Shown here in pieces: positions 1 through 64,000 of a stretch of 64,000 bases of DNA (position 1 is the stretch's first letter; each line of letters begins with the position of its first letter). The DNA is from Candidatus Zemynaea palustris (GTDB lineage Bacteria; Vulcanimicrobiota; Vulcanimicrobiia; Vulcanimicrobiales; Vulcanimicrobiaceae), in the NCBI GenBank assembly GCA_003134695.1, contig PLCB01000026.1:134045-198044 (forward strand). The letters are read 5' to 3'. Below the pieces are notes generated by a model. The model saw only the letters and a program-made list of their open reading frames with translations. It did not search any database and was not told where the DNA came from. The position numbers were made by a program, and so were the translations under genes.

Positions 1-390
1 CGCGGAAAGTCCGCGTTGCCGGTGCTGCTGCAGGCGACGGCGGTGCTCGCCGTGCTTACGAGTGTGGGGCTGGGGGTGTTCTCTGTCGCGCCGGCGTTCG
101 TCATCGGGACGCTTACCGGCACGGCCTACGTCGCGGTTGCGCCGCTGCTTTTTACCTACGGCGTTGCCTCGACGCTGCTCGCGGTGCTCAACACCGTCGT
201 CCTCTACAAGATCGGGATCCACCGCTTCGGTTTCATCGCTCCGCTGGCGATCGTCGCGCTCGCCGAACTCGTGGCGATCGGCATCTTCCACGACGCCGTG
301 ATCGAAGTGCTGCGCATCCTGATCGTGGCCGACGCAACCGCGCTCTTCGTTACCTTGATCGCCACCCCCGAGCGCCGCGCAGCGCCTTAG
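1..390 (+). CDS. C-terminal end of a multi-span membrane protein, possibly a polysaccharide flippase (partial)
   Basis: The reading frame is open from the first base of the window, so the gene begins upstream; a TTG at 16 is in frame but is not needed as a start. The visible 129 residues are almost entirely hydrophobic and form about four membrane segments separated by very short loops, ending in a polar tail before TAG at 388-390. The rhythm of the helices resembles the last helices of Wzx/MATE-type lipid-linked sugar flippases, but I see no diagnostic motif. The gmd-rmd sugar nucleotide genes 6 kb downstream make a polysaccharide role possible. Function is a guess; the membrane nature is well supported. 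Confidence 0.5.
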   Translation, partial: RGKSALPVLLQATAVLAVLTSVGLGVFSVAPAFVIGTLTGTAYVAVAPLLFTYGVASTLLAVLNTVVLYKIGIHRFGFIAPLAIVALAELVAIGIFHDAVIEVLRILIVADATALFVTLIATPERRAAP

Positions 391-474
391 GACCGGAAGC
401 CGACGTTGCGCCGAGGGGCGTTGCAAGTCGCCGTCGCGGCCCGGAGGGCATACGCGGCGGCGATCTGCCGAGTA

Positions 475-500
475 GCATTTTCGCACGGATGCGAAAATGC
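475..500. repeat. Perfect 11-bp inverted repeat (hairpin)
   Basis: GCATTTTCGCA at 475-485 is repeated in inverted form at 490-500 around a CGGA loop. It lies between two converging genes (ends at 390 and 545), so a bidirectional terminator is possible, but there is no clear T tract. The word AAAATGCGAAC at 494-504 recurs in a second hairpin at 28843-28871. The rest of 391-544 shows no gene. Confidence 0.6.
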
Positions 501-544
501 GAACGTACCCGAGGCGCTATGTCGCTTCCGGTCCTGGGGCGCGG

Positions 545-940
545 CTAGTACTGTCTTACGTTGCTGAGGTTGGCGGCAGTGAAGGCGGCCGTGACTTTGT
601 CGACGTTGTCGGGTTTGGCGAAGTAGGCGACGACGGTCTTGCCGCGTTCGACCGCTTGGAGGTAATTGTCGAACTCGCTTTCGGGGATTGCGAAATCGCC
701 TAACCGGTCGACCAGCGACTCGTCGTAGGAGAACGGTCGGCTTTCGCCGCTCGTGATGCCGGGGACCGACATGCCGCGATCGGAGGTTATGATTCCGCTG
801 GGCGCTGCCTCGCGGGCGAGGTTTTCAGCGGCGTCGTCCGGTCCGACGGACTGCAGGTCATCGGGCGAAAGCCCGGACGCAGTGAGAGCGGCGCGCAACG
901 CGCCCATGTCTTCAGTTTGCGACAAGCCGACGACGACCAT
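545..940 (-). CDS. GSP17M-like general stress family protein
   Basis: A 131-residue soluble protein. The N-terminus forms a beta-strand and helix (VVVGLS...ALRAALTASGLSPDDLQSV) and the C-terminus has the pattern of the GSP17M/YflT family: an IPESEFDNY helix, then VERGKTVVAYF, then a second alpha-beta unit ending in NVRQY. Members of this family are stress-induced proteins without an assigned biochemical activity. The ATG start is preceded by AGGAGG a few bases upstream on the minus strand, so the start is well supported. The downstream neighbour at 390 converges with it, and the sigma/anti-sigma operon lies just upstream on the same strand, so control by that ECF sigma factor is conceivable but not shown. 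Confidence 0.6.
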   Translation of the reverse strand: MVVVGLSQTEDMGALRAALTASGLSPDDLQSVGPDDAAENLAREAAPSGIITSDRGMSVPGITSGESRPFSYDESLVDRLGDFAIPESEFDNYLQAVERGKTVVAYFAKPDNVDKVTAAFTAANLSNVRQY

Positions 941-977
941 GAACCCTCCTAAAGCGGCGAGGGCGCGAGGTTCGACG

Positions 978-1829
978 CTACGCGGGGCGATTCATCGGCG
1001 GGCCGGCGCTCCCACCCTGGAAGTGGGTCTCGCGGAAGAATCCGAGGATCGCGGCGCCGAGCCCGACGACGAGGACCAACGCGGAGACCGCCCATCCGAC
1101 GACGGGCAGCATCTGCGCCGCGCTAACGACGATCAACCCGAAGATGAGCGCGGTCAGCGGTGAGGGCGTCGTGTGCGGGCGCACGAGTTCGTGCAAGCGC
1201 CGGCCGATCAGCATCGCGACCGCGGCGTAGCCGATCCAAATGCCGGCCAGCACCGCCGCGATCTCGAGCACGATGAGCGGAATTCCGATGACGCTCAGCA
1301 GCAGCATCACGAAGATCGGGAGCACTGCGATCAGCGCGATAACGCCGGCCACCGCCGAAAGCCCGGGCCGTTGCTCGACGCGATCGAGCGCGACCCGAAC
1401 GCGCAACGGAAAGAGCAAGAAGATGAAGAGCACGACCACGTTCCAGGCCAGGCTCTGAAAGACGCGACGGTTCTCCGACAACATGTCGACGGTCGAGCCG
1501 TGCGGGACGAACGGCGCGACGCTCCAGGAATCGCCGTCGAAGGCGCTGATGACGCGCCCGTCGACGCGGCAGCCGTCGAGTTGGTTGAAGTTGCCGAAGT
1601 ACGTTCGGACGCTGCCGTCGATGACCGCGCCCGAGCTGCAGGTGACGTCTCCGAAGACGATGTCGAGATCGCCGCGGACCTCGTCGCCGTCGCCAAGCGT
1701 CACGTCGTCGTTGAACCAGACCGTCAGACCGTGATTGTACGTGCGCGCCGATGCGATGCCGAGCGTCGCGGAGAAGACGACGGCAACCAAGACCAGAACC
1801 AAACCGATGCGACGCGAGACGCCAAGCAT
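978..1829 (-). CDS. Membrane protein with N-terminal polymer-forming (bactofilin-like) region
   Basis: A 283-residue protein whose ATG (1827-1829) overlaps the TGA of the anti-sigma gene by one base, so the two are translationally coupled. Residues 1-30 form a signal peptide or membrane anchor. Residues 35-115 contain short beta repeats (GDGDEVRGDLDIVFGDV, GAVIDGSVRTYFGN, RVDGRVISAF) typical of right-handed beta-helical polymer-forming domains. The second half has four hydrophobic segments. Such proteins often sit beside ECF sigma and anti-sigma genes and may be envelope-stress outputs or sensors. The exact role is unknown. The reading frame stays open far upstream over the anti-sigma gene, but the coupled ATG is the credible start. 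Confidence 0.7.
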   Translation of the reverse strand: MLGVSRRIGLVLVLVAVVFSATLGIASARTYNHGLTVWFNDDVTLGDGDEVRGDLDIVFGDVTCSSGAVIDGSVRTYFGNFNQLDGCRVDGRVISAFDGDSWSVAPFVPHGSTVDMLSENRRVFQSLAWNVVVLFIFLLFPLRVRVALDRVEQRPGLSAVAGVIALIAVLPIFVMLLLSVIGIPLIVLEIAAVLAGIWIGYAAVAMLIGRRLHELVRPHTTPSPLTALIFGLIVVSAAQMLPVVGWAVSALVLVVGLGAAILGFFRETHFQGGSAGPPMNRPA

Positions 1830-2377
1830 CACGAAAGCTCCACCGAACGCGCGACGCGATTGCGTCGAAGATAGACTGCCGCTCCCACGATCGACGCCAG
1901 CATGACGTCGACGGCCAGGAGCGCGCTCATGGCGGCGGTCACGCGGAAGGTGTTCGGTCCGAAGAAGCGCGCGGTGGCCGCGGCGAGCGCGTTGAACGCG
2001 TCGCCGCTGTGCGTCGCTGCCGCGACGAGCGTGATCCACGCCGCGTGCGAGGTGCCGTCGCCGAACAGGAAAAACGCGCCGATAAACGCCCAGGCGAAGG
2101 CGAGATACGCGGCCGTGACACCGAGCGCGTGCGCTCCGCGATGAACGTGAGGCTGCGGCAGCGCGCGCACTTCCGCCATCACCTTGAACGTGAAGTTCGG
2201 GGCGGGTTCCAAGATGCGCGGCGTGACCAGGAGCGCGTCGATCACACGCAACTCTTCGAGTAGCGCCGAGCACTCGGCACACCCCTCGAGGTGCGCGGCG
2301 ACGAGCGCATTCCTGCGCGCCGGAAGCATTCCGTCGACGTACTCGTCGAGCAGCGGTTTAAATGACGAGCAGGGCAT
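1829..2377 (-). CDS. Zinc-finger anti-sigma factor
   Basis: A 182-residue membrane protein that should hold the neighbouring ECF sigma factor inactive. The first 40 residues form an anti-sigma zinc-finger domain with Cys3, His28 and a C-x2-C pair (HLEGCAECSALLEEL), i.e. the HxxxCxxC signature. A linker follows, then about three hydrophobic segments between residues 85 and 170. Its start lies 20 bases inside the 3' end of the sigma gene, the usual overlap that fixes sigma to anti-sigma stoichiometry. Release is normally by proteolysis or a redox change at the zinc site. What signal acts here cannot be read from the sequence. Confidence 0.85.
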   Translation of the reverse strand: MPCSSFKPLLDEYVDGMLPARRNALVAAHLEGCAECSALLEELRVIDALLVTPRILEPAPNFTFKVMAEVRALPQPHVHRGAHALGVTAAYLAFAWAFIGAFFLFGDGTSHAAWITLVAAATHSGDAFNALAAATARFFGPNTFRVTAAMSALLAVDVMLASIVGAAVYLRRNRVARSVELS

Positions 2378-3005
2378 GCGGAACTCCGGGAAGACTGGGA
2401 CGTCTGGCAGGGAGGGTCTCGATCGAGCGAGCTTCGCGATCGCGCATCCTTTGCGCGAGCGCCAATTTGCCGCGATGGATCAGCGTCTTGACGTTGCCGA
2501 GCGAAAGGCCCATCGTCTCGGCGATCGCCTGATATTCGAGGTTGTCGTAATAGCGTAACGCGAGTACGGCGCGCGTGCGCTCCGGAAGCTCGGCGAGCGC
2601 CGCACGCACTTCGGCTTCCGCTTCGGTGCGCAGGATGCCGCCGGAAGGATCCGCTTCACGCGAGAGGTCGGGCAGCGCGCTTTCGAGCGTGCGTTCGTCG
2701 CCGAGCTCTTGCGTCTGCGGGCGCCGCAGCGATTTTCCGAGGAACGTGCGGACGACGTTGCGGGCGATGTGATAGATCCAGGTCGAAAAGCGGCCGAGCG
2801 AAGGATTGAACGTCCCGAGATGCGCGTAGGCGCGCAGAAACGTCTCTTGCGAGAGGTCCGCCACGTCTGCTGGGCCGCGCACCGCGGCGCCGATGAAGTT
2901 GGTGATGCCCCGTTTGTAACGGTCGACCAGGACGGCGAAGCAGTCGCGGTCGCCACCCAGAACGAGCTTGACCAACTCCTCGTCGGTCCGCCCTTCGATC
3001 GTCAT
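2358..3005 (-). CDS. ECF-family RNA polymerase sigma factor
   Basis: A 215-residue sigma-70 family protein made only of regions 2 and 4. Region 2 (residues about 20-90) shows DLSQETFLRAYAHL and FSTWIYHIARNVV. Region 4 (about 130-185) shows LPERTRAVLALRYYDNLEYQAIAETMGLSLGNVKTLIHRGK, a helix-turn-helix for the -35 element. It redirects RNA polymerase to a small regulon and is the first gene of an operon with its anti-sigma factor and a membrane protein. The AGGAGG upstream abuts the ATG with no spacer, which is unusual; no better in-frame start is visible. The gene is divergent from kamD, leaving about 90 bp for both promoters. Confidence 0.9.
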   Translation of the reverse strand: MTIEGRTDEELVKLVLGGDRDCFAVLVDRYKRGITNFIGAAVRGPADVADLSQETFLRAYAHLGTFNPSLGRFSTWIYHIARNVVRTFLGKSLRRPQTQELGDERTLESALPDLSREADPSGGILRTEAEAEVRAALAELPERTRAVLALRYYDNLEYQAIAETMGLSLGNVKTLIHRGKLALAQRMRDREARSIETLPARRPSLPGVPHALLVI

Positions 3006-3098
3006 CCTCCTAACGTTCGTTCCTTGCGTCGTTCCTACTAGGGCCGCGGCGAAAGGTTACAGGGCGTGTGTGAGGAGCGGGAAAAGGTTTGCGCCTCC

Positions 3099-4631
3099 AT
3101 GCAGCTACGGATCGATCCCGACCGGGTCGCCGGTGCTCGCCGGCTCGCCGCCACGATCGTCGACCCCGTCGAGGCCTTTATCGAGACGCACTCGACCGTC
3201 GCGGTCGAGCGCGCGGCGCTGCGCCTGTTGGGGATGAATGGCGCCGCTGAGGACGGCGTCCCGCACGCGAACCGCTTCGTCGACGATCTGCCGAGCGAGG
3301 TGCTCGCGCAAGGTGCCGTCCGCGCACTCGGTGCGCTGGTTGCGGAAACCGGTCATTCGCCGGCGACGCTGGCCGAACGCGGGCTCTTGCCGTCGTCGAT
3401 TGCGTGCGGCGCCGTACCCGAAGCGGCGGCACGTGCGGTGCTGAAGCCGTATGTAGAGGAAGCCCTGAACCGAATCGACGCGCGGCGCGCCGAGCGCGCA
3501 GCGTTCCTGGCGCGGTTACCGCAGCTGCCACCGCCGTTACTCTACGTGATCGTCGCGAGCGGCGACATCTACGAAGATCGCACTGCGGCCGTCGCCGCAG
3601 CCGAAGCCGGCGCGCAGATCATCGCGGTGATCCGCTCTACCGGGCAGTCGTTACTCGACTTCGTTCCGGAAGGCGCGACCACCGAGGGTTTCGGCGGAAC
3701 GTACGCGACGCAAGCCAACTTCGCGATCATGCGCGAGGCGCTCGACACCGTCTCTGAACGCCTCGGCCGCTACGTCATGCTGACCAATTACGCAAGCGGA
3801 CTGTGCATGCCCGAAATCGCCGCGCTCGCGGCGCTCGAGCGGCTCGACATGTTGCTCAACGATTCGATGTACGGGATTCTCTTCCGTGACATCAACATGA
3901 AGCGAACCTTCGTCGACCAGCACTTCTCACGGATGCTCAACGCGCGTTCCGGCATCGTGATCAACACCGGCGAGGACAACTATCTGACGACAGCCGACGC
4001 GGTCGAACAAGCGCCGGCGGTCCTGGCGTCGCAGTTCATCAATGAAGAGTTCGCCCATCGAGCCGGCTTGCCGGACGCCCAGATCGGCCTCGGCGACGCG
4101 TACGAGATCGACCCCGATCTCGAAGACGGTTTCTTGTACGCGGTCGCTCAGGCGCAACTCGCGCGTCAGCTCTTCCCGGACGCGCCCCTCAAGTACATGC
4201 CGCCCACCAAGCACATGACCGGTGATATCTTCAAGGGCCATCTGATCGACGCGCTCTTCAATCTGACGTCGGTGATGACCAAGCAAACGATCCATCTTTG
4301 CGGGATGCCGACCGAGGCGATCCATACTCCGTTTCTCGGCGACCGTGCCCTGTCGTTGGAAAATGCGCGCTACGTCATGACGACTGCGCGCCATTTCGGC
4401 GACGAGATCGAGTTGCGGCCGGACGGCATCGTCGAGCGCCGCGCGCAAGAGGTGCTTCGTGGGAGCCACGAGTTGCTCGAGCGCGTCGCCAAGCGCGGCC
4501 TGATGGCGTCGATCGAAACGGGTTTCTTCGCCGACGTTCGGCGCTCGCCCGACGGCGGCCGCGGCTTCGACGGCGTCTTCGAACGCGACGCACGCTATTG
4601 GAATCCATTCGAGGACGCACTTTCACCGTGA
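3099..4631 (+). CDS. kamD: Lysine 5,6-aminomutase alpha subunit
   Basis: The large, substrate-binding subunit of the adenosylcobalamin and PLP enzyme that moves the amino group of D-lysine or L-beta-lysine from carbon 6 to carbon 5, early in lysine fermentation. The 510 residues follow the clostridial protein throughout, with hallmark stretches AVIRSTGQSLLDFVPEGATTEG, GTYATQANF, LNDSMYGILFRDIN, INTGEDNYLTTAD and LKYMPPTKHMTG. The ATG at 3099 aligns with the family N-terminus (MQLRIDPDRV). A GTG at 3066 would add 11 residues. kamE follows with a 4-base overlap. The other genes of the pathway (kdd, kce, kal, kamA) are not in this window. Confidence 0.95.
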   Translation: MQLRIDPDRVAGARRLAATIVDPVEAFIETHSTVAVERAALRLLGMNGAAEDGVPHANRFVDDLPSEVLAQGAVRALGALVAETGHSPATLAERGLLPSSIACGAVPEAAARAVLKPYVEEALNRIDARRAERAAFLARLPQLPPPLLYVIVASGDIYEDRTAAVAAAEAGAQIIAVIRSTGQSLLDFVPEGATTEGFGGTYATQANFAIMREALDTVSERLGRYVMLTNYASGLCMPEIAALAALERLDMLLNDSMYGILFRDINMKRTFVDQHFSRMLNARSGIVINTGEDNYLTTADAVEQAPAVLASQFINEEFAHRAGLPDAQIGLGDAYEIDPDLEDGFLYAVAQAQLARQLFPDAPLKYMPPTKHMTGDIFKGHLIDALFNLTSVMTKQTIHLCGMPTEAIHTPFLGDRALSLENARYVMTTARHFGDEIELRPDGIVERRAQEVLRGSHELLERVAKRGLMASIETGFFADVRRSPDGGRGFDGVFERDARYWNPFEDALSP

Positions 4632-5367
4632 GCCGCTACGTCAAACCCTATGGGGACACGCTCGACGACGGGAAAGTCCAACTCTCGTTCACCCTGCCGA
4701 TGGACTGGAGTGAGGCGGCCGATGAGGCGGCGCGACGGCTCGTCGTCGCGATGGGTTTCGGCGACGTCACCGTCGCCGAAGGACGCTCGATCGCGAGCGG
4801 CTTTTCATTCTTCGTCGTCTACGCGAGCACGCCGGCGTCGGTCGACCTCGCTGCGCTCGCCGCGCCTGCGGCCCGCGTCGCGACGTTGACGATGGAGCAG
4901 ATCGACGCGCTGATTCGCGAGAGCGTCCGACGGAAGATTCGCGTCGCCGGCGCCTGCATCGGAACCGACGCCCACACCGTCGGAATCGACGCGATCCTCA
5001 ACATGAAGGGCTATCGCGGCGATTACGGGCTCGAGCGCTACAAAGAATTCGAGACGTTCAATCTGGGGAGCCAGGTTTCGATCGAGCGCCTCGTCGAGTT
5101 CGTGAAAGAAGAACGGATCGACGCGATCCTTGTGTCGCAGGTCGTGACCCAAAAAGGCAGTGACGTTCAAAATTTCACCGCGCTCGGCGAATTGCTCGAA
5201 GCCGAAGGGCTACGCGACCGCGTCTTACTGATCGCGGGCGGACCGCGCATGACCAATCTGTTGGCAAACGAACTTGGCTACGACGCAGGGTTCGGCCGGG
5301 GGACGCTCCCGAGTGAGGTCGCCGCCTTCATCGCGACGCGCTCCGCCGAGCGCCGAACGGTTCGGCA

Positions 5368-5371
<4 letters not shown>
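4628..5371 (+). CDS. kamE: Lysine 5,6-aminomutase beta subunit (B12- and PLP-binding)
   Basis: The 247-residue cofactor subunit. An N-terminal dimerisation region (VKPYGDTLDDGKVQLSFTLP) is followed by a Rossmann-like B12 domain. The base-off/His-on motif DxHxxG is DAHTVG with Asp114 and His116. The PLP-anchoring lysine is Lys127 in NMKGYRGDYG. The 11-residue spacing of that His and Lys is the same as between His133 and Lys144 of the clostridial enzyme (from memory). The GTG start overlaps the kamD stop (GTGA). Its own stop overlaps the start of the next gene in the same way, so kamD, kamE and the PBP4-type peptidase are coupled. Confidence 0.95.
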
Positions 5372-7910
<2,539 letters not shown>

Positions 7911-7923
7911 CGGGGGGGGTCTG

Positions 7924-8871
7924 ATGGCGCGCGTCGTTGTCACGGGCGGGAACGGGTTCGTCGGGCGGCATCTCGTTAAGATCCTGCGTGAACGCGGCGA
8001 CGACGTGATCGTCGCCGGGCGAAGTCACAACGGCGTCGGCGTCGATTACGCTCTCGATCTCTCCGACACGGACAACGTACGCAGCTTGATCGAATCGACG
8101 CGGCCGCGCGTAATATATCATTTGGCAGCGGTTGCATTTGTTCCCGACGCGACGCTTGATCCGATGGGCGCCTACGAGACCAACATTATGGGGACCGGGC
8201 GGTTGTTCGAGGCGGTGCGCACGGTCTACCGAGATAGCGCGCCGCCGCGCTGCATCTTCGTAAGCTCTGCGGAAGTCTACGGAAAGCGTACCTCTGACGA
8301 TTATCCGCTACGTGAGACGCTGGCGCCGCGACCGGCGACGCCGTACGCAGCCAGCAAACTAGCCGGCGAGGCGATCGCGCTGGCGGCCTCCCGCACCTTC
8401 GGCGTTCCGACGATCGTGACGCGCGGCTTTAATCATATCGGTCTTGGTCAAGACCCGCGCTTCGCGGTTCCGTCGTTTGCGCGGGGACTGGCAGCCGTCG
8501 CAGGCGGCGCCGAGCCGATTCTTCGGGTCGGAAATCTTTCGACAAGGCGTGACTTCCTTGACGTGCGCGATGTTGTTTCCGCGTACGTCGCGCTCGCGGA
8601 TGATGGGCTTGACGGTGAAATATACAACATTTGCAGCGGTCGCCCGATCAGCATGGCGGAGATCCTCCGCGAACTGATTTCGATTGCGCATGTCGCGGTC
8701 GAAGTGCGCGAAAGTGCCGACTTGATGCGTCCCAGCGACAATCCGCTCTCCTACGGGGACAACACCAAGTTGCGCGCGGTTACCGGTTGGAAACCGCGCG
8801 TCTCGCTCGCGCAGTCGCTGCAGGACGTTTACGCGGAGGCCAGTTCCAAAGTCCAGGCACCGGTGCGATGA
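7924..8871 (+). CDS. rmd: GDP-6-deoxy-D-mannose reductase-type SDR
   Basis: A 315-residue extended short-chain dehydrogenase that most likely reduces the product of Gmd to GDP-D-rhamnose. Seen in the sequence: the nucleotide motif GGNGFVGRHL at residues 8-17, SSAEVYG, the catalytic PYAASKLAGE (YxxxK), and TRGFNHIGLGQDPRFAVPSFA, which is typical of the RMD/GDP-4-keto-6-deoxymannose reductase branch. The identity rests on this and on the adjacent gmd; a 6-deoxy-talose-forming homologue cannot be excluded. A run of eight G at 7912-7919 lies in the ribosome-binding region. The stop overlaps the next gene's ATG. Confidence 0.82.
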   Translation: MARVVVTGGNGFVGRHLVKILRERGDDVIVAGRSHNGVGVDYALDLSDTDNVRSLIESTRPRVIYHLAAVAFVPDATLDPMGAYETNIMGTGRLFEAVRTVYRDSAPPRCIFVSSAEVYGKRTSDDYPLRETLAPRPATPYAASKLAGEAIALAASRTFGVPTIVTRGFNHIGLGQDPRFAVPSFARGLAAVAGGAEPILRVGNLSTRRDFLDVRDVVSAYVALADDGLDGEIYNICSGRPISMAEILRELISIAHVAVEVRESADLMRPSDNPLSYGDNTKLRAVTGWKPRVSLAQSLQDVYAEASSKVQAPVR

Positions 8872-9467
8872 TGGACTCACTCGAATGGCAGGAGAACGTT
8901 TTCAAGAATCGCGGCATGCTCTTGGCGCTGCCGGCGTGCGCACTCGTCGCCTTCGGCCGGCCGACCGCTGGTTCGATCGCGCTCGGTCTCCCGCTCGCGC
9001 TGGCCGGCGAAGCGCTCCGCTGCTGGGCCGTCGGCTACTCCGGCGTTACGACGCGATCGGACTCGGTCACCGCGCAGTCGCTGGTGACCGCCGGGCCGTA
9101 CGCGCACGTTCGCAATCCGCTGTACGTGGGGAATTTTCTGACGGCGCTCGGCTTCTCCGTCGCCTTCACCGGGGGACTCAGCGGGCGTGGCCGGGCGACG
9201 ATGACGGCCCTCGCTCTTGGGACGATGCTCGGCGTCTACGCGACGATCATTCCTTTGGAGGAAGCGTATCTGCGTAAGAAGTTCGGCCTTGCGTTCGACG
9301 AGTACGCGGAGCGAGTCCCGCGACTGGTTCCCCGCCTTCGCCCGGCGGAGCCGCAAAGCGGGGGCTACGACGCCGGCGTCATCGCGAAAGCCGAGACGCG
9401 CACCTTCGCCACGTTCGGTGCGATGGTGGCTACCCTGTTCTTCAAAGCGCGGCGCGGCAGCCTGTGA
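8868..9467 (+). CDS. Isoprenylcysteine carboxylmethyltransferase-type membrane methyltransferase
   Basis: A 199-residue integral membrane protein with about four hydrophobic segments. The C-terminal half has the ICMT/phospholipid N-methyltransferase signature: GPYAHVRNPLYVGNFL, then a hydrophobic span, then EEAYLRKKFGLAFDEYAERVPRLVPR. In this family the RNPLY and E...F..YxxxVPR elements bind S-adenosylmethionine at the membrane surface. The bacterial substrate is usually unknown. Two in-frame ATG codons (8868, 8871) overlap the rmd stop, so it is translated with the sugar genes. A role in modifying a lipid or glycan made with gmd-rmd is inference. Confidence 0.75.
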   Translation: MMDSLEWQENVFKNRGMLLALPACALVAFGRPTAGSIALGLPLALAGEALRCWAVGYSGVTTRSDSVTAQSLVTAGPYAHVRNPLYVGNFLTALGFSVAFTGGLSGRGRATMTALALGTMLGVYATIIPLEEAYLRKKFGLAFDEYAERVPRLVPRLRPAEPQSGGYDAGVIAKAETRTFATFGAMVATLFFKARRGSL

Positions 9468-10375
9468 ACTCCGAGCGGCCTTCCGCTCGCACCACGTTGA
9501 CGCTGCGCGTCGCACTCGTCTTGACGATCGCGGTCGCGTTGCTCGAACTGGGCGGTTCGCTGATGTCTGGGAGCCTAGCGTTGCTTTCCGACGCCGCCCA
9601 CGTGTTCATGGACGCCTTCGCGCTCGGGATCGCGTTGATCGCGAACATCGAAGCGAACCGGCGCCCCGCGACGATGCGCCAAACGTTCGGTTACGCGCGC
9701 GTCGAAGTGCTGGCGGCGCTTGCCAACGGCGGCCTCCTGTTCGCGATCACCGTGCTGATCGTCATCGAAGCCGTCCACCGCCTCTCCTCGCCGCAATTAC
9801 CGGCGGGCGGTCTGATGGCGTTGTTCGCGACGATCGGCTTCGTGACCAACCTCGCGATCGGCTTGTCGTTGTCGCGCGCCGCGCGCGAGAACATCAACGT
9901 GAAGGCCGCGCTGTTTCACGTCGCCAGCGACGTGCTCGGCGGATTCGCCGTCGCGCTCGGCGGCCTGTTCATCCTCGTGGGCCGGATCGCGTGGCTCGAT
10001 CCGGTGCTCTCCATTTTCATCGCAGTGATCATTGTCGTCGGCGTGGTGCGCGTCGTCCGGGAAGCCGCCGACGTCTTGCTCGAGAGCGCCCCGCCGCACG
10101 CGGAGATCCCCGCGGTGCGCGGGCGGATTCGCGACCTCGAGGGCGTCGTCGACGTTCACGACCTCCACGTCTGGACGCTCGGTCCCGGATCGCACGCGCT
10201 CTCGGCTCACGTCCTGCTGCCCGATTCTCGGATCAGCGAAGCGTCTGCACTGTTGCGGCGAATCGACGAACGGATGCGCGCCGAATTCGGCATCACCCAC
10301 GTCACCTTGCAGTTCGAATGCGAGGCCTGCGCCGACGACGAGCGGATCGTCTGCACGCAAATCAACTCGCGTTAG
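9464..10375 (+). CDS. Cation diffusion facilitator metal exporter (CzcD/ZitB type)
   Basis: A 303-residue inner-membrane antiporter that exports divalent metal such as zinc in exchange for protons. Six membrane segments can be seen. The metal site is present as HxxxD twice: AHVFMD in the second helix and FHVASD in the fifth. The soluble C-terminal domain (ESAPPHAEI, DVHDLHVWTLGPGSHALSAHV) is the usual CDF ferredoxin-like domain. The tail CEACADDERIVC is cysteine-rich and may add a metal site. The GTG start overlaps the stop of the methyltransferase gene, making it the last gene of the gmd operon. Metal specificity cannot be read safely. Confidence 0.9.
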   Translation: MNSERPSARTTLTLRVALVLTIAVALLELGGSLMSGSLALLSDAAHVFMDAFALGIALIANIEANRRPATMRQTFGYARVEVLAALANGGLLFAITVLIVIEAVHRLSSPQLPAGGLMALFATIGFVTNLAIGLSLSRAARENINVKAALFHVASDVLGGFAVALGGLFILVGRIAWLDPVLSIFIAVIIVVGVVRVVREAADVLLESAPPHAEIPAVRGRIRDLEGVVDVHDLHVWTLGPGSHALSAHVLLPDSRISEASALLRRIDERMRAEFGITHVTLQFECEACADDERIVCTQINSR

Positions 10376-10445
10376 GCCGTGTGAGGAGCCCTAGAGGCTC
10401 CTAGGGCCGCCCGGCTCCGCTCAGGAAGAACAGGAGTCCCAAAAC

Positions 10446-10484
10446 CGGGCTCCGTGCGCTGTGCGTACGGAGGCGCGGAGCCCG
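10446..10484 (+). other. Structured leader upstream of the thiolase gene
   Basis: CGGGCTCCG (10446-10454) pairs with CGGAGCCCG (10476-10484); a second small hairpin (GGAGCC/GGCTCC) occurs at about 10386-10402. The 145-bp gap between the CDF gene and the thiolase ATG carries no gene. It could hold a terminator and an untranslated leader. I do not recognise a riboswitch class. Confidence 0.4.
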
Positions 10485-10520
10485 CGAAACGGGCGTAGTG
10501 CTGTTAATAACGAGGACACC

Positions 10521-11864
10521 ATGCAATCGAAGATCGTTTTCCTAGCGACCGCCCGCACGCCGTTCGGCCGACTCGGCGGCGCCTTGGCCTCGCTGCCCGC
10601 GACGGTGCTCGGAGGCGAGGCGATTCGCGCGGCGGTCAAACGCTCGAAACTCGATCCGGGTGAGGTCGAGCACGTCATCATGGGTCAAGTCTTACAGGGC
10701 GGCGCCGGTCAGGCGCCGGCGCGCCAAGCCGCCTACAACGCCGGCTTGGCGAAGACGATCACGTTCGAAACGATCAACAAGGTGTGTGCCTCGGGGATGA
10801 TCGCGATCGTCCACGGCGCGCGCCTGATCGATGACGGTGAGGCCTCGGTCGTGGTGGCCGGCGGGATGGAGTCGATGTCGAACGCGCCGTACGCGGCGCT
10901 TAGCGCGCGCTTCGGTTATCGCTTCGGCGACGGCGTCCTCGTCGACCTGATGAATTACGACGCGCTTGTCGATCCGTGGTCGCGGATGACGATGGCGCAA
11001 GCACAGAGCAAGGTGAACGCCGATCTCAAGATCACCCGCGAAGTGCAGGACGAGTTTGCCTTCAATAGTCATGCGCGGGCCGCCAAGGCGACCGCCGACG
11101 GAACGCTGAGCGGCGAGATCGTCGCGCTGAAAGTCGCGACTAAGGCGAAGGGAAAACTCGTCGTCGATGAGATTCCGGCGCAAACGAGGGCGCGCGTCCC
11201 GGTGCACGCCGGCGGAAACGGCGCGACGGCGTCGCGCATTTGGGGACACGAATCAACCGACGAACTCGTTCCGAACCCCAAACGGTTCACGCCGTACGTC
11301 ACCGGCGACGTTCCGTTCACGCTCGTCGACAAAGACGAGCCGATTCGCGGCGACTCGTCGCTCGAATCGATGGCTAAGCTGCAACCGCTCGACAAAGACG
11401 GAACCGTAACCGCCGGCAACGCGCCCGGCGTGAACGACGGTGCGGCCGCGGTCGTGCTGGCCAGCGACGAATACGCCCGGCGCAACGGCTACGAAGCGCT
11501 CGGGCAGATCGTCGGGCACGCGGCCGCCGCGTGGGATCCGGCCTATCTTGCCTTGACGCCGGCGATGGCGGCCCAGAAGCTGCTCGACAAGCACAACCTC
11601 AAGCCGATCGACATCGCGATTTGGGAAGTGAACGAAGCGTTTGCCGCCGTCGCCTGGAGTACGGCAAACCTGCTCGGGCTCGATCCGAAATCGATCAACT
11701 TACAGGGCGGCGCGGTCGCGTTCGGCCATCCGGTCGGTGCGTCCGGCGCACGCATCACGGCGTCGGTTATCCACCAATTGCGCCGTCGCGGCGGCGGCTA
11801 CGGGATCGCCGCGATCTGCAGCGGCGGCGGCCAAGGCGACGCTGTTCTGATCAAAGTCGATTGA
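10521..11864 (+). CDS. Acetyl-CoA C-acetyltransferase (thiolase)
   Basis: Joins two acetyl-CoA to acetoacetyl-CoA, or runs in reverse in beta-oxidation. The 447 residues carry the full catalytic set: nucleophile Cys89 in NKVCASGM, the histidine in GHPVGASG, and the second cysteine in CSGGGQGDA. It is about 50 residues longer than the usual 390-residue enzyme because of an insertion in the middle (about residues 215-310, AGGNGATASRIWG...PFTLVDKDEPIRG). The ATG at 10521 follows GAGG with a short spacer. The dehydrogenase gene downstream starts inside the stop codon (TTGA), so the acyl-CoA genes form one operon. Confidence 0.92.
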   Translation: MQSKIVFLATARTPFGRLGGALASLPATVLGGEAIRAAVKRSKLDPGEVEHVIMGQVLQGGAGQAPARQAAYNAGLAKTITFETINKVCASGMIAIVHGARLIDDGEASVVVAGGMESMSNAPYAALSARFGYRFGDGVLVDLMNYDALVDPWSRMTMAQAQSKVNADLKITREVQDEFAFNSHARAAKATADGTLSGEIVALKVATKAKGKLVVDEIPAQTRARVPVHAGGNGATASRIWGHESTDELVPNPKRFTPYVTGDVPFTLVDKDEPIRGDSSLESMAKLQPLDKDGTVTAGNAPGVNDGAAAVVLASDEYARRNGYEALGQIVGHAAAAWDPAYLALTPAMAAQKLLDKHNLKPIDIAIWEVNEAFAAVAWSTANLLGLDPKSINLQGGAVAFGHPVGASGARITASVIHQLRRRGGGYGIAAICSGGGQGDAVLIKVD

Positions 11865-12760
11865 CCAAGATCCTCGTCGTCGGCGCGGGCCAGATGGGCG
11901 CCGGCATCGCTCAGGTCGCCGCCCAAGCCGGCGACGCGGTCTTGCTCAACGATCGCACCCAGGAGTACATCGACGGCGGCCTGCTCACGATCGATAAGAA
12001 TCTCGAGCGAGCCGTCGAGAAGGGGCGAATGACGAACGAGGAGCGTCAGGCGGCGCTCGCGCGAATTCAGCCGCAGCTTACTTTTGAAAACGTCGACGTC
12101 GACGTTGCGATCGAGGCGGCGACCGAAAACCTCGAGATCAAACTCGACCTGTTCGCGAAACTCGACCGGCACACGCCGCAGCGAGCGATCCTCGCGAGCA
12201 ATACTTCGTCGATCTCGATCACCAAATTGGCGGCGGCGACAAAACGCCCGGCACTCGTGATCGGGATGCACTACTTCAATCCCGTCCCCGTGATGCGGCT
12301 GGTCGAAGTCATCCGCGGCATCGCGACGGCACAGGCGACCTTCGACGCCGTGCGCGATCTGGCCATCGCGCATGGGAAAACGCCGGTCGAGGTGCGCAAC
12401 TTTCCCGGCTTCGTCTCCAATCGCGTGCTCTGTCCGATGCTCAACGAGGCGATTTTCGCCTTGTATGAAGGGGTCGGCTCGGTCGAGGCGATCGACACGG
12501 TGATGAGGTTGGGTATGAACCATCCGATGGGACCGCTCGAACTCTCCGATTTCATCGGCCTCGACACGCTGCTCTCGATCCTCGAGGTGCTCTACGACGG
12601 ATTCAAGGATCCAAAGTATCGTCCGTGTCCGCTGCTACGCGAGTACGTCGATGCGGGATGGTTGGGACGCAAAGCCGGCCGCGGCTTCTACGAATATGCC
12701 ACGCCGGGCGGCGCGATCGTCGCGCGCAACGGGGCCGGCGCGGCGGTGGGGGCACGCTAA
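11861..12760 (+). CDS. 3-hydroxyacyl/3-hydroxybutyryl-CoA dehydrogenase
   Basis: Interconverts (S)-3-hydroxyacyl-CoA and 3-oxoacyl-CoA with NAD(H). The 299 residues open with VVGAGQMGAGIAQVAA, the dinucleotide fold. The catalytic His follows in MHYFNPVPVMRLVEVI, with the conserved SNTSSISIT before it. The C-terminal dimer domain shows GFVSNRVLCPMLNEAI and a GLDT repeat, ending in GRKAGRGFYEY. The start is a TTG that overlaps the thiolase TGA and gives the usual family N-terminus. With thiolase and acyl-CoA dehydrogenase it gives most of a short-chain beta-oxidation or butyrate-type pathway; no enoyl-CoA hydratase is in view. Confidence 0.93.
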   Translation: MTKILVVGAGQMGAGIAQVAAQAGDAVLLNDRTQEYIDGGLLTIDKNLERAVEKGRMTNEERQAALARIQPQLTFENVDVDVAIEAATENLEIKLDLFAKLDRHTPQRAILASNTSSISITKLAAATKRPALVIGMHYFNPVPVMRLVEVIRGIATAQATFDAVRDLAIAHGKTPVEVRNFPGFVSNRVLCPMLNEAIFALYEGVGSVEAIDTVMRLGMNHPMGPLELSDFIGLDTLLSILEVLYDGFKDPKYRPCPLLREYVDAGWLGRKAGRGFYEYATPGGAIVARNGAGAAVGAR

Positions 12761-12762
12761 CG

Positions 12763-13920
12763 ATTTCGTCCTCGTCGGGCGAATTCGAGCCGACGCCGGA
12801 ACAGCGCGAGGTCGCTACGCTGGCGCGCGAAGTCGCCGAACGCGAGATCGCACCGCACATCGCGAAGTGGGACCGCGAGCATTATTTCCCGCGCGAGCTG
12901 TACACGAAGTTGAGCGCGGCCGGCTTGATGGGTTTGACGATCCCCGAAACCTTCGGTGGCTCCGGCGCCGATTACGTCGCCTACGCGCTCGCGCTGGAAG
13001 AACTCGCGCGCGTCGACGCCGGGACGGCCGTAACCCTTTCCGTTCATCTGATGATCGCCGGCGCGATTCTGCGCCTCGGCAGCGACGTGCAGAAGAGTCA
13101 CTATCTTCCGCAACTCGCCGGCGGCGACGTGATCGCGGGCTTCGCGCTGACCGAACCCGACGCGGGCTCCGACGCGGCGTCGATTCGCAGCACCGCTCGG
13201 CGCAGCGCCGGCGGGTACGCGCTGCGCGGGCGAAAACAGTGGTGCACCAACGGTGGTTACGCCGGCGTCACGATGGCGATGTTTCGAACCGGCGCTCCGG
13301 GCGCCAAGGGCATCTCGGCGTTCTTGGTGGACAACGCGTTGCCCGGCATCGTGCTTGAGAAGACGACCGAAAAACTCGGCATCCACACGAGCAACACGGT
13401 CGACCTCGCCTTCGACGACGTTGCCGTCCCCGCGACCGCGCTGCTCGGCGCGGAAGGCGAGGGACTCAACGGCGCACTTTCGGCGCTCACGACCGGGCGC
13501 ATCGGGATCGCGGCGCAGGCGACCGGGATTCTCGCGGCGTGCCTGGAGGCGAGCGTGAAGTTCGCCAAAGAACGCGAGGCGTTCGGGAAGCCGATCGCCG
13601 CGTTCGAAGGCGTCTCGTTCAAGATCGCGCAGATGGCGACCGATCTCGACGCCGCGCGCCTGCTCACGTGGCGCGCCGCCGCACGCTGCGATCGGGGCGA
13701 GCGATTCGCGCTCGAAGCGAGCCAGGCCAAACTCTTCGCGTCCACCGCAGCGCGCCGCCACGCCGCCGAAGCCGTCCAGATCCACGGCGGCTACGGCTAC
13801 ACGACCGAGTTTCCGGTCGAACGCTACTACCGCGACGCGAAGATCACCGAGATCTACGAAGGCACAAGCGAGATCCAGCAACTGATCATCGCCCGCGCGC
13901 TCCTCGGCCGGCTCGAATAG
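12763..13920 (+). CDS. Acyl-CoA dehydrogenase (start uncertain, possibly ATT)
   Basis: A flavoprotein that oxidises acyl-CoA to enoyl-CoA. Homology begins at about FEPTPEQREVATLAREVAE. Seen: FAD-binding FALTEPDAGSD, the substrate block, QIHGGYGYTTEFPVERYYRDAKI, and the catalytic Glu in IYEGTSEIQ. No ATG, GTG or TTG occurs in frame between 12658 and 12927. The ATT at 12763, three bases past the upstream TAA and about 10 bases after a GGGGG run, would give 385 residues, the normal length. The alternative is an ATG at 12655 lying inside the previous gene. It is the last gene of the acyl-CoA operon. Confidence 0.88.
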   Translation: MSSSSGEFEPTPEQREVATLAREVAEREIAPHIAKWDREHYFPRELYTKLSAAGLMGLTIPETFGGSGADYVAYALALEELARVDAGTAVTLSVHLMIAGAILRLGSDVQKSHYLPQLAGGDVIAGFALTEPDAGSDAASIRSTARRSAGGYALRGRKQWCTNGGYAGVTMAMFRTGAPGAKGISAFLVDNALPGIVLEKTTEKLGIHTSNTVDLAFDDVAVPATALLGAEGEGLNGALSALTTGRIGIAAQATGILAACLEASVKFAKEREAFGKPIAAFEGVSFKIAQMATDLDAARLLTWRAAARCDRGERFALEASQAKLFASTAARRHAAEAVQIHGGYGYTTEFPVERYYRDAKITEIYEGTSEIQQLIIARALLGRLE

Positions 13921-14000
13921 CGCTTCCGGCGGACGCGATGTCGCGTGATCGCGCCTGCCCACTAGGGGTTTGAAGCCTACGAGCAAACTGAGGGCGGGCC

Positions 14001-15164
14001 ATGAAGTTGATGGAGTATCAGGGCAAGGAGCTGTTTCGTCGCGTCGGGATTCCCACGCCGCGCGGACACTTTGCGAAAAGCGCCGACGACGTCGCCGCGT
14101 TCGTCGCCGCGAATCCGGGATCGTGGGTGCTCAAGAGTCAGGTGCTGATGGGCGGTCGCGGCAAGGCGGGCGGCATCAAATTCGCCGACGACCCGAATCA
14201 GGCGCGCGCGATCGCGAGCGAGTTGCTTGGCAAAGTGCTCAAGAGCGTGCAGAATCCCGAAGGCGAACGGGTCGGTTCGCTGCTGGTCGAAGAGAAAGTT
14301 GCGATTGAGAGCGAGGCGTACGTCTCGATCACGATCGATCGCGCCGCGAAGAAGCCGGTCGTCATCGTGACCGCGCAGGGCGGGATGGATGTCGAGGAAG
14401 TCGCCGCGCACGATCCGGATGCGATCGCAAAACTCTGGATCGACGCCGCCGCCGGATTCTGGCCGTTCGTCGCGCGCCGACTCGCGTTCGCCGCGAAATT
14501 GCCACTCGGTTTTCACAAGACGTTTCCGGGCGTCGTCGGCGGGCTGTACTCACTCTTCATGGACTACGGTGCGAATCTGGTCGAGATCAACCCGCTGGTG
14601 CTCAGCAAAGACGGCGCGGTGATCGCCTCCGACGCGAAGGTCGACCTCGACGACAACGCGCTCTACAAGCACCCCGAACTCAAAGACTGGAAAGCCGAGG
14701 CGCCGGTCGATGAGGATCAAGCCGCCGCGGTTGCGATCGGGCTCGGCCTATCGAATTACGCCAAGCTCGACGGCAACATCGGCGTCATCGCGAACGGCGC
14801 CGGCCTCGGGATGGGGACGATGGATGCGATCCGCAACGCCGGCGGCTCGGCGGCAAACTTTCTCGACATCGGCGGCGGCGCGCAAGCCGACCTCGTGAAG
14901 AAGAGTTACAATCTCGTCGTCTCGGACCCGAAGGTCAAGTCGATGTTCATCAATATCTTCGGCGGCATCACCCGCGGCGACCAGGTCGCGCGCGGGATCG
15001 TCGAAGCGCTCGCCGGCGGCGATATCCGCAAAGTCCCGCTCGTCGTGCGCTTGACCGGCACCAATGAAAAGGAAGGCCGCGCGATTCTCGCCGCAGCCGG
15101 GATGAATCCGGTCGAGACGATGGACGAAGGCGCGAAAACGGCCGTTGAGCTGGCGCGTGCGTAG
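14001..15164 (+). CDS. sucC: Succinyl-CoA synthetase beta subunit
   Basis: The nucleotide- and succinate-binding subunit of the citric-acid-cycle enzyme that makes ATP or GTP from succinyl-CoA. The 387 residues begin MKLMEYQGKELFRRVGIPTP and contain the ATP-grasp lysine loop MGGRGKAGGIKF, NPLVLSKDG and the C-terminal GGITRGDQVARGI. Length matches the family (about 388). GAGGGCGG precedes the ATG. sucD follows after 12 bases, so the pair is one operon. The 80 bases upstream hold only a short hairpin. Confidence 0.97.
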   Translation: MKLMEYQGKELFRRVGIPTPRGHFAKSADDVAAFVAANPGSWVLKSQVLMGGRGKAGGIKFADDPNQARAIASELLGKVLKSVQNPEGERVGSLLVEEKVAIESEAYVSITIDRAAKKPVVIVTAQGGMDVEEVAAHDPDAIAKLWIDAAAGFWPFVARRLAFAAKLPLGFHKTFPGVVGGLYSLFMDYGANLVEINPLVLSKDGAVIASDAKVDLDDNALYKHPELKDWKAEAPVDEDQAAAVAIGLGLSNYAKLDGNIGVIANGAGLGMGTMDAIRNAGGSAANFLDIGGGAQADLVKKSYNLVVSDPKVKSMFINIFGGITRGDQVARGIVEALAGGDIRKVPLVVRLTGTNEKEGRAILAAAGMNPVETMDEGAKTAVELARA

Positions 15165-15176
15165 GACGGTCTAGAG

Positions 15177-16058
15177 ATGGCGATCTGGCTTGACAAGAAC
15201 TCGAAGATCATCGTTCAAGGTATCACCGGCCGCGAAGGGCTTTTTCACACGCAACGGATGCTCGCATACCGGACGCCGATCGTCGGGGGCGTCACGCCCG
15301 GCAAGGGCGGCTCGAGCGTCGAGGGCGGCATCCCGGTGTTCAACACGGTGCACGACGCGGTCGCGAAGACCGGCGCGACGCACACCATCATCTTCGTTCC
15401 GCCGGCTTTCGCGGCCGACGCGCTCTACGAAGCGCACGACGCCGGGATCGGCTTCGCCGCCTGCATCACCGAAGGGATTCCCGTCCACGACATGCTGCGG
15501 GTCGTGGCGACGACCGCCGGCATGCGGATCTTGGGTCCCAACTGCCCCGGCATCGTCTCGCCGGGGAAGGCGCTCGTCGGCATCATGCCCGGCCACATTT
15601 TCAAGGAAGGCCGCGTCGGGATGATCTCGCGTTCGGGGACGTTGACCTACGAGATCGTCGACAACCTCACCAAAGCCGGCCTCGGCCAATCGACCTGCGT
15701 CGGCATCGGCGGCGATCCGATCATCGGCACGACCTTCGTCGACGCGCTGCGAGCTTTCGCCAACGATCCCGAGACCGATGCGATCGTCCTCTGCGGTGAG
15801 ATCGGCGGCTCGGATGAAGAAGACGCCGCCGCGTTCATCCACGACCACCTGCCCGACAAGCCGGTGGTCGCGTTCATCGGCGGTCGCTCCGCCCCGAGAG
15901 GCAAGCGGCTCGGTCACGCCGGCGCGATCATCTCGGGCAACTTCGGAACCCCCGAAAGTAAGCTCGCCGCCTTCGCGGCGGCCGGCGTGCCGGTGGCTGA
16001 TCGGCCGTCGCAGATTCCGGACGTCGTCAAGTCGAGGCTCTCGGGCGCCAAGCGCTGA
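15177..16058 (+). CDS. sucD: Succinyl-CoA synthetase alpha subunit
   Basis: The CoA-binding, transiently phosphorylated subunit. The 293 residues contain the CoA-binding start [58 protein letters not shown], and the active-site histidine in [12 protein letters not shown]. Length is normal. It ends the sucCD operon. Between its stop and the receptor gene at 16216 are 157 bases with a small hairpin (GAAGG/CCTTC at about 16131-16146) and no recognisable promoter. Confidence 0.97.
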
Positions 16059-16215
16059 TTTTACATAGAACTGGTGTTCGACTTCAAGAATGATCAATGA
16101 CGCCGAGCACAGGATTACCCGGACCCCCCGAAGGAGAGGGCCTTCAGTCGCCGGTCTTGGCTCACTTTTTTGTGCCCACCCCGGCGTCTTTCCACACATC
16201 TAATTAGGAGACAGC

Positions 16216-19200
16216 ATGCTAAAACGCAAGTTCTGGCATTCGCTCGTCGCCGCTCTCACGCTCGTCGCGCTCGTTAGCCAGGGAACTTGGGTTCTGGCCG
16301 GGACGACGGGTGGGATGAACGGCGGTGTCGTCGACGAAAACGGCGCACCGATCCAGAACGCTCTGGTCTCGGTCGCAAGTCCGTCGCAAATTGCTCACAC
16401 GAGCACGGACACGAGCGGAAAGTTCAACTTCCTGGCGTTGATCCCAGACACGTACACGCTCTCGGTCGAGAAGCAAGGGTACGAATCGGTCTCGCAAACG
16501 GGCGTTACCGTGATCGCAGACCAAAACAGCTCGGTCAACCTCGCCACGCGGCGCGTCCTTCGGACGATCGGCCGCGTTACATCCCGCGCTCCCTCGTCGT
16601 TGATCAAACCGGGTACCGTCACCGACGTGTACTCGATCACAGCGACGCAGCAAGACAAGGTCGCCGCCGTCGGCGGCGGCGGTAACCTCAACAGCGCCTG
16701 GTCGGCGATCGCGTCGGTTCCCGGCGTGTTCGTGTCGCCGAATCAGGTCGGTTACATCGGCGCCGCCGGGACGCTGAGCATCCGCGGCGGAGACTACGAC
16801 CAGATCGGATACGAGATCGACGGCGTCCCCGTCAATCGCGCCTTCGATAATTATCCGTCGGGCCCGACCTCGTCGCTCGGTCAGCAAGAGCTTCAGGTCT
16901 ACACCGGCGTTCCGCCGGCCAATGCGGAGGCAAACGGCCTCTCCGGGTTCATCAATCAGGTCATCCGCACCGGGACGTATCCCGGGTTCGCCAACGTCGA
17001 TCTGGGGATCGGCGGGCCCTCGTATTACCACAAGGCTTCGTTTGAAGTCGGCGGATCGTCGCCGAACCGGAACTTCTCGTACTACCTCGGCTTCGGCGGC
17101 TACAACCAAGACTTCCGTTACGCCGATCAATTCAACGGCGCGAGCGTGAGCACGCTCTACGGTTCACCCCTCGGGTTCTGCGACCCGTCGATGTCTGCCA
17201 CACTTGCCCCATCGTGCTACGGGGGACAAGTCAACGGGCAGGGTGCCTTTGTGGCCGGCGGCTACAATGGAAACACGTCGCTCTTCAGGCTCTCGAACGC
17301 GGGCGCGTTCAGTGGTGGTGGAAACGGTCAGGGCTCGTTCCTCCTGGCTCCCTACAACCTGATCAGCATCGCAAACATCGTCGATCGCGACAGCGTCGTG
17401 AACCTGCACTTCGGCATTCCGCACAAGGACGGGACGAAGGACGACCTGCAGTTGCTCGGGATGGTCAACTACATCCAGAACAATTACTACGGGTCGACCA
17501 ACGATCAGGGCGGCGTGGCTTTCCTCAACAACACGACGCTCGGTGCCCCGTTCATCATCGACGGCTTCCAGTTCAACGGTCCGACCGGCCAGACGTTGCC
17601 GGCGAACTACCAAACGATGACATCGCCGTATGTCTTCCCGAACATTCCGACGCACCCGTTCTCGAGTTCCGCGACCGGTTTTCCGGCGCTAATCAACCCG
17701 AGTGAGCGCGACGGGTTCTTGAACGATCAGGCGATCTACAAGATCCAGTACACGCACAACATGGGCAGCAACGCGCTGTTCAAGGTCTACGGTTACAGCT
17801 ACTACAGTGACTGGATGAACACCGCGCCGCAGTCGCTCTATGCGGATTTCGTGGGTTGTTGCCCCTACGACTACGAGCTGACCAGTCACAGCCGCGGCGT
17901 GAGCGGGTCGTTCATCGATCAGATCACTCCGAACAACCTCCTCAACTTCACGGGCTCCTACGTCACCTCGAGCTTAATCCGTGACAACAACACCGAAATG
18001 GTGAACGGCGCCTACGGCTTGAACTCGGTGAACGCACGGACGCAGTTTGCGGTCTTAGTCGACCCGACCAATCCTACAAACGGTCTCTGCTACACCTTGA
18101 CGGGGGCCCCCACGACCTGCGCGCTCGGCGGCCCGGCGAAGATCGCCACCCTGCGGCAAGCGTATCAGGGAACGATTACGCCCGCGCCAGCCATAAACTG
18201 CGGGGGCGGGCCGTGCACGTACTACGTCGTCGAAAATGGGACCTACGCGACCTTCAATCAGGTGACGCCGAAATTCTTTTCGGGGTCGCTGACGGACGAG
18301 TGGCGTCCCAGCAGCAAGCTCACGATTAACGCCGGAGTTCGCTTCGACGACTTCCAGTACACTGGATCCAATACCCAAGGGACTGCCGCCCGGACATTGT
18401 TCTACAACGCGTTCAACATGGACACGTGCTTCAACAACACGGGCAATGCGGTTACGGTCAACGGTTTCCGGCTCGCTCCGTACGGGATCGCCGATAAGGT
18501 CCGTGATCTGGGTCAAGCGACCGTCGCCGGCGCCTGCCCGGGCGGGCTGAGCGCGATGAACGCGCAGAATCCCGCCGGCAACCTGACGTCAACCTACCCT
18601 GAATGGCAGCCTCGGCTCGGCTTCACGTACTCGGTCGATCCGCAAACGGTCATCCGTGCCAGCTACGGCCGGTACGCGCAAGGGCCGAACAGCGCCTTCG
18701 AGCAGTACAACATGCTCCAGCAAGACTCGCCGCAACAGCTGTACTACACGTACTCGTTCCAGCAGTTCGGCTTCCTCGCGCCGGAGCATCCGATTACTCC
18801 CTCGGTTTCGAACAATTACGATTTCTCGTTCGAGCACCAATTCAAGGGAGATACGTCGATCAAGGTGACCCCGTTCCTGCGTAAGACGCAGGGCCAGGTT
18901 CAACAGTTCTTCCTCAATCAACCGACGAGCTTCGTCTCGGGTCTGAACGTCGGCAAACAGACGTCTCAGGGCCTCGAGTTCGAACTCGACAAGGGCAACT
19001 TCGCCGCACAAGGTCTGTCGGCGCGGCTGTCCTTCACGTACACCAACAGCTACATCAACTACACGCCGCTGCCCAATGGCGGGTCGGTCATCACGCCGCT
19101 CAACGCGCAAATCCAAACGTACAACGCCTACACCAAGGCCTGTGCGGCGGGTGGCTCCGCGTTCGGAACGGCGACCTGCGGCGGTACGACCGTCGGGGGC

Positions 19201-19974
19201 GCCGGCGCGGCTCCGTGTTACACCACCGCTGGTGTGGCGGACAATGTGTGCGCTCTCGGCAGTATCGCCAACCCGTATTGGAACGCTCCCGTTCAGGGAT
19301 TGCTTCCGATCAACGGCAACTTCCAGACCTTCGACATCCTGCCGCAAGGCTACGGCAGCGCGGTCCAGGGTTACGGGGCGCCGTACGTCGCGTCGTTTGT
19401 TCTCAACGAGCGGGTCGGTAAGTGGTCGATCGCCCCGATCCTGCAGATGTTCGGAGGTCAGCGCTACGGCGCGCCTGCGACCACGGTCGGCATCGCTCCG
19501 GATACCTGTGGAGCGGGACTCGCCGGCACGACGGCCGGTGACCCGCGCTACAGCACGCCGGGCCTCGGTTATCAAAACGGCGTCGGCGGTTCGCCGTTCA
19601 ACGCCTACAACTGCGGCGCGATCGGTGCCGGTGGTATCCCCAATCCATACACCGGTGCGTTCGACGGCATCGGCGCGTTCGTCGCGCCGACGGCGCTCGA
19701 GCTCCACGCGCAAATCAGCTACGAGGTAAGTCCGAAGGTTACGTTGGTTGCGAACCTGACGAACCTCGTCAGCACCTGCTTCGGCGGCACGAAAGTCGGC
19801 TGGGCGGTCAGTGGTGCGTGTGGTTACAGCGTCCTTGGAGGCGGCGCGGCGGGTGACGTCGGGAACACCTTCAACCCGGGCGCTGTCATCCAGCCGTACG
19901 TCAATACCCCGTACGAACCGTTCTTCGTGGGATTGCCGTTCAGCGTTTACCTCAACGCCAAGATCAAGATCTAA
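16216..19974 (+). CDS. TonB-dependent outer-membrane receptor with N-terminal carboxypeptidase-like domain
   Basis: A 1252-residue outer-membrane beta-barrel for energised import of a large ligand. A signal peptide spans residues 1-28 (ending VLAG). Residues 30-110 form a carboxypeptidase-regulatory-like fold (GVVDENGAPIQNALVSVASP, TSGKFNFLALIPDTYTLSVEKQGY), as in SusC-like and Oar-like receptors. A plug domain follows (GTLSIRGGDYDQIGYEIDGVPVNRAFDNYPSG), then a long barrel rich in aromatic and Asn/Gly strands. AGGAG lies before the ATG. No TonB, ExbB or SusD gene is nearby, so the ligand is open. It is transcribed alone and ends at a strong hairpin. It is good evidence for an outer membrane. 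Confidence 0.9.
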   Translation: MLKRKFWHSLVAALTLVALVSQGTWVLAGTTGGMNGGVVDENGAPIQNALVSVASPSQIAHTSTDTSGKFNFLALIPDTYTLSVEKQGYESVSQTGVTVIADQNSSVNLATRRVLRTIGRVTSRAPSSLIKPGTVTDVYSITATQQDKVAAVGGGGNLNSAWSAIASVPGVFVSPNQVGYIGAAGTLSIRGGDYDQIGYEIDGVPVNRAFDNYPSGPTSSLGQQELQVYTGVPPANAEANGLSGFINQVIRTGTYPGFANVDLGIGGPSYYHKASFEVGGSSPNRNFSYYLGFGGYNQDFRYADQFNGASVSTLYGSPLGFCDPSMSATLAPSCYGGQVNGQGAFVAGGYNGNTSLFRLSNAGAFSGGGNGQGSFLLAPYNLISIANIVDRDSVVNLHFGIPHKDGTKDDLQLLGMVNYIQNNYYGSTNDQGGVAFLNNTTLGAPFIIDGFQFNGPTGQTLPANYQTMTSPYVFPNIPTHPFSSSATGFPALINPSERDGFLNDQAIYKIQYTHNMGSNALFKVYGYSYYSDWMNTAPQSLYADFVGCCPYDYELTSHSRGVSGSFIDQITPNNLLNFTGSYVTSSLIRDNNTEMVNGAYGLNSVNARTQFAVLVDPTNPTNGLCYTLTGAPTTCALGGPAKIATLRQAYQGTITPAPAINCGGGPCTYYVVENGTYATFNQVTPKFFSGSLTDEWRPSSKLTINAGVRFDDFQYTGSNTQGTAARTLFYNAFNMDTCFNNTGNAVTVNGFRLAPYGIADKVRDLGQATVAGACPGGLSAMNAQNPAGNLTSTYPEWQPRLGFTYSVDPQTVIRASYGRYAQGPNSAFEQYNMLQQDSPQQLYYTYSFQQFGFLAPEHPITPSVSNNYDFSFEHQFKGDTSIKVTPFLRKTQGQVQQFFLNQPTSFVSGLNVGKQTSQGLEFELDKGNFAAQGLSARLSFTYTNSYINYTPLPNGGSVITPLNAQIQTYNAYTKACAAGGSAFGTATCGGTTVGGAGAAPCYTTAGVADNVCALGSIANPYWNAPVQGLLPINGNFQTFDILPQGYGSAVQGYGAPYVASFVLNERVGKWSIAPILQMFGGQRYGAPATTVGIAPDTCGAGLAGTTAGDPRYSTPGLGYQNGVGGSPFNAYNCGAIGAGGIPNPYTGAFDGIGAFVAPTALELHAQISYEVSPKVTLVANLTNLVSTCFGGTKVGWAVSGACGYSVLGGGAAGDVGNTFNPGAVIQPYVNTPYEPFFVGLPFSVYLNAKIKI

Positions 19975-19995
19975 GCCAAACACGGTCTCGATCAA

Positions 19996-20029
19996 GAAGG
20001 GCCCTCGCGAAAGCGGGGGCCCTTCTCTT
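19996..20029 (+). terminator. Intrinsic terminator after the TonB-dependent receptor gene
   Basis: A 13-bp stem: GAAGGGCCC plus TCGC pairs with GCGG plus GGGCCCTTC (one G-T pair) around a GAAA tetraloop, followed by TCTT. It lies 21 bases after the receptor stop. Confidence 0.85.
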
Positions 20030-20185
20030 ATATGGGTGCGGTTCTTTTTCGCCACGGCTTCGTCACTCGGCGCTGAAATGGGGTCCCGACCATTCGGCGC
20101 GCCTCGTTCCTCGCCGCGACGAAAAATTCCAGACCGGCACCACCGCCACCGCGCGTTCATCCGCTTCCTACGCGCGCCGACCGAC

Positions 20186-20220
20186 TTGACAATGTGGCAC
20201 AAATTGTGGCATATTGTCAA
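20186..20220. promoter_or_regulatory. Palindromic operator/promoter of the Phd-VapC operon
   Basis: TTGACAAT (20186-20193) and ATTGTCAA (20213-20220) are the outer arms of a 35-bp near-perfect dyad; the inner parts also match, with only two mismatched pairs and an unpaired centre. The left arm contains a perfect -35 hexamer TTGACA, and CATATT 18 bases on could serve as -10. It ends four bases before the antitoxin ATG, the usual place for toxin-antitoxin autorepression. Confidence 0.75.
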
Positions 20221-20224
20221 AGTC

Positions 20225-20464
20225 ATGACCTCCATCAACCTTCGCCAACTTCGCGACACGCGTCGGCTGAAATCGTTGCTGCAGGCGGGGACGACGGTTG
20301 AGCTTCGGGAGCGAGATCGAGTCCTTGGTCGCATCGTCCCTGGTGGCAGAGTGACCCGGGATCCCGGCAAGTGGCCGAAGTTCTCCGTTCGCATGAAAAA
20401 AATATTCGGAACCCGGCTCGTGCCCGGAGCCGACTTAGTGATCGAGGAGCGCGGTCGCTTTTGA
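20225..20464 (+). CDS. Type II antitoxin, Phd/YefM-like
   Basis: A 79-residue protein. The N-terminus MTSINLRQLRDTRRLKSLLQAGTTVELRERDRVLGRIVP is the DNA-binding and dimerisation fold of Phd/YefM antitoxins. The basic, probably flexible C-terminal third would wrap around the toxin. The ATG lies immediately downstream of a long palindrome, consistent with autorepression by the antitoxin or the complex. The stop codon overlaps the TTG of the toxin gene, so the two are made together with the antitoxin first. Confidence 0.8.
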   Translation: MTSINLRQLRDTRRLKSLLQAGTTVELRERDRVLGRIVPGGRVTRDPGKWPKFSVRMKKIFGTRLVPGADLVIEERGRF

Positions 20465-20886
20465 TCGTGTATCCCGACACGAGTTTTATCGTGTCGCTAT
20501 ACCTTCCTGATCGTCACTCGCAGGATGCTGAACGGCGGCTTGTTCGACGGCCGCTGCTTTGCATGACGCCGTTACATCGCGCGGAATGGACTCACGCGAT
20601 TGCGCAGCATGTCTTTCGGCACGAGATTTCAGCAAGTGAGGCGCAGCAGGTGTATAAGGCTTTCGAGCGCGACCGCGCCGATGGGTTGTGGGAAGAGACG
20701 GCGCTTTCCGAGGCGATCTTCGAAACCTGTGTGGAGCTCGCCCGTCGCTACGCGGCTCGTTTGGGGGTTCGAACACTGGATACGCTTCACGTCGCCGCGG
20801 CCCTCGAACTGAAAGCGCAGGAGTTTTGGACGTACGACGGACGTCAAGGGAAACTCGCGAAGGCGGCCGGGCTGAAGACTTCTTGA
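20461..20886 (+). CDS. vapC: PIN-domain toxin, VapC-type ribonuclease
   Basis: A 141-residue PIN-domain protein, expected to be a magnesium-dependent RNase that blocks translation when unmasked. The acidic site is visible: Asp in VYPDTSFIVSLY, Glu in HRAEWTHA, Asp in RTLDTLHVAAA and Asp in WTYDGRQ. The TTG start forms TTGA with the antitoxin stop; a GTG two codons on is the alternative. Length is normal for VapC. The pair sits alone between the receptor gene and the lexA region and could have been acquired; stability or stress roles are inference. Confidence 0.85.
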   Translation: MIVYPDTSFIVSLYLPDRHSQDAERRLVRRPLLCMTPLHRAEWTHAIAQHVFRHEISASEAQQVYKAFERDRADGLWEETALSEAIFETCVELARRYAARLGVRTLDTLHVAAALELKAQEFWTYDGRQGKLAKAAGLKTS

Positions 20887-20955
20887 TTCCTGCTTGTGAA
20901 CGGGACGGCATTTCCACCGGAGGGGACCGTAAGGACGAGACGGTACTGCGCGACG

Positions 20956-21165
20956 ATGCAGTACGGGTATCACTGTGAGGAATGTGAAGAGGCCGTCTGG
21001 CCCGCAGCTCCTCGGGCGGAGTTGCAATGGCTCAAGGATCGCGCGCACGTCGTCCGTGAGGTCGCGAAGCACGTGCAGGGCGGGCTCGACACGTGGATCA
21101 GCGAGGGGATGGCCTTCCTAGAACGCCATCATGGCCACAGCGTCTTCGTCACCCGAAGGCCATAG
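20956..21165 (+). CDS. Small CxxC protein of unknown function
   Basis: A 69-residue protein starting MQYGYHCEECEEAVWPAAPRAE. The CEEC pair near the N-terminus looks like half of a zinc ribbon or a redox pair; an HHGH stretch near the C-terminus (ERHHGHSVFV) could give further ligands. The middle is a predicted helix. An upstream in-frame GTG at 20896 would extend it by 20 residues without obvious homology. No strong ribosome-binding site is seen. I do not recognise the family. Confidence 0.4.
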   Translation: MQYGYHCEECEEAVWPAAPRAELQWLKDRAHVVREVAKHVQGGLDTWISEGMAFLERHHGHSVFVTRRP

Positions 21166-21270
21166 TTACCGTTGCGAGTTCTTTTGTTTGAGGGCGAGGA
21201 AACGAGGGCCGAAGTGTGCTTCGGAACGCACATGAGGCCCGAGTTGACGAAGCCATCGAACGAAAGAGCC

Positions 21271-21302
21271 GCAAACGAACGAAGGCCGCTTTGCAGCGGC
21301 CT
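21271..21302 (-). terminator. Probable terminator of the LysM gene
   Basis: On the minus strand an 8-bp perfect stem (AGGCCGCT / AGCGGCCT on the plus strand, TTGC loop, 21283-21302) is followed by TTCGTTCGTTTG. It lies 27 bases past the LysM stop. Confidence 0.6.
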
Positions 21303-21328
21303 CCGGGTCGTCGCGGCGGATTCCGGCG

Positions 21329-21616
21329 CTAGCGCGGAATCTTGATGTGCTGTCCAGGGACGATCGTGGCGCTGTCGAGGTGGTTGGCCGCGACAATCGT
21401 GTCGAGCGTGTCTTGGACGCTTCCGCCGGCTGGGGTGCGACGCTCGGCGAGGGCCCAGAGCGAGTCGCCGCGCTGCACCGTGACGGTGCCGAACCGCTCG
21501 GGAGCGGCGGCATAGAGGCGCGACGACGAGAGGGCCGGGATCGTGACGATCGCACCTAGGAGCGCCAACGCGACGGCCGGCATCAGGCTCGCTCGCTTCC
21601 GTCTCAGCGCGTACAT
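21329..21616 (-). CDS. Short anchored LysM protein, candidate SOS cell-division inhibitor (YneA-like)
   Basis: A 95-residue protein: an N-terminal membrane segment or signal peptide (LMPAVALALLGAIVTIPAL) and a C-terminal LysM domain (VTVQRGDSLWALAERRTP, then TIVAANHLDSATIVPGQHIKIP). LysM domains bind peptidoglycan. Size, architecture and position match YneA of Bacillus, an SOS-induced division suppressor encoded divergently next to lexA. Here lexA is also divergent, and a LexA-type box lies just downstream of the likely -10 element. The function is inferred from this context; a plain LysM envelope protein is the alternative. Confidence 0.7.
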   Translation of the reverse strand: MYALRRKRASLMPAVALALLGAIVTIPALSSSRLYAAAPERFGTVTVQRGDSLWALAERRTPAGGSVQDTLDTIVAANHLDSATIVPGQHIKIPR

Positions 21617-21645
21617 CTTATCTCCCTAGGGCCCACATTTAGGGC

Positions 21646-21659
21646 CAAACGCCTGTTCG
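21646..21659. promoter_or_regulatory. Putative LexA box controlling the LysM gene
   Basis: CAAACGCCTGTTCG has one mismatch to the CGAAC-N4-GTTCG pattern of Gram-positive-type LexA boxes. It lies 30 bases upstream of the LysM ATG and about 8 bases beyond the predicted -10 element, at the likely transcription start. Confidence 0.65.
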
Positions 21660-21667
21660 TCCACCAT

Positions 21668-21697
21668 ATTTTAGCAAGGGGCTTGTGGATAAGTCAA
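21668..21697 (-). promoter_or_regulatory. Sigma-70 type promoter of the LysM gene
   Basis: On the minus strand, TTGACT (21697-21692) is followed after 18 bases by TAAAAT (21673-21668). The expected start, near 21661, falls beside the LexA box. Confidence 0.6.
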
Positions 21698-21704
21698 TAT
21701 GGCT

Positions 21705-21718
21705 CGAACGTATGTTTG
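21705..21718. promoter_or_regulatory. Putative LexA box in the lexA promoter
   Basis: CGAACGTATGTTTG matches CGAAC-N4-GTTYG with one mismatch. It lies 85 bases upstream of the lexA ATG and overlaps a possible -35 (TTGCAT, 21716-21721), consistent with autorepression. Confidence 0.65.
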
Positions 21719-21802
21719 CATTTTCCAGGGGTTTTGTGGTACGTTGTTCCCGCGTCCGCCCCTTATCCACCCCGAGCCAACAGCTTACTCACAGGAGCGC
21801 AG

Positions 21803-22414
21803 ATGGTAGATCGTGCCCCGACGGAGCGCCAGGCGCGCATACTCGAGGTGATCCGCGACTTCACGCACGAGCGGGGCTACCCGCCGTCGGTCCGCGAGAT
21901 CGGCGAGCGCGTCGGGCTCTCGTCCTCGTCGACGGTCCAGTCGCACCTCAAATCGCTCGAGAAGCGCGGCCTCATCCACCGCGACCCCACCAAGCCCAGG
22001 GCTCTGGTCGCGGGGCGGAAGCACGACCGGCGGGAGGTTGAACACGGCGTCCTCCCGATCGTCGGAAAGGTCGCCGCCGGGCTCCCGATCACGGCGGCCG
22101 AGAATGTCGAGGGCGAGTTTCCAGTTCCGGCCGACTTGGCTCGCAAGCACGGCAGCTTCATGTTGCGCGTGAGCGGCGACTCGATGGTGGAGGCCGCGAT
22201 CCTCGACGGCGATCTGATCGTCGTCTCGCCCCAGCCCGATGCCCGCAACGGCGAGATCGTCGTTGCGATGCTCGACGGAGAGGCGACCGTCAAGCGCTTC
22301 TATCGCGAATCGGGCCGCGTTCGGCTGCAGCCGGAGAACCGCGCGATGGAGCCGATCTACGCCGACGACGTGACGATCCTTGGCCGCGTCGCGGCGATTT
22401 ACCGCCGAGTCTAG
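21803..22414 (+). CDS. lexA: LexA repressor
   Basis: The SOS repressor, inactivated by RecA-stimulated self-cleavage. The 203 residues contain a winged helix N-terminus (PTERQARILEVIRDFTHERGYPPSVREIGERVGLSSSSTVQSHL), the cleavage site Ala92-Gly93 in VAAGLP, the nucleophile Ser127 in GDSM and the general-base Lys164 in ATVKRF. The ATG at 21803 follows AGGAG; longer in-frame sequence upstream is not homologous. The gene faces away from a LysM gene, with two LexA-type boxes between them. Confidence 0.97.
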   Translation: MVDRAPTERQARILEVIRDFTHERGYPPSVREIGERVGLSSSSTVQSHLKSLEKRGLIHRDPTKPRALVAGRKHDRREVEHGVLPIVGKVAAGLPITAAENVEGEFPVPADLARKHGSFMLRVSGDSMVEAAILDGDLIVVSPQPDARNGEIVVAMLDGEATVKRFYRESGRVRLQPENRAMEPIYADDVTILGRVAAIYRRV

Positions 22415-22453
22415 CAAGGTCGCATCATAACCGCGGTGTAACCCAGGGCCCCC

Positions 22454-23599
22454 ATGCGCTCTGGAACCGCGGTTGCGCGTCTGCGAGCGTTCGCCGCCGT
22501 CCCCGAGATGGTGGCGATCCGTACGGCGCTTCCGTACAGTTTCGTGGGTTTGGTGCTTGGCATCGCGACGTTCGTCGCACTGCAGCCGAGCGGCGAATTT
22601 CTGCAGAAATTCTACCGTGCGTTTGCGCCCGCCTTCGGCATCATGGCGGCGCTGCTGCTGGTGCTGTTGACGATCGATCTCGCCAAGCGCCGCAACGTCC
22701 CGCCGGCTGCGGCGCTGCCGATCGCATGCGCCGTCTTCTTGTTGTCGTTGCCGTACCGTCACGCTTCGTCGCCGGTGGCGCTGTTGCGGGCCCTCGGCAC
22801 GAGCGGTCTCTTCCTGGCGATCGTCGTCGCCATCGCCGTCGTCGCGCTCTTGGCCGTTTCGCGCGCTCGGTTGGGGTCGGCGGGCGGAACGTTCGTGGCC
22901 GCAAGCCTTGCCGTCGGCGTCGCGGCGCTGCTCTTTTTCTTCGGCATCTCACTGACCGAATGGCTGGACGTCGCGATCGCGCCGCTCGGAACGCTCGGCG
23001 ATAGTCTCGCGGCGCTGCTCGTCATCACGCTCGTCGAGACGCTGCTCTGGACGATCGGCATCCACGGCCCCGCGCTCCTGGCCGCCGTCGTCTTGCCCGT
23101 GTACCTTCAATTGCAGTTCGAAAACACCGAAGCGATGGCGCATGGGCTTCCGTTGCCGCACGTCGTGACCGTCTCTACCTTTCTGTTCGTCTTCCCGGGA
23201 GGGGCCGGTGCGACGCTCCCGCTCGTGCTGTTGCTGCTGCGCAACAAGATCAAACGCGCGCGGCAGGTCGCGCTCGCGACCCTGGTCCCCACGCTCTTCA
23301 ACGCGAACGAACCGTTGATGTTCGGATTGCCGCTCGTCTCCAACCCGTACTTGAGCGTCCCGTTCGTCCTCGCGCCGCTCGTGCTCGCGCTCGTTACCTG
23401 GTTTGCGATGCATCTGGGTTTGGTCGCGCGGCCCGCGCTCTACATCCCCTCTTCGGTGCCGTTGCCGATTAGCGTCGTGCTCGCCACCAAAGATTGGCGA
23501 GCGGTCGTGCTTATCGCGATCAACGTGGGCCTGGCGGCGGCGATCTACGCGCCGTTCGTCCGCCTCTTCGAACGGCACGAGGCCGCCGAGACAGCGTGA
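22454..23599 (+). CDS. PTS EIIC, lactose/cellobiose family (orphan)
   Basis: A 381-residue, roughly ten-span membrane protein. The family blocks are clear: LVETLLWTIGIHGPALL, HVVTVSTFLFVFPGGAGATLPLVLLL and FNANEPLMFGLPLVSNPYLSVPFVLAPL, which resemble the substrate-binding region of CelB/LacE-type EIIC. No EIIA, EIIB, HPr or EI gene is nearby, so phosphorylation-coupled transport is unproven; such orphans may act as plain transporters. The stop codon overlaps the GTG of the downstream lyase gene, so the two are coupled. Confidence 0.85.
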   Translation: MRSGTAVARLRAFAAVPEMVAIRTALPYSFVGLVLGIATFVALQPSGEFLQKFYRAFAPAFGIMAALLLVLLTIDLAKRRNVPPAAALPIACAVFLLSLPYRHASSPVALLRALGTSGLFLAIVVAIAVVALLAVSRARLGSAGGTFVAASLAVGVAALLFFFGISLTEWLDVAIAPLGTLGDSLAALLVITLVETLLWTIGIHGPALLAAVVLPVYLQLQFENTEAMAHGLPLPHVVTVSTFLFVFPGGAGATLPLVLLLLRNKIKRARQVALATLVPTLFNANEPLMFGLPLVSNPYLSVPFVLAPLVLALVTWFAMHLGLVARPALYIPSSVPLPISVVLATKDWRAVVLIAINVGLAAAIYAPFVRLFERHEAAETA

Positions 23600-24876
23600 T
23601 CGACGCGCTCGTTGCTCAATTTGCGATCGAACCGGCGCTCGAGCGCGCCGCGCGCGCCGCCGCCGAGCGCGTCGCCGCCTTCAATCGCCCCGCCGTCGCG
23701 CGCGTCAAGATCGCCGTGTTGGGAGCGTTCGTCGCCGAGCAACTCTCGGAGAGCGATCTATCGGGGGCGTTCGGTTACGGCTACGACGACGCGGCGCGAA
23801 CCCATTACGAGTCGTTGCTGGCGCGAATTTTCGGGTGCGAGCGCGCCTTCGCGCGCCTCTCACTCGTCAGCGGAACGCACGCGATCGTGACCGCACTCGA
23901 AGCCTGCCTCCCGCACAACGGCCGCCTGCTCTCGGCGACCGGCACGCCGTACGACACGCTGCGCAACGCGATCGCCGACGCGCCTCATTCGCTCGTCTCG
24001 CGCGGGATTCGATACGATGAGGTCGCGCTTGCCGCCGAGGGTGGCGTCGATTTCGACGCGTTGTGCGAACGCGTGACGCTCGGCGCGGACGTCGTCTTCG
24101 TGCAACGCTCGCGCGGTTACGCGCCGCGCCGATCGCTCTCCGCCGAGGAGTGCGGACTCGTCGCTCGCACGGTGAAGGCGATCTCGCCAAGAACGCTCGT
24201 GCTCGTCGACAATTGCTACGGCGAATTGGTCGAGGAGCGCGAGCCGACCCATCACGGCGCCGATGCCGTCATCGGTTCGCTCATCAAGAATCTCGGCGGC
24301 GGTCTCGCGCCGGGCGGTGCGTACGTCGCCGGTCGTGCCGACGTCATCGAACGAATCGCGGCGCACCACTATGCGCCGGGTCTCGGAACGAGCGTCGGCC
24401 CGTACCTTGGCTTTGGGCGGGCGCTGCTTCAAGGACTTTTCTATGCGCCGCTCGTCGTCGGCGAAGCGCTCTTCGGCTTGGACTTCGCCGCCGCGCTTTT
24501 CGACGAACTCGGCTTCTCCGTCGATCCGGCGCCGGGAGCGGCACGCTGCGATATCGTGCAAGCGATTCGTCTGGGCGACGCGGCGCGGGTCCTCGCGTTC
24601 GCGCGCGGATTGCAGCGGGCGATGCCGGTCAACGCCGCGTTCCGGCCGGAAGCGGGCCCGGTTCCGGGCTATCGAGAGCCGGTTGTGATGTCGAGCGGTG
24701 CGTTCGTGAGCGGCTCGACCATCGAGCTTTCCTGCGACGCGCCGCTGCGGCCCCCGTACGAGGTCTATCTCCAAGGGGGGGCGATGCGCGAGCACGCCGT
24801 TCTCGGCGCGATCTTCGCCGCCCGGGAGCTCGTCAAGGAAAGCAAACGCCCACCCCGCAAAAGGAGAGGTCGATGA
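23596..24876 (+). CDS. Methionine gamma-lyase family / YnbB-type PLP enzyme
   Basis: A 426-residue fold-type I PLP protein of the family annotated as aluminium resistance protein or methionine gamma-lyase-like YnbB. Seen: SGTHAIVTALEACL, a PLP-phosphate region, LVDNCYGELVEEREPTHHGAD with the aspartate for the ring nitrogen, and the Schiff-base lysine in SLIKNLGGGLAPGGAYVAG. The exact substrate is not established in the family. The GTG start forms GTGA with the EIIC stop. Coupling to an orphan EIIC suggests that the permease may deliver or export a compound handled by this lyase. Confidence 0.82.
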   Translation: MIDALVAQFAIEPALERAARAAAERVAAFNRPAVARVKIAVLGAFVAEQLSESDLSGAFGYGYDDAARTHYESLLARIFGCERAFARLSLVSGTHAIVTALEACLPHNGRLLSATGTPYDTLRNAIADAPHSLVSRGIRYDEVALAAEGGVDFDALCERVTLGADVVFVQRSRGYAPRRSLSAEECGLVARTVKAISPRTLVLVDNCYGELVEEREPTHHGADAVIGSLIKNLGGGLAPGGAYVAGRADVIERIAAHHYAPGLGTSVGPYLGFGRALLQGLFYAPLVVGEALFGLDFAAALFDELGFSVDPAPGAARCDIVQAIRLGDAARVLAFARGLQRAMPVNAAFRPEAGPVPGYREPVVMSSGAFVSGSTIELSCDAPLRPPYEVYLQGGAMREHAVLGAIFAARELVKESKRPPRKRRGR

Positions 24877-24892
24877 CCCTCGGGGAGTCCAC

Positions 24893-25294
24893 GTGAACGA
24901 GTCCGACCAGAGCGCGCGTAACGGAGAAGCCCCCTATCGGCGGCGCTTCGTCCGCGTGGCCGCGGAGTTCCCCGTGAGCTATTCGCGCGAAGGCTCCGAG
25001 GAAAGCAAACCGGGCCATGCCGCCGACCTCGGCGGCGGCGGCGTTCGCGTTGCGACCGATGAGGATCTTCCGCTCGGCGCCGTGCTCCTGCTGCGTTTCA
25101 AACTGCCGCACGGCGATCGCGAGATGGTTGCGCGCGGGCGCATCGTGCTCTCGTTCTACAACGCCGAGGAACAGCGGTTCTTTCACGGGATCTCGTTCAC
25201 GCACATCGATCCGCGCGATAAGGAAGAGATCATCCGCTACGTCGCGACCGAAGTGCAGCGCCTCGCGCTAGAGGGCGAGACGGCCGCAGACTAG
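24893..25294 (+). CDS. PilZ-domain protein
   Basis: A 133-residue single-domain protein, expected to bind cyclic di-GMP. The arginine motif is YRRRFVRV at residues 16-23. The second motif, normally (D/N)xSxxG, is ADLGGGGVRV with Gly in place of Ser, so ligand binding may be weaker. The remainder has the PilZ barrel pattern (LLLRFKLPHGDREMVARGRIVLSF, FFHGISFTHIDPRDKEEIIRYV). The GTG start follows GGGGAG and lies 16 bases after the lyase stop. The membrane diguanylate cyclase at 54.5 kb could supply the ligand. Confidence 0.85.
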   Translation: MNESDQSARNGEAPYRRRFVRVAAEFPVSYSREGSEESKPGHAADLGGGGVRVATDEDLPLGAVLLLRFKLPHGDREMVARGRIVLSFYNAEEQRFFHGISFTHIDPRDKEEIIRYVATEVQRLALEGETAAD

Positions 25295-25316
25295 CAGCTA
25301 GCCGAGGGCGGACCGC

Positions 25317-25571
25317 CTAGGTCGGTGCGTCGCTCTCGCCGATGAAGCCGTAAAAGAAGTACCGGTTCCCCTCGGTCGTCTCGAGCACGATGCGCTTCGG
25401 CTCCATCGTGGCGCGCTTGATCGTTTTGCCCTTGAGCGTATCGAGCATCGATTGCGTCATCGCGAACTCTTCTTCACGCAACGCGTCGGGATCGATCGCT
25501 TCGAGGTTGGAAAGGAGGCGCTCGAGATCTTCGATTGCGCCGCCCGCGCCCGGCTCGGGACCCTTGCTCAT
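25317..25571 (-). CDS. Small conserved protein of unknown function
   Basis: An 84-residue soluble protein. A glycine-rich start (MSKGPEPGAGG) is followed by a helix (EDLERLLSNLEAIDPDALREEEFAMTQSMLDTLKG) and a small beta region (KRIVLETTEGNRYFFYGF). GAGGGC precedes the ATG at 25571; an upstream in-frame ATG would add a low-complexity stretch and is less likely. It faces away from the FHA gene and converges with the PilZ gene. I do not recognise the family. Confidence 0.5.
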   Translation of the reverse strand: MSKGPEPGAGGAIEDLERLLSNLEAIDPDALREEEFAMTQSMLDTLKGKTIKRATMEPKRIVLETTEGNRYFFYGFIGESDAPT

Positions 25572-25663
25572 GCTGCCCTCTTCGCAATTGACGGCGCGGC
25601 TCCGCCCGGCCGGCACGCCTTCCGGGGGACTTCGACCCGCGGGAACCAAAGTCTCGCAGGCCG

Positions 25664-25960
25664 ATGTATATCCTGGAAGTCATCAGCGGTCCGCTGGACG
25701 GAAAGACGTGGTCGTTCGACCGTGAGATCACGATCGGGCGCGACGACGCGCTCGCCGCAGCCTGCATCACGCTCGACCGGTACGTTTCGCGGCGCCACGC
25801 TCACATTCGCGCCGACGCGGAGGGGTTGGTGCTCACGGACCTCGAGAGCCGAAATGGGACGAAGGTCGCCGGCGAACCGGTGAACGGCGGGGCGACGCTC
25901 GCGTTCGGCGATCGTTTCCTGGTCGGCCGCACGACGCTGCGGGTGCGCCAAGCCGAATAA
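25664..25960 (+). CDS. FHA-domain protein
   Basis: A 98-residue stand-alone forkhead-associated domain, which binds phosphothreonine peptides. The conserved residues are present: ITIGRDD near residue 23, the SRRHAHI loop near 42, and DLESRNGTKVAGEPV. Nothing precedes or follows the domain. No Ser/Thr kinase gene is in the window, so the partner is unknown. The stop lies one base before the panC ATG, so the two are probably co-transcribed. Confidence 0.9.
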   Translation: MYILEVISGPLDGKTWSFDREITIGRDDALAAACITLDRYVSRRHAHIRADAEGLVLTDLESRNGTKVAGEPVNGGATLAFGDRFLVGRTTLRVRQAE

Positions 25961-25961
25961 C

Positions 25962-26846
25962 ATGCGCACCGCGAAAACCCCCGGATCGGCGCGCTCGGCG
26001 GCGCGAGCGTTACCGCGCCCGTTGGGGTTGGTGCCGACGATGGGCGCGCTGCACGCCGGCCATCGCAGCCTGCTCGAACGCGCGCGGCGCGAGAACGCGA
26101 GCGTCGCCGCGTCGTTGTTCGTCAACCCGCTGCAATTTGGACCGAGCGAGGATTTCGAACGCTATCCGCGCTCGTTTGAAAGCGACGTCGCGCAATTCGA
26201 AGCGGCCGGCGTCGATCTGCTCTACGCGCCGTCCGTCGACGAGATGTATCAGCCGAATTTCTCGACGTCGATCGACGTCGGCGCTCTGGCGAAGGCCTTC
26301 GAGGGAGCGGCGCGGCGCGGGCACTTCGCCGGCGTCGCCACCGTCGTCGCAAAACTGTTGGGCGCAATCGAGCCGACGCGAGTCTATCTCGGGCAGAAAG
26401 ACGTGCAGCAGACGGCGGTGTTGCGCAGGATGATCGGGGACCTCGACATCCCGGTCGAGGTCGTCGTCTGTCCGACCGTCCGCGAGCCCGACGGACTCGC
26501 GCTTTCGAGCCGCAACGCGTATCTGAGCGCCGCGCAGCGAGCCGCCGCGCCCAGCTTCCACCGGGCCCTTGAATCGGTCGCGGCCGCTTTCGAGCGCGAC
26601 GGCGACGCCGATCACGTGATCGCCACGGCCCGCGAGTTGCTGGAATCTCCGCTCGTTTGGGAGTACCTAGCGATCGTCGACCCGGCGACGTTCGAGCCGC
26701 GCAAAGACGTGCGGCGCCCGGCGCTCGTCGTCGGCGCGGTACGCGCCGGCGCGACGCGTCTCATCGACAACGTCGTCGTCGCGAGGCCCGACGGCGGCGA
26801 TCCGATCCTGACGCCGCCCCTTCTCCAGGCGGCGGGACGCACCTGA
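25962..26846 (+). CDS. panC: Pantothenate synthetase
   Basis: Joins pantoate and beta-alanine with ATP to give pantothenate. The 294 residues contain PTMGALHAGHRSLLERAR (the HIGH-like nucleotide motif), SLFVNPLQFGPSEDFERYPR, YLGQKDVQQTAVLRRM and SSRNAYLS (KMSKS-like). The first 22 residues are poorly conserved. The stop overlaps the coaBC start (TGATG). With coaBC and coaX it forms most of a pantothenate-to-CoA operon; panB and panD are not seen. Confidence 0.95.
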   Translation: MRTAKTPGSARSAARALPRPLGLVPTMGALHAGHRSLLERARRENASVAASLFVNPLQFGPSEDFERYPRSFESDVAQFEAAGVDLLYAPSVDEMYQPNFSTSIDVGALAKAFEGAARRGHFAGVATVVAKLLGAIEPTRVYLGQKDVQQTAVLRRMIGDLDIPVEVVVCPTVREPDGLALSSRNAYLSAAQRAAAPSFHRALESVAAAFERDGDADHVIATARELLESPLVWEYLAIVDPATFEPRKDVRRPALVVGAVRAGATRLIDNVVVARPDGGDPILTPPLLQAAGRT

Positions 26847-28030
26847 TGCGGCGAATTCTCCTCGGCGTGTGCGGCGGGATCGCGGCCTACAAGGCCGCAG
26901 CACTGACGAGTTTTCTGGTCCAGCGCGGCGATCGCGTCGACGTGATTCTGACCGAGGGCGCGCAGCAATTCATCGGACCGCTCACCTTCGCTTCGCTGAC
27001 GCGCAACCCGGTACTGACCTCACTCTGGGATGCGCCGGAGACGATCCCGCACATCTCGCTCGTCCGCGCGGCCGACGTCCTCGCGATCGTTCCGGCGACG
27101 GCCAACCTCATCGCGAAGCTGGCCCGTGGAGTCGCCGACGATCTGCTGACCAACGCGGCGCTCGCGGCGCGCATCCCGATCGTCGTCGCGCCCGCCATGA
27201 ACGACGCGATGTACGAGCATCCGGCGACGCGCGAAAATCTTTCGGTGCTCGAAGCGCGCGGCGTCACGATCGTCGAGCCGGGGGTCGGTTTCTTGGCAGA
27301 ACGGGAGAACGGCATCGGACGACTCGCCGAGCAGGATGCGATCGTCGCGGCGATCGACGGTGTCCTCGGTCGCGCGCGCGATCTCGAAGGAGAACGCGTG
27401 CTGATCACCGCGGGGCCGACGCGCGAAGCGATCGATCCGGTACGTTTCCTTTCGAACGCTTCAACCGGGACGATGGGGATCGAGTTGGCGCGCGAAGCCT
27501 TGGCGCGCGGAGCCGAAGTCGATCTCGTCCTCGGTCCGACGCCGGTCGTGCCGCCCCAGGGCGCTCACACCGTGCGCGTCACGTCGGCGCAGGAGATGCA
27601 CGACGCGGCGCTCAGCCGCTTCGGCGAGGCCGACATCGCGATCGCCGCCGCCGCCGTCGCCGATTGGCGCCCGGTCGAGACGTTCGCGCAAAAAGTAAAG
27701 AAGCAGGACGGGACCGGATCGCTCGAGGTGGTGCGAACACCCGACGTTCTCGCGGCGCTCGGCGAACGAAAGGACGGCGCGTTTCTGGTCGGCTTCGCCG
27801 CCGAAACCGAAGCCTTGGAACAGAACGCTCGCGCGAAACTGCGCGCGAAGCATCTCGACACGATCGCGGTCAACGACGTTTCGCGCGAAGGCAGCGGCTT
27901 CGGCACGGGCGAGAACGAGCTCGTTCTCCTGTGGGGCGAGGCCGGGCGCCGGCCACTCGGCCGCGCTTCGAAGCGCGAGCTCGCTCGCCGCATGTGGAAC
28001 GCGTTGTTGGAAATCCGTAGTGCGCGGTAA
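26846..28030 (+). CDS. coaBC: Bifunctional phosphopantothenoylcysteine decarboxylase / phosphopantothenate-cysteine ligase
   Basis: Carries out two consecutive CoA steps. The CoaC half (residues 1-180) is a flavoprotein with GVCGGIAAYKAA, the active-site His in IPHISLVRAAD, and PAMNDAMYEHPATREN, where Tyr replaces the usual Trp of PxMNxxMW. The CoaB half (from about 188) has ITAGPTREAIDPVRFLSNASTGTMG and the lysine motif AQKVKKQDG. The 394-residue length is typical. The ATG shares its A with the panC stop. coaX starts three bases after the stop. Confidence 0.95.
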   Translation: MRRILLGVCGGIAAYKAAALTSFLVQRGDRVDVILTEGAQQFIGPLTFASLTRNPVLTSLWDAPETIPHISLVRAADVLAIVPATANLIAKLARGVADDLLTNAALAARIPIVVAPAMNDAMYEHPATRENLSVLEARGVTIVEPGVGFLAERENGIGRLAEQDAIVAAIDGVLGRARDLEGERVLITAGPTREAIDPVRFLSNASTGTMGIELAREALARGAEVDLVLGPTPVVPPQGAHTVRVTSAQEMHDAALSRFGEADIAIAAAAVADWRPVETFAQKVKKQDGTGSLEVVRTPDVLAALGERKDGAFLVGFAAETEALEQNARAKLRAKHLDTIAVNDVSREGSGFGTGENELVLLWGEAGRRPLGRASKRELARRMWNALLEIRSAR

Positions 28031-28033
28031 CCA

Positions 28034-28831
28034 GTGCTCTTAGGGATCGACGTTGGCAATACCGAGACGAAGCTCGGGTTTTTCACGGGCGAGCCAGGAA
28101 AACTCAAGCTGCGCAAGACTTGGCGCATCACGACCGCGCTGCGACGCACGAGCGACGAGTTCGGGATCGCGTTCGCGGCGCTCTTTCGGCGTGCCGAGAT
28201 TCCTACCGAGTCGGTCAGGAACATCGTCATTTCGAGCGTCGTGCCGCAACTCGACCGTGAACTCGCGGAGATGTGTCGCCATTATTTTGCGCAAGCCGCG
28301 GAGCCGATCACGTTCTCGGCGGCGACGCAGAACCTCCTGACGGTCGCGACCGATCGACCCAAAGAGCTGGGCTCTGATTTGCTCGCGGGCGCGATCGCCG
28401 CGCGCAGCCGCCACGGCGATCCGGTGATCGCGATCGGCTTCGGTACCGCGACGACGTTCAGCGCCGTCGCCGGCGGAAAATACCTTGGCGCGGCGATCGC
28501 GCCGGGCATTCAAATTTCGATCGACGCGCTCGCGGCGCGGACCGCGAAATTGCCGCAGGTGTCGCTGGAAACGATCGACGAAGTGATCGGCCGCGACACG
28601 GTCAGTGCGCTGCAAGCCGGGATCGTTTTCGGATTCGTCGGACAAACCGAAGGGATCGTGGCGCGCATGCGCCGCGAAATCGGCGAGACGGCGAAGGTCA
28701 TCGCGACGGGCGGTCTGGCGGATATCATCGCCAAGCACACGCGCACGATCGAGGCCGTCGAGCCGTTCTTGGTCTTGCACGGCCTGCGCGAATACTTCGA
28801 AAGCCGCGCAGGGGGTCCCGCGTCACGTTAG
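28034..28831 (+). CDS. coaX: Type III pantothenate kinase
   Basis: Phosphorylates pantothenate at the start of CoA synthesis. The 265 residues open with the phosphate motif LLGIDVGNTETKLGFF and contain DRPKELGSDLLAGAIAA and the FGTATTFSAVAGGKYLGAAIAPGIQIS block of the ASKHA fold, with a final ATGG motif (VIATGGLADIIAKH). The GTG start at 28034 gives the usual N-terminus. It is the third CoA gene in a row and is followed by a perfect hairpin. Confidence 0.95.
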   Translation: MLLGIDVGNTETKLGFFTGEPGKLKLRKTWRITTALRRTSDEFGIAFAALFRRAEIPTESVRNIVISSVVPQLDRELAEMCRHYFAQAAEPITFSAATQNLLTVATDRPKELGSDLLAGAIAARSRHGDPVIAIGFGTATTFSAVAGGKYLGAAIAPGIQISIDALAARTAKLPQVSLETIDEVIGRDTVSALQAGIVFGFVGQTEGIVARMRREIGETAKVIATGGLADIIAKHTRTIEAVEPFLVLHGLREYFESRAGGPASR

Positions 28832-28842
28832 GGGCCCCACGC

Positions 28843-28871
28843 TCCCCAAAATGCGAACTGCATTTTGGGGA
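28843..28871 (+). promoter_or_regulatory. Perfect 12-bp hairpin overlapping the dusB ribosome-binding site
   Basis: TCCCCAAAATGC pairs exactly with GCATTTTGGGGA around a GAACT loop. The right arm includes GGGGA of the only visible Shine-Dalgarno-like sequence for dusB (GGGGAG, 28867-28872). No T tract follows, so masking of the site is likelier than termination. Confidence 0.55.
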
Positions 28872-28883
28872 GAAGTAGACGTT

Positions 28884-29906
28884 ATGCTGCCCGCCGTCGC
28901 GCCGCTCCGCATCGGAGCCGTCGAGATTTGGCCGCCCATCGTCCTGGCGCCGATGTCGGGGGTGACCAACCGTACCCTCCGCGCGTTGTACAAACCGTTC
29001 GGCTTCGGGTTGACCGTTACCGAATTCGTCTCGTCAAACGCATTACAGTACGGCGCGAAGCGGACGATGGAGATGATCGACCAACACGGCGTCGAGAAGC
29101 CGGTCTCGACGCAACTTTGGGGCAACGATCCAGCGATCATGGCCTATGCGGCCCAAGTCGTTCGCGAATGCGGCGCCGACATCGTCGACATCAACTTCGG
29201 CTGCCCCGCGCCGAAGGTCACGAAGACCGAGGGCGGCAGCGCCTGCTTGCGCGACATCGAGCGTTGCGAGGCGATCATGCGCGCCGTCGTCGCCGCAGTA
29301 GACTGTCCGGTGACGGTGAAGATGCGACTCGGCTGGACCGAAGACGCGCTCGTCTATCTCGACGTCGCGAAGCGCGCCGAAGCGGTCGGCATCCGCGCGC
29401 TCACGCTGCACGCACGTACGGCGAAACAGTTCTATAAAGGAAGCGCCGACTGGGCGCACATCGGCGCGCTCAAGCGCGCCGTCGGCATCCCGATAATCGG
29501 GAACGGCGATCTCACCGACCCCTACGATGCGCTTGCCAAGATGAGCGCGAGCGGGGTCGACGCGATCATGCTGGGGCGCGCGATCCTCGGCAACCCATGG
29601 CTGGTCGGTCAGATCTGGGCGCTGATGGAAGGGCGCGAAGCAGCCGCGACTCCGCCTGCCGCCGAGCGGCTCAACTTCGCGCTGCACCACTACGGCGTCA
29701 TGGTCGAAGAGTGGGGCGAGGCGCGAGCGGTTCCACAGATGCGCAAGCACCTCGGTTATTATCTCAAAGGTTTCCGGGGCGCAAGCGAGTTGCGCGAGCG
29801 CGTCATGCGCACCGAGACCGCCGCCGAGACGGTTGCGCTGGTGGACGCCGTGATCGAGCGATTGCGTCTGGAAACCGAAACCGAACCGGTTGGAACGGCG
29901 GCGTGA
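28884..29906 (+). CDS. dusB: tRNA-dihydrouridine synthase B
   Basis: An FMN enzyme that reduces uridine in the D-loop of tRNA. The 340 residues have a TIM-barrel pattern with VLAPMSGVTNRTLRAL, QLWGNDPAIMAYAAQVVRECGADIVDINFGCPAPKV, the catalytic Cys in GGSACLRD, VKMRLGW and HARTAKQFYKGSADW. The C-terminal helical domain (MRKHLGYYLKGFRGASELRERVMR) is the tRNA-binding part. The ATG at 28884 gives the family N-terminus; an ATG at 28851 lies inside the hairpin. The stop overlaps the GTG of the aminotransferase gene. Confidence 0.94.
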   Translation: MLPAVAPLRIGAVEIWPPIVLAPMSGVTNRTLRALYKPFGFGLTVTEFVSSNALQYGAKRTMEMIDQHGVEKPVSTQLWGNDPAIMAYAAQVVRECGADIVDINFGCPAPKVTKTEGGSACLRDIERCEAIMRAVVAAVDCPVTVKMRLGWTEDALVYLDVAKRAEAVGIRALTLHARTAKQFYKGSADWAHIGALKRAVGIPIIGNGDLTDPYDALAKMSASGVDAIMLGRAILGNPWLVGQIWALMEGREAAATPPAAERLNFALHHYGVMVEEWGEARAVPQMRKHLGYYLKGFRGASELRERVMRTETAAETVALVDAVIERLRLETETEPVGTAA

Positions 29907-31183
29907 AGGAACGCGAACCCGCTTCGCCTGAGACACTGTATAACGAGACGTACGAGAACTATCGTCGCTATCTCAATCCGCCGCTTGCCCGCGTGATGAA
30001 ACTCTCGGGCTCGCCGGTTGAGGTGCGCGCGAGCGGCACGACGGTGTGGGATCACACCGGCAAAGCGTATCTCGATTTTGCAGGCGGCTACGGCGTCTTC
30101 ACGCTGGGCCACTCTCATCCGCGAGTCGTCGCCGCGGTCAAGGCTCAGCTCGAGTTGATGTCGCTCTCCGGGAAGACGATGTTCGATCCGCTTGTGGGAC
30201 GCCTCGCTCGAGCGCTCGCCGAGATCGCCCCGGGCGATCTGGAAGTTTCGTTTTTCTGCAACAGCGGTACGGAAGCCGTCGAAGGCGCGCTGAAGTTAGC
30301 GCGCGCCGCCACGCGCCGCACCAAGTTTGTCGCGACCCACGGCGCGTTTCACGGCAAGACGTTCGGAGCGCTTTCGGTGAGCGGCCGCGCCGCGTTTCAA
30401 ACGCCCTACGCGCCGCTCGTTCCCGACGTCGTCCACGTTCCGTACGGCGACTCGGGCGCGCTCGCCGCGGTCTTGGAGGGCGCGGCCGCCTTCATCGTCG
30501 AGCCGGTGCAGGGGGAAGGCGGCGTCAACGTTCCGCCCGCCGGCTATCTCACGCGCGCGCGCGAATTGTGCGATGCGGCCGGCACGCTGCTGCTCGCCGA
30601 CGAAGTTCAAACCGGGTTGGGACGCTGCGGCGCGCTGTTCGCTTGCGATTTCGAGCGCGTCGTCCCCGACGTGATGATCTTGGCAAAAGGTCTTTCGGGC
30701 GGCGTCGTTCCGATCGGCGCCTACGTCGTGCGTCCCTCGGTTTGGCAAGCGGCCTACGGGCAAGCGCCGCTGCTGCACACCTCGACGTTCGGCGGGAATC
30801 CGCTCGCTTGCGTGGCGGCGCTCGCCGCGCTCGAGGTGTTGCGGGACGAAGCCTTGGTTGAAAACTCACGCGCGCGCGGCGAGCAACTGCTGGCGGGCGC
30901 GCGCCGGATCGCGAGCGAGTATCCGTCGGTCATTCGCGAAGTGCGCGGCCTCGGCTTGCTCGTCGGCGTCGAGCTGACGCACGAAGGATACGGCGGGACG
31001 ATCATCCCCGAGATGCTCAAGGCGGGCGTCACCGCGGCTTGGACGCTGAACATGCAGCGCGTCATTCGTCTCGAACCGCCTTTGATCGTCACTGCCGCCG
31101 AAGTCGAGCGCGGGCTGGAAGCGTTGCGCGCCGGCGTTGGGGCCGCGCGCGATCGCCTCGGCACCTTGACTTTGACCAACTGA
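29903..31183 (+). CDS. Class III aminotransferase (putrescine/ornithine type)
   Basis: A 426-residue PLP enzyme that moves the terminal amino group of a diamine or omega-amino acid to a keto acid. Motifs in order: DFAGGYGVFTLGHSHPRVV, FFCNSGTEAVEGALKLARA, AFHGKTFGALSVSG, EPVQGEGGVNVPPAGYL, LLADEVQTGLGRCGALFACD and the PLP lysine in ILAKGLSGGVVPIGAYV. The sequence is closest in feel to putrescine/acetylornithine aminotransferases, so a lysine- or putrescine-derived substrate is reasonable. The GTG start overlaps the dusB stop. An amino acid permease lies 4 kb downstream. Confidence 0.88.
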   Translation: MKEREPASPETLYNETYENYRRYLNPPLARVMKLSGSPVEVRASGTTVWDHTGKAYLDFAGGYGVFTLGHSHPRVVAAVKAQLELMSLSGKTMFDPLVGRLARALAEIAPGDLEVSFFCNSGTEAVEGALKLARAATRRTKFVATHGAFHGKTFGALSVSGRAAFQTPYAPLVPDVVHVPYGDSGALAAVLEGAAAFIVEPVQGEGGVNVPPAGYLTRARELCDAAGTLLLADEVQTGLGRCGALFACDFERVVPDVMILAKGLSGGVVPIGAYVVRPSVWQAAYGQAPLLHTSTFGGNPLACVAALAALEVLRDEALVENSRARGEQLLAGARRIASEYPSVIREVRGLGLLVGVELTHEGYGGTIIPEMLKAGVTAAWTLNMQRVIRLEPPLIVTAAEVERGLEALRAGVGAARDRLGTLTLTN

Positions 31184-31186
31184 TCG

Positions 31187-31627
31187 ATGCCCTCTCTCGA
31201 AGCGACGATCCTGATCGACGCGCCCGCCCGTGTCGTTTACGAATTGGCGAAGGAACAGGAACGTTTTCCGGAGTTCATGCCGGACGTCGAATCGATCACG
31301 ATCCTCGAACGCGACGGCGCCCGGATCGTTTCGCACTGGAAGACGCTGGTCGAAGAGGCGCCGATCGAGTGGACCGAGGTCGACCTCTTTGACGATGAGG
31401 CGCTCCGCGTAGATTATCGCCTGATCGAGGGCGACCTCGACAAGTTCGAAGGCAGCTGGACGTTCGTCGACGGCGAGGGCTGCACGAACGTGCGACTCGT
31501 CGTCGACTACGACTTCGGCGTTCCGACGCTGGCCGAATTGATCGGCCCGACGCTCCACAAGAAGGTCAAGGAGAACGCCGAGATGATGCTCGCCGCGCTC
31601 AAACGCGAGGCCGAAGCGAAGCGTTAG
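31187..31627 (+). CDS. SRPBCC-fold protein (polyketide cyclase / Coq10-RatA type)
   Basis: A 146-residue START-like protein: SLEATILIDAPARVVYELAKEQERFPEFMPDVESITIL at the front, central strands (VSHWKTLVEEAPIEWTEVDLFD) and a long C-terminal helix (LHKKVKENAEMMLAALKREAEAKR). The fold binds hydrophobic ligands such as quinones or polyketides. It starts three bases after the aminotransferase stop. Its own end overlaps the converging downstream gene by four bases. A lipid- or quinone-handling role is suggested by the fold only. Confidence 0.8.
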   Translation: MPSLEATILIDAPARVVYELAKEQERFPEFMPDVESITILERDGARIVSHWKTLVEEAPIEWTEVDLFDDEALRVDYRLIEGDLDKFEGSWTFVDGEGCTNVRLVVDYDFGVPTLAELIGPTLHKKVKENAEMMLAALKREAEAKR

Positions 31628-32298
31628 TCGGGGATTTTGAACGCGACGATCTGGTTCGCCTTGAAGTCGTTGGTCCACAAACGAGCGCCGTCACGAGCGA
31701 GCGAGACGGCGGCGAAGGGTGATTGCGCGACGAGGACGGGCTGCGGCTTCGCGGCCCGCGCCTCGATGTAGGCGATCCGGCATCCGCCGCGCTCCTTCCC
31801 GAACCAGAGCGACATGTACAGCCGGTCGTCGACCCACGCAATGCCGATAATCTCCTCGCCGACGTCGACCGTGCGGATGGTGCGGCACGACCGGTCGAGT
31901 TCGAGGACGCGCTTGTTGAAGCGCTGGCTCAACCACAGATGCTCGCCGTCCCACGCGAGGAACGAACCGGTGTCTTCCGGACACGCGACCGCTCCGTTCG
32001 TTTTGAATCCGTGGCCGGGGACAAAACGTCGAATGAAGCGATTGTCAGCGTCGCCGTTCTCCGACAAGATGAAACGCAGCTCGTCGCCGACGGTCGTTGC
32101 GCTGACGGGGCGACCCGGCGCGGCCATCTCTTCGAAGACACGCCCTTGACTCGGATAGATCCCATAAATATGGCTCGTCTCCCAGGAGCCGAGCCATATG
32201 TGTTCACCATCATGAGCGAGTGCTTGAGGCGCCGGCGCCGGAGACGGAATCCGGACGATCTCGGCGAGTTCCGAGAGCTCTGCGGCAGATGTCGTCAT
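31624..32298 (-). CDS. Beta-propeller-like protein of unknown function
   Basis: A 224-residue protein with repeated strand pairs in which a tryptophan-bearing motif recurs: ALAHDGEHIWLGSW, LAWDGEHLWLSQ, IAWVDDRLYMSLW and SLARDGARLWTND, the pattern of small propeller blades. No signal peptide precedes it with the ATG at 32298. The frame continues upstream to 32505, but that part is low complexity and unlikely to be coding. The gene runs against its neighbours. The gap 32299-32539 to the next gene holds no other feature that I can support. Confidence 0.6.
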   Translation of the reverse strand: MTTSAAELSELAEIVRIPSPAPAPQALAHDGEHIWLGSWETSHIYGIYPSQGRVFEEMAAPGRPVSATTVGDELRFILSENGDADNRFIRRFVPGHGFKTNGAVACPEDTGSFLAWDGEHLWLSQRFNKRVLELDRSCRTIRTVDVGEEIIGIAWVDDRLYMSLWFGKERGGCRIAYIEARAAKPQPVLVAQSPFAAVSLARDGARLWTNDFKANQIVAFKIPD

Positions 32299-32539
32299 GG
32301 ACGGGGCTTCGCGTTCACATCTGTGGATAACCTGGCGCGCGAACGGCGCCGGCTTCCACGGAAGAGGCGACGCAGCGACTCGGAGAGGTTCCCGATGATG
32401 CTGCTCCACCCGAACGTGGCGCGACGGCCGAGCGCGCTGCTCCGCAACCAGCCTGGACCTGAAGGATCGGCGAGAGGCATTGCTCGAGGATACTACGCTT
32501 TTCAATGGATGGGCCCCCCGCGTTACGAAACAGCATCCC

Positions 32540-33667
32540 GTGAAATTCGCCTTCGTGATTCACCCGACGTCGCTCGACGACGTGGTGCGCTACGAGCCCG
32601 GCGCCGTCGGCAAGGGGCGGCCGCTGATCGAGAAGATCATGGAGTGGATGCCGGCCTACGCCGCGGCGCATGTGACCGGCGTTCGGACGCCCGACGGGCG
32701 AGAGACCGAGGGCTGGTTCGTCGGGGCGACGTTTTTGCCGGAGCAGATGCTGGCGCTGCCGCGTGAGCGCGTGTACCAGAAGATTTTGGAGGCGATTCGA
32801 ATCGGCGCCGACCTCGGCGCCGAGATCGTGGGCCTCGGCGCCTTCACGGGCGTCGTCGGCGACGCGGGCATCACGCTGGCCGAGCGCTCGCCGATTCCCG
32901 TGACCACCGGTAACTCCCTGACGATCGCCGCGGGGGTGAAGAGCTTGTTGCGCGGGGCGCGCGAGATGGAAGTCGACCTCCCGCGGGCGACGGCGGTGGT
33001 GATCGGTGCGACCGGTTCGATCGGTTCGGCCTGCGTCGAATTGATCGCGCCGCACGTCGAGCACATCGTGATGGTGGCGCGAAATCTGACGCGGCTGCAG
33101 AGACTCCTAGCGGAACTCGCGGACCGCGTGCCGTGCTCGCTCTCGATCGAAACCGACGTTCGCGCCGCGGTGCCGCGCGGGGGACTCGTCTTGACCGCGA
33201 CGACCTCGACCCAGGAGTTGATCGAACCGGCCGATCTCCAGACCGGCGCGGTCGTCTGCGAACTCTCGCTGCCGCACGACGTCGGTCAGCGGGTCGCGAT
33301 AGAGCGCCCCGACGTGCTCGTCACCGAGGGCGGGAACATGCGCGTCCCCGGCAACGTGCGCTTCGAACGGGTTCGCGAGCCGGGTCGCGAGTTCAACAAC
33401 GCCTTTGCGCCCGGGACGGCGCTCGCATGCATGTCGGAGACGATGGTGCTCGCGCTCGAAAACCGGCGCGCGCACTACACGCTCGGTCGCGGCATCGATC
33501 TCGCGAAGGTTCGTGAGATCGAAACGCTCGCGACACGCGCCGGATTCGAACTCGCCGACATGCGTGCCTTCGATAAGCCCATCACCGCCGAGACGATCGC
33601 GGCGGCGCGCGCGGCCGCGCAGAAACGCCGGGCGACATCGGCCGAACGGAAGAGGGCCGCGGTGTGA
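32540..33667 (+). CDS. Acyl-[ACP] reductase (AAR)-like oxidoreductase
   Basis: A 375-residue protein that I align, from memory, with the cyanobacterial long-chain acyl-ACP reductase: KFAFVIHPTSLDDVVR at the start, FVGATFLPEQMLALPRERVYQKI, GAEIVGLGAFTGVVGDAG, PVTTGNSLTIAAGVKS, the nucleotide site TAVVIGATGSIGSACVELI, and ALACMSETMVLALENRRAHYTLGR. The Cys of that last block appears to match the active-site cysteine of AAR. The C-terminus is about 30 residues longer and basic. The GTG at 32540 gives the homologous start; a TTG at 32480 is the alternative. No aldehyde-deformylating oxygenase is adjacent, so alkane synthesis is not implied. Confidence 0.72.
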   Translation: MKFAFVIHPTSLDDVVRYEPGAVGKGRPLIEKIMEWMPAYAAAHVTGVRTPDGRETEGWFVGATFLPEQMLALPRERVYQKILEAIRIGADLGAEIVGLGAFTGVVGDAGITLAERSPIPVTTGNSLTIAAGVKSLLRGAREMEVDLPRATAVVIGATGSIGSACVELIAPHVEHIVMVARNLTRLQRLLAELADRVPCSLSIETDVRAAVPRGGLVLTATTSTQELIEPADLQTGAVVCELSLPHDVGQRVAIERPDVLVTEGGNMRVPGNVRFERVREPGREFNNAFAPGTALACMSETMVLALENRRAHYTLGRGIDLAKVREIETLATRAGFELADMRAFDKPITAETIAAARAAAQKRRATSAERKRAAV

Positions 33668-34146
33668 ACTCTCCGCGCGAACACAAGTACCAAACGCGCG
33701 TCGTGTGGAGCGGCGGCGCCCACGGCCCGACGAAGACCTACGCCGGCTATTCGCGCGAGCACACGATCGAAGCCGCCGGCAAACCGCTTCTGACGGGTTC
33801 CGCCGATCCGGCATTTCGCGGCGACGCGACGCACTATAATCCCGAAGAACTCTTGGTCGCCGCGCTCTCGGCCTGCCATCTGCTGACGTACCTCGCGCTT
33901 TGCGCGCGCGAAGGAATCGCCGTCGTCTCGTATATCGACGAGGCGAGCGGAACGATGAGCGAAACCGGCGGAACCGGAAAGTTCGCGAGCGCGGTCCTGC
34001 GTCCGCAGGTCGAGATCGACGACGAGAGGGTCGAGCGAGCGATGGCGCTTCACGACGTCGCGAGCACGGAATGTTTCATCGCGAAATCGGTCAACTTTCC
34101 GGTTACGCACGAACCGAGCGTGCGCCGCTCCGGAGTGCGCGCATGA
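33664..34146 (+). CDS. OsmC/Ohr-family peroxiredoxin-like protein
   Basis: A 160-residue protein of the OsmC fold. The first catalytic cysteine is in EELLVAALSACHLLTYLALCAREG and the second in ASTECFIAKSVNFPV, the pair that reduces organic or fatty-acid hydroperoxides. The N-terminus carries the strands HKYQTRVVWSGG and FRGDATHYNPEE. The GTG start overlaps the AAR-like stop and its own stop overlaps the following ATG, so three genes are tightly coupled. A protective role against peroxides of the lipid substrates is plausible. Confidence 0.85.
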   Translation: MNSPREHKYQTRVVWSGGAHGPTKTYAGYSREHTIEAAGKPLLTGSADPAFRGDATHYNPEELLVAALSACHLLTYLALCAREGIAVVSYIDEASGTMSETGGTGKFASAVLRPQVEIDDERVERAMALHDVASTECFIAKSVNFPVTHEPSVRRSGVRA

Positions 34147-35078
34147 CGGCGACCACCCCGGCGGTCAAGAACGTCGTCTCGGTTTCGCTCGGCTCGTCGT
34201 CGCGCGATCACCGTTCGCGGGCGGAGTTTCTCGGGCAGCGCTTCGACATTCAACGCATCGGAACCGACGGTTCGATCGATCGCGCGCTCGAGAAGCTGCA
34301 CGAGTTGGACGGCAAGGTCGACGCCATCGGGCTCGGCGGCATCGATGTCTACCTCTATGCCGGAACCAAGCGTTACGCGCTGCGCGATGGGTTGCGGCTG
34401 CTCGCCGCCGTCAAGCAAACGCCGGTGGTGGACGGCAGCGGCCTCAAGAACACGCTCGAGCGCGAGGCCGTGCGTTTTCTGCGCGACGAACTCGGCATCG
34501 AACTGCGCGGCCGAAAAGTCCTGATGGTCAGCGCGCTCGATCGGTTCGGGATGGCGCAGGCGCTCGTCGACGCCGGCGCCGACGTCCTCTTCGGCGACTT
34601 CATCTTCGCGCTCGACCTCGACAAGCCGGTGCGCGGGCTTGCCGAATTCGAGGCGCTCGCCGAAAAATATCTGCCGGACGTGTGCAAACTACCGTTCCAG
34701 TTCTTTTATCCGACCGGGAAAAAACAGGACCGGCCGCCGCAACCAAAATATCTCGAATACTATGCCGAGGCCGAGATCATCGCCGGCGACTTTCATTTCA
34801 TGCGGCAGTTCATGCCCGACCGGCTCGACGGGAAGATCGTTCTGACCAACACGCTGACCGAGGGCGACGTCGACGATCTGCGCAAACGGAACGTGCGGCT
34901 CTTGGTGACGACGACGCCGGATTTCGGCGGGCGTTCCTACGGGACGAACGTCGTCGAAGCCGTTTTGGTCGCGTTGCTCGGCAAGCGCTGGGAGGACGTG
35001 ACGGAGGGCGACTACCGGCGGCTGCTCGACGAACTCCGCTTGAAGCCGCGCGTGCTGCAGCTGAACCCGAGCGCGTGA
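34143..35078 (+). CDS. Conserved protein resembling those annotated quinate 5-dehydrogenase
   Basis: A 311-residue protein beginning, after a short tail, with NVVSVSLGSSSRDHRSRAEFLGQRFDIQRIGTDGS and continuing DAIGLGGIDVYLYAGTKRYALRD, TPVVDGSGLKNTLEREAVRFL and a nucleotide-like block KVLMVSALDRFGMAQALVDAGADVLFGDFIFAL. I recall this family from Firmicutes under the name quinate 5-dehydrogenase, but that name has little experimental basis. The ATG shares bases with the OsmC stop. The tight link with the AAR-like and OsmC genes suggests a shared pathway. Function is not established. Confidence 0.65.
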   Translation: MTATTPAVKNVVSVSLGSSSRDHRSRAEFLGQRFDIQRIGTDGSIDRALEKLHELDGKVDAIGLGGIDVYLYAGTKRYALRDGLRLLAAVKQTPVVDGSGLKNTLEREAVRFLRDELGIELRGRKVLMVSALDRFGMAQALVDAGADVLFGDFIFALDLDKPVRGLAEFEALAEKYLPDVCKLPFQFFYPTGKKQDRPPQPKYLEYYAEAEIIAGDFHFMRQFMPDRLDGKIVLTNTLTEGDVDDLRKRNVRLLVTTTPDFGGRSYGTNVVEAVLVALLGKRWEDVTEGDYRRLLDELRLKPRVLQLNPSA

Positions 35079-35082
35079 GCGT

Positions 35083-36462
35083 TTGGCAGAGACCGTAGTT
35101 CAGCCGCCGGCGAGCGCGCACGGCCACCGGCTGCCGCGCGTGTTGGGCTTGTTTGACGTAACGATCTTGGCCGGCGCTTCGATGGGGCCGGCCTACAGTC
35201 TGGCCTCGACGATGGGCCCGATGATCGCGCAGGCCGGCGCACAGGCGCCGCTCGCGCTCGCGCTTCTCTCGGCGATCATGCTCTGCGTCGCGATCGGCTT
35301 TGCGCGGCTCTCGCGCGTTCGCCCCAACGCCGGTTCGTCGTATGCCTGGATCGGACAGGCCTTCGGCAATCGCGTCGGAGCGTATGCCGCATGGGTGCTC
35401 GTGCTCTCCAATTATTTTGCGACGATGGCGACGGCGGTGCCGGCGGGCACCTATACGCTCGCTCTGTTCGCGCCGGCGCTTGCGAACTCAGCGCTCGCCG
35501 ACGCGGTGGTCGGCGTCGTCTGGATCTTTGCGAGTGGGTTTATGCTCTCGTTTGGTTTGCGCCCGACGGCGCTGGTGACCGCGATCTTCTTCGCCACGGA
35601 GATCGCGGTGCTGGCGGCGAGCAGCGTCGCCGCCGCATTCTTCGTGCACGCGCCGCCGGTCGTCGAGACGCACCTGCCGATCGTCGGCGGGCTCGGCGGC
35701 CTCGTCGGAGCGATGGTCCTCGGTATCTGGATGTCGGACGGTTGGGAAATCTCGGCGTCGACGTCCGAAGAGACGAGGGGTTCGCGGCGCACGCCGGGCG
35801 CCGGCGGCATCGCCGGGTTGCTCGTCACGACCGCGATTCTGCTCGCTGCGATGGTCGCGTATCTTCACGCGGGATCCGTCTCCGGCTTCGTCGCGCATCA
35901 AACCGATGCGCTCAGCTACGTCGCCGATCGGCTCGGGGCGGGCGTTTGGCGCTACGCGATCGTCGCGACCGTCCTCGTTTCGACGTCGGCGGCGCTCTGG
36001 ACGACGATGGTCTATCTTTCGCGCAGCACGTTTGCGATGGGTCGAGACGGAGTGATGTTCCCGGTGCTCGGGCGACTCGACCGCCGCGACGTCCCGCTCA
36101 ACGCGCTCATCGCGGTGACGGTTCCGGTCGCGCTCTTCACGCTGCTGACGGGGCTGTTTTCGAAGGCGGCCGACGCGCTCAACTTCGTCCTCAACGGCTC
36201 GTCGGTCTTCTTGGGCGCGCTCTTCGTCGGCTCGGCGCTCGCCGCGGCGTGGACGTTCCGCGCCGAGCGCAGCGAGCGCTGGAGCGGCGTCGTGATCCCG
36301 CTCGTCGGAGCCGTCGGGCTCGTCGCGATCCTCGCGCTCTCGATCGCCCAGGCCGACGTCGGTACCCGCTGGTTCGAGCTAGGCGGCCTGACTCTCGGTG
36401 TCCCGTTTGCGCTATGGCGTGGAGCTCACGGTTCGGCTGCCGGGCCGGTTACGGAGGGCTAG
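35083..36462 (+). CDS. APC-superfamily amino acid permease
   Basis: A 459-residue inner-membrane protein with about twelve hydrophobic segments. The first helix region has the APC motif (FDVTILAGASMGPAYSLASTMGPMI), followed by RPNAGSSYAWIGQAFGNRVGAYAAW and, in the sixth-helix area, GIWMSDGWEISASTSEETRG, the conserved Glu-containing APC block. The TTG start at 35083 lies four bases after the preceding stop. An amino acid or amine substrate fits the aminotransferase upstream. A hairpin with a T run follows the gene. Confidence 0.87.
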   Translation: MAETVVQPPASAHGHRLPRVLGLFDVTILAGASMGPAYSLASTMGPMIAQAGAQAPLALALLSAIMLCVAIGFARLSRVRPNAGSSYAWIGQAFGNRVGAYAAWVLVLSNYFATMATAVPAGTYTLALFAPALANSALADAVVGVVWIFASGFMLSFGLRPTALVTAIFFATEIAVLAASSVAAAFFVHAPPVVETHLPIVGGLGGLVGAMVLGIWMSDGWEISASTSEETRGSRRTPGAGGIAGLLVTTAILLAAMVAYLHAGSVSGFVAHQTDALSYVADRLGAGVWRYAIVATVLVSTSAALWTTMVYLSRSTFAMGRDGVMFPVLGRLDRRDVPLNALIAVTVPVALFTLLTGLFSKAADALNFVLNGSSVFLGALFVGSALAAAWTFRAERSERWSGVVIPLVGAVGLVAILALSIAQADVGTRWFELGGLTLGVPFALWRGAHGSAAGPVTEG

Positions 36463-36496
36463 GAGGCGGCCGGGGGCGAACAACCCGCGCTGGCCT

Positions 36497-36522
36497 GTGG
36501 GCTGGTACGCCCGCGCTTTTTT
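36497..36522 (+). terminator. Intrinsic terminator after the permease operon
   Basis: GTGGGC (36497-36502) pairs with GCCCGC (36509-36514; one G-U pair) around TGGTAC, followed by GC and six T. Confidence 0.7.
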
Positions 36523-36548
36523 GCTAACGAGCAGCAACCGGGGTTTGC

Positions 36549-37052
36549 GTGAACGATAAAGACTTGGTCCTGACGCGAGAGGGACGACAGAAGCTCGAGA
36601 TCGAGCTCGACGACCTGAAGACGGTCCACCGGCGCGAGGTCAACGAGCGCATTCGCCAGGCCAAAGAGTTCGGCGACATCTCGGAAAACGCCGAATACGA
36701 AGCCGCCAAGCAAGAGCAAGCGTTCGTCGAAGGCCGCATCATGCGCGTCGAATCAATGATTCGCAACGCCCGGATCATCGAAGATTCCGACTACGCTGCC
36801 GACGAGGTTCACCTCGGCGCGAGCGTCAAGGTGAAGGATACAAAGGGCGGGAGCACGCTCGAGTTTACGCTCGTCGGCTCGACCGAAGCCGATCCGAAGA
36901 ATGGCCGACTCTCGAACGAGTCGCCGCTTGGGCACGCGCTGATCGGCAAGAAGAAGGGCGAGACCATCGACGTTCAAACACCTCGCGGCATCGTCGCCTA
37001 TAAAGTCGAATCTATCGGAAAGAAGAAGGCCGCGGCAAAGAAGGCGAGTTAA
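36549..37052 (+). CDS. greA: Transcription elongation factor GreA
   Basis: Rescues backtracked RNA polymerase by stimulating transcript cleavage. The 167 residues show the N-terminal coiled coil (LTREGRQKLEIELDDLKTVHRREVNERIRQAKEFGDISENAEYEAAKQEQAFVEGRI), with the acidic tip residues in GDISENAEYE, and the C-terminal FKBP-like domain (SPLGHALIGKKKGETIDVQTPRG). A lysine/alanine tail (KKKAAAKKAS) extends it slightly. The GTG start follows GGGG. lysS begins 11 bases after the stop, a common pairing. Confidence 0.96.
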   Translation: MNDKDLVLTREGRQKLEIELDDLKTVHRREVNERIRQAKEFGDISENAEYEAAKQEQAFVEGRIMRVESMIRNARIIEDSDYAADEVHLGASVKVKDTKGGSTLEFTLVGSTEADPKNGRLSNESPLGHALIGKKKGETIDVQTPRGIVAYKVESIGKKKAAAKKAS

Positions 37053-37063
37053 CTAGGCGGTTG

Positions 37064-38584
37064 ATGGACGACCGCCGTTTGCCGCCGGACGATTCCGAAG
37101 AGCTCGGCCGGCGCGAAGCGGAACTGCGCGCGGCACGGCGCGCGAACTTGGACGCGCTGCGCGAACGCGGCATCGACCCGTTCAAGGCGACCCATTTCGA
37201 GATCACCGCGCATGCTACCGACCTAACCGAGGTTTACGCGACGCTGACGGCTGACTCGCCACCGCAAACCGAGGTCCATTCATTGGCGGGGCGCCTCATG
37301 GCGGTGCGCAAGATGGGCAAGAAAGCGATCTGGGCGGACGTATGGGATCGCACCGGGCGCCTGCAGATTTACGTCCAGGAAGATGTGCTGGGCCATGATG
37401 CCGTTGCGCTCTTCGACCTGCTCGACATCGGCGATTTCATCGGGGTCACGGGGACGGTCTTCCGCTCGAAGAAGGGTGATCTCACGCTCCGCGTTGCCTC
37501 TTTCGAGGTTCTGTCGAAATCGTTAGCGCCTCCGCCGGACAAATGGCATGGTCTCGTGGACGTTGAGAAGCGCTACCGGCAGCGGTACATCGATCTGGCC
37601 GTGAACGAGCAAGTCCGGGAAACGTTCATCAAGCGGAGCAAGATCGTCGCCGAGATCCGGCGCTTCTGCGACGAGCGAGGTTTTTTGGAGTGCGAGACGC
37701 CGGTCATGCTGCACGTCGCCGGCGGCGCGACCGCGCGACCGTTCCGCACCCATCACCATGCGCTCGACCTTGCGCTCGACATGCGCATCGCGACGGAACT
37801 GAACCTGAAGCGCTTGATCGTCGGAGGGCTCGAGCGGGTGTACGAGCTCGGGCGCATCTTCCGCAACGAGGGCATCGACCGCACGCACAACCCTGAGTTC
37901 ACCATGCTCGAGTTGTACGCGGCCTACTGGTCGGTGCACGAGATGATGGACTTCAACGAGGAGATGTTCTCGCATCTCGTGCGGCACGTGCACGGCGGCG
38001 ACGAACTCGTCTACGGCGAGAGACGCATCAGCTTCAAGCGGCCGTTCAAGCGCGTCAAGTACTTTGACGTGTTGGCGGAATACGGCGGCCTCAAGCGCGA
38101 CGAGCTGCTCGACCCCGCCGGCGTCTTTCGGATTCAGGAGTCGCTCCGGCTACCGCGTTCGCAGACCCACGGCCAGGCGCTCGACAAGATCTTCGAACGC
38201 ATCGTCGAACCGCGTCTCGTCGACCCGACGTTCGTCCACGACTATCCGGTTCTGATCTCGCCGCTCGCGAAACGGAAGCCCGACGATCTGGACGTCGTCG
38301 ATCGCTACGAACTCTTCGGCGCGAATTTCGAATTGGCCAACGCCTTCACCGAACTCAACGATCCCGACGACCAGCGCGCGCGCTTCGAAGCGCAGATCCA
38401 GGAACGCCGCAAGGGCGACGAAGAGATCCCGCCGCCCGATTGGGACTTCGTGAACGCGCTCGAGTACGGGATGCCGCCGACCGCCGGCATCGGGATCGGC
38501 ATCGACCGCCTCGTGATGGTGCTAACCGACAACGCCTCGATCCACGAAGTCATCCTGTTCCCGCTGCAACGCCCCCTCGGCTAA
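37064..38584 (+). CDS. lysS: Lysyl-tRNA synthetase, class II
   Basis: Charges tRNA-Lys. The 506 residues have an N-terminal helix, an OB-fold anticodon-binding domain (SLAGRLMAVRKMGKKAIWADVWDRTGRLQIYVQ) and a class II catalytic core. Motif 2 is GRIFRNEGIDRTHNPEFTMLE and motif 3 is AGIGIGIDRLVMVLTDN near the end. Length is normal. An ATG at 37064, one codon after a TTG, is taken as the start. The stop codon lies within an inverted repeat shared with the converging lipoprotein gene. Confidence 0.97.
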   Translation: MDDRRLPPDDSEELGRREAELRAARRANLDALRERGIDPFKATHFEITAHATDLTEVYATLTADSPPQTEVHSLAGRLMAVRKMGKKAIWADVWDRTGRLQIYVQEDVLGHDAVALFDLLDIGDFIGVTGTVFRSKKGDLTLRVASFEVLSKSLAPPPDKWHGLVDVEKRYRQRYIDLAVNEQVRETFIKRSKIVAEIRRFCDERGFLECETPVMLHVAGGATARPFRTHHHALDLALDMRIATELNLKRLIVGGLERVYELGRIFRNEGIDRTHNPEFTMLELYAAYWSVHEMMDFNEEMFSHLVRHVHGGDELVYGERRISFKRPFKRVKYFDVLAEYGGLKRDELLDPAGVFRIQESLRLPRSQTHGQALDKIFERIVEPRLVDPTFVHDYPVLISPLAKRKPDDLDVVDRYELFGANFELANAFTELNDPDDQRARFEAQIQERRKGDEEIPPPDWDFVNALEYGMPPTAGIGIGIDRLVMVLTDNASIHEVILFPLQRPLG

Positions 38585-38610
38585 CTCGCGGAGCCGGCCA
38601 AGGCGAGTTA
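38582..38610. terminator. Inverted repeat spanning two converging stop codons
   Basis: TAACTCGC (38582-38589) and GCGAGTTA (38603-38610) form an 8-bp dyad. The left TAA is the lysS stop and the right TTA is the complement of the lipoprotein stop. A bidirectional terminator is likely, without T tracts. Confidence 0.45.
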
Positions 38611-38973
38611 CAGAGCCAGCGTCACCGCGGCGGGGACGTTGTTCGTGTAACACTGATTGGCTTGTTTCGCGCCGGCGGTCGCGGTGAAGCAATATTGACC
38701 CGAGGCGAAGATCCCCGAGAACACGGTCTGCCCGGAGCCGTTGGTCGTCTGCTGCGCCAGGACGCCGGTCGGCGTGCCTGGGGTCCCGGCGGTAAAGCCC
38801 GTTGATTCAACGACGGTCTGATTGGCGTCGATGGCCCCGCTCAAGGTGACCGTCACCGTCGCTGACGAGACGTTGTTTCCGTTTCCGCTCGGCGTGCTGC
38901 CGGCGCTGCCGCACGCCACCAACACAAGCGTTGCAACGAGTAAGAGGTGAGGGAATCGCGGAACGATTACCAT
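38608..38973 (-). CDS. Small lipoprotein
   Basis: A 121-residue exported protein. A lipoprotein signal peptide runs to Cys21 (LLVATLVLVACGS). The mature part is rich in Ser, Thr, Gly and Val with a single beta-sandwich-like domain (VTVTLSGAIDANQTVVESTGF, GVLAQQTTNGSGQTVFSGIFASGQYCFTATAG), reminiscent of a carboxypeptidase-regulatory or Ig-like fold. The Cys pair YCF...QCY may form a disulfide. It follows hicB by one base but probably has nothing to do with it. Function unknown. Confidence 0.65.
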   Translation of the reverse strand: MVIVPRFPHLLLVATLVLVACGSAGSTPSGNGNNVSSATVTVTLSGAIDANQTVVESTGFTAGTPGTPTGVLAQQTTNGSGQTVFSGIFASGQYCFTATAGAKQANQCYTNNVPAAVTLAL

Positions 38974-38974
38974 C

Positions 38975-39196
38975 TTATGCGGCGACCGTGACTTTCGTGT
39001 ACGTCGCTTGGCTTGGCGGCGGAATCGGCTCGCCGCTCTCGTGCAGGGACTCGATGTACATCTCGATCGACGTTCGAATTGCGTCGATCACCTCTGTTTC
39101 GGTAGCTGCAGACGCCGTACAGCCCGGAAGATCGGGCACGTACGCACACCAACAATCACTCGACTTCTCGACGACGACATCGTAGGTTACTTCCAT
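38975..39196 (-). CDS. hicB: HicB-family antitoxin
   Basis: A 73-residue HicB-type protein: YDVVVEKSSDCWCAYVPDLPGCTASAATETEVIDAIRTSIEMYIESLHESGEPIPPP is the partial RNase H-like fold that binds and inhibits HicA. It lacks an additional DNA-binding domain, so autoregulation may rest with the complex or be absent. It overlaps the 3' end of hicA by 10 bases and is translated second, the usual HicAB order. Confidence 0.88.
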   Translation of the reverse strand: MEVTYDVVVEKSSDCWCAYVPDLPGCTASAATETEVIDAIRTSIEMYIESLHESGEPIPPPSQATYTKVTVAA

Positions 39197-39378
39197 CGTG
39201 CCTCCCGCTGAATCGAGCGCCAGGTTCGCTGCGTCGGATGGTCGGAGGGCTTGCCGGCGAGTACGACGCGCCGGCTACCCTCTTTGTAGATCCGATGCGA
39301 CCCCTTCTGACGAACCATAACAAAGCCATCCTTGAGCAAGCGGCTCTCGATTTCGCTGAATTTTGGCGGCTGAGGCAT
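39187..39378 (-). CDS. hicA: HicA-family mRNA interferase toxin
   Basis: A 63-residue double-stranded-RNA-binding-like toxin. The hallmark is LLKDGFVMVRQKGSHRIYKEGSRRVVLAGKPSDHPTQRTWRSIQREA, with the catalytic His in GSHRIY. It is expected to cleave mRNA unless bound by HicB. The start lies 46 bases downstream of the ssuB gene on the same strand. Confidence 0.88.
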   Translation of the reverse strand: MPQPPKFSEIESRLLKDGFVMVRQKGSHRIYKEGSRRVVLAGKPSDHPTQRTWRSIQREARWK

Positions 39379-39424
39379 TGCGCATCACTACTGCGCCTTC
39401 TGCTGCCTCCAGCAAGGGCTGAGC

Positions 39425-40168
39425 CTACGGAGCGACGACGCGGAGTCCTCGATGCGAGCGTTTTGGAACGCGGCCTTCGATACCGAGGGCCGCGAGCAGC
39501 GCAATCCGCTCGTCGGTGAGGTCGGCCGTTCGCGAGCGGCGCAGCGGAACCGGAACGTCCAACTCGAGCACGCCGCGCGCCGGCGCGCCGTCGAGAACGA
39601 CGATCCGGTCGGCGAGGTAGAGCGCCTCCTGGACGTCGTGCGTCACGAGCACCGCCGTCGAGCCGGTTTCACGCACGATCTGCGCGAGCGAAGTCTGCAA
39701 CTCGAGGCGCAAGAGCGCGTCGAGCGCCGAGAGCGGCTCGTCGAGCAACAGGATCTTCGGATTGCGCACCAGCGTCCGAGCGAGCGCCGCGCGTTGCGCC
39801 ATCCCCCCTGAGAGTTGCTTCGGCAGCAGATGCGCCGCCGGCGTCAGCCCGACGAGTTCGAGTACGTCCTTCACGCGCGCGCGTTCGACATCGCTGCGCG
39901 CGGCGAAGGCGACATTTCTCTCGACCGTGAGCCACGGCAACAGGCGCGGTTCTTGGAAAACGAAGCCGAGCTCGTCGCGCACCGCGATCGTCCCCGCATC
40001 CGGCTGCACGAGGCCCGCGATGCAACGCAGCAGCGTGCTCTTTCCGCAGCCGCTCGCCCCGAGGATCGCGAGCGTCTCGCCGGGTTCGACGAAAAGCTCG
40101 AACCGCTCGAGCACCGCGCGGGGACCGTAGTGTTTCGAGAGTCCGTCGATTTCGATCGCATGTCTCAT
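39425..40168 (-). CDS. ssuB: Sulfonate/nitrate/taurine-type ABC transporter ATP-binding protein
   Basis: The 247-residue ATPase of an aliphatic sulfonate-type importer. Walker A is LGASGCGKSTLL, the Q-loop FQEPRLLPWLTVERNV, the signature LSGGMAQRAALAR, Walker B ILLLDEPLSALD and the switch His VTHDVQEA. QEPRLLPW is characteristic of the SsuB/TauB group. The ATG at 40168 overlaps the permease stop by four bases. It is the third gene of ssuA-ssuC-ssuB. Confidence 0.9.
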   Translation of the reverse strand: MRHAIEIDGLSKHYGPRAVLERFELFVEPGETLAILGASGCGKSTLLRCIAGLVQPDAGTIAVRDELGFVFQEPRLLPWLTVERNVAFAARSDVERARVKDVLELVGLTPAAHLLPKQLSGGMAQRAALARTLVRNPKILLLDEPLSALDALLRLELQTSLAQIVRETGSTAVLVTHDVQEALYLADRIVVLDGAPARGVLELDVPVPLRRSRTADLTDERIALLAALGIEGRVPKRSHRGLRVVAP

Positions 40169-40932
40169 GCCGGCAACCCATCGGTCCAGTGCAACAGTCT
40201 GGCTTCGATCCCGCGCATGATGCTCTCCGAGAGCTTTCCGCAGAGCGCGAGCAACACGATCGCGGTGAGAATTTCGTCGGTGCGCGCGATCTGCTGGCCC
40301 TCGGTGAGCATGAATCCCAAACCGCGGGTCGACGCGAGCAACTCGGCCGCCACCAAAAATAACCACGCCTGAGTGAGTCCGATGCGCGCGCCGACCAGGA
40401 GCGAGGGCAGCGCCGCCGGCAAAACGACGCGACGAGCCAACTCGAAGCGCCCGAGGCCGAGCACTTGTCCTACCTCCACCAGCTTCCGGTCGACGTTACG
40501 GATCCCAGCGACCAGGTTCACGTAGATCGGAAAGAACGCGCCGATCGCGATCAGCGTAACCTTCGCGTTTTCGCCGATGCCGAGCCACAACAGCAACAGC
40601 GGGACCCACGCGAGCGACGGAATCGAACGGATCGCTTGCAGCGTCGGATCGAGCGCGGCTTCGATCGGGCGCGACAAGCCGACGAGGCTGGCCAGGACGA
40701 TCGCGAAAGCGAGCGCGACTCCGAATCCGAGCAGCACGCGTTCGATCGAGGCGGCCAAGTGCCGCCACAGGAGTCCGTTCGACCAGAGTGCGCCGAGTTC
40801 GCGCGCGACATCGCCCGGCGACGCGAGCTGGTAGGTCTTCACGCCACCGAGCGAGGTCGCCAAGAACCACGCGATGAGCAGACCAGCCGGCACCGCGAGT
40901 GAGAGAGCGAGTGCCGCCGGACGTTTAGCCAC
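40165..40932 (-). CDS. ssuC: Sulfonate-type ABC transporter permease
   Basis: A 255-residue inner-membrane subunit with six hydrophobic segments. The cytoplasmic EAA loop that contacts the ATPase is QVLGLGRFELARRVVLPAALPSLLVGARIGL. SIPSLAWVPLLLLWLGIGE is typical of the SsuC/TauC group. The start overlaps the end of ssuA by eight bases, so translation is coupled. Confidence 0.9.
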   Translation of the reverse strand: MAKRPAALALSLAVPAGLLIAWFLATSLGGVKTYQLASPGDVARELGALWSNGLLWRHLAASIERVLLGFGVALAFAIVLASLVGLSRPIEAALDPTLQAIRSIPSLAWVPLLLLWLGIGENAKVTLIAIGAFFPIYVNLVAGIRNVDRKLVEVGQVLGLGRFELARRVVLPAALPSLLVGARIGLTQAWLFLVAAELLASTRGLGFMLTEGQQIARTDEILTAIVLLALCGKLSESIMRGIEARLLHWTDGLPA

Positions 40933-41920
40933 GCAACGCCGTCTTCGTTGGTGCGGGATCGACCAGCGCCGCCAGCGCGCCGTCGAGGTCGGCGCCCGGC
41001 AGCGCCAGTTGATTGGCGCGCACGATCGGAATCACGCCTTCGAGTGCGCGGCGATAGTCGGCGCCCGGCGACGGGTTGGGATAGCGCGTCCGCAGGCGCA
41101 GCTGCCGATCGGCGACGCGCGCTTCGAGCCCCGAGGCCTCGGCGACGATTTTCACCGTCTCGTCGAGGTTGGTCGCCGCGAACTTGCGCGCGCGCTCGTA
41201 CTGACGCAGGACCGTCGTAACGACGTCAGGATGGTCGTGCAAGAAATCCTCGCGCACGTTGAGCGCACCGTACGTGTTGTACGCCGGATTGCGGTACAGA
41301 AGGCGCGAGCCGGCATCCAGTTCGGATGCGGCCATGTGCGGGTCGAGGCCGGCCCAGGCGTCGACCTGTCCGCGCTCGAGCGCTTGTCGTCCGTCGGGAT
41401 GCTGCAACTCGACGATCTCGACGTCGTTTTGCGAGAGGCCCGCGTCCTTGAGCGCGCGCAACAGGAAGAAGAACGGGTCGGTTCCCTTCGTCGCCGCGAT
41501 CTTCTTGCCGCGTAATTCTTTGACGTTGCGCAGCGGCGAGTCTTTGCCGATCACCGTCGCCGTCCACTCCGGTTGAGAATAGAGATAGACCGTGCGGATC
41601 GGCGAGCCGTTGGCGCGCGCGAGCAGTGCCGCGCTCCCCGCGGTCGAACCGAACTGGATCGCGTTGGCGGCGAGAAAACTGTTCGCTTTGTTGGAGCCGA
41701 GCGAGAGGACCCACTCGATCTTGGTGCCGATCGGCGCGAGCGCTTCTTCGAGCCAGCCGTATTTTTTCAGAATCAGGCTCGGCGGGTTGTAATAGGCGTA
41801 GTCGACGCCGAGCTTGTCGAGGCCGGCCGCGAACGCGCCGCGCCGAGGCGTCAAGAATGCCGCCGTCGAGAGGGTGAGGGCGCCGCCGACGAACGCGCGT
41901 CGTGAGATTCTGGTCTTCAT
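40925..41920 (-). CDS. ssuA: Sulfonate-type ABC transporter substrate-binding protein, Tat-exported
   Basis: A 331-residue periplasmic binding protein of the SsuA/NMT1 group. A twin-arginine signal (RISRRAFVGGALTLSTAAFL) spans about residues 1-32. The mature part shows LDKLGVDYAYYNPPSLILKKYGWLEEAL, FGSTAGSAALLARANGSPIRTVYLYS and GKKIAATKGTDPFFFLLRALKDAGL. A sulfonate or sulfate-ester ligand is inferred from the family and from a leader peptide rich in Met and Cys upstream. CGGAGG precedes the ATG. Confidence 0.88.
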   Translation of the reverse strand: MKTRISRRAFVGGALTLSTAAFLTPRRGAFAAGLDKLGVDYAYYNPPSLILKKYGWLEEALAPIGTKIEWVLSLGSNKANSFLAANAIQFGSTAGSAALLARANGSPIRTVYLYSQPEWTATVIGKDSPLRNVKELRGKKIAATKGTDPFFFLLRALKDAGLSQNDVEIVELQHPDGRQALERGQVDAWAGLDPHMAASELDAGSRLLYRNPAYNTYGALNVREDFLHDHPDVVTTVLRQYERARKFAATNLDETVKIVAEASGLEARVADRQLRLRTRYPNPSPGADYRRALEGVIPIVRANQLALPGADLDGALAALVDPAPTKTALRG

Positions 41921-41960
41921 GAGAATGTCGCCTCCGGGTGAGAAGGGAAAGCGGGGAAAA

Positions 41961-41988
41961 TAAAAACCGCCTCGGGTTGGCGAGGCGG
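41961..41988 (-). terminator. Intrinsic terminator in the ssu leader (attenuator)
   Basis: On the minus strand CCGCCTCG (41988-41981) pairs perfectly with CGAGGCGG (41974-41967) around CCAACC, followed by TTTTTA and then TTTT. It lies 41 bases upstream of the ssuA ATG and downstream of the promoter, so it must be bypassed for ssuACB expression. Confidence 0.85.
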
Positions 41989-42015
41989 CGATAACTCCGA
42001 TCCGATTCGATCAGG

Positions 42016-42060
42016 TCAAGCTGCGCCTCGTCGACTCGAAATCGAGCGACACATGCACAT
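42016..42060 (-). CDS. Putative Met/Cys leader peptide of the ssu operon
   Basis: A 14-codon reading frame, MCMCRSISSRRGAA, between the promoter and the terminator. Four successive Met/Cys codons (ATG TGC ATG TGT) open it. The CGAGGCG near its end (42030-42024) is complementary to CGCCTCG, the 5' arm of the terminator (41987-41981), so it can form an alternative antiterminator. Stalling for lack of Cys or Met would leave CGAGGCG free and allow read-through. The ribosome-binding site is weak. Confidence 0.6.
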   Translation of the reverse strand: MCMCRSISSRRGAA

Positions 42061-42094
42061 CCGACAGATCGTCGCGATCAAAAGCATTTGCGAT

Positions 42095-42124
42095 TCAATA
42101 CCATAGGCGCGCACCGAGTGTCAA
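42095..42124 (-). promoter_or_regulatory. Sigma-70 type promoter of the ssu operon
   Basis: TTGACA (42124-42119), 18 bases, then TATTGA (42100-42095). The predicted start lies near 42088, about 28 bases before the leader-peptide ATG. The region 42089-42160 separates it from the divergent truA gene. Confidence 0.65.
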
Positions 42125-42160
42125 GGGACCTCGGTCGAATCTTCGCAAAACTCGTGGGGA

Positions 42161-42973
42161 GTGGACATCACCTATCGGCTCGTCGTCGAGTACGACGGAA
42201 CTGATTTCAGCGGTTTTCAGTATCAGCCGCACGAGCGCACCATCGCCGGGGTCTTGGAAGGTGCCCTCTCGCGGCTCTTCGATCGGCCGATGAAAGTGAC
42301 CGCGGCGGGCCGGACCGACGCCGGCGTCCACGCGCTCGGCCAGGTCGTCTCGTTCGTCGGACACGACGGCTTCCCGATCGACAAGCTCGCGCTCGCCGTC
42401 AACAGCGCGCTGCCGGCGGACCTCTCGGTTCGCGATGCGACCGTCGCGGCGGACGGGTTTTCCGCCAGGGCGTCGGCGCTCGATCGGACCTACACCTACG
42501 TCGTCCTCAACCGGCGCGAACCGTCGGCACCGGCCCGCCGGTGGTCCGCCTTCAACCACCGCCCGCTCGACCTCGAGCGGATGCGGCTCGCGGCCGCCGA
42601 TCTGGTCGGCACGCACGACTTCCTCAGTTTCTGCGGCGTGCTCCCCGAGCACGGAGGAACCGTCCGAACCCTGCAAGCCCTCGAGATCGAGTCGGAAGCG
42701 TCGTTCGTCCGCCTGCACTTCCGCGCCGACGGTTTCTTGCACCGGATGGTGCGGATCATGACCGGAACGCTCCTGGAAATCGGCTCCGGCCACCGTCCCG
42801 TGGAAGCGCTCCCCGCCCTCCTGGCGGCCCGCGACCGCAAGGCCGCTGGCCTAACAGCCCCGCCGCAAGGCCTCTATTTGGTCGAGGTCCGGTATCCGGA
42901 CTTCTCGTCACGCCCTTCAGGCAGCGCGGGCTTTGCAGCCTTGGGAGCCCAAACGCGCTACTCCGGCATTTGA
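42161..42973 (+). CDS. truA: tRNA pseudouridine synthase A
   Basis: Makes pseudouridine at positions 38-40 of the tRNA anticodon arm. The 270 residues begin DITYRLVVEYDGTDFSGFQYQPHERTIAGVLEGAL and contain the catalytic Asp in AAGRTDAGVHALGQV, then HDFLSFCGV and FLHRMVRIMTGTLLEIGSG. Length is typical. The GTG start directly follows GGGGA. It is divergent from the ssu operon and is followed by a promoter for rplM. Confidence 0.95.
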   Translation: MDITYRLVVEYDGTDFSGFQYQPHERTIAGVLEGALSRLFDRPMKVTAAGRTDAGVHALGQVVSFVGHDGFPIDKLALAVNSALPADLSVRDATVAADGFSARASALDRTYTYVVLNRREPSAPARRWSAFNHRPLDLERMRLAAADLVGTHDFLSFCGVLPEHGGTVRTLQALEIESEASFVRLHFRADGFLHRMVRIMTGTLLEIGSGHRPVEALPALLAARDRKAAGLTAPPQGLYLVEVRYPDFSSRPSGSAGFAALGAQTRYSGI

Positions 42974-42998
42974 CAGGGTCGGGGGCCTCCTATAGAAT
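42970..42998 (+). promoter_or_regulatory. Sigma-70 type promoter of rplM-rpsI
   Basis: TTGACA (42970-42975), 17 bases, TAGAAT (42993-42998). The -35 overlaps the truA stop codon. The expected start, about 43005, leaves a leader of only some six bases before the rplM ATG. Confidence 0.7.
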
Positions 42999-43010
42999 TC
43001 GAAGGTTGTC

Positions 43011-43436
43011 ATGCGCACCTATCAACAAACGACGGCGGAAACTCGCCATGATTGGTACCTCGTCGACGCCGCCGGCCACCGCCTCGGCGTGCTCGCCGTG
43101 CGCATCGCCCGGGCCCTCTCGGGTCGCCACAAGCCGACCTGGACGCCGCACATCGACGACGGCGATCACGTCGTCGTGATCAATGCCGAGAAGATCGAAC
43201 TCTCCGGCAAGAAGCTCGAGCAAAAGCTCTACCGGCGCCACAGCCAGCACATGGGCAATCTCAAGACCGAAACCGCCGGCGACGTCCTCCAGAAGCATCC
43301 CGAACGCTTGATCGAGCGCGCAGTGCGCGGGATGCTCGCGACCAACCGCATGCGCGACGCGTTGCTCGGACGTCTGAAAGTCTATGCCGGCAACGACCAC
43401 CCGCACGCCGCCCAGCAGCCGAAAGCACTCTTCTAA
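43011..43436 (+). CDS. rplM: 50S ribosomal protein L13
   Basis: A 141-residue large-subunit protein. Family blocks: WYLVDAAGHRLGVLAVRIARALSGRHKPTWTPHIDDGDHVVVINAEKI, SGKKLEQKLYRRHSQHMGNLK, RAVRGMLATNRMRDALLGRLKVYAGNDHPHAAQQPK. rpsI begins three bases after the stop, the standard L13-S9 pair. A strong promoter lies only a few bases upstream. The short GAAGG before the ATG may be transcribed only in part. Confidence 0.97.
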   Translation: MRTYQQTTAETRHDWYLVDAAGHRLGVLAVRIARALSGRHKPTWTPHIDDGDHVVVINAEKIELSGKKLEQKLYRRHSQHMGNLKTETAGDVLQKHPERLIERAVRGMLATNRMRDALLGRLKVYAGNDHPHAAQQPKALF

Positions 43437-43439
43437 TAT

Positions 43440-43835
43440 ATGGAAACCGCCGAACAGTTTGCCGGTACCGGGCGCCGTAAGCGCGCCGTCGCGCGTGTGC
43501 GCATCGAGTTGGGCCAAGGCGTCATCACGGTCAACCGCAAGCCGATCGACGAATACTTCTCGCGTTCGACCCTCCAACAGATCATTCGCCAGCCGCTCGA
43601 AGTAACCCAGACCGCCTCGCGCTTCGACGTCCACGTCATGACGCACGGCGGCGGCATCTCGGGCCAGGCCGGTGCGGTCCGTCACGGCATCGCACGCGCG
43701 CTGCTCGACATGGATGAAACCCTGCGCGAGACGCTGCGCAAGAACGGTCTCTTGACGCGCGATCCGCGCGAAAAAGAATCGAAGAAGTACGGCCGCAAGC
43801 GCGCCCGCAAGCGCTTCCAGTTCTCGAAGCGTTAG
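43440..43835 (+). CDS. rpsI: 30S ribosomal protein S9
   Basis: A 131-residue small-subunit protein. It shows [58 protein letters not shown] and the basic tail [17 protein letters not shown], whose terminal Lys-Arg reaches the P-site tRNA. It is in an operon with rplM and converges with the cyclase gene, overlapping it by four bases. Confidence 0.97.
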
Positions 43836-45532
43836 ACTCGGTCGGCGAGTAACGCCTCGGGCAACATCGCATACGCGGCGACGAGGTCGCCGCGGCCTTT
43901 GACGCGCGCCGCGATGCGGTGGAAGCGTCCAACCGGCTGCGCGGCCTGGTAGGTCGCTTCGTCGAGGTAGACCGCGCCGGCCGGCGCGGCGCTCTGCAAG
44001 CCTTGCGCGAGGTTGACGGCATCGCCGATGACGGTGTAATCCATACGCTGCCGGCTGCCGAAGTGTCCGGCGACGACGACGCCGCTGGCGAGGCCAATCG
44101 AGATCGCGAGCGGATCGCTCAGGCGCGCCTTGAGTCCGTCTCGCATCGCTTCGTGTAAGAAGAGCGCGGCGGCGACCGCGCGCTTCGCGTCGTCCTGACG
44201 CGGCCGCGGCGGCCCGAACACCGCCATCAAGCCGTCGCCGTAGAATTTGTCGAGCAAACCCTCATGCTCGAAGATGATGCGCACCGCTTCTTCGAAGTAC
44301 GTGTTGAGTATTTCGGCGACGCGCTCGGGTTCGAGCGTCGCCGCGAGCGACGTAAAGCCCCGCACGTCGGCGAAGAGCATGGTCGCAAGATACCGTTCGC
44401 CGCCGAGCCGAACCGAAGCCGGATCCTCGACCAGCGACTGCAGAACGTGGGGCGCGAGATAGCGCGAAAACGACTCCTGGATCGCGCTCTTGTGAGCCAG
44501 CTCGGCGGCGTGCGCCTCCTCCAGTCGTCGCTGCTCGGTCACGTCGGTGATCACTACCGCGACGGCTCGTTCCTCGAGCGTGTCGAGGGGCGTGAAGCGC
44601 AGCTGCATCGTCAATTCGGCGCCGTCGAGCCGGCGCGCCTCGACCTCGGCGCGCAACAGGACGCCACCACTCGAATAATAGGTCTCGATCAATTCCGGAA
44701 AATCAGGAATGTATCTCGCCAGGGTCGCAGCGCTTTCGCCGATCACCTTCTCGGACGTGACGCCGAACGTCGCTTCGGCGGCGTGATTGAAGCTCGTGAT
44801 CTGTTGCTTGCCGTCGAACGTGATGACCCCGTTGGCGATCGCCTCGAGCAGGTGGTCTTGGAAGATCTGAAGGTCGGCGATGCGTTGCGCACGTTGATGC
44901 TCTTCTTCGAAGTGGCGCGCGTTTTCGACCGCCGACGCCGCGTGGTGCGCGAACGACGTCAGCAATTCGCGGTCCGCAGGCGTGAAGAGTCCCGGTTTCA
45001 CGCGCGAGTCGAGGTAGATCACGCCGAGCACGCGATCGCGATGGCGCAAGGGGACGCAGGCGATCGAGCGGATGTGCAGTGCGATCACCGAGCGCTGCGC
45101 GCTCCACTGTGGATCGCTTTGCGCATCGGTCGTGAAGACCGGCTCGGCCGTCGTGAAAACGGACTCGACGAGCGTCTTCGGAAGTGCGTCGGGGTTGAGC
45201 ATCGCTTCAAACGAGAACAGGTTGTGCACCGCGACGATGTGACGCTCTTCGCCGAGCATGAGGAACCCGCGTTCGGCACCGACCAGCTCGACGGCCAGTT
45301 CGAGCGCGTCGCGCAGCACCGCGTCGACCTCGAGCGACGAATTGACGATCTGGGCGGCGCGCGTGAGACGCTTGATCTTCGCGAACTCGGCGGCGTCCAC
45401 GTGCGCCGCGATCGTTGCCAGCGCCTCGGCGCCGCGCGGATCGTCGCGCAACGCCGGAAGTGCTGCGAGCGCCGCTAGGGCGTCGGAGACGACGTCATTC
45501 GAGTTGGGTTCTTCACGCTTGCCGGCTCTCAC
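43832..45532 (-). CDS. GAF-PAS class III adenylate/guanylate cyclase
   Basis: A cytosolic signalling protein of about 566 residues. An N-terminal GAF domain (residues about 60-215: [36 protein letters not shown]) is followed by a PAS domain ([30 protein letters not shown]) and a class III cyclase domain ([60 protein letters not shown]). Both metal-binding aspartates are present; cAMP is the likelier product. The GTG at 45532 is the preferred start; the frame stays open to 45691. No ligand is evident for GAF or PAS. Confidence 0.87.
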
Positions 45533-45625
45533 GGAGACGCCAAGGCGAGGACGGCCGTTGCCTTTCCTCGCACGATAAGGTGCTGCAGCATCTACTCCTT
45601 CTGGGTTCGGCAGGAAGCGAGGGGC

Positions 45626-45698
45626 GGTTAACGCGGCGCGTTCACGCCGCGGTAACCTCTCGGCGACGGCCCGGTCATCTGGGTGAGGCAAACTCGAG
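45626..45698 (+). promoter_or_regulatory. Upstream motif of flagellar-type block 1
   Basis: A dyad (GGTTA-A-CGCGGCG / CGCCGCG-G-TAACC, 45626-45657) ends in TAAC at 45653. ACTCGAG follows at 45692-45698, just before the first ATG. The TAAC-to-ACTC distance is 39 bases, identical to that upstream of fliQ and two more than upstream of block 2. Confidence 0.45.
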
Positions 45699-45700
45699 GG

Positions 45701-45919
45701 ATGAACGTCCTCCCAGCCGACCTCAGCTCCGCGGCGCTGGGCGCCCGCGACCGCCTGGGCGGCCTCGCCCGGCGAGCAGCTTCCGCTGCGCTGCAGCCGA
45801 ATGACGGCGCCGGCTCGGCGGCCGCGATGGGCGCGGCCGCGCGCGCCGCCATCTTCGCCGACGCGCTGCTCGGCGCAATCCGTGCTCGCCTCGAGGAAGT
45901 GCGCGCGGCCACAAAATGA
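45701..45919 (+). CDS. Short FlgB-position protein (reduced rod protein?)
   Basis: A 72-residue alanine-rich helical protein that opens the flagellar-type cluster. It lies where flgB normally precedes flgC and fliE. The C-terminal helix (AAMGAAARAAIFADALLGAIRARLEEVRAA) resembles the last helix of FlgB, but the N-terminal half is much shorter than in the usual 110-140-residue protein and the rod consensus is not visible. Its stop overlaps the FlgC ATG (ATGA). The call rests mostly on position. Confidence 0.4.
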   Translation: MNVLPADLSSAALGARDRLGGLARRAASAALQPNDGAGSAAAMGAAARAAIFADALLGAIRARLEEVRAATK

Positions 45920-46320
45920 ACGGCCTTACCGAATTCGATGTTCTGAGCGCCGCCGCCGCGGGGATGGAAGCGCAGCGCGCCGCGCTCGACGTCGCGGCGC
46001 GCAACGTCGCCGCCGCCGAAGCGACCGCCCAAGGCGGCTCGTTCGAGCGCCTCGTACCGCGCTTCGCGCTTGCCCCGTCACCCAGCGCCGACGACGGCGA
46101 TATGGCACTCGAAGACGGCGCCGATGCGCTCTTCGCGAGTTTCGAAACGCCGGCGCCCGTGCGTTTCCTCGGAACCGAAGTTCAGCGCGGCGTCGACGTC
46201 GACGCGGTAACCGAGATGGTCGCCGTGTTGAACGCGCAGCGAGCCTTCGAGGCGAACGCGTCGGTCTTCGACCTCGGGAAGCGGCTCGCGGAGCGAACGA
46301 TCGAGGTCGGAAGATCGTGA
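45916..46320 (+). CDS. flgC: Flagellar-type rod protein FlgC
   Basis: A 134-residue rod protein. The N-terminal helix (FDVLSAAAAGMEAQRAALDVAARNVAAAEATA) and the C-terminal helix (DAVTEMVAVLNAQRAFEANASVFDLGKRLAERTIEVGRS) are the paired coiled-coil elements of FlgC; EMV..L.AQRAFEAN is the family signature. The middle is short. It would form part of the proximal rod on the MS ring. Start and stop both overlap neighbours, so the block is one translational unit. Confidence 0.82.
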   Translation: MNGLTEFDVLSAAAAGMEAQRAALDVAARNVAAAEATAQGGSFERLVPRFALAPSPSADDGDMALEDGADALFASFETPAPVRFLGTEVQRGVDVDAVTEMVAVLNAQRAFEANASVFDLGKRLAERTIEVGRS

Positions 46321-46598
46321 CGGTCGCACCGTTCGTCCCAGACGCCCCACTCGGAAGGATGCTCGAACCGGGCGCCCCCTCGGAAAGTTTTGGCGCAGTG
46401 TTCGAACGAGCGCTCGACGGCGCGGGCGCGGCGCTCGCGCGAGCCGAGCGCGCCGAACAGGCATTCATCGGCGGTCGCGGCGGCTTGCAAGAGATGGTCG
46501 TGGAGCGCGCGCAAGCCGACGTTCTCTTGGCGGTCGCCGGCGCGGCGGCGTCGCGCGCCGTGCAAGCTCTGAACACCATTCTCGGGATGCAGGTTTAG
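46317..46598 (+). CDS. fliE: MS-ring/rod junction protein FliE
   Basis: A 93-residue protein whose second half matches FliE: FGAVFERALDGAGAALARAERAEQAFIGG, then LQEMVVERAQADVLLAVAGAAASRAVQALNTILGMQV, with the closing helix of the family (..AyneIm.MqV). FliE links the FliF ring to the rod and is an early export substrate. The GTG start overlaps the flgC stop and fliF starts immediately after its stop. Confidence 0.85.
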   Translation: MTVAPFVPDAPLGRMLEPGAPSESFGAVFERALDGAGAALARAERAEQAFIGGRGGLQEMVVERAQADVLLAVAGAAASRAVQALNTILGMQV

Positions 46599-48053
46599 AT
46601 GCCGCGGCTGTTCGCACGCTGGCAGTCGCTTGCGCCTCGCACCCGCGTCTTGATCGTTGGCCTCGCGCTCGCGGCGTTCGCCGCGAGCGTCGTCGTCACG
46701 CTTTTGCAACGCGACGCACGCGTCGCCTTGTTCGCAGCGCCGCTGCGACCCGAACAGGTTAGCGAGGTCGTCGAGCGGCTAGCCGAATGGAACGTTCCGT
46801 TTATCGCCGTCGCCGACAACCTCAGAGTCGATGCTCGCCGCCGCAACGAGTTGCTGCTCCGGCTCTCGCTCGCGGGCGTCCCGCACGTGCATCGCACGAG
46901 TTCGAGCGAAACGCTCGCGCGCGTCAATCCGTTGACGCCGCAATCCGTGCTCGACGCTCAAGCGCGCGACGGTCTCGCCGGCGACCTCGCGACGGCGCTG
47001 CGCGGCATCGCGGGCATCGACGACGCGCAAGTGATTATCGCGCCCGGTCGCAGCGCGGCCTTCGCCGACGAATCCTCGTCGCCGCCGAGCGCGTCGGTGC
47101 GGTTGAGACTCAAACCCGGCGCCCAACTCGGCCGTCAAACCATCGACGGTATTCGGCAATTCGTTGCCGACGGCGTTTCGGGGCTGACGCCGGCGCGCGT
47201 CGCGATCCTGGACGATCGCGGGCTTGCGCTCGGCGAAACCCATAGCGCGAACGATGAGGCGTTCACGCTACAGACATCCCTTCAATCGGCGCTCGATCAA
47301 GCCTTCGGCGATGGCGCGACCATCGTTCGCGTGCGACTCGACATCGATCGGCGCAGTCGCGAACTGCGCGACGTACAACGTACGCCGCTCGCGGACAAAC
47401 CGATCGCGAGTGCCTCGCTGGACGAACGCTACGCCGCCGAGAAGAAAAAGTTTTCGCGCGTCCATACGAGCGAGGATCGGGGCAGCGATCTGCGCGAGGA
47501 GAGGACCGAAATTCCGGCAGGCGGCGTTGCGCGCATCTCGGTGGCCGTCGCCGTCGACGCCGAAAGAAAACTCGACCTCGCCGCGATCGGCTCGCTTTCG
47601 AGCGCGACGCTCGGCCTCGTCGAGGGGCGCGACGTCCTGCGCGTCGAGGCCGTTCCGTTCGCGCGCCCGTCGCGAGCCGCGTCGCCCGGCTGGGCCGTCC
47701 TCGGATTCATCGCCGCCTTGGCGCCCGCCGCGTTCTTGACGCTCGTCGCGATCTACGTCGTTCGTTTCGGTGCCGCACCGCTCGCGCGCGTGATCGAGAA
47801 GACGACGCGGCGTATCATGCTGGCGCGCACCTCGCGCGACGTCGCGGGATTTCCACCGGCTAGCGTTCGCGGCGCACTGCGCGACGAACCTCCCCATACC
47901 GCGGCCGCGATCATCAGCGCGTTGCCGGCGGCGACGGCGGCGGCCGTGCTCGATATGTATCCGGCGGAAGAGCGCGCGGCCATCGTCCGGCGGATGCAGC
48001 GCGATGCCGCGCCGATCGTTCCCGATTGCGAGACGTTGCTGCGGCATGGGTGA
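46599..48053 (+). CDS. fliF: MS-ring protein FliF fused to a FliG middle-domain-like C-terminus
   Basis: A 484-residue inner-membrane ring protein. TM1 is at about 17-36. The ring-building motifs include LAGDLATALRGIAGIDDAQVIIAPG and SASVRLRLKPGAQLGRQTIDGIRQFVADGVSGLTPARVAILDDRG. TM2 is at about 363-390. The last 60 residues (about 425-482: GALRDEPPHTAAAIIS...AAAVLDMY...RAAIVRRMQ) are not the usual FliF tail. They align with the FliG middle domain, whose EHPQ motif becomes EPPH. FliG N-terminal and torque domains are absent. The fusion would let FliF contact the FliM-like protein directly. The gene overlaps fliH by eight bases. Confidence 0.85.
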   Translation: MPRLFARWQSLAPRTRVLIVGLALAAFAASVVVTLLQRDARVALFAAPLRPEQVSEVVERLAEWNVPFIAVADNLRVDARRRNELLLRLSLAGVPHVHRTSSSETLARVNPLTPQSVLDAQARDGLAGDLATALRGIAGIDDAQVIIAPGRSAAFADESSSPPSASVRLRLKPGAQLGRQTIDGIRQFVADGVSGLTPARVAILDDRGLALGETHSANDEAFTLQTSLQSALDQAFGDGATIVRVRLDIDRRSRELRDVQRTPLADKPIASASLDERYAAEKKKFSRVHTSEDRGSDLREERTEIPAGGVARISVAVAVDAERKLDLAAIGSLSSATLGLVEGRDVLRVEAVPFARPSRAASPGWAVLGFIAALAPAAFLTLVAIYVVRFGAAPLARVIEKTTRRIMLARTSRDVAGFPPASVRGALRDEPPHTAAAIISALPAATAAAVLDMYPAEERAAIVRRMQRDAAPIVPDCETLLRHG

Positions 48054-48504
48054 GTTCGTCCCGCTCTCGGCGTCGTTGCGCCGGCGCGAAACGCCGGTGG
48101 CACCGCCGCAACCCGAGACGGCTCCGCCCACCGAAGCGGCTTTCGACGATCTCATGACCGAAGTCGCGCTCGCTCGGCTAGCTACACGCGAGGCGTACGA
48201 TCGCGCCGTCCCGCGTTTGCTGGCAGCGCTCGCGCGCGAAGTCCTCGGACGCGAACTCGCGCTCGCCCCGCCAGATCTCGCGCACCTGATCGCGCTCGGC
48301 CGCACGCGCTTCGCGGCGGAAGAGCCGGTCGCGGTGTGGCTTGCGCCCGCCGATGCTCCCCGCGTCGCCGCCGATATCCCGGTGCGCAGCGACCCGGCAT
48401 TGCAGCCGGGCGATCTGGTCCTAGAAGTGCGCGACGGTGAACTCGACGCACGCTTCGCGGTGCGCCTCGCCGGCGCGCTGGCCGGCGCCCTCGAACGCGC
48501 TTGA
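48046..48504 (+). CDS. fliH: FliH/SctL-like regulator of the export ATPase
   Basis: A 152-residue protein. A proline-rich N-terminal third (VAPPQPETAPPTEAA) is followed by a helix and a compact domain (AVPRLLAALAREVLGRELALAPPDLAHLIALGRTRF; LQPGDLVLEVRDGELDARFAVRLAGALAGALERA). The final DLVLEVRDGELDARFAVRL strand-helix pattern is the C-terminal fold of FliH/SctL/V-ATPase E. It should form a stator-like dimer that holds FliI. The position between fliF and fliI agrees. It is shorter than E. coli FliH. Confidence 0.72.
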   Translation: MGEFVPLSASLRRRETPVAPPQPETAPPTEAAFDDLMTEVALARLATREAYDRAVPRLLAALAREVLGRELALAPPDLAHLIALGRTRFAAEEPVAVWLAPADAPRVAADIPVRSDPALQPGDLVLEVRDGELDARFAVRLAGALAGALERA

Positions 48505-49742
48505 GGACGCACGGAATCGGGTCGATCGTTCGAACGATCGGCGATGTCGCGATCGCGTCGCTCCCCGCCGGACGCGTCGGTGACGGCGTGTCGATCGTTT
48601 CGCGGTCACGACGTGTGATCGGCGGGCGGATCGCGGCGGTCGAACGGGGACGCGTCGCGATCGTTCCATTCGGATCGCTGGTGGGTATCGCCGTCGGCGA
48701 CCGAGTCGAGTCGACGCCGGACGCACTTGACTGCGTGCTGGGCTTCGGGCTTCTCGGACGCGCGATCGATCCGAGCGGGCGCGCGCTCGACGGCGGAGGC
48801 ACGATTTGCGGGACGCGCGTCCGCGTCGCGCCAACCGTCTCGTCTCCGGCGCAGCGCCAATCGATCGACGCGATCGCGTGGACGGGCATACGCGCGATCG
48901 ACGGACTGCTTGCTTTCGGCCGCGGCGCCCGCATCGGCATCTTCGGCGCGCCCGGGACCGGGAAAACGTCGTTGCTCGAAATGCTGGCGGCGGGAAGATG
49001 CTTCGATGCGGTCGTCATCGGGCTCGTCGGCGAACGCGGGCGCGAAGCCGAAGCGTGGCTGCGCCGAATCGATCGGCGCTCGACCGTGATCTGCGCGACC
49101 GCCGACCGTTCCGCGGCGGAACGCGTGCGCAGCGCCGAGGTGACGATGGCGCAGGCGTGCTCTTTGCGGGAGCGCGGATTCCACGTTCTGCTGATTCTGG
49201 ACAGTCTGGCGCGCTACGCGGCGGCCTTGCGCGAACGCGCCTCGGCGCTCGGCGAACCGCCCGGGCGCGGCGGCTATCCGGCGAGCGTTTGGTCGGAATT
49301 CGGCCGTTTTCTGGAAAGCGCCGGAAATTATGCGCACGGCTCGGTGACGCTCGTTGCGACCGTCCTCGTCGACGGCGACGAGGAACGCGATCCGGTCTGC
49401 GTCAATGCGCGAGCTGCGCTCGACGGTCATCTCACCCTTTCGCCGTCCCTCGCGCGCGCCGGACGGTTTCCGGCGATCGATGTGCTCGCGAGCACGAGCC
49501 GCACGATGTGCGCCGTCGTCGACGCTCGGCATCGGGACTCCGCCGCCGCCGTTCGGGGCGGGCTGGCGCGTCTCGCAGCGACCGAGGATTTTCGTGCGGC
49601 GGGACTCAGCGACCGCGACGATCCGGAGTTCGCGCGCACGGCCGAAGTCGAGCGAGCGCTCGAAGCGTTCCTTCGGCAGGGGGACCTCGAACGGCCCGAT
49701 GCGACACGAGCCGCGCTACACGGGCTCGCCGCGCTGATGTAG
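48501..49742 (+). CDS. fliI: Flagellar-type export ATPase FliI/SctN
   Basis: A 413-residue F1-beta-like ATPase of type III export. Walker A is GAPGTGKTSLL with Lys155, followed by GLVGERGREAEAWL, Walker B in HVLLILDSLARYAAALRE, and GRGGYPASVWSEFGRFLESAG. It is shorter than typical FliI (about 440-457), mostly at the N-terminus. The TTG start overlaps the fliH stop. It closes the first block; the next gene is an unrelated protease. Confidence 0.93.
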   Translation: MRTHGIGSIVRTIGDVAIASLPAGRVGDGVSIVSRSRRVIGGRIAAVERGRVAIVPFGSLVGIAVGDRVESTPDALDCVLGFGLLGRAIDPSGRALDGGGTICGTRVRVAPTVSSPAQRQSIDAIAWTGIRAIDGLLAFGRGARIGIFGAPGTGKTSLLEMLAAGRCFDAVVIGLVGERGREAEAWLRRIDRRSTVICATADRSAAERVRSAEVTMAQACSLRERGFHVLLILDSLARYAAALRERASALGEPPGRGGYPASVWSEFGRFLESAGNYAHGSVTLVATVLVDGDEERDPVCVNARAALDGHLTLSPSLARAGRFPAIDVLASTSRTMCAVVDARHRDSAAAVRGGLARLAATEDFRAAGLSDRDDPEFARTAEVERALEAFLRQGDLERPDATRAALHGLAALM

Positions 49743-49755
49743 AATCGCGGTGGTG

Positions 49756-51318
49756 ATGCACGTTCTGCGAGCGGCCTTCAACGCGGCGATCGTCGTCGGC
49801 TTGCTCGCCGTCCCGTGCGCGGGGTTGCCGGCGGCCGGGCCGGCGGTCACGCAGTTACTGGCCGGGTATCTTCGCGCGGTCGAAGACCCCGGGGTTGCGC
49901 CCTTCGATCGTTTCGAAGCTCGCGGTTCGGTCGCGGGCGGCGGATTGACCGGCGCCTTTCATACCTGGGAGGACCGCGACCGCGCGCGGGAAGACGAGAA
50001 CCTCGGGCCGCGCCGGGAGACGACGCTGCGGCTCGGCGACCGCGTCTTCTATGCAAACGCCGACGGTAACGTGCGCGAGTTCACCGGCATAATGTTGCGC
50101 CGCGACCGAACCGAGCGTTTCATCGACACGGGAGATTTTGCGAAGGCTCCTGAGCGCTGCGTTGCGCGCGGTCGCGTCGCGATCGACGGACGCAACGCTT
50201 ATGCGCTGGACGTCACCGCTCCGAGCGGAGAGATGCAGACGCTGTACCTCGACGCTCAGACGTACTTGCCGGCCCGCATCGCGTATGACGACGACGACGG
50301 CCGCACGACGATCGATTTCTCCGACTGGCGGACGATCGGCGGGCATCGCTTTCCGTTTCATCTGCTTATTTCCGACGGCGATCGCGAATTCGACGTGACG
50401 CAGACGACCGAAAGCCTCCGCATCGGCGAGCCGATCGACCAGGGGGTTTTCCAACCTCTGGTCGGCCGTTCGATCGAGATGCGGGCGCCGCAAACCATTC
50501 GGCTAACGGCCCGCGACGGCCATCTGTTCGTTCCGGTGACGATCGCGGGGCGGCAGTACAATTTCCTCATCGACTCGGGCGCTCAAAACATCCTCATTGA
50601 CAAACACGTCTCGCACGATCTCGGCCTCGCACCGGTCGGCGCGCTGGAAGCGAGCGGCGCGCAACGCGTCGGCGGATTGCAGATCGCGCATCTGGATGCG
50701 CTCAGCGTCGGCGACGGAACGCTGCACGACCTGGTCGTGACGACGCTCGACCTCGGCCGCTCGACGAGCGGCGCCTTTCCCATCGACGGGATCCTGGGCT
50801 ATCCGTTTTTCGCGGAAGCGACCGTGACGCTCGATGTGGCGCACTCGACGATGACGTTCGGCCCGCCGGGCTCGTTCGTGCCGCCGGGGACGAAGGTCGC
50901 GCTCGAAACCGACCGCGCGTTCCCCGAGGCGCGCTTCCGCATCAACGACGCGCTCGAGGTGCCGTTCCTGGTCGACACCGGCAACGCCGGCGAGATTCTT
51001 CTTTATAAGCCGTTCGTCGATCGTCATCCAAGCATCGTTCCGCCCAGCGTCACCGCGACGCGGCGCGCCTACGGCATCGGCGGGGCGACGTCCTCGTACT
51101 CGAGTTCGCTCGATCGGATCGACCTCGCCGACTTCACCATCTACCACGCCCAAGCCGAGGTGATGCTGGCCACTCGCGGCGCGTTCGCCGACCGCTTCGA
51201 CGCAGGCAACGTCGGGCTCGGCGTTCTTCGGAATTTCGTCGTCACGTTCGACGAGAGCGCGAATGCGCTCTACCTCGAGCGCGGCAGCGATTTCATCGAC
51301 GGCCGCTTGCGGGTGTAA
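49756..51318 (+). CDS. Exported two-lobed retropepsin-like aspartyl protease
   Basis: About 520 residues with a signal peptide (AAFNAAIVVGLLAVPCAGLPAAG). Residues about 25-235 form an LolA/outer-membrane lipoprotein-like beta region (RETTLRLGDRVFYANADGN, AYALDVTAPSGEMQTLYLDAQTYLPARIAYDD). Two aspartyl protease half-domains follow: the first with LIDSGAQNILID (Asp273) and the second with LVDTGNAGEILL (Asp407). Two active-site triads in one chain suggest an internal pseudo-dimer. It lies between two flagellar-type blocks on the same strand and could process an exported protein. ATG at 49756 is preferred over GTG at 49750. Confidence 0.82.
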   Translation: MHVLRAAFNAAIVVGLLAVPCAGLPAAGPAVTQLLAGYLRAVEDPGVAPFDRFEARGSVAGGGLTGAFHTWEDRDRAREDENLGPRRETTLRLGDRVFYANADGNVREFTGIMLRRDRTERFIDTGDFAKAPERCVARGRVAIDGRNAYALDVTAPSGEMQTLYLDAQTYLPARIAYDDDDGRTTIDFSDWRTIGGHRFPFHLLISDGDREFDVTQTTESLRIGEPIDQGVFQPLVGRSIEMRAPQTIRLTARDGHLFVPVTIAGRQYNFLIDSGAQNILIDKHVSHDLGLAPVGALEASGAQRVGGLQIAHLDALSVGDGTLHDLVVTTLDLGRSTSGAFPIDGILGYPFFAEATVTLDVAHSTMTFGPPGSFVPPGTKVALETDRAFPEARFRINDALEVPFLVDTGNAGEILLYKPFVDRHPSIVPPSVTATRRAYGIGGATSSYSSSLDRIDLADFTIYHAQAEVMLATRGAFADRFDAGNVGLGVLRNFVVTFDESANALYLERGSDFIDGRLRV

Positions 51319-51341
51319 GCCCGCCGCAATTCATGCCGGCG

Positions 51342-51382
51342 TAACATCGCGGTCATTCTCCGGGCACGTGCGGGCGGTACTC
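51342..51382 (+). promoter_or_regulatory. Upstream motif of flagellar-type block 2
   Basis: GTAAC (TAAC at 51342-51345) and GGTACTC (ACTC at 51379-51382) are 37 bases apart and precede the ATG at 51410. A short dyad (CGCCG / CGGCG) adjoins the TAAC. CGGTCAT between them also occurs upstream of block 1. Confidence 0.35.
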
Positions 51383-51409
51383 TTGGGGCACAACCTGTGA
51401 GGGAACCAC

Positions 51410-51961
51410 ATGAACTCGATCGCCGTGATCCGCGCGCGCCTACCCTACGTCGACCGTCGCGCCCTTTCGGAAGCCTGGTTTTCCGCGTTGCACTTGGCTT
51501 GCGGACCGATTACAAACGCTCGGCGCTCTCAAGGGCAAATATCCCAAAATTCCTTCCCTTCTCGCGTCGAAATTCTCGCGAGTGGCCGCTTGATGGCCGT
51601 GCGAGGCGGCGCGACGTTGCCGACGCGGGCGCCTGCGCCGAGCGCAGGCCGGAGGCCGGAGCGACAAAGCAGTTTCGAGGCGGCACGAGTTCCACGGATG
51701 GAACGAGTCCGCCGTCCCGGCGGAGGCAATGTTCGCGCCGCCGAAGCATGGCGGTCTCAAGAGACGCGCGCAAATTTCGGCATCGATCTCCCCGGCGGCG
51801 GCCGCGTACAGATTCTGCTGCGGCGCGATGGACGAACGTTGCTCGTCCTCGCCCTGTGCAGCACACGGCACGTCGAATTCGTGCGGCGTGCGCTGGCTGG
51901 CGCCGATCTGCACTTGCGGTTGCGCGGCGAAAGAGTTTCTTCGTCGGTGCGTGCGCTGTGA
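51410..51961 (+). CDS. Unknown protein at FliK position; C-terminus weakly FliK-like
   Basis: A 183-residue protein opening the second block. The first 120 residues are basic and low in order. The last 60 (FGIDLPGGGRVQILLRRDGRTLLVLALCSTRHVEFVRRALAGADLHLRLRGERVSS) follow the strand-strand-helix-strand pattern of the FliK/SctP C-terminal substrate-specificity switch domain. That domain normally reads ruler length and acts on FlhB, which is encoded at 57.8 kb. The similarity is weak and no other motif helps. The ATG follows GAGGGAACC. The stop overlaps the FlgG-like start. Confidence 0.4.
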   Translation: MNSIAVIRARLPYVDRRALSEAWFSALHLACGPITNARRSQGQISQNSFPSRVEILASGRLMAVRGGATLPTRAPAPSAGRRPERQSSFEAARVPRMERVRRPGGGNVRAAEAWRSQETRANFGIDLPGGGRVQILLRRDGRTLLVLALCSTRHVEFVRRALAGADLHLRLRGERVSSSVRAL

Positions 51962-52674
51962 TCTCGCAAATCGCCGATGCCGTCGCGCGCGTCGAAGCGC
52001 GCGCGCAGGAGGTCCAACATCTCTTTGAGGGCGGTTTCGAACCGGACGACGCGCGTTCGGTGCGACGCGCGACGACAACGTTACCATCGCTCGATCCGCT
52101 CAGCGTCGCCGCGCCGGACGGGGCGTACTTCGTCGCTCTCGACGAACGCGGCCGTTCGATCTTCACGCGCGACGGCGTTTTCTCGTTCGCCGACGGAACG
52201 CTCCGCGGCCGCGACGGCTTGCCCGTCCTCGGTTTCCGCGACGACGCGGGGAAGCCCGCACCGCTGCGGGCCGATCCGCTCGACGTCGCGCTCGGCCGTG
52301 TCGCGGGCGCGCGTCTCGAACGCGACGGCTCGCTGACCTACGAACGCAGCCTCGTCGATCCGCGCAGCGGCGAGCGGCGTGTCGAACGCGTCGTCGTCGG
52401 CCGCGTCGCGCTCGGGCGTTTTTCGGCGGGAACGCAGCCGCTGCGTCGCGATCCGACGCACGTCGTCGCTCCTTCGGGAGTCCAACCGATGCTGGGGCGC
52501 GCCGGCGACAATGCGTTCGGATCGCTGACGACGTTCGCGCGCGACCTTGGCCGGCTGGATCCGCTCGCCGGCCTTGACCGGTTGGAAGAAGCCTATCTGT
52601 CGTTCGAGGCGATTCGCGCCGCCGGCGCAGCGCATGGCGGTCTCGAGCGGACCGCCCTGGATCTCGTCAAGTGA
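51958..52674 (+). CDS. FlgF/FlgG-type rod protein
   Basis: A 238-residue distal-rod-like protein. The central beta region is diagnostic: DGAYFVALDERGRSIFTRDGVFSFADGTLRGRDGLPVLGF corresponds to the FlgG/FlgF block (F.v....g..yTRdG.F..d..G.lv...G.pVlG). The terminal helices are short (ISQIADAVARVEARAQEVQHLF; DRLEEAYLSFEAIRAAGAAHGGLERTALDLVK), and the usual N-terminal rod motif is lost. Whether it is FlgF or FlgG cannot be decided. The GTG start overlaps the preceding stop and the next gene's GTG overlaps its stop. Confidence 0.75.
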   Translation: MISQIADAVARVEARAQEVQHLFEGGFEPDDARSVRRATTTLPSLDPLSVAAPDGAYFVALDERGRSIFTRDGVFSFADGTLRGRDGLPVLGFRDDAGKPAPLRADPLDVALGRVAGARLERDGSLTYERSLVDPRSGERRVERVVVGRVALGRFSAGTQPLRRDPTHVVAPSGVQPMLGRAGDNAFGSLTTFARDLGRLDPLAGLDRLEEAYLSFEAIRAAGAAHGGLERTALDLVK

Positions 52675-53450
52675 TCGCCGATCTCGCGTTCCTCGATCCG
52701 CGGCTCGGGCGGCACGGGCGCGCCGTGCGTGAGATTCGCTTCGCGCGCCGCTCCGGGTTGCCGCTGTCGGCAGCCTGCCTGGTCGCGAACGGCGTGCGCG
52801 AACATTTCGGTCGTTTGCTCGGACGCGCGCTCGAAACCGAAGTGATCGCTCCGGTTGTCCCCGACGCGCATTTTTTTCGCGTGCTCTTCGAGGAGGCGAT
52901 CGTTCGGCGCGTTCGCGGCCGGCTTTGCGAAGCGTTCATCGCGATCCGGCCGGACGATGCGCGGCGATTGATTGCGGTTGCTTTCGTCGAACCCGAACGC
53001 GGCCCAAGCGCGCTCTCGCAGGTCGAGCGTCTCACCCTCGATCGGCTGTTCGCGGTGCTGCCGCCGCTGTGCGTGCCGCTCTGTGGCGACGTCCGTGGAG
53101 TCTCGGCGGAGACCCCCGAGCGCGCCGCCGCCGAAGCCAGGACCTACTTCGAGGTGCGCATCGCGAGCGGCGTCGACGCCGCACTCGGCTTCGCGTTGAC
53201 CGTCGATCCCTCGCAAGAATCCGTGCCGGCGCTCGCGCTCGAGGATCTGCAGGATCTCGAACTCGAGTGCGCGGTCGAATGTGCCCGGGGGACGCTCGGC
53301 GTCGACGCCGTCGCTCGCCTTCACGAAGGGATGACGCTTCCGTTCGAGACGCTGCTCGAGGATGCCGGAACGCTTCGAGTCGGAGGGGCTCCGATCGCTC
53401 GCGGCACGTGCGGGGTACGCGGCGGACGTGCTGCGTTCGTCGTGCGATGA
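52671..53450 (+). CDS. FliM/SctQ-like C-ring protein with SpoA domain
   Basis: A 259-residue soluble protein. The C-terminal 63 residues (LELECAVECARGTLGVDAVARLHEGMTLPFETLLEDAGTLRVGGAPIARGTCGVRGGRAAFVV) are a SpoA (FliM/FliN-C) domain. The N-terminal 190 residues have a CheC/FliM-like alpha-beta pattern. The short N-terminal peptide that binds CheY-P in true FliM is missing. This fits SctQ or a FliM that needs no chemotaxis input. It would bind the FliG-like tail of FliF. fliN follows with a 4-base overlap. Confidence 0.72.
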   Translation: MIADLAFLDPRLGRHGRAVREIRFARRSGLPLSAACLVANGVREHFGRLLGRALETEVIAPVVPDAHFFRVLFEEAIVRRVRGRLCEAFIAIRPDDARRLIAVAFVEPERGPSALSQVERLTLDRLFAVLPPLCVPLCGDVRGVSAETPERAAAEARTYFEVRIASGVDAALGFALTVDPSQESVPALALEDLQDLELECAVECARGTLGVDAVARLHEGMTLPFETLLEDAGTLRVGGAPIARGTCGVRGGRAAFVVR

Positions 53451-53704
53451 ACGACGAACGGCGGCTCGACGTCCTGATGAACGTTGCGCTCGGCGTGAGC
53501 GCCGAATTGGGGCGCTGCTCGCTGCGGCTCGGCGAACTGCTCAAACTCGGGAGCGGCGCCGTCGTCGAACTCGACCGCCGCGCCGGTGCGCCGATCGATC
53601 TGTTCGTCAACGGAAAGCTGATCGCGCGCGGCGAGATCGTCGCCGTCGACGATCGCTACGGCGTACGCCTCACCGAAGTGCTGACGGCTAAGCGGGCGCG
53701 CTGA
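53447..53704 (+). CDS. fliN: FliN-type C-ring protein
   Basis: An 85-residue SpoA-domain protein: RRLDVLMNVALGVSAELGRCSLRLGELLKLGSGAVVELDRRAGAPIDLFVNGKLIARGEIVAVDDRYGVRLTEVL is the complete FliN C-terminal domain, with the family's L.V...LG......G.V.EL....P.d..VNG..iA.GEvVvv...fgvRit. Only a short N-terminal tail precedes it. FliN forms the base of the C-ring and binds FliH. Its stop shares a base with the fliP start, leaving no room for fliO. Confidence 0.92.
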   Translation: MNDERRLDVLMNVALGVSAELGRCSLRLGELLKLGSGAVVELDRRAGAPIDLFVNGKLIARGEIVAVDDRYGVRLTEVLTAKRAR

Positions 53705-54360
53705 TGGACGCGCTGCTCGGCGCGAGTCACGGCGTGCGTTCGAGCCTGCCGCTCGACGTGCTAGCCGGTCTGACGCTGCTCGGCGCCGTCCCCTTTCTGC
53801 TGGTCATGACGACGTCGTTCGTGCGGATCGTCGTCGTCCTGTCGCTCGTGCGCTCGGCGATCGGCGCGCCGTCTTTGCCGCCGAACGCGGCGCTGACCGG
53901 ATTGGCGCTGGTCCTCACCTTCGTGGTGATGTGGCCGACGGCCGAGCGGATCTCGCACGAGGCGCTCGAGCCGTACGCGCGTGGACGATTGACGCAATCC
54001 CAACTCGTCGAGCGCGCCTTCGTGCCGTTGCGTGCGTTCATGGTACGCCAAGCGCACGCCAAAGATATGGCGCTCTTCGAACGCCTTGCGCACGTGAAGC
54101 ATCGGCCTGCGGCCGGCGAGCCGCCGGCGGTGATTCTTCCGGCGTTCGTCGTCGGAGAATTGCGTAGCGCCTTTGCGGCCGGCTTCGCCCTCTACCTACC
54201 GTTTGTCGCGATCGATTTGGCGGTCGCGTCGATCTTGATGGGCCTCGGGATGTTCATGCTGAGTCCCCCCATCGTCTCGCTCCCCTGCAAACTGCTGCTG
54301 TTCGTCATGGTCGACGGCTGGGCGCTGATCTGCGGCGGCCTCATTTCGAGTTTTCGCTAG
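53704..54360 (+). CDS. fliP: Export gate protein FliP/SctR
   Basis: A 218-residue membrane protein of the export gate. Family blocks: LLGAVPFLLVMTTSFVRIVVVLSLVRSAIGAPSLPPNAALTGLALVLTFVVMWPT and, at the C-terminus, VVGELRSAFAAGFALYLPFVAIDLAVASILMGLGMFMLSPPIVSLPCKLLLFVMVDGW. It lacks the cleavable signal peptide of E. coli FliP (about 245 residues) and is nearer to SctR in length. It assembles with FliQ and FliR, whose genes are 2.5 kb downstream beyond two unrelated genes. Confidence 0.95.
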   Translation: MDALLGASHGVRSSLPLDVLAGLTLLGAVPFLLVMTTSFVRIVVVLSLVRSAIGAPSLPPNAALTGLALVLTFVVMWPTAERISHEALEPYARGRLTQSQLVERAFVPLRAFMVRQAHAKDMALFERLAHVKHRPAAGEPPAVILPAFVVGELRSAFAAGFALYLPFVAIDLAVASILMGLGMFMLSPPIVSLPCKLLLFVMVDGWALICGGLISSFR

Positions 54361-54568
54361 ATCTGCTGGGTGTGCGGCGGATCACTCACGCCGTTGCCGC
54401 CCGTGGAACGAGGCGAGCGACGCCGATATCAATGCTAGGTTCACCTTGGGTGCCACGGAGGGCGCCCAGGGCGGGCCGTAAGGAAGTAGAGCCCTGCGGT
54501 ACAGCGACAACCTCGTCTATGCCGAGGCTACCCAACGAGACCGGATTCTTGCCCTTTGGGTAGCCGGG

Positions 54569-55903
54569 GTGGCTTGCATACTCATCATCGCGAGCATCCC
54601 GGTTGCACGAATACAAGCCCCCGAGATCGACGCGTTTCTTCCGGCCGTGTGCGGCGTCGCCGTCTTTGCCGAGTTGCTGACGGCGTTCTTGTTGTGGAAC
54701 CAGTACCGCGCGTCGGGCGACGCGCCGATCGCCGTCCTCGCGCTCGCGTACGCAGGCTCGGCGCTTCTGGGAATCGAGTACGTCCTCACCTTTCCGCACG
54801 CGTTCGCCGAGCATTTCCTCGGCGCCGGGCCTCAAACGACGGCGTGGCTGTATCTGATCGGGCAGGTCTTCTTCGCGAGCTACATTATTCTGTTCGCGCT
54901 CTGGGAGCCGCTGTGCCGCCGCGTCTCCACCTTCGCAAGCGGCAACGGCGTACCGATGCTGGCGGCGATCACGATCCTGATTCCGCTGGTCGCTCTGCTC
55001 GTGACCGTCGGTTATTCCGACGACCTGCCGGCCGCGCTTGGGGGAACGCACACGACGCCGCTGTGGCAGGGAAGGATCGTCCCGTTGCTGCTCGCCTACC
55101 AGGTCGCGGCATGCGTGATCCTCGTCGTGGTGACGCGCCTGCGAACCGTGGTCCATCTGTGGCTGGCAGTAGTTGTCGTGGTTTCGCTCAGCGAAGCTCT
55201 GCTTTCGAACGTCATCTCGGGCGCGCGCTTCACGCTCGGCTGGTATCTCGGACGGGCGGAATGGCTCGTCGTCGCGAGCTTGTTCTTGATCGTGCTGCTC
55301 GGGAGCGTCTATCGGATCTTGCTCACGCTCAGCTCGACCAACGCCGCGCTCTACCGGCAGTCGGTCTCCGACGACCTGACCGGCTTACTGAATCGTCGCG
55401 GCTTCAACGCCCGGCTCGAGGAAGAGTTACGGCGCGCTCAGCGGCGTAACGAGGCGGTCGCGTTGCTGGTCATCGACATCGACGACTTCAAGCGCTATAA
55501 CGACTCGTACGGACATCCGGCCGGCGACACCGCGCTTGGAATCGTCTCGCGCGTCATCAAGACCACGTTGCGGCGCGCGGCCGATTGCGGCGCGCGCATC
55601 GGCGGCGAAGAGTTCGCGGTACTCCTACCGGAAACCGGCGACTCAGGGGCAGCGGCCGTCGCCGAACGGATTCGTCGCGGCGTCGAGCGCGTCGGTATCT
55701 TGCAAGGCGTCGGCGCGCGGCACGGCGTCTTGACGGTGAGCATCGGACTCGCCTCGACCGAGGAACGTCCGGCTCAAGATGGGCTCGACCTGATGCGCCG
55801 CAGCGATCGTGCACTCTACCAAGCCAAGAGCGAAGGCCGCAACTGCATCCGCGTGCAGGGGGCCCCGAGGATACACGTCGGCGAATCATCGCTGACAGGT
55901 TGA
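54569..55903 (+). CDS. Membrane diguanylate cyclase (GGDEF)
   Basis: Makes cyclic di-GMP from two GTP. The N-terminal 250 residues hold about seven membrane segments. The GGDEF domain (from about 275: SVSDDLTGLLNRRGFNARLEEELRRAQR, VIDIDDFKRYNDSYGHPAGD) has the active site GGEEF. The inhibitory site RxxD lies five residues before it (RAADCGARIGGEEF). GTG at 54569 cuts off the start of the first membrane segment (LALWVAGVACILII). The frame is open to 54482, with a CTG at 54494 after AGGAAG that may be the true start. The 54361-54493 gap contains no recognised riboswitch. Confidence 0.9.
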   Translation: MACILIIASIPVARIQAPEIDAFLPAVCGVAVFAELLTAFLLWNQYRASGDAPIAVLALAYAGSALLGIEYVLTFPHAFAEHFLGAGPQTTAWLYLIGQVFFASYIILFALWEPLCRRVSTFASGNGVPMLAAITILIPLVALLVTVGYSDDLPAALGGTHTTPLWQGRIVPLLLAYQVAACVILVVVTRLRTVVHLWLAVVVVVSLSEALLSNVISGARFTLGWYLGRAEWLVVASLFLIVLLGSVYRILLTLSSTNAALYRQSVSDDLTGLLNRRGFNARLEEELRRAQRRNEAVALLVIDIDDFKRYNDSYGHPAGDTALGIVSRVIKTTLRRAADCGARIGGEEFAVLLPETGDSGAAAVAERIRRGVERVGILQGVGARHGVLTVSIGLASTEERPAQDGLDLMRRSDRALYQAKSEGRNCIRVQGAPRIHVGESSLTG

Positions 55904-56787
55904 GGATAGATCAGACCCTGGCGCTCGGGCGCCCATGTTTCTCGTTCGAGTTCTTTCCGCCGAAAACCGACGAGGGCGTCGAGAACCTGGTGGCGACGGC
56001 CCGGACGCTTCGCACGCTCGAGCCGGCGTTCGTTTCGGTGACCTATGGCGCCGGCGGATCGACCCGCGCGCGAACGATCGAGGTTGCGAAGCGGATGAAG
56101 CGCGAGCTCGACCTCGAGGTGATGGCGCACGTCACCTGCGTCGGGCATACGCGCGCCGAACTCCGCGCACTCTTCAGCGAGATCGAGGAGGCCGGCATCG
56201 AGAACGTGTTGGCGTTGCGCGGCGATCCACCGCGCGGAGAAACCACGTTCACGGCGACCGAAGGCGGCTTTCGCTACGCCTCGGAGCTGATCGCGATGTT
56301 GCAGGAAGAGTTCGCCTTCTCTCTCGGTGCCGCAGCCTATCCGGAAACGCATCCGGAGGCGGTGAGTTTTGACGAAGACTTGGCGAATGCGATCCGCAAA
56401 GTTCGCGCCGGCGCGCGCTTCTTGATCACGCAGCTGTTCTTCGACAACGAAAAGTACTTCCGGTTCGTCGAGCGCGCGCGACAGCTCGGGGTCGACGTCC
56501 CGATCATCCCGGGAATCATGCCGATCACCAATTACGAGCAAATCGCGCGCATGACCAAGATGTGCGGAGCGACGATTCCGCGACCGCTGCTCGAAGAACT
56601 CGAAGCTCGCGCCGCCGATCCGCAGGCTATCACCGACCTCGGCGTCGCCTACAGCGCGCTGCAATGCTCCGAACTCTTGCAACGCGGCGCGCCGGGCGTC
56701 CATTTCTACACGCTGAACCGCTCGCCGTCGACGCGGGCGGTCGTCTCGGCGCTGCTCGCCGCTCGCTCCACGGTCTCGGCGACTTAG
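55900..56787 (+). CDS. metF: 5,10-methylenetetrahydrofolate reductase
   Basis: Reduces methylene-THF to methyl-THF for methionine synthesis. The 295-residue FAD protein begins with FSFEFFPPKTDEGVENL, then FVSVTYGAGGSTRARTIEVAKRM, VMAHVTCVGHTRAEL, NVLALRGDPPRGE and FLITQLFFDNEKYFRFVERA, all family hallmarks. The TTG start overlaps the stop of the cyclase gene (TTGA). It has no evident link to the surrounding secretion genes. Confidence 0.95.
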   Translation: MRIDQTLALGRPCFSFEFFPPKTDEGVENLVATARTLRTLEPAFVSVTYGAGGSTRARTIEVAKRMKRELDLEVMAHVTCVGHTRAELRALFSEIEEAGIENVLALRGDPPRGETTFTATEGGFRYASELIAMLQEEFAFSLGAAAYPETHPEAVSFDEDLANAIRKVRAGARFLITQLFFDNEKYFRFVERARQLGVDVPIIPGIMPITNYEQIARMTKMCGATIPRPLLEELEARAADPQAITDLGVAYSALQCSELLQRGAPGVHFYTLNRSPSTRAVVSALLAARSTVSAT

Positions 56788-56806
56788 CAGGCTGCAGAGC
56801 GTCATA

Positions 56807-56858
56807 CGGCGGTAACAGCGCGATAGCAATGAGGTAACCGCCGCCCGGTAGACTCGAG
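56807..56858 (+). promoter_or_regulatory. Upstream motif of flagellar-type block 3 (fliQ)
   Basis: A dyad CGGCGGT (56807-56813) / ACCGCCG (56837-56843) overlaps GGTAAC (TAAC at 56813). ACTCGAG stands at 56852-56858, 39 bases after TAAC and two bases before the fliQ ATG. The arrangement repeats that upstream of block 1. Confidence 0.45.
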
Positions 56859-56860
56859 CG

Positions 56861-57133
56861 ATGGACGCGCTCGGTGCGATTCTGCGTGAGGCCCTTGTCG
56901 TGGCGGCGCTCGCGACATTTCCTGTCCTTGGGATCGCCACGGCGGTCGGCGTCGTCGTCGCCGTCGTTCAAGCGGCGACCCAAGTGCAAGAACAGACGCT
57001 GACCTTGCTGCCGAAACTGTTGGCGGTGGGCGCGACGCTCGTCGTGTTCGGCGGCGTCGCGCTCGGCGCATGCGCCGGGCTCTTCGAGCACGCGATCGCG
57101 GCGCTGCCCCAGATCGTTCGGGGCGTGCCCTGA
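56861..57133 (+). CDS. fliQ: Export gate protein FliQ/SctS
   Basis: A 90-residue protein with two membrane helices. It shows LREALVVAALATFPVLGIATAVGVVVAVVQAATQVQEQTLTLLPKLLAVGATLVVFGG; the loop QAATQVQEQTLTLLPK is the FliQ signature and lines the secretion pore. Length is normal. Its stop lies 11 bases before the fliR ATG. Confidence 0.95.
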   Translation: MDALGAILREALVVAALATFPVLGIATAVGVVVAVVQAATQVQEQTLTLLPKLLAVGATLVVFGGVALGACAGLFEHAIAALPQIVRGVP

Positions 57134-57144
57134 GCGAAATCCAG

Positions 57145-57846
57145 ATGTTGGTCCTCGCCCGCTGCCTCGGCTTCGTCTTTCGCGCACCGGGATTCTCGCA
57201 TCCGGACGTTCCGCCGGCGGCACGCGCCGCGTTCGCATACGTCCTCTCGATCGCACTCGCATCGCGCCAAAACGCCGCGCATCTCGCCCCGGGCGGGCTC
57301 GCGTTCGCGGTCGCGAGCGAAGTCGCCCTCGGCGCCGCGATCGGCACCGCCGCCTCGCTGTTGTACGACGGCGCGTACGCGGGCGGGCGTGCGCTGGACG
57401 ATTACGCCGGGATTCGTGGTAGCGTGCCGAGCGCGAACGTTGGCGCCGGTGCGGGTTTCGGGCGCCTGTGGTCGCTCGCGTTCGTCACCGGTTTCTTCGT
57501 TCTCGGCGGCGATCGCTTCGCACTCACGTCGTTCGCGGGAGGTTTTGCGGCGCTGCCGCCCGGCGCGCTCGTCGAAGCGCGCGATCTCGCGACGTTCGCG
57601 ATCACGCTGCCCTCGACGCTCTTGCGCGCGGCGCTATTCGTCGCCGGGCCCGCGATCGTGCTCGGGCTCGTCGTCCAAATCGCGCTCGCCACGATCTCGC
57701 GCGTCGTTCCGCGGCTCTCGACCTTCCCGCTTTCGTTCGGCCTCGTCTTGGCGGCGACGATCCTGCTGACGCTGGCTTCGCTGCCGGTCATCATCCCCGC
57801 GGCGGCGACGCCCTGGTTCGACGTTTCGGCGTTGCACTCGCGCTGA
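57145..57846 (+). CDS. fliR: Export gate protein FliR/SctT
   Basis: A 233-residue membrane protein with about six hydrophobic segments. It has LVLARCLGFVFRAPGFSHPDVPPAARAAFAYVLSIAL at the front and, at the end, AGPAIVLGLVVQIALATISRVVPRLSTFPLSFGLVLAATILLTLASLPVI, the FliR C-terminal block. A CTG overlapping the fliQ stop (57130) is a possible alternative start; the ATG at 57145 is preferred. The stop shares a base with the flhB ATG. Confidence 0.92.
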   Translation: MLVLARCLGFVFRAPGFSHPDVPPAARAAFAYVLSIALASRQNAAHLAPGGLAFAVASEVALGAAIGTAASLLYDGAYAGGRALDDYAGIRGSVPSANVGAGAGFGRLWSLAFVTGFFVLGGDRFALTSFAGGFAALPPGALVEARDLATFAITLPSTLLRAALFVAGPAIVLGLVVQIALATISRVVPRLSTFPLSFGLVLAATILLTLASLPVIIPAAATPWFDVSALHSR

Positions 57847-58859
57847 TGGACGACGCGCACGACAAACCGTTCGAAGCGACGCCGAGCCGGCTCGAGCGCG
57901 CGCGACGCGAGGGCGACCTGCCGCGTTCCGCCGATGCGGCCGCGTTGGCGGCGTTTGCCGGCGCGTCGCTCGCGCTCGTCGCGATTGGCGCGCCGTGTGC
58001 CGAAGCGGCGCGGGCGGCACTCGCCGACGCGACTCGCGGTACGCTTGTCGGCGGACCGTACGCCGTCATGGCGACGTGCGCCGTTATGCCTGCGATCGGC
58101 GCGATCGCTGTTGCCGTCGCCGCGAATCTGATGGTCGGCGGACAGCTCGCGGTGCGCCCGCTGGCGCTCGATCTTGCGCGATTGAATCCGCTGGGCGGAC
58201 TGCGGACGATGTTGTCGCGCGATGCCGCGCTCAATGCCGCGAAGGCGCTCTTGGCCGGGCTCGCGCTCGGGACGGCGTCGTGGCCGGCGCTGGCGGCGAC
58301 CTTCGCCGGCGCCGCTCGCGGCGGCGGCTCCGATGCGCTGACCCTCATCGCGGGTCAGGCGCTGGTACGTATCGTGCTCGCCGCACTGGCCGTGGCGACG
58401 CTGTTCGCAGCGATCGACGTCGTCTCCGGACGATCGAAATGGCGCCGCAAGCAGCGTATGAACTATGACGATTTGAAGCGCGATCTCAAACAGGATGAAG
58501 GCGATCCCCTGGTTCGCGGTCGTCGGCGCAAGGCGCACGGCGCGCTCGTGCGCGGTTCGCTCGAACGAATCCGCGACGCCGCGTTCGTCGTCGCCAACCC
58601 GACGCACGTCGCCGTCGCGCTCGCCTACCGCCCGCCGGAGATCGCGGTTCCGCTCGTCTTGATCCGCGCCGTCGACGACGGCGCGCTCCTCGTCAAGGAG
58701 CGCGCGCGTGCTCTCGAGATTCCGATCGTCGAAGACATCGCGCTCGCTCGAACACTATTCGCCCGGACCCAAGTCGACGCGTTCATCCCGCGCGAGACTT
58801 ACGACGCAGTCGCGCGCATCGTCGCGGCGCTGCTGCATCAACGCAAAGGGCTCTCGTGA
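57846..58859 (+). CDS. flhB: Export switch protein FlhB/SctU
   Basis: A 337-residue protein with four membrane helices and a cytoplasmic self-cleaving domain. The N-terminus DDAHDKPFEATPSRLERARREGDLPRSADA is typical. The cleavage motif NPTH is at residues 251-254 in FVVANPTHVAVALAY. The C-terminus has PLVLIRAVDDGALLVKERARALEIPIVEDIALARTLF. Intact autocleavage suggests that substrate switching still takes place. It is coupled to fliR and flhA. Confidence 0.95.
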   Translation: MDDAHDKPFEATPSRLERARREGDLPRSADAAALAAFAGASLALVAIGAPCAEAARAALADATRGTLVGGPYAVMATCAVMPAIGAIAVAVAANLMVGGQLAVRPLALDLARLNPLGGLRTMLSRDAALNAAKALLAGLALGTASWPALAATFAGAARGGGSDALTLIAGQALVRIVLAALAVATLFAAIDVVSGRSKWRRKQRMNYDDLKRDLKQDEGDPLVRGRRRKAHGALVRGSLERIRDAAFVVANPTHVAVALAYRPPEIAVPLVLIRAVDDGALLVKERARALEIPIVEDIALARTLFARTQVDAFIPRETYDAVARIVAALLHQRKGLS

Positions 58860-60904
58860 GTCGCAACGCTGCGACCTATGGTTTCGCCGGCGCGGTCCTC
58901 GGGCTCGTCGGTATCTTGCTCGTGCCGTTGCCGCCGCCGCTGCTCGATGCGCTGCTCGCCTTCGACATCTTGGGTTCGGCGGTGGTGCTGCTCGTCAGCA
59001 TCACGGTCGCCGATCCACTCGAGTTCTCCGCGTTCGCGCCGACGCTGCTAATCGCGACGCTCTTCCGTCTCGCGCTCGACGTCTCGGCGACGCGCCTGAT
59101 CCTCACACAAGGTCACCTCGAGGGCGGCGTCGGGGCGATCGTCCCCGCGTTCGGGCAGTTCGTGATTCGGGGCAACCTCGTCGTCGGTCTGATCATTTTT
59201 GCGATCCTCGTCATCATCCAATTCCTCGTGATCGCCGCGGGTTCGCAGCGCGTCGCCGAAGTCGCGGCGCGCTTCACGCTGGACGCGATGCCTGGGAAGC
59301 AGATGGCCATCGACGCCGACGTCCACGCCGGCACGCTCGACGCCGAGGGTGCGCGTCGCAAGCGCGCGCTCGTGCAAAAGGAAGCCGATTTCTTCGGGGC
59401 GATGGACGGCGCGGGAAAATTCGTCAAAGGCGACGCCGTCGCCGCGCTCGCGATCGTCGTCTTGAATTTGATGGGCGGCGTCGTGGTCGGCGTCGCCTAC
59501 CACGGGTTCTCGCCGCTCGACGCGCTCAATACGTTCGCGATCCTCTCGATCGGCAACGCGCTCGTGACGACGCTACCCGCCTTCCTCCTCTCGACCGCGA
59601 TGGGGCTCATCGTGACGCGTGTCGCCGCCGATGGCTCGCTCGGCTTCGATCTCGCGACGCAGATCCTCGAGCGGCCGGCGGTGCTGCGCGCTGCGGGTTG
59701 CTTCGCGCTCGCGCTGGCGCTCGTGCCCGCACTTCCGCGCGCGCTGTTTGCGACGCTCGGCCTCGGCGCGCTGGCCGTCGCCGCGCTCGCGGAGGGGCGC
59801 CGCCGTCGCCGCTCGGAAGAAGAGAAGGCCGCGCGCGAGATGGCGCGCCGCGTCGCGATCCGCCGGCCCGAAACCGCACTGGGGCTCGTCGGCGTCGACG
59901 CGCTTTCCATCGACGTCGGACTCGATCTCGGCGCGCTTCTCGTCCCGCCGCTCGCCGACGCGTTCCTGGACCGCATCGGTGAAGTTCGGCGCGGTCTCGC
60001 GGTCGAGATCGGAATCGTCATGCCGGGTGTTCGTCTGCGCGACGATCTCGCGCGCGATCCGCAAACCTACGCGATTCGTGTCCGCGATGCGGTCGCGGCC
60101 GAAGGCCGCTTGCAACTTGACAAATTGCTCGCCGTCGCCGACGACCGCGTCCTCGTATCGATGGAGGGCGAAGCGACGCGCGAGCCGGTCTACGGCCTGC
60201 CGGCGCGCTGGATCGCGCCGGAATTCCGCGATGCGGCGCAAAGCGCGGGCGCGCTCGTCTTCGACCCGATCGCGATCGTCGGTTCGCACCTCGCCGAAAC
60301 CGTGCGCGCGCATGCGGCCTCGTTGCTCGGACGCCAAGAGTTGCACACCTTGCTCGAGCACTTGCGCGTTGGTGTTCCGTCGCTGGTCAAAGAACTCGGC
60401 GGCGACGGCGTCTCGCTTGCGCTGGTGCAGCGGACCTTGGAATGTCTGTTACGCGAGCGCATCTGGCCGCGCGACGTCGTCGCGACGCTGGAGACGATCG
60501 TCGAAACCGCCAGCGTCACGCGCGATCCGCGTGAGTTGGCCGAAGCCGTGCGCCGCCGCATCGTTCCGGGTCAGCTCCGCCGGCGCAAACTCGAGGCGCT
60601 CGAACCGCTGTTGATCGCGCCGGATTTCGAAGCGGATCTGCGCGCATGGTTCGCCGATGGTGCCGCCGCTCCGCATCCTGAGGTTGCCGTCCACGTGCGC
60701 ACGGTCGCGGCCGGATACGTCGCTCGCGTCGCCCGCGAACGTGCGGCGCTGCTCTGCGCCGCGAATTTGCGCGTCCCGCTCGCCGAGTTCTTCGGGCGCC
60801 TCGGCGTGCGTCTCGACGTCTTCGCGTACGCCGAGCTGCCGCCCGAGCTCGAGATCCGTCCCGCGATGATCCTCGAGCGCCCGCGGGAAGCTTTGGTTAG
60901 TTAG
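58856..60904 (+). CDS. flhA: Export gate protein FlhA/SctV
   Basis: A 682-residue protein: eight membrane helices in the first 310 residues, then the cytoplasmic ring domain. The FHIPEP signature region is clear: RLALDVSATRLILTQ, RFTLDAMPGKQMAIDADVHAGTLDAEGARRKRALVQKEADFFGAMDGAGKFVKGDAVAAL. The C-terminal domain contains SLLGRQELHTLLEHLRVGVPSLVKELGGDGVSLALVQRTLECLLRERIWPRD. The GTG start overlaps flhB. Its end overlaps the converging fur gene by eight bases. Confidence 0.95.
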   Translation: MSRNAATYGFAGAVLGLVGILLVPLPPPLLDALLAFDILGSAVVLLVSITVADPLEFSAFAPTLLIATLFRLALDVSATRLILTQGHLEGGVGAIVPAFGQFVIRGNLVVGLIIFAILVIIQFLVIAAGSQRVAEVAARFTLDAMPGKQMAIDADVHAGTLDAEGARRKRALVQKEADFFGAMDGAGKFVKGDAVAALAIVVLNLMGGVVVGVAYHGFSPLDALNTFAILSIGNALVTTLPAFLLSTAMGLIVTRVAADGSLGFDLATQILERPAVLRAAGCFALALALVPALPRALFATLGLGALAVAALAEGRRRRRSEEEKAAREMARRVAIRRPETALGLVGVDALSIDVGLDLGALLVPPLADAFLDRIGEVRRGLAVEIGIVMPGVRLRDDLARDPQTYAIRVRDAVAAEGRLQLDKLLAVADDRVLVSMEGEATREPVYGLPARWIAPEFRDAAQSAGALVFDPIAIVGSHLAETVRAHAASLLGRQELHTLLEHLRVGVPSLVKELGGDGVSLALVQRTLECLLRERIWPRDVVATLETIVETASVTRDPRELAEAVRRRIVPGQLRRRKLEALEPLLIAPDFEADLRAWFADGAAAPHPEVAVHVRTVAAGYVARVARERAALLCAANLRVPLAEFFGRLGVRLDVFAYAELPPELEIRPAMILERPREALVS

Positions 60905-61334
60905 CCCCATTCTGACCGGCTTTGCCGGCGCACTTCGTGCAGCGGCCCACGATCGTCAAGCCGTAATCGACATCGCTAAACCCCTTGGTCGCGGCGATCT
61001 GCGCGGCGATCTCGGCGACGCCGTCGGCTTGGACGTTTTCAAGCGTGCGACAATTCGTGCAGAGCAGGTGATGGTGCTTGTCGAGGGCGGCCTCATAACG
61101 TGCCGCGCTGCCGCCGAACGAGAAGATCTGCACCAGACCGATCGCGCGCAAGATGTCGAGGGTTCGATAGATCGTCCCGAGGCTCACGGCCGGCAATTCG
61201 GTGCGCACCTTTTCGAGAATCGTCTCGGCCGAGAGGTGACCGCCGTCGCCAAGCGCGCGCAACACGGCGGCGCGCTGCTTGGTCAATCGGTAACGCGATT
61301 GCAGCAATCCGGCGTCGACGGTCTTAAGATCCAT
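60897..61334 (-). CDS. Fur/PerR-family metalloregulator
   Basis: A 145-residue repressor. The winged helix is RYRLTKQRAAVLRALGDGGHLSAETILEKVRTELPAVSLGTIYRTLDIL. The metal and dimer part has the histidine cluster DKHHHLLCTNCRTLENV and a second CxxC in GRCTKCAGKAG, the structural zinc site. The regulatory metal could be iron (Fur) or manganese/iron with peroxide sensing (PerR); this cannot be decided by eye. The gene is divergent from the secDF operon, with about 130 bp between. Confidence 0.9.
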   Translation of the reverse strand: MDLKTVDAGLLQSRYRLTKQRAAVLRALGDGGHLSAETILEKVRTELPAVSLGTIYRTLDILRAIGLVQIFSFGGSAARYEAALDKHHHLLCTNCRTLENVQADGVAEIAAQIAATKGFSDVDYGLTIVGRCTKCAGKAGQNGAN

Positions 61335-61388
61335 TGCCAGCGGCTCCCGAAGCGAAGAGGACCTGGGAGAAATGGCGCCACAATTGGT

Positions 61389-61416
61389 TTGACGGGGTAG
61401 GGCGACATGCTATAAT
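61389..61416 (+). promoter_or_regulatory. Sigma-70 type promoter of secDF
   Basis: TTGACG (61389-61394), 16 bases, TATAAT (61411-61416): one mismatch in the -35 and a perfect -10. The expected start is near 61423, about 40 bases before the secD ATG. Confidence 0.85.
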
Positions 61417-61463
61417 ACCCCGGTTCTCCCCTCCCCGGCGCTTCTTCGTACACTTCTTTATAT

Positions 61464-62738
61464 ATGTGGACACGTCTCAAGCCTTGGCTGAAAGGGGCCG
61501 CCGTTCTCGGGACGGCGGCGCTTTGTCTGTATTTGATCCTGCCGATTCAGAGCAAGATCAAGCTCGGCTTGGACCTGCAGGGAGGGGTGCGGGTGCTGCT
61601 TCAGCTCCACACCTCGGCCGAGATTCCGAAGATCACTCCCCAGGTCCAGGGCCAGGTCGAATTGGTGCTTCAGAACCGGATCAACGGCCTCGGCGTTTCG
61701 GAGCCGGTCATCACCCCGGTGGGCACCGACCGTATCTTGGTCGAGTTGCCGAACGTAAAGAATCCCGACGAAGCGGTGCGCCAGCTCAAAGACGTCGCGA
61801 AGCTCGACTTCAAGATCATGCCCGACGCCGTCGTTCAGCGCGCGACGCGCGACAAGAAATACGCCGACGACCCGAACGGCGCGTATAAGGATTCAGGCCC
61901 GGTCGTGTATTCGGGCGCCGATCTCAAAGGCGCGCAGGCCGCCTACGATCAGTCGAGTCAGCCGAAGATCGATTTTCAGACGAAGAAGCCGGCCGAGTTC
62001 GGACAAATGACGTCGGCCAACTTGCAAAAGTGGCTCGGCATCTTCCTCGACAAGAAGTACATGTCGGCCGCCGTCATCCAAGGCGTGATCACGAGCGAAG
62101 GTCAGATCACCGGCTCGTTCACGGAAGATGACGTAGTCCGTATCTCCAACGAACTCAACGCCGGCGCGCTCCCGGTTGCGGTGACCGTGATCGAGAACGA
62201 TACGATCGGTGCAATTCTCGGAAAAACCGATCTCCAGAAGTCGCTGGTGGCCTCGCTCATCGGGCTGACCCTCGTGTCGCTCTTCATGATCTTCGTCTAC
62301 CGGCTGCCGGGTTTCATGGCGGTTATCGCACTCATCGTCTACGTCCTGATGCTGCTCGGCTTGCTGGCCGGGGTGAAGGCGGTCTTGACGCTGCCCGGGA
62401 TCGCGGGTTTCGTGCTCTCGATCGGCATGGCGGTCGATGCCAACGTCCTGATCTTCGAACGGCTCAAGGAAGAGTTGTGGTCGGGGAAGAGTCTGCGCGC
62501 CTCGGTGCAGATCGGTTTCCGGCGCGCGTTCACCGCGGTCTTCGACAGCCACGTGACGACCATCGTCGGCGCGGGGGTGCTCTTCATGCTCGGGACCGGA
62601 ACGGTCAAAGGCTTCGCGTACACGTTGTTCTGGGGGACGGTCTTCTCGCTCGTGACCGCGGTCTTCATCACGCGCTACTTCATGGATGTCGTCGTCGAAA
62701 ACGATCTGGTTACGAACCACAAGGCATACGGGGTCTAA
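61464..62738 (+). CDS. secD: Protein translocase subunit SecD
   Basis: Proton-driven partner of SecYEG that pulls exported proteins out of the channel. The 424 residues have an N-terminal membrane helix, the GLDLQGGVRVLLQL motif, a shortened periplasmic P1 domain (to about residue 230), and five C-terminal helices with PGIAGFVLSIGMAVDANVLIFERLKEEL. The protein is about 190 residues shorter than E. coli SecD, which is common outside proteobacteria. secF follows with no gap. Confidence 0.95.
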   Translation: MWTRLKPWLKGAAVLGTAALCLYLILPIQSKIKLGLDLQGGVRVLLQLHTSAEIPKITPQVQGQVELVLQNRINGLGVSEPVITPVGTDRILVELPNVKNPDEAVRQLKDVAKLDFKIMPDAVVQRATRDKKYADDPNGAYKDSGPVVYSGADLKGAQAAYDQSSQPKIDFQTKKPAEFGQMTSANLQKWLGIFLDKKYMSAAVIQGVITSEGQITGSFTEDDVVRISNELNAGALPVAVTVIENDTIGAILGKTDLQKSLVASLIGLTLVSLFMIFVYRLPGFMAVIALIVYVLMLLGLLAGVKAVLTLPGIAGFVLSIGMAVDANVLIFERLKEELWSGKSLRASVQIGFRRAFTAVFDSHVTTIVGAGVLFMLGTGTVKGFAYTLFWGTVFSLVTAVFITRYFMDVVVENDLVTNHKAYGV

Positions 62739-64000
62739 ATGTTCTTCCGTAGGCTGAACTGGAACGTCGTCGGCTGGTTCAAGCTCGTCTCGGCGATCTC
62801 GTATACGATCATCGCCGCCGGCGCGATCATGATCGCGTACAACTGGTTCGCGCACGGCTACCCGATCAAACTCGGCCTGTCGTTTACCGGCGGTACCGAC
62901 GTTACGGTCAAGTTCAATCAGCCCGTGACGCCCGAGAAGATCAAAACGGCGCTGGCCACCGTGGGCGTGACCGACGCGCAGGTCAACACGCTGCAGAAGA
63001 CCGGCGAATTGGCGAGCGAGCGGTTCACGATCTCGACGCAGGTCGACTTCGGCGATCAGCCGGCCAAGGTGTGGAACGCCCTGAGCGCCGTCGCTCCCGT
63101 CGATCGCGGTCAGTCGCAGATCGAATCGGTCGGCCCCTCGCTCTCGCACGAGTACCTGATCAAGGCCCTCGAGGCGCTGGTCATCGCGATCAGCATCCAG
63201 TTCCTCTACATCGCCTTCCGTTTCGGCTGGAACTACATTTTCGGCCAAGTCGTCGTGATCGCGCTCGTGCGCGACGCGGCGATGATGATCGGCATCTACG
63301 CGCTGGCGCAGAAGCGCGCCGACGACGCCTTCCTCGCTGCGGTGCTGACCGTCATCGGCTACTCGGTCATGGACACGATCGTGATCCTCGATCGGATCCG
63401 CGAGAACGTCAAGCTCATGCCCAACGCGCCGTACGACAAGATCGTCAACTCTTCGATCTTGCAGACCATGACGCGCTCGTTCAACACGCTCGCAACCGTC
63501 GTGATCACGCTCGTCGCGCTGCTCGCCTTCGGCGGCGCCTCGCTGCAGAATTTCGCATTCGCATTGCTGGTCGGAATCTGCTCGGGAGGTTACCACTCGA
63601 TCTTCTACTCGGCGCCGTTGGTGTACGTGATGCGCGAGCGTGAGCAGCGCCGTACCGCAAAGCGCCGCACCCGGGAGCGTGCCGACGCCGAACGACCGCG
63701 CACGGTCGCCGAAGCGCGCGAACAGGCCGCGCGCGGGATGTCGCGCGATCAGATCTTGGCGGCGCGCCGCGAGCGCCGCGCGCGCGAGAAGACTTCCGGC
63801 CGGCCGACCGGCGGTCCGGCGCGATATCGCAAGAAATCGCAGCCCGGGGCGCCCATCGCGACGTCGCTCGAGGACGAACAGTTCTACGACGAATCGAGCG
63901 AGATGGATCCGCTCGACGCGCAGCGCGCCGGTCTTCACGACGCCGAGCTCGAACTCGGTCACGAAGAGATCCATTTCGATCTCGACGACGAACCAGAGAC
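62739..64000 (+). CDS. secF: Protein translocase subunit SecF with long C-terminal extension (partial)
   Basis: The frame from ATG at 62739 runs open to the window edge (420 codons). It shows FFRRLNWNVVGWFKLVSAISYTIIAAG, the IKLGLSFTGGTDVTVKF motif, VGPSLSHEYLIKALEALVIAIS and YSVMDTIVILDRIRENVKLM with the RSFNTLATVVITLVALLAFGG block. SecF is normally about 300 residues. Here a hydrophilic tail starts at about residue 300: first Arg-rich (REQRRTAKRRTRERAD), later acidic. The end of the protein is outside the window. Confidence 0.93.
   Translation, partial: MFFRRLNWNVVGWFKLVSAISYTIIAAGAIMIAYNWFAHGYPIKLGLSFTGGTDVTVKFNQPVTPEKIKTALATVGVTDAQVNTLQKTGELASERFTISTQVDFGDQPAKVWNALSAVAPVDRGQSQIESVGPSLSHEYLIKALEALVIAISIQFLYIAFRFGWNYIFGQVVVIALVRDAAMMIGIYALAQKRADDAFLAAVLTVIGYSVMDTIVILDRIRENVKLMPNAPYDKIVNSSILQTMTRSFNTLATVVITLVALLAFGGASLQNFAFALLVGICSGGYHSIFYSAPLVYVMREREQRRTAKRRTRERADAERPRTVAEAREQAARGMSRDQILAARRERRAREKTSGRPTGGPARYRKKSQPGAPIATSLEDEQFYDESSEMDPLDAQRAGLHDAELELGHEEIHFDLDDEPE

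Follow-up and report, generated by a model that had tools for sequence, protein, structure and literature searches.

The truA-ssuA intergenic region

The window, that is, the whole stretch of 64,000 nucleotides analysed here, comes from a genome of 2.7 Mb in 61 contigs that is 96.7% complete. The closest relatives of its SsuA protein are encoded in MAGs of Candidatus Eremiobacterota / WPS-2. The region under study lies between truA on the plus strand and the genes ssuA-ssuC-ssuB on the minus strand. An earlier note on this DNA had proposed an attenuator here, and its description of the named parts matched the sequence base for base. It had placed ssuA next in order, and the gene starts at 41920, with a TIGR01728 score above the cut-off. 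The features are as follows.

39425..40168, minus strand: ssuB-like ATPase (ABC_tran; NF008420 at 187 bits, below its cut-off)
40165..40932, minus strand: ssuC-like permease (best NCBIfam match NF008470 SsuC, 187 bits, below the cut-off of 347)
40925..41920, minus strand: ssuA, substrate-binding protein (TIGR01728, 222.5 bits against a cut-off of 163.5)
41931..41935, minus strand: Shine-Dalgarno of ssuA, GGAGG (from the sequence)
41957..41989, minus strand: intrinsic terminator, a 9-pair stem (41989-41966) followed by TTTTATTTT (sequence and terminator scan)
41981..41987, minus strand: region 3, CGCCTCG, common to the predicted antiterminator and the terminator (sequence and folding)
41997..42014, minus strand: small hairpin CTGATC-GAATCG-GATCGG, predicted to become the top of the antiterminator (constrained folding)
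42016..42087, minus strand: 23-codon leader peptide frame, MLLIATICRMCMCRSISSRRGAA, on a probably leaderless mRNA (its in-frame ATG follows the -10 by 7 nt)
42024..42030, minus strand: region 2, CGAGGCG, 5' arm of the predicted antiterminator (pairs with 41987-41981; 7 pairs in simulated stalls)
42029..42051, minus strand: 1:2 hairpin, TGTCGCTCG ATTT CGAG-T-CGACG, over the last Cys codon (RNAalifold consensus; 8/8 model pairs in the window)
42049..42051, minus strand: candidate control codon Cys13 (TGT)
42055..42057, minus strand: candidate control codon Cys11 (TGC)
42064..42066, minus strand: candidate control codon Cys8 (TGT)
42095..42103, minus strand: extended -10 region, TGG TATTGA (from the sequence; TGnTAnnnT-like in relatives, a weak consensus match in the window)
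42119..42124, minus strand: -35 element, TTGACA (from the sequence; TTGAC in 14/15 homologous leaders, missing in L045)

The promoter that the earlier note had described, TTGACA and TATTGA separated by 18 nt, is present at 42124-42119 and 42100-42095. The -10 hexamer matches the consensus at 3 of 6 positions, a poor fit that we counted against an attenuator, and a generic promoter scan called no promoter at the window leader. Among relatives, TGnTAnnn is kept downstream of TTGAC. The leader had been read as a frame of 14 codons, ATG TGC ATG TGT ... TGA (MCMCRSISSRRGAA, 42060-42016, minus strand). This frame exists, but it continues without a stop to an upstream ATG at 42087, which likely gives a leader of 23 codons. 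The ATG at 42060 has no Shine-Dalgarno sequence, and neither has the leader frame. Each of the 15 family leaders has an in-frame ATG or GTG 7-11 nt downstream of the -10 box, a spacing that would leave some 0-5 nt of 5' untranslated sequence. The mRNA is therefore probably leaderless, with the frame starting at 42087. Cys accounts for 0.26% of the 3127 residues in ten window proteins, and the probability of at least three Cys in 22 residues is 2.5e-5.

The terminator hairpin GCCGCCTCG-CCAACC-CGAGGCGGT consists of eight perfect pairs, in agreement with the perfect 8-bp GC-rich hairpin with a T tract reported before, plus one G-T pair. The alternative pairing of CGAGGCG with CGCCTCG (42030-42024 with 41987-41981) is likewise possible as claimed. 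In the window by itself this pairing of regions 2 and 3 was not significant (shuffle p = 0.15), a result that counts against the attenuator. When a ribosome stalled at Cys11 or Cys13 was masked in constrained folding and the transcript ended before region 4, 7/7 of the region 2:3 pairs formed at -25.9 kcal/mol, and the antiterminator was extended by the small inner hairpin; a ribosome mask at the stop codon left zero region 2:3 pairs. The short transcript folded without a ribosome also formed 6/7 of these pairs, which again weighs against the attenuator. At equilibrium the full-length window RNA always preferred the terminator fold, a further point against the attenuator, and the switch must therefore be kinetic.

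Conservation before SsuA orthologues

Whole-leader BLASTN within the family returned the window itself as the sole full match. Since DNA identity was too low for this search, the SsuA protein was used as the query instead. SsuA is encoded at E <= 1e-50 by 17 of 99 family genomes, counting the one that contains the window. One of these proteins (L047) is a 45% identical paralogue whose gene is not preceded by the element, and the 15 orthologous relatives are 61-68% identical to the window SsuA. The promoter, the Cys-rich frame, the terminator and the alternative pairing are kept before 15 of the 16 orthologues (the window and 14 relatives), which belong to several genera. Conservation of the Cys frame and the alternative pairing in relatives was the check that the earlier note had named. 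The lone orthologue without a Cys frame, L032 (genome G029), retains a terminator-like hairpin before ssuA and was counted against the attenuator. Ten of the 15 leaders recur under other labels (L048-L057) as the same sequences and are not extra evidence.

The 15 ssu leaders comprise 19-27 codons, with 2-5 Cys codons each (TGC or TGT). The distance from the last Cys codon to region 2 is 11-21 nt in 14 leaders and 38 nt in L040; in L043 and L044, which contain one further Cys near the stop, the spacing was counted from the preceding Cys. In these 14 leaders, region 2 lies just beyond the predicted front edge of a ribosome stalled on the last control codon, given the generally known size of the ribosome footprint. 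In L045 and L046, the end of region 2 and the stop are 21 nt apart, which places region 2 at the limit of a terminating ribosome's footprint; this was held against the attenuator.

RNAalifold applied to the 15 leaders produced a hairpin that spans the last Cys codons together with the 5' portion of region 2. In this 1:2 hairpin 92.5% of the cells were paired, with two-sided changes at 4 of 8 pairs. The 1:2 and terminator helices together contained 17 two-sided cells compared with a shuffled mean of 6.3 (0 of 500 shuffles), with the consensus structure for this count derived from the same 15 leaders. The first automatic alignment displaced the window terminator by 3 columns (6/13 pairs), so that terminator covariation was understated for the window, L043, L044 and L046. 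The words of region 2 and of the terminator 5' arm differ among genomes (GGATCGGCGAG/CTCGCCGATCC, GGTGAGGT/GCCTCATC and GATCGGCGTAGG/CCTCCGCCGATC; CGAGGCG/CGCCTCG in the window). Shuffle p-values for the region 2:3 pairing of single ssu leaders ranged from 0.003 to 0.26, with a combined value of 2.9e-5 over 14. The pairing is weak in L040 (p = 0.25), which also lacks the usual spacing, and this leader was counted against the attenuator.

For 70 further SsuA homologues that do not belong to the Eremiobacterota set (L058-L127), a list of short frames with at least two Cys was inspected by eye, and the Cys-rich frames did not show the layout. Other Cys-containing short frames precede SsuA homologues at five Chloroflexota-like loci. 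Similar short frames that end in Cys codons were observed as VFAFWPRICEC on Thermomicrobium-like contigs (L060 and L065, also L058) and as ILTTASCLCI on Roseilinea/Anaerolineae contigs (L084 and L102); a comparable terminator was not seen at either.

Sister leaders in the phylum

We built a covariance model (R1) from the 15 ssu leaders only and ran it on the 99 family genomes and 149 phylum genomes with a threshold of E <= 1e-4. Besides the 15 ssu leaders, 58 other matches were obtained, 53 of which are similar leaders with residues that fit the next gene, as named by NCBIfam and Pfam. These leaders and the genes behind them are as follows.

Cys-rich leaders: sulfite reductase (7), cysH (1), TauE (1), peroxiredoxin (2)
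Met leaders, some with Cys or Thr: MetY-type (4), MetX (1), cystathionine gamma-synthase-type (3; L187 doubtful)
Met leaders, some with Cys or Thr: homoserine dehydrogenase (10, plus L262 by likeness to L214)
Val/Leu/Ile leaders: ilvB or ilvC (9)
Phe/Tyr/Trp leaders: prephenate dehydratase-DAHP synthase fusions (9), aroA (2), chorismate mutase (1)
Trp leaders: trpD (2)
Thr leader: aspartate kinase-like gene (1)

L190 and L224 were rejected as false matches with no fitting leader. Doubtful matches were L187, whose frame at the model start has no Met, L216, with neither a frame there nor a clear gene, and L219, whose first gene was not recognised. Outside the window's family, matches at E <= 1e-4 occurred in three phylum genomes; L222 and L223 are ilvB leaders from the same order as the window's family, and the third is the false match L224. 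In 14 genomes of other phyla R1 gave no match at E <= 1e-4 (best 0.0029). The model also matched terminators on the opposite strand, which were kept out of a model R2 by a threshold. The window's own genome contains two weaker matches, Val/Leu/Ile leaders before ilvB and ilvE.

L203, G000:C41:76501-76655: before ilvB, on the same contig as the window, with the same architecture
L204, G000:C41:274181-274314: before ilvE, on the same contig as the window, with the same architecture

For a residue test we used 49 of 60 leaders, or 37 after near-identical ones were removed; L173, L183, L197, L201, L213, L214, L216, L219, L190 and L224 were left out as outside the five classes, then unidentified, or not leaders, and L262 was also left out. 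In the 37 non-redundant leaders, the Val/Leu/Ile fraction was 0.444 before branched-chain genes and 0.152 elsewhere (p = 5e-5), the Cys fraction was 0.158 before sulfite reductase and cysH compared with 0.045 (p = 2e-4), the Met fraction was 0.143 before Met-class genes compared with 0.022 (p = 5e-5), and the Phe/Tyr/Trp fraction was 0.258 before aromatic genes compared with 0.048 (p = 5e-5). Permutation p was thus <= 2e-4 for four classes, with the Trp class represented by one case. Such a match between residues and pathway would have no good explanation if the frames were not translated, and these pathway-matched leaders render attenuation that depends on translation far more probable than chance. 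The region 2:3 pairing of the non-ssu leaders was significant only in sum (11/41 at p < 0.05; summed p = 1.1e-7); over all 55, the mean was 19.1 for a leader's own pairing and 17.6 with swapped partners.

Behind the Cys-rich leaderless leaders L183 and L197 (AMCCCLC and ICCCC) stands a peroxiredoxin gene, whose product may thus be tied to cysteine supply. L173 is a Cys leader (ACCPVCLCC) before a gene for a TauE/SafE-type transporter. Behind the Tyr/Phe/Trp leaders L176, L177, L179, L182, L189, L192, L193, L195 and L198, prephenate dehydratase and DAHP synthase are fused in a protein of ~590 aa.

Predicted attenuation by Cys and its relation to known systems

The features expected of an attenuator were found in the ssu leaders: a control-codon-rich frame, a terminator before the first gene, an exclusive 2:3 pairing (weak in L040) and a 1:2 hairpin. 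We therefore read the element as a classical ribosome-mediated transcription attenuator of the trp kind, in which the control amino acid is Cys and the leader peptide is leaderless, and put the probability of this reading at roughly 0.86. Most likely, a tiny Cys-rich peptide read from the first letters of the RNA would decide whether ssuACB is on or off. From the observed parts, conservation, geometry and residue-to-pathway match in the sister leaders, we infer translation, stalling, readthrough and induction of ssuACB as follows. Transcription would start at, or a few bases from, the leader start codon, and a ribosome would translate the 23-codon leader behind RNA polymerase. With enough Cys-tRNA, the ribosome would reach the stop codon and cover region 2, the terminator (3:4) would form, and transcription would end ~40 bases before ssuA. 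Under a shortage of charged tRNA-Cys, the ribosome would stall on codon 8, 11 or 13, opening the 1:2 hairpin and freeing region 2. Region 2 would then pair with region 3 ahead of the synthesis of region 4, no terminator would form, and ssuACB would be transcribed. The earlier note had the ribosome stall on the first four codons when Cys or Met is scarce. The attenuation layout is supported, but those codons are codons 10-13 of the longer frame, and Cys is the constant signal. We call it constant because all 15 leaders contain 2-5 Cys codons and Met is absent inside L040; Cys would be the main signal, and co-sensing of Met may also occur.

That the leader senses Met, either by itself or in combination with Cys, is unlikely compared with sensing of Cys alone, although it deserves serious weight. 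At least two internal Met codons are present in 14 of the 15 ssu leaders, mostly adjoining Cys codons, so that Met is enriched, and Met-pathway leaders elsewhere look alike (MAMMAMC, MIMAMC). However, Cys occurs in 15/15, L040 contains three Cys but lacks internal Met, and Cys predominates in the leader of cysH (CCCPCRC) and in several of those before sulfite reductase. Two observations argue against translational attenuation or Rho-dependent polarity of the kind described for mycobacterial polycysteine leaders, a reading under which the hairpin of the ssu leaders would be secondary: all 15 ssu genes are preceded by a GC-rich hairpin that has a T-rich tail and can pair with the leader end, and the ssuA Shine-Dalgarno is located beyond the terminator. 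We regard this reading as improbable, even though the available text of PMC13236596 and PMC9031893 describes the closest Cys-peptide precedent as a control of translation.

A riboswitch-like leader that binds a protein or metabolite, with an incidental frame, would account for the conserved RNA helices. We consider it very improbable, because the residues of the sister leaders change with the downstream pathway, which needs translation to make sense, and no Rfam family was found in the window at gathering scores (12 loci gave only a tRNA). Terminator-like sites do arise at random (2 found compared with 0.9 expected), and the pairing in the window alone is not significant. Nevertheless, that a short frame and an ordinary terminator merely happen to lie between truA and ssuA is hardly credible: the layout is conserved before 15/16 orthologues from several genera, and the residues of the sister leaders match their pathways. 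Against chance, conservation in relatives is a stronger argument than Cys composition.

Classical attenuators are those of the trp, his, leu, ilv and phe operons of Proteobacteria. The ssu element resembles them in its leader rich in control residues, its exclusive 1:2, 2:3 and 3:4 pairings and its intrinsic terminator before the operon; it differs in the predicted control by Cys, the probably leaderless start, the transport operon and the phylum. Leaderless attenuators of Corynebacterium glutamicum likewise have the leader start codon at the 5' end of the transcript, as predicted for ssu; at ilvBNC, one nucleotide separates the +1 from the start codon (available text of PMC11857589). However, the attenuators described there (ilvBNC, trp, leuA and aroF) have Val, Trp, Leu or Phe/Tyr leaders (available text of PMC4046766), no Cys/Met leader appears in the available text of PMC4046766 and PMC11857589, the sequences are unrelated, and the phylum is another. 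Mycobacterial polycysteine leaderless frames (Canestrari et al., 2020, as cited in the available text of PMC13236596, PMC9094748 and PMC9031893) and actinobacterial Cys leader peptides (Seliverstov et al., 2005; PMC1262725) share with ssu a Cys-rich peptide before sulfur genes; the leaderless start and the response to Cys are described there and predicted here. In contrast to ssu, which has an intrinsic terminator, these leaders are described in the available text as having no conserved terminator hairpin (PMC1262725) and as acting by translation attenuation (PMC13236596). The literature searched, outside whose coverage most subscription papers lie, yielded no account of leader-peptide attenuation for Eremiobacterota and no Cys leader that is combined with an intrinsic terminator.

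The link of ssuACB to sulfonate supply is uncertain in the source genome. SsuA scored above the TIGR01728 cut-off, but neither a sulfite reductase nor an SsuD-type monooxygenase was detected: the genome, 96.7% complete, gave no PF00296, PF01077 or NF010029 match at E <= 1e-3. The searches for sulfite reductase (NF010029, PF01077) and monooxygenase (PF00296) were positive in 10-11 of 14 control genomes, and sulfite reductase and a luciferase-type/SsuD-type monooxygenase are likely absent from the source genome. A CysK-like enzyme scored 343 bits, just below the cut-off. The Cys leader would imply that the transporter serves cysteine supply.

According to a 2010 survey (available text of PMC2965389), leader-peptide attenuation had been described in Proteobacteria and Actinobacteria and subsequently in Firmicutes. 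The present leaders would place it in a deep, largely uncultured phylum, with a Cys signal and a leaderless start, and their main interest lies in Cys as the control amino acid and in the lineage-wide sister leaders. Tentatively, and at somewhat less than even odds, we propose that Ca. Eremiobacterota possess a lineage-wide network of leaderless, terminator-based attenuators of one architecture before Cys, Met/homoserine, branched-chain, aromatic and Trp genes, for whose Cys control no earlier example with an intrinsic terminator was found, and that 'SsuABC' here imports another cysteine source rather than sulfonates via SsuD. Because the residues of a leader reveal which amino acid the downstream gene serves, such leaders may be used to assign functions to transporters and enzymes of uncertain role in the genomes of uncultured organisms.

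Follow-up and report, generated by a model that had tools for sequence, protein, structure and literature searches.

The DNA stretch analysed here (64,000 nucleotides from Candidatus Zemynaea palustris, hereafter the window) encodes a FliF protein that carries the middle domain of FliG (FliG_M) as its C-terminal tail. The fused FliF probably builds the MS ring of a type III exporter that descends from a flagellum, does not rotate and has FliM docked on the ring itself, a reading to which we assign a probability of roughly 0.7. In this membrane-ring protein, carried by a group of soil bacteria, FliG_M has been gained and the torque part lost, and the system therefore looks like a flagellar base that turned into a non-rotating exporter. 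We infer the lack of rotation, the ring stoichiometry and secretion as the function.

FliF is fused to the middle domain of FliG

The fused gene encodes a protein of 484 amino acids. Pfam recognises a YscJ_FliF domain (residues 42-211, E = 4.2e-24), a YscJ_FliF_C domain (residues 297-354, E = 1.1e-5) and FliG_M (residues 421-466, E = 1.5e-9, 38.4 bits versus a cut-off of 25), the last of which covers only positions 2-47 of the 76 in the profile. The FliG_M match lies at 47859-47996 of the window, and the rest of 47799-48053 encodes a linker past the second membrane helix and the final 18 residues. A profile of the tail only, built from 12 relatives, retrieved FliG chains as all nine of its best matches in a PDB sequence search (E = 0.001-0.07), and the best of these spans tail positions 3-70. 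Alignment of the tail with the FliG proteins of relatives in hhalign covered 70 columns (E = 3.6e-5, probability 71%). FliG_M was also found independently in the FliF of each of the 18 relatives that were aligned. MgtE_N was considered as the identity of the tail and rejected; it scored below its cut-off (E = 0.0084), was weaker than FliG_M and was absent among the PDB matches.

The AlphaFold model of FliF places four helices in the tail (residues 420-427, 432-440, 444-452 and 456-466) with a pLDDT of about 73-85. The model of the whole protein, with a low pTM of 0.28, matches the FliF MS ring (PDB: 9a67, 8t8p). FliF thus combines both YscJ_FliF-type domains with the predicted fold of an MS ring, and it matches the NCBIfam equivalog TIGR00206 below the cut-off (64.5 versus 129.75 bits). 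The C-terminal segment that binds FliG_N was not found in the fused FliF; FliG_M stands in its place. The tail carries the motif EPPH where canonical FliG_M has EHPQ. An assembly artefact or an accident of a single genome was discarded as an explanation, as the same fused open reading frame occurs in dozens of independent assemblies. At the level of sequence and predicted structure, our analyses confirm that FliF is fused to the FliG middle domain, a resemblance already noted in a preliminary description of the locus.

Table 1 Features of the fusion operon in the window
Feature	Position	Strand	Evidence
Probable minimal FlgB rod protein, 72 aa	45701..45919	+	Position and C-terminal helix resemblance; no Pfam match
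FlgC rod protein	45916..46320	+	TIGR01395 1.5e-14, Flg_bbr_C
FliE	46317..46598	+	Pfam FliE 1.2e-7
FliF-FliG_M fusion	46599..48053	+	Pfam YscJ_FliF, YscJ_FliF_C, FliG_M; AlphaFold model resembles FliF MS ring
FliG_M-like tail, residues 417-484	47847..48050	+	Pfam match 421-466, tail profile, hhalign, predicted helices
FliH	48046..48504	+	Pfam FliH 2e-8
FliI/SctN export ATPase	48501..49742	+	Profile matches
Aspartyl protease-like protein	49750..51318	+	Pfam Asp_protease_2 7.9e-20; in operon of most relatives
FliK-like ORF by position only, 183 aa	51410..51961	+	No Pfam match above cut-off
FlgF/FlgG-like distal rod protein	51958..52674	+	Weak LlgE_F_G_D1 0.0038, TIGR02490 4e-4; conserved
FliM, CheC-like middle domain and SpoA domain	52671..53450	+	Pfam FliMN_C 2.1e-10; AlphaFold model resembles flagellar FliM, E 5.7e-12
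FliN	53447..53704	+	Pfam FliMN_C 7.2e-24
FliP	53704..54360	+	Pfam FliP 1e-68
FliQ	56861..57133	+	Pfam Bac_export_3 2.7e-20
FliR	57130..57846	+	Pfam Bac_export_1 6.2e-28
FlhB	57840..58859	+	Pfam Bac_export_2 1.1e-58
FlhA	58856..60904	+	Pfam FHIPEP 1.2e-191; sole genome copy; tree

The operon encodes an export apparatus in a genome that lacks motility parts

The genes around the fused fliF encode rod, C-ring and export gate proteins (Table 1). The usual order is FlgB-like, FlgC, FliE, FliF-FliG_M, FliH, FliI, a lytic transglycosylase and an aspartyl protease (not in all), followed by FliK-like, FlgF/G, FliM, FliN, FliP, metF, FliQ, FliR, FlhB and FlhA. This order is kept in 20 neighbourhoods of relatives across the family, whose FliF proteins are 44-80% identical. 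The 72-aa FlgB-like frame is kept in relatives, and the 183-aa frame has homologues at the same place in their operons; a related system (the sister system, see below), which belongs to other classes of this phylum, encodes proteins with recognisable Flg_bb_rod (FlgB) and Flg_hook domains at these two positions. The lytic transglycosylase gene of the relatives was not found in the window.

The protease-like protein is retropepsin-like and has a weak LolA-like match at its N-terminus. A metF gene encoding methylenetetrahydrofolate reductase (55900-56787) sits between fliP and fliQ, as in most relatives, and in the window it is adjoined by a gene for a GGDEF protein. In several loci, the operon lies a short way downstream of a pair of ribosomal protein genes, which read as rplM and rpsI.

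The window's genome comprises 2.70 Mb and is 96.7% complete. FliG_N, FliG_C, MotB, flagellin and the P-ring protein FlgI were not found in it, using searches (for FliG_N, FliG_C, the MotB plug, flagellin and FlgI) that were positive in flagellated control genomes. The flagellin, MotB stator, FliG_C and P ring by which a bacterial flagellum is recognised are thus all missing from this genome. The preliminary description had proposed that the torque domain is gone, which the FliG_C search bears out. As counterevidence it had named the lack of a significant FliG_M match, which the tail does have, and a complete fliG elsewhere in the genome; FliG_M is confined to the fused FliF, which leaves M as the only one of the three FliG domains present. 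FlhA occurs once in the genome, within the fusion operon. Four secretins are encoded on other contigs, one of them next to genes resembling those of a type II system or type IV pilus. They were rejected as part of the system, being unlinked to the operon. No substrate, dedicated outer-membrane channel or needle tip was identified within the locus.

The retention of the C-ring proteins FliM and FliN could point to a basal body that still rotates, with a stator missed by homology searches or a torque site outside FliG_C. We regard this as very improbable, because the MotB plug domain and FliG_C are absent from the genome, there is no flagellin for a filament, and the torque residues are already replaced in the sister system.

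The tail is under strong constraint

Estimated dN/dS values are about 0.09-0.15 for the tail, 0.10-0.28 for the periplasmic part and 0.38-0.80 for the membrane helix and linker. The tail is therefore under strong constraint, equal to or stronger than that on the periplasmic part and far stronger than that on the linker. Its mean column identity is 70%, and the EPPH motif is nearly invariant. Both the low dN/dS and this identity argue against decay. A decaying flagellar remnant without function would account for the missing filament, stator and torque domain in the window's genome, and for the transglycosylase gene missing from the window. It is nonetheless quite improbable: dozens of genera encode the complete export apparatus in a fixed gene order with low dN/dS, and the system is duplicated in two genomes (G022 and G038).

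Distribution among relatives

Two families of the order (f1 and f2) together comprise 95 genomes, and a search with the tail profile detected the fusion in 81 of these. Among relatives that have this gene, most of the named records bear the name Candidatus Eremiobacterota. The system is also present, as two clusters, in a third family of their class (f3), where the tail diverges more (ELPQ, EMPQ or ES-P). The preliminary description had called for a search of relatives for the same architecture and for any separate fliG. The architecture is indeed shared; a separate fliG does occur in about half of the relatives, but as part of a second, true flagellum. FliG_C, MotB and flagellin are all encoded in 38 of the 81, where they belong to this separate flagellum, which has a fliG and an FlhA to itself.

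These 38 genomes leave room for the idea that the fused FliF serves the true flagellum with which it shares the cell, as one of its parts or as an alternative ring. This idea is scarcely credible and largely refuted by the 34 fusion genomes without FliG_C, MotB and flagellin. Moreover, the fusion system has its own FlhA, FlhB, FliPQR, FliI, FliM and FliN, and its FlhA falls in a different clade.

One relative genome that bears the operon fits Vulcanimicrobium alpinum WC8-2, going by our own assignment of its identity, so the fusion lineage probably includes a cultured member. Flagella were not seen in this organism and a flagellin gene was not found (PMC9758169). The presence of the system in a genome fitting a cultured, unflagellated bacterium makes its function testable.

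Some genomes carry additional copies. G038 and G022 encode three and two fused FliF proteins, respectively (L141, L142, L143, L043), in partial or complete operons. Two contigs filed as Rhodospirillales (L054, L059) also carry the system and are probably mislabelled Eremiobacterota. Nine genomes of 5-8 Mb from the same phylum (G116, G122, G123, G128, G131, G134, G137, G139 and G140) have seven to nine FlhA-family matches each, possibly representing many parallel type III export systems.

FliM as the predicted partner of the tail

The preliminary description had pointed to the FliM-like protein of the operon as the partner of the tail, and its predicted structure agrees with this proposal. The AlphaFold model has a FliM fold in which the CheC-like middle domain is kept. 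Flagellar FliM proteins are the structures that match it best, among them the FliM chains of FliM-FliG_M co-crystals (4fhr, 3soh, 4qrm and 4fq0).

Both sides of the predicted interface, the FliG_M motif and the FliM loop, change in the same lineages. In f1 and f2, the EPPH tail is paired with a FliM loop reduced to FGE. The sister system pairs an EHPQ or ELPQ FliG with a full Pfam FliM. The third family appears as an intermediate form, combining an E[ML]PQ or ES-P tail with a FliM loop that resembles GGPG.

The tail is most economically read as a docking site for FliM, which would tie the FliM-FliN ring, together with FliH-FliI, to the MS ring. Each FliF subunit would bear its own cytoplasmic FliG_M domain, to which the FliM middle domain could bind directly. 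The FliM-FliN ring would then hang on the MS ring without a FliG_N adaptor and without a FliG_C torque ring, and could hold FliH and the FliI ATPase beneath the FlhA/FlhB/FliPQR gate. This gate may export a short rod (FlgB-like, FlgC, FliE and FlgF/G) and further substrates.

Alternatively, a tail of FliG_M origin may now bind another partner, such as FliH or FlhA, with FliM no longer docked. The changes from EHPQ to EPPH and, in FliM, from GGPG to FGE in f1 and f2 leave neither side with its canonical contact residues intact. We nevertheless consider another partner unlikely, given that FliM retains the fold of its FliG-binding domain though no other part of FliG remains to bind, and that the two sides changed in the same lineage with an intermediate in the third family.

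The fusion system has a sister system with altered torque residues

In a phylogenetic tree of FlhA, which represents a single protein with long branches and leaves out Myxococcales sequences, the proteins of all three families group as a single clade (100/100), with a second flagellar-type system from other classes in the phylum as its sister. The phylum's true flagella fall in a separate FlhA clade, and the four injectisome SctV references are placed outside (100/100). Derivation of the fusion system from the phylum's own true flagellum was rejected for FlhA (p-AU 6e-76). A tree of the FliG_M domain (70 columns) groups the fused tails together (92/94), with branches so long that the source FliG is indistinguishable.

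In the sister system (loci L182-L190), fliG is still a gene of its own and directly follows fliF in most loci, and the tail of FliF ends in a segment resembling the one that binds FliG_N. Pfam recognises Flg_bb_rod, Flg_hook, FliJ and full FliM in these operons, and flagellin had no match in several of the genomes that carry them. In all 12 distinct full-length FliG sequences of the sister system, residues corresponding to R281 and R297 of E. coli FliG, positions established as important for torque, are replaced by E/D and P/S/D, respectively. FliG proteins of the phylum's true flagella keep K, R, E, E/D and R at the torque positions.

We infer a stepwise conversion as the simplest evolutionary series. 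The fusion system would have arisen in place from the phylum's second flagellar-type system, with the torque residues of FliG the first to be replaced. FliG_N and FliG_C may then have been lost, with FliG_M joined to FliF. Genome G129 encodes a 284-aa FliG paralogue (L181:10866-11720, minus strand) with FliG_N and the first part of FliG_M (EDPP), located between fliF and a full fliG. This paralogue has no torque domain and represents another route to a torque-less FliG.

Comparison with known systems

The FliF-FliG_M architecture has a precedent, since a fusion was already described in Chlamydiaceae, bacteria without flagella, where the cytoplasmic tail of FliF is homologous to FliG_M and was suggested to bind a C-ring protein (Bergeron 2016, PMC4768692). 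This was the only natural FliF-FliG fusion found in the open-access literature, which also yielded no description of a type III system in Eremiobacterota. Both fusions join FliG_M to the C-terminus of FliF. The chlamydial protein has about 330 aa, lacks the third ring-building domain and is encoded with few flagellar genes beside an injectisome (PMC4768692), whereas the 484-aa FliF described here has YscJ_FliF_C and is not shortened in its periplasmic region. Its operon is also complete, supplying a dedicated FliM, FliN, rod and gate, and the fusion is widely conserved by vertical descent. What appears to be new is that the operon is intact, that it is so widespread and that intermediates exist.

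Artificial FliF-FliG fusions in Salmonella and Vibrio show that single-chain rings can assemble, and those made in Salmonella still assemble and rotate flagella (PMC4768692, PMC11481574). Unlike these constructs, the natural fusion is without FliG_N and FliG_C. An attachment of the C ring through only a ring protein and FliM would be minimal and offers itself for structural work. FliE, FlgC, FliF, FliM, FliN, FliH, FliI, FliPQR and FlhAB are homologous to those of the flagellar basal body, but FliG_C, MotB, flagellin and the P-ring protein are all missing from the window's genome.

The intermediate NF-T3SS of Myxococcales, described as an early NF-T3SS, is similar in kind: a type III system that stems from the flagellum and lacks motility parts. 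The part of the source drawn on here portrays it as conserved and vertically inherited, and proposes that it translocated proteins at a stage preceding the recruitment of secretins (Abby and Rocha 2012, PMC3459982). That same part mentions no FliF-FliG fusion.

The system also differs from injectisomes in that no dedicated secretin was found and its FlhA is not in the SctV clade. This distance from SctV makes it look like a separate conversion. The route from rotary motor to protein injector has been argued mainly from distant end points; here torque residue loss, torque domain loss and adaptor-to-ring fusion seem to be preserved as steps within one phylum. We somewhat favor an independent conversion in which a flagellum became a static type III exporter without a secretin and whose intermediates still live in a single phylum: FliG with full torque residues in the true flagella, a full-length FliG with these residues replaced in the sister system, and the FliF-FliG_M of class Eremiobacteria.
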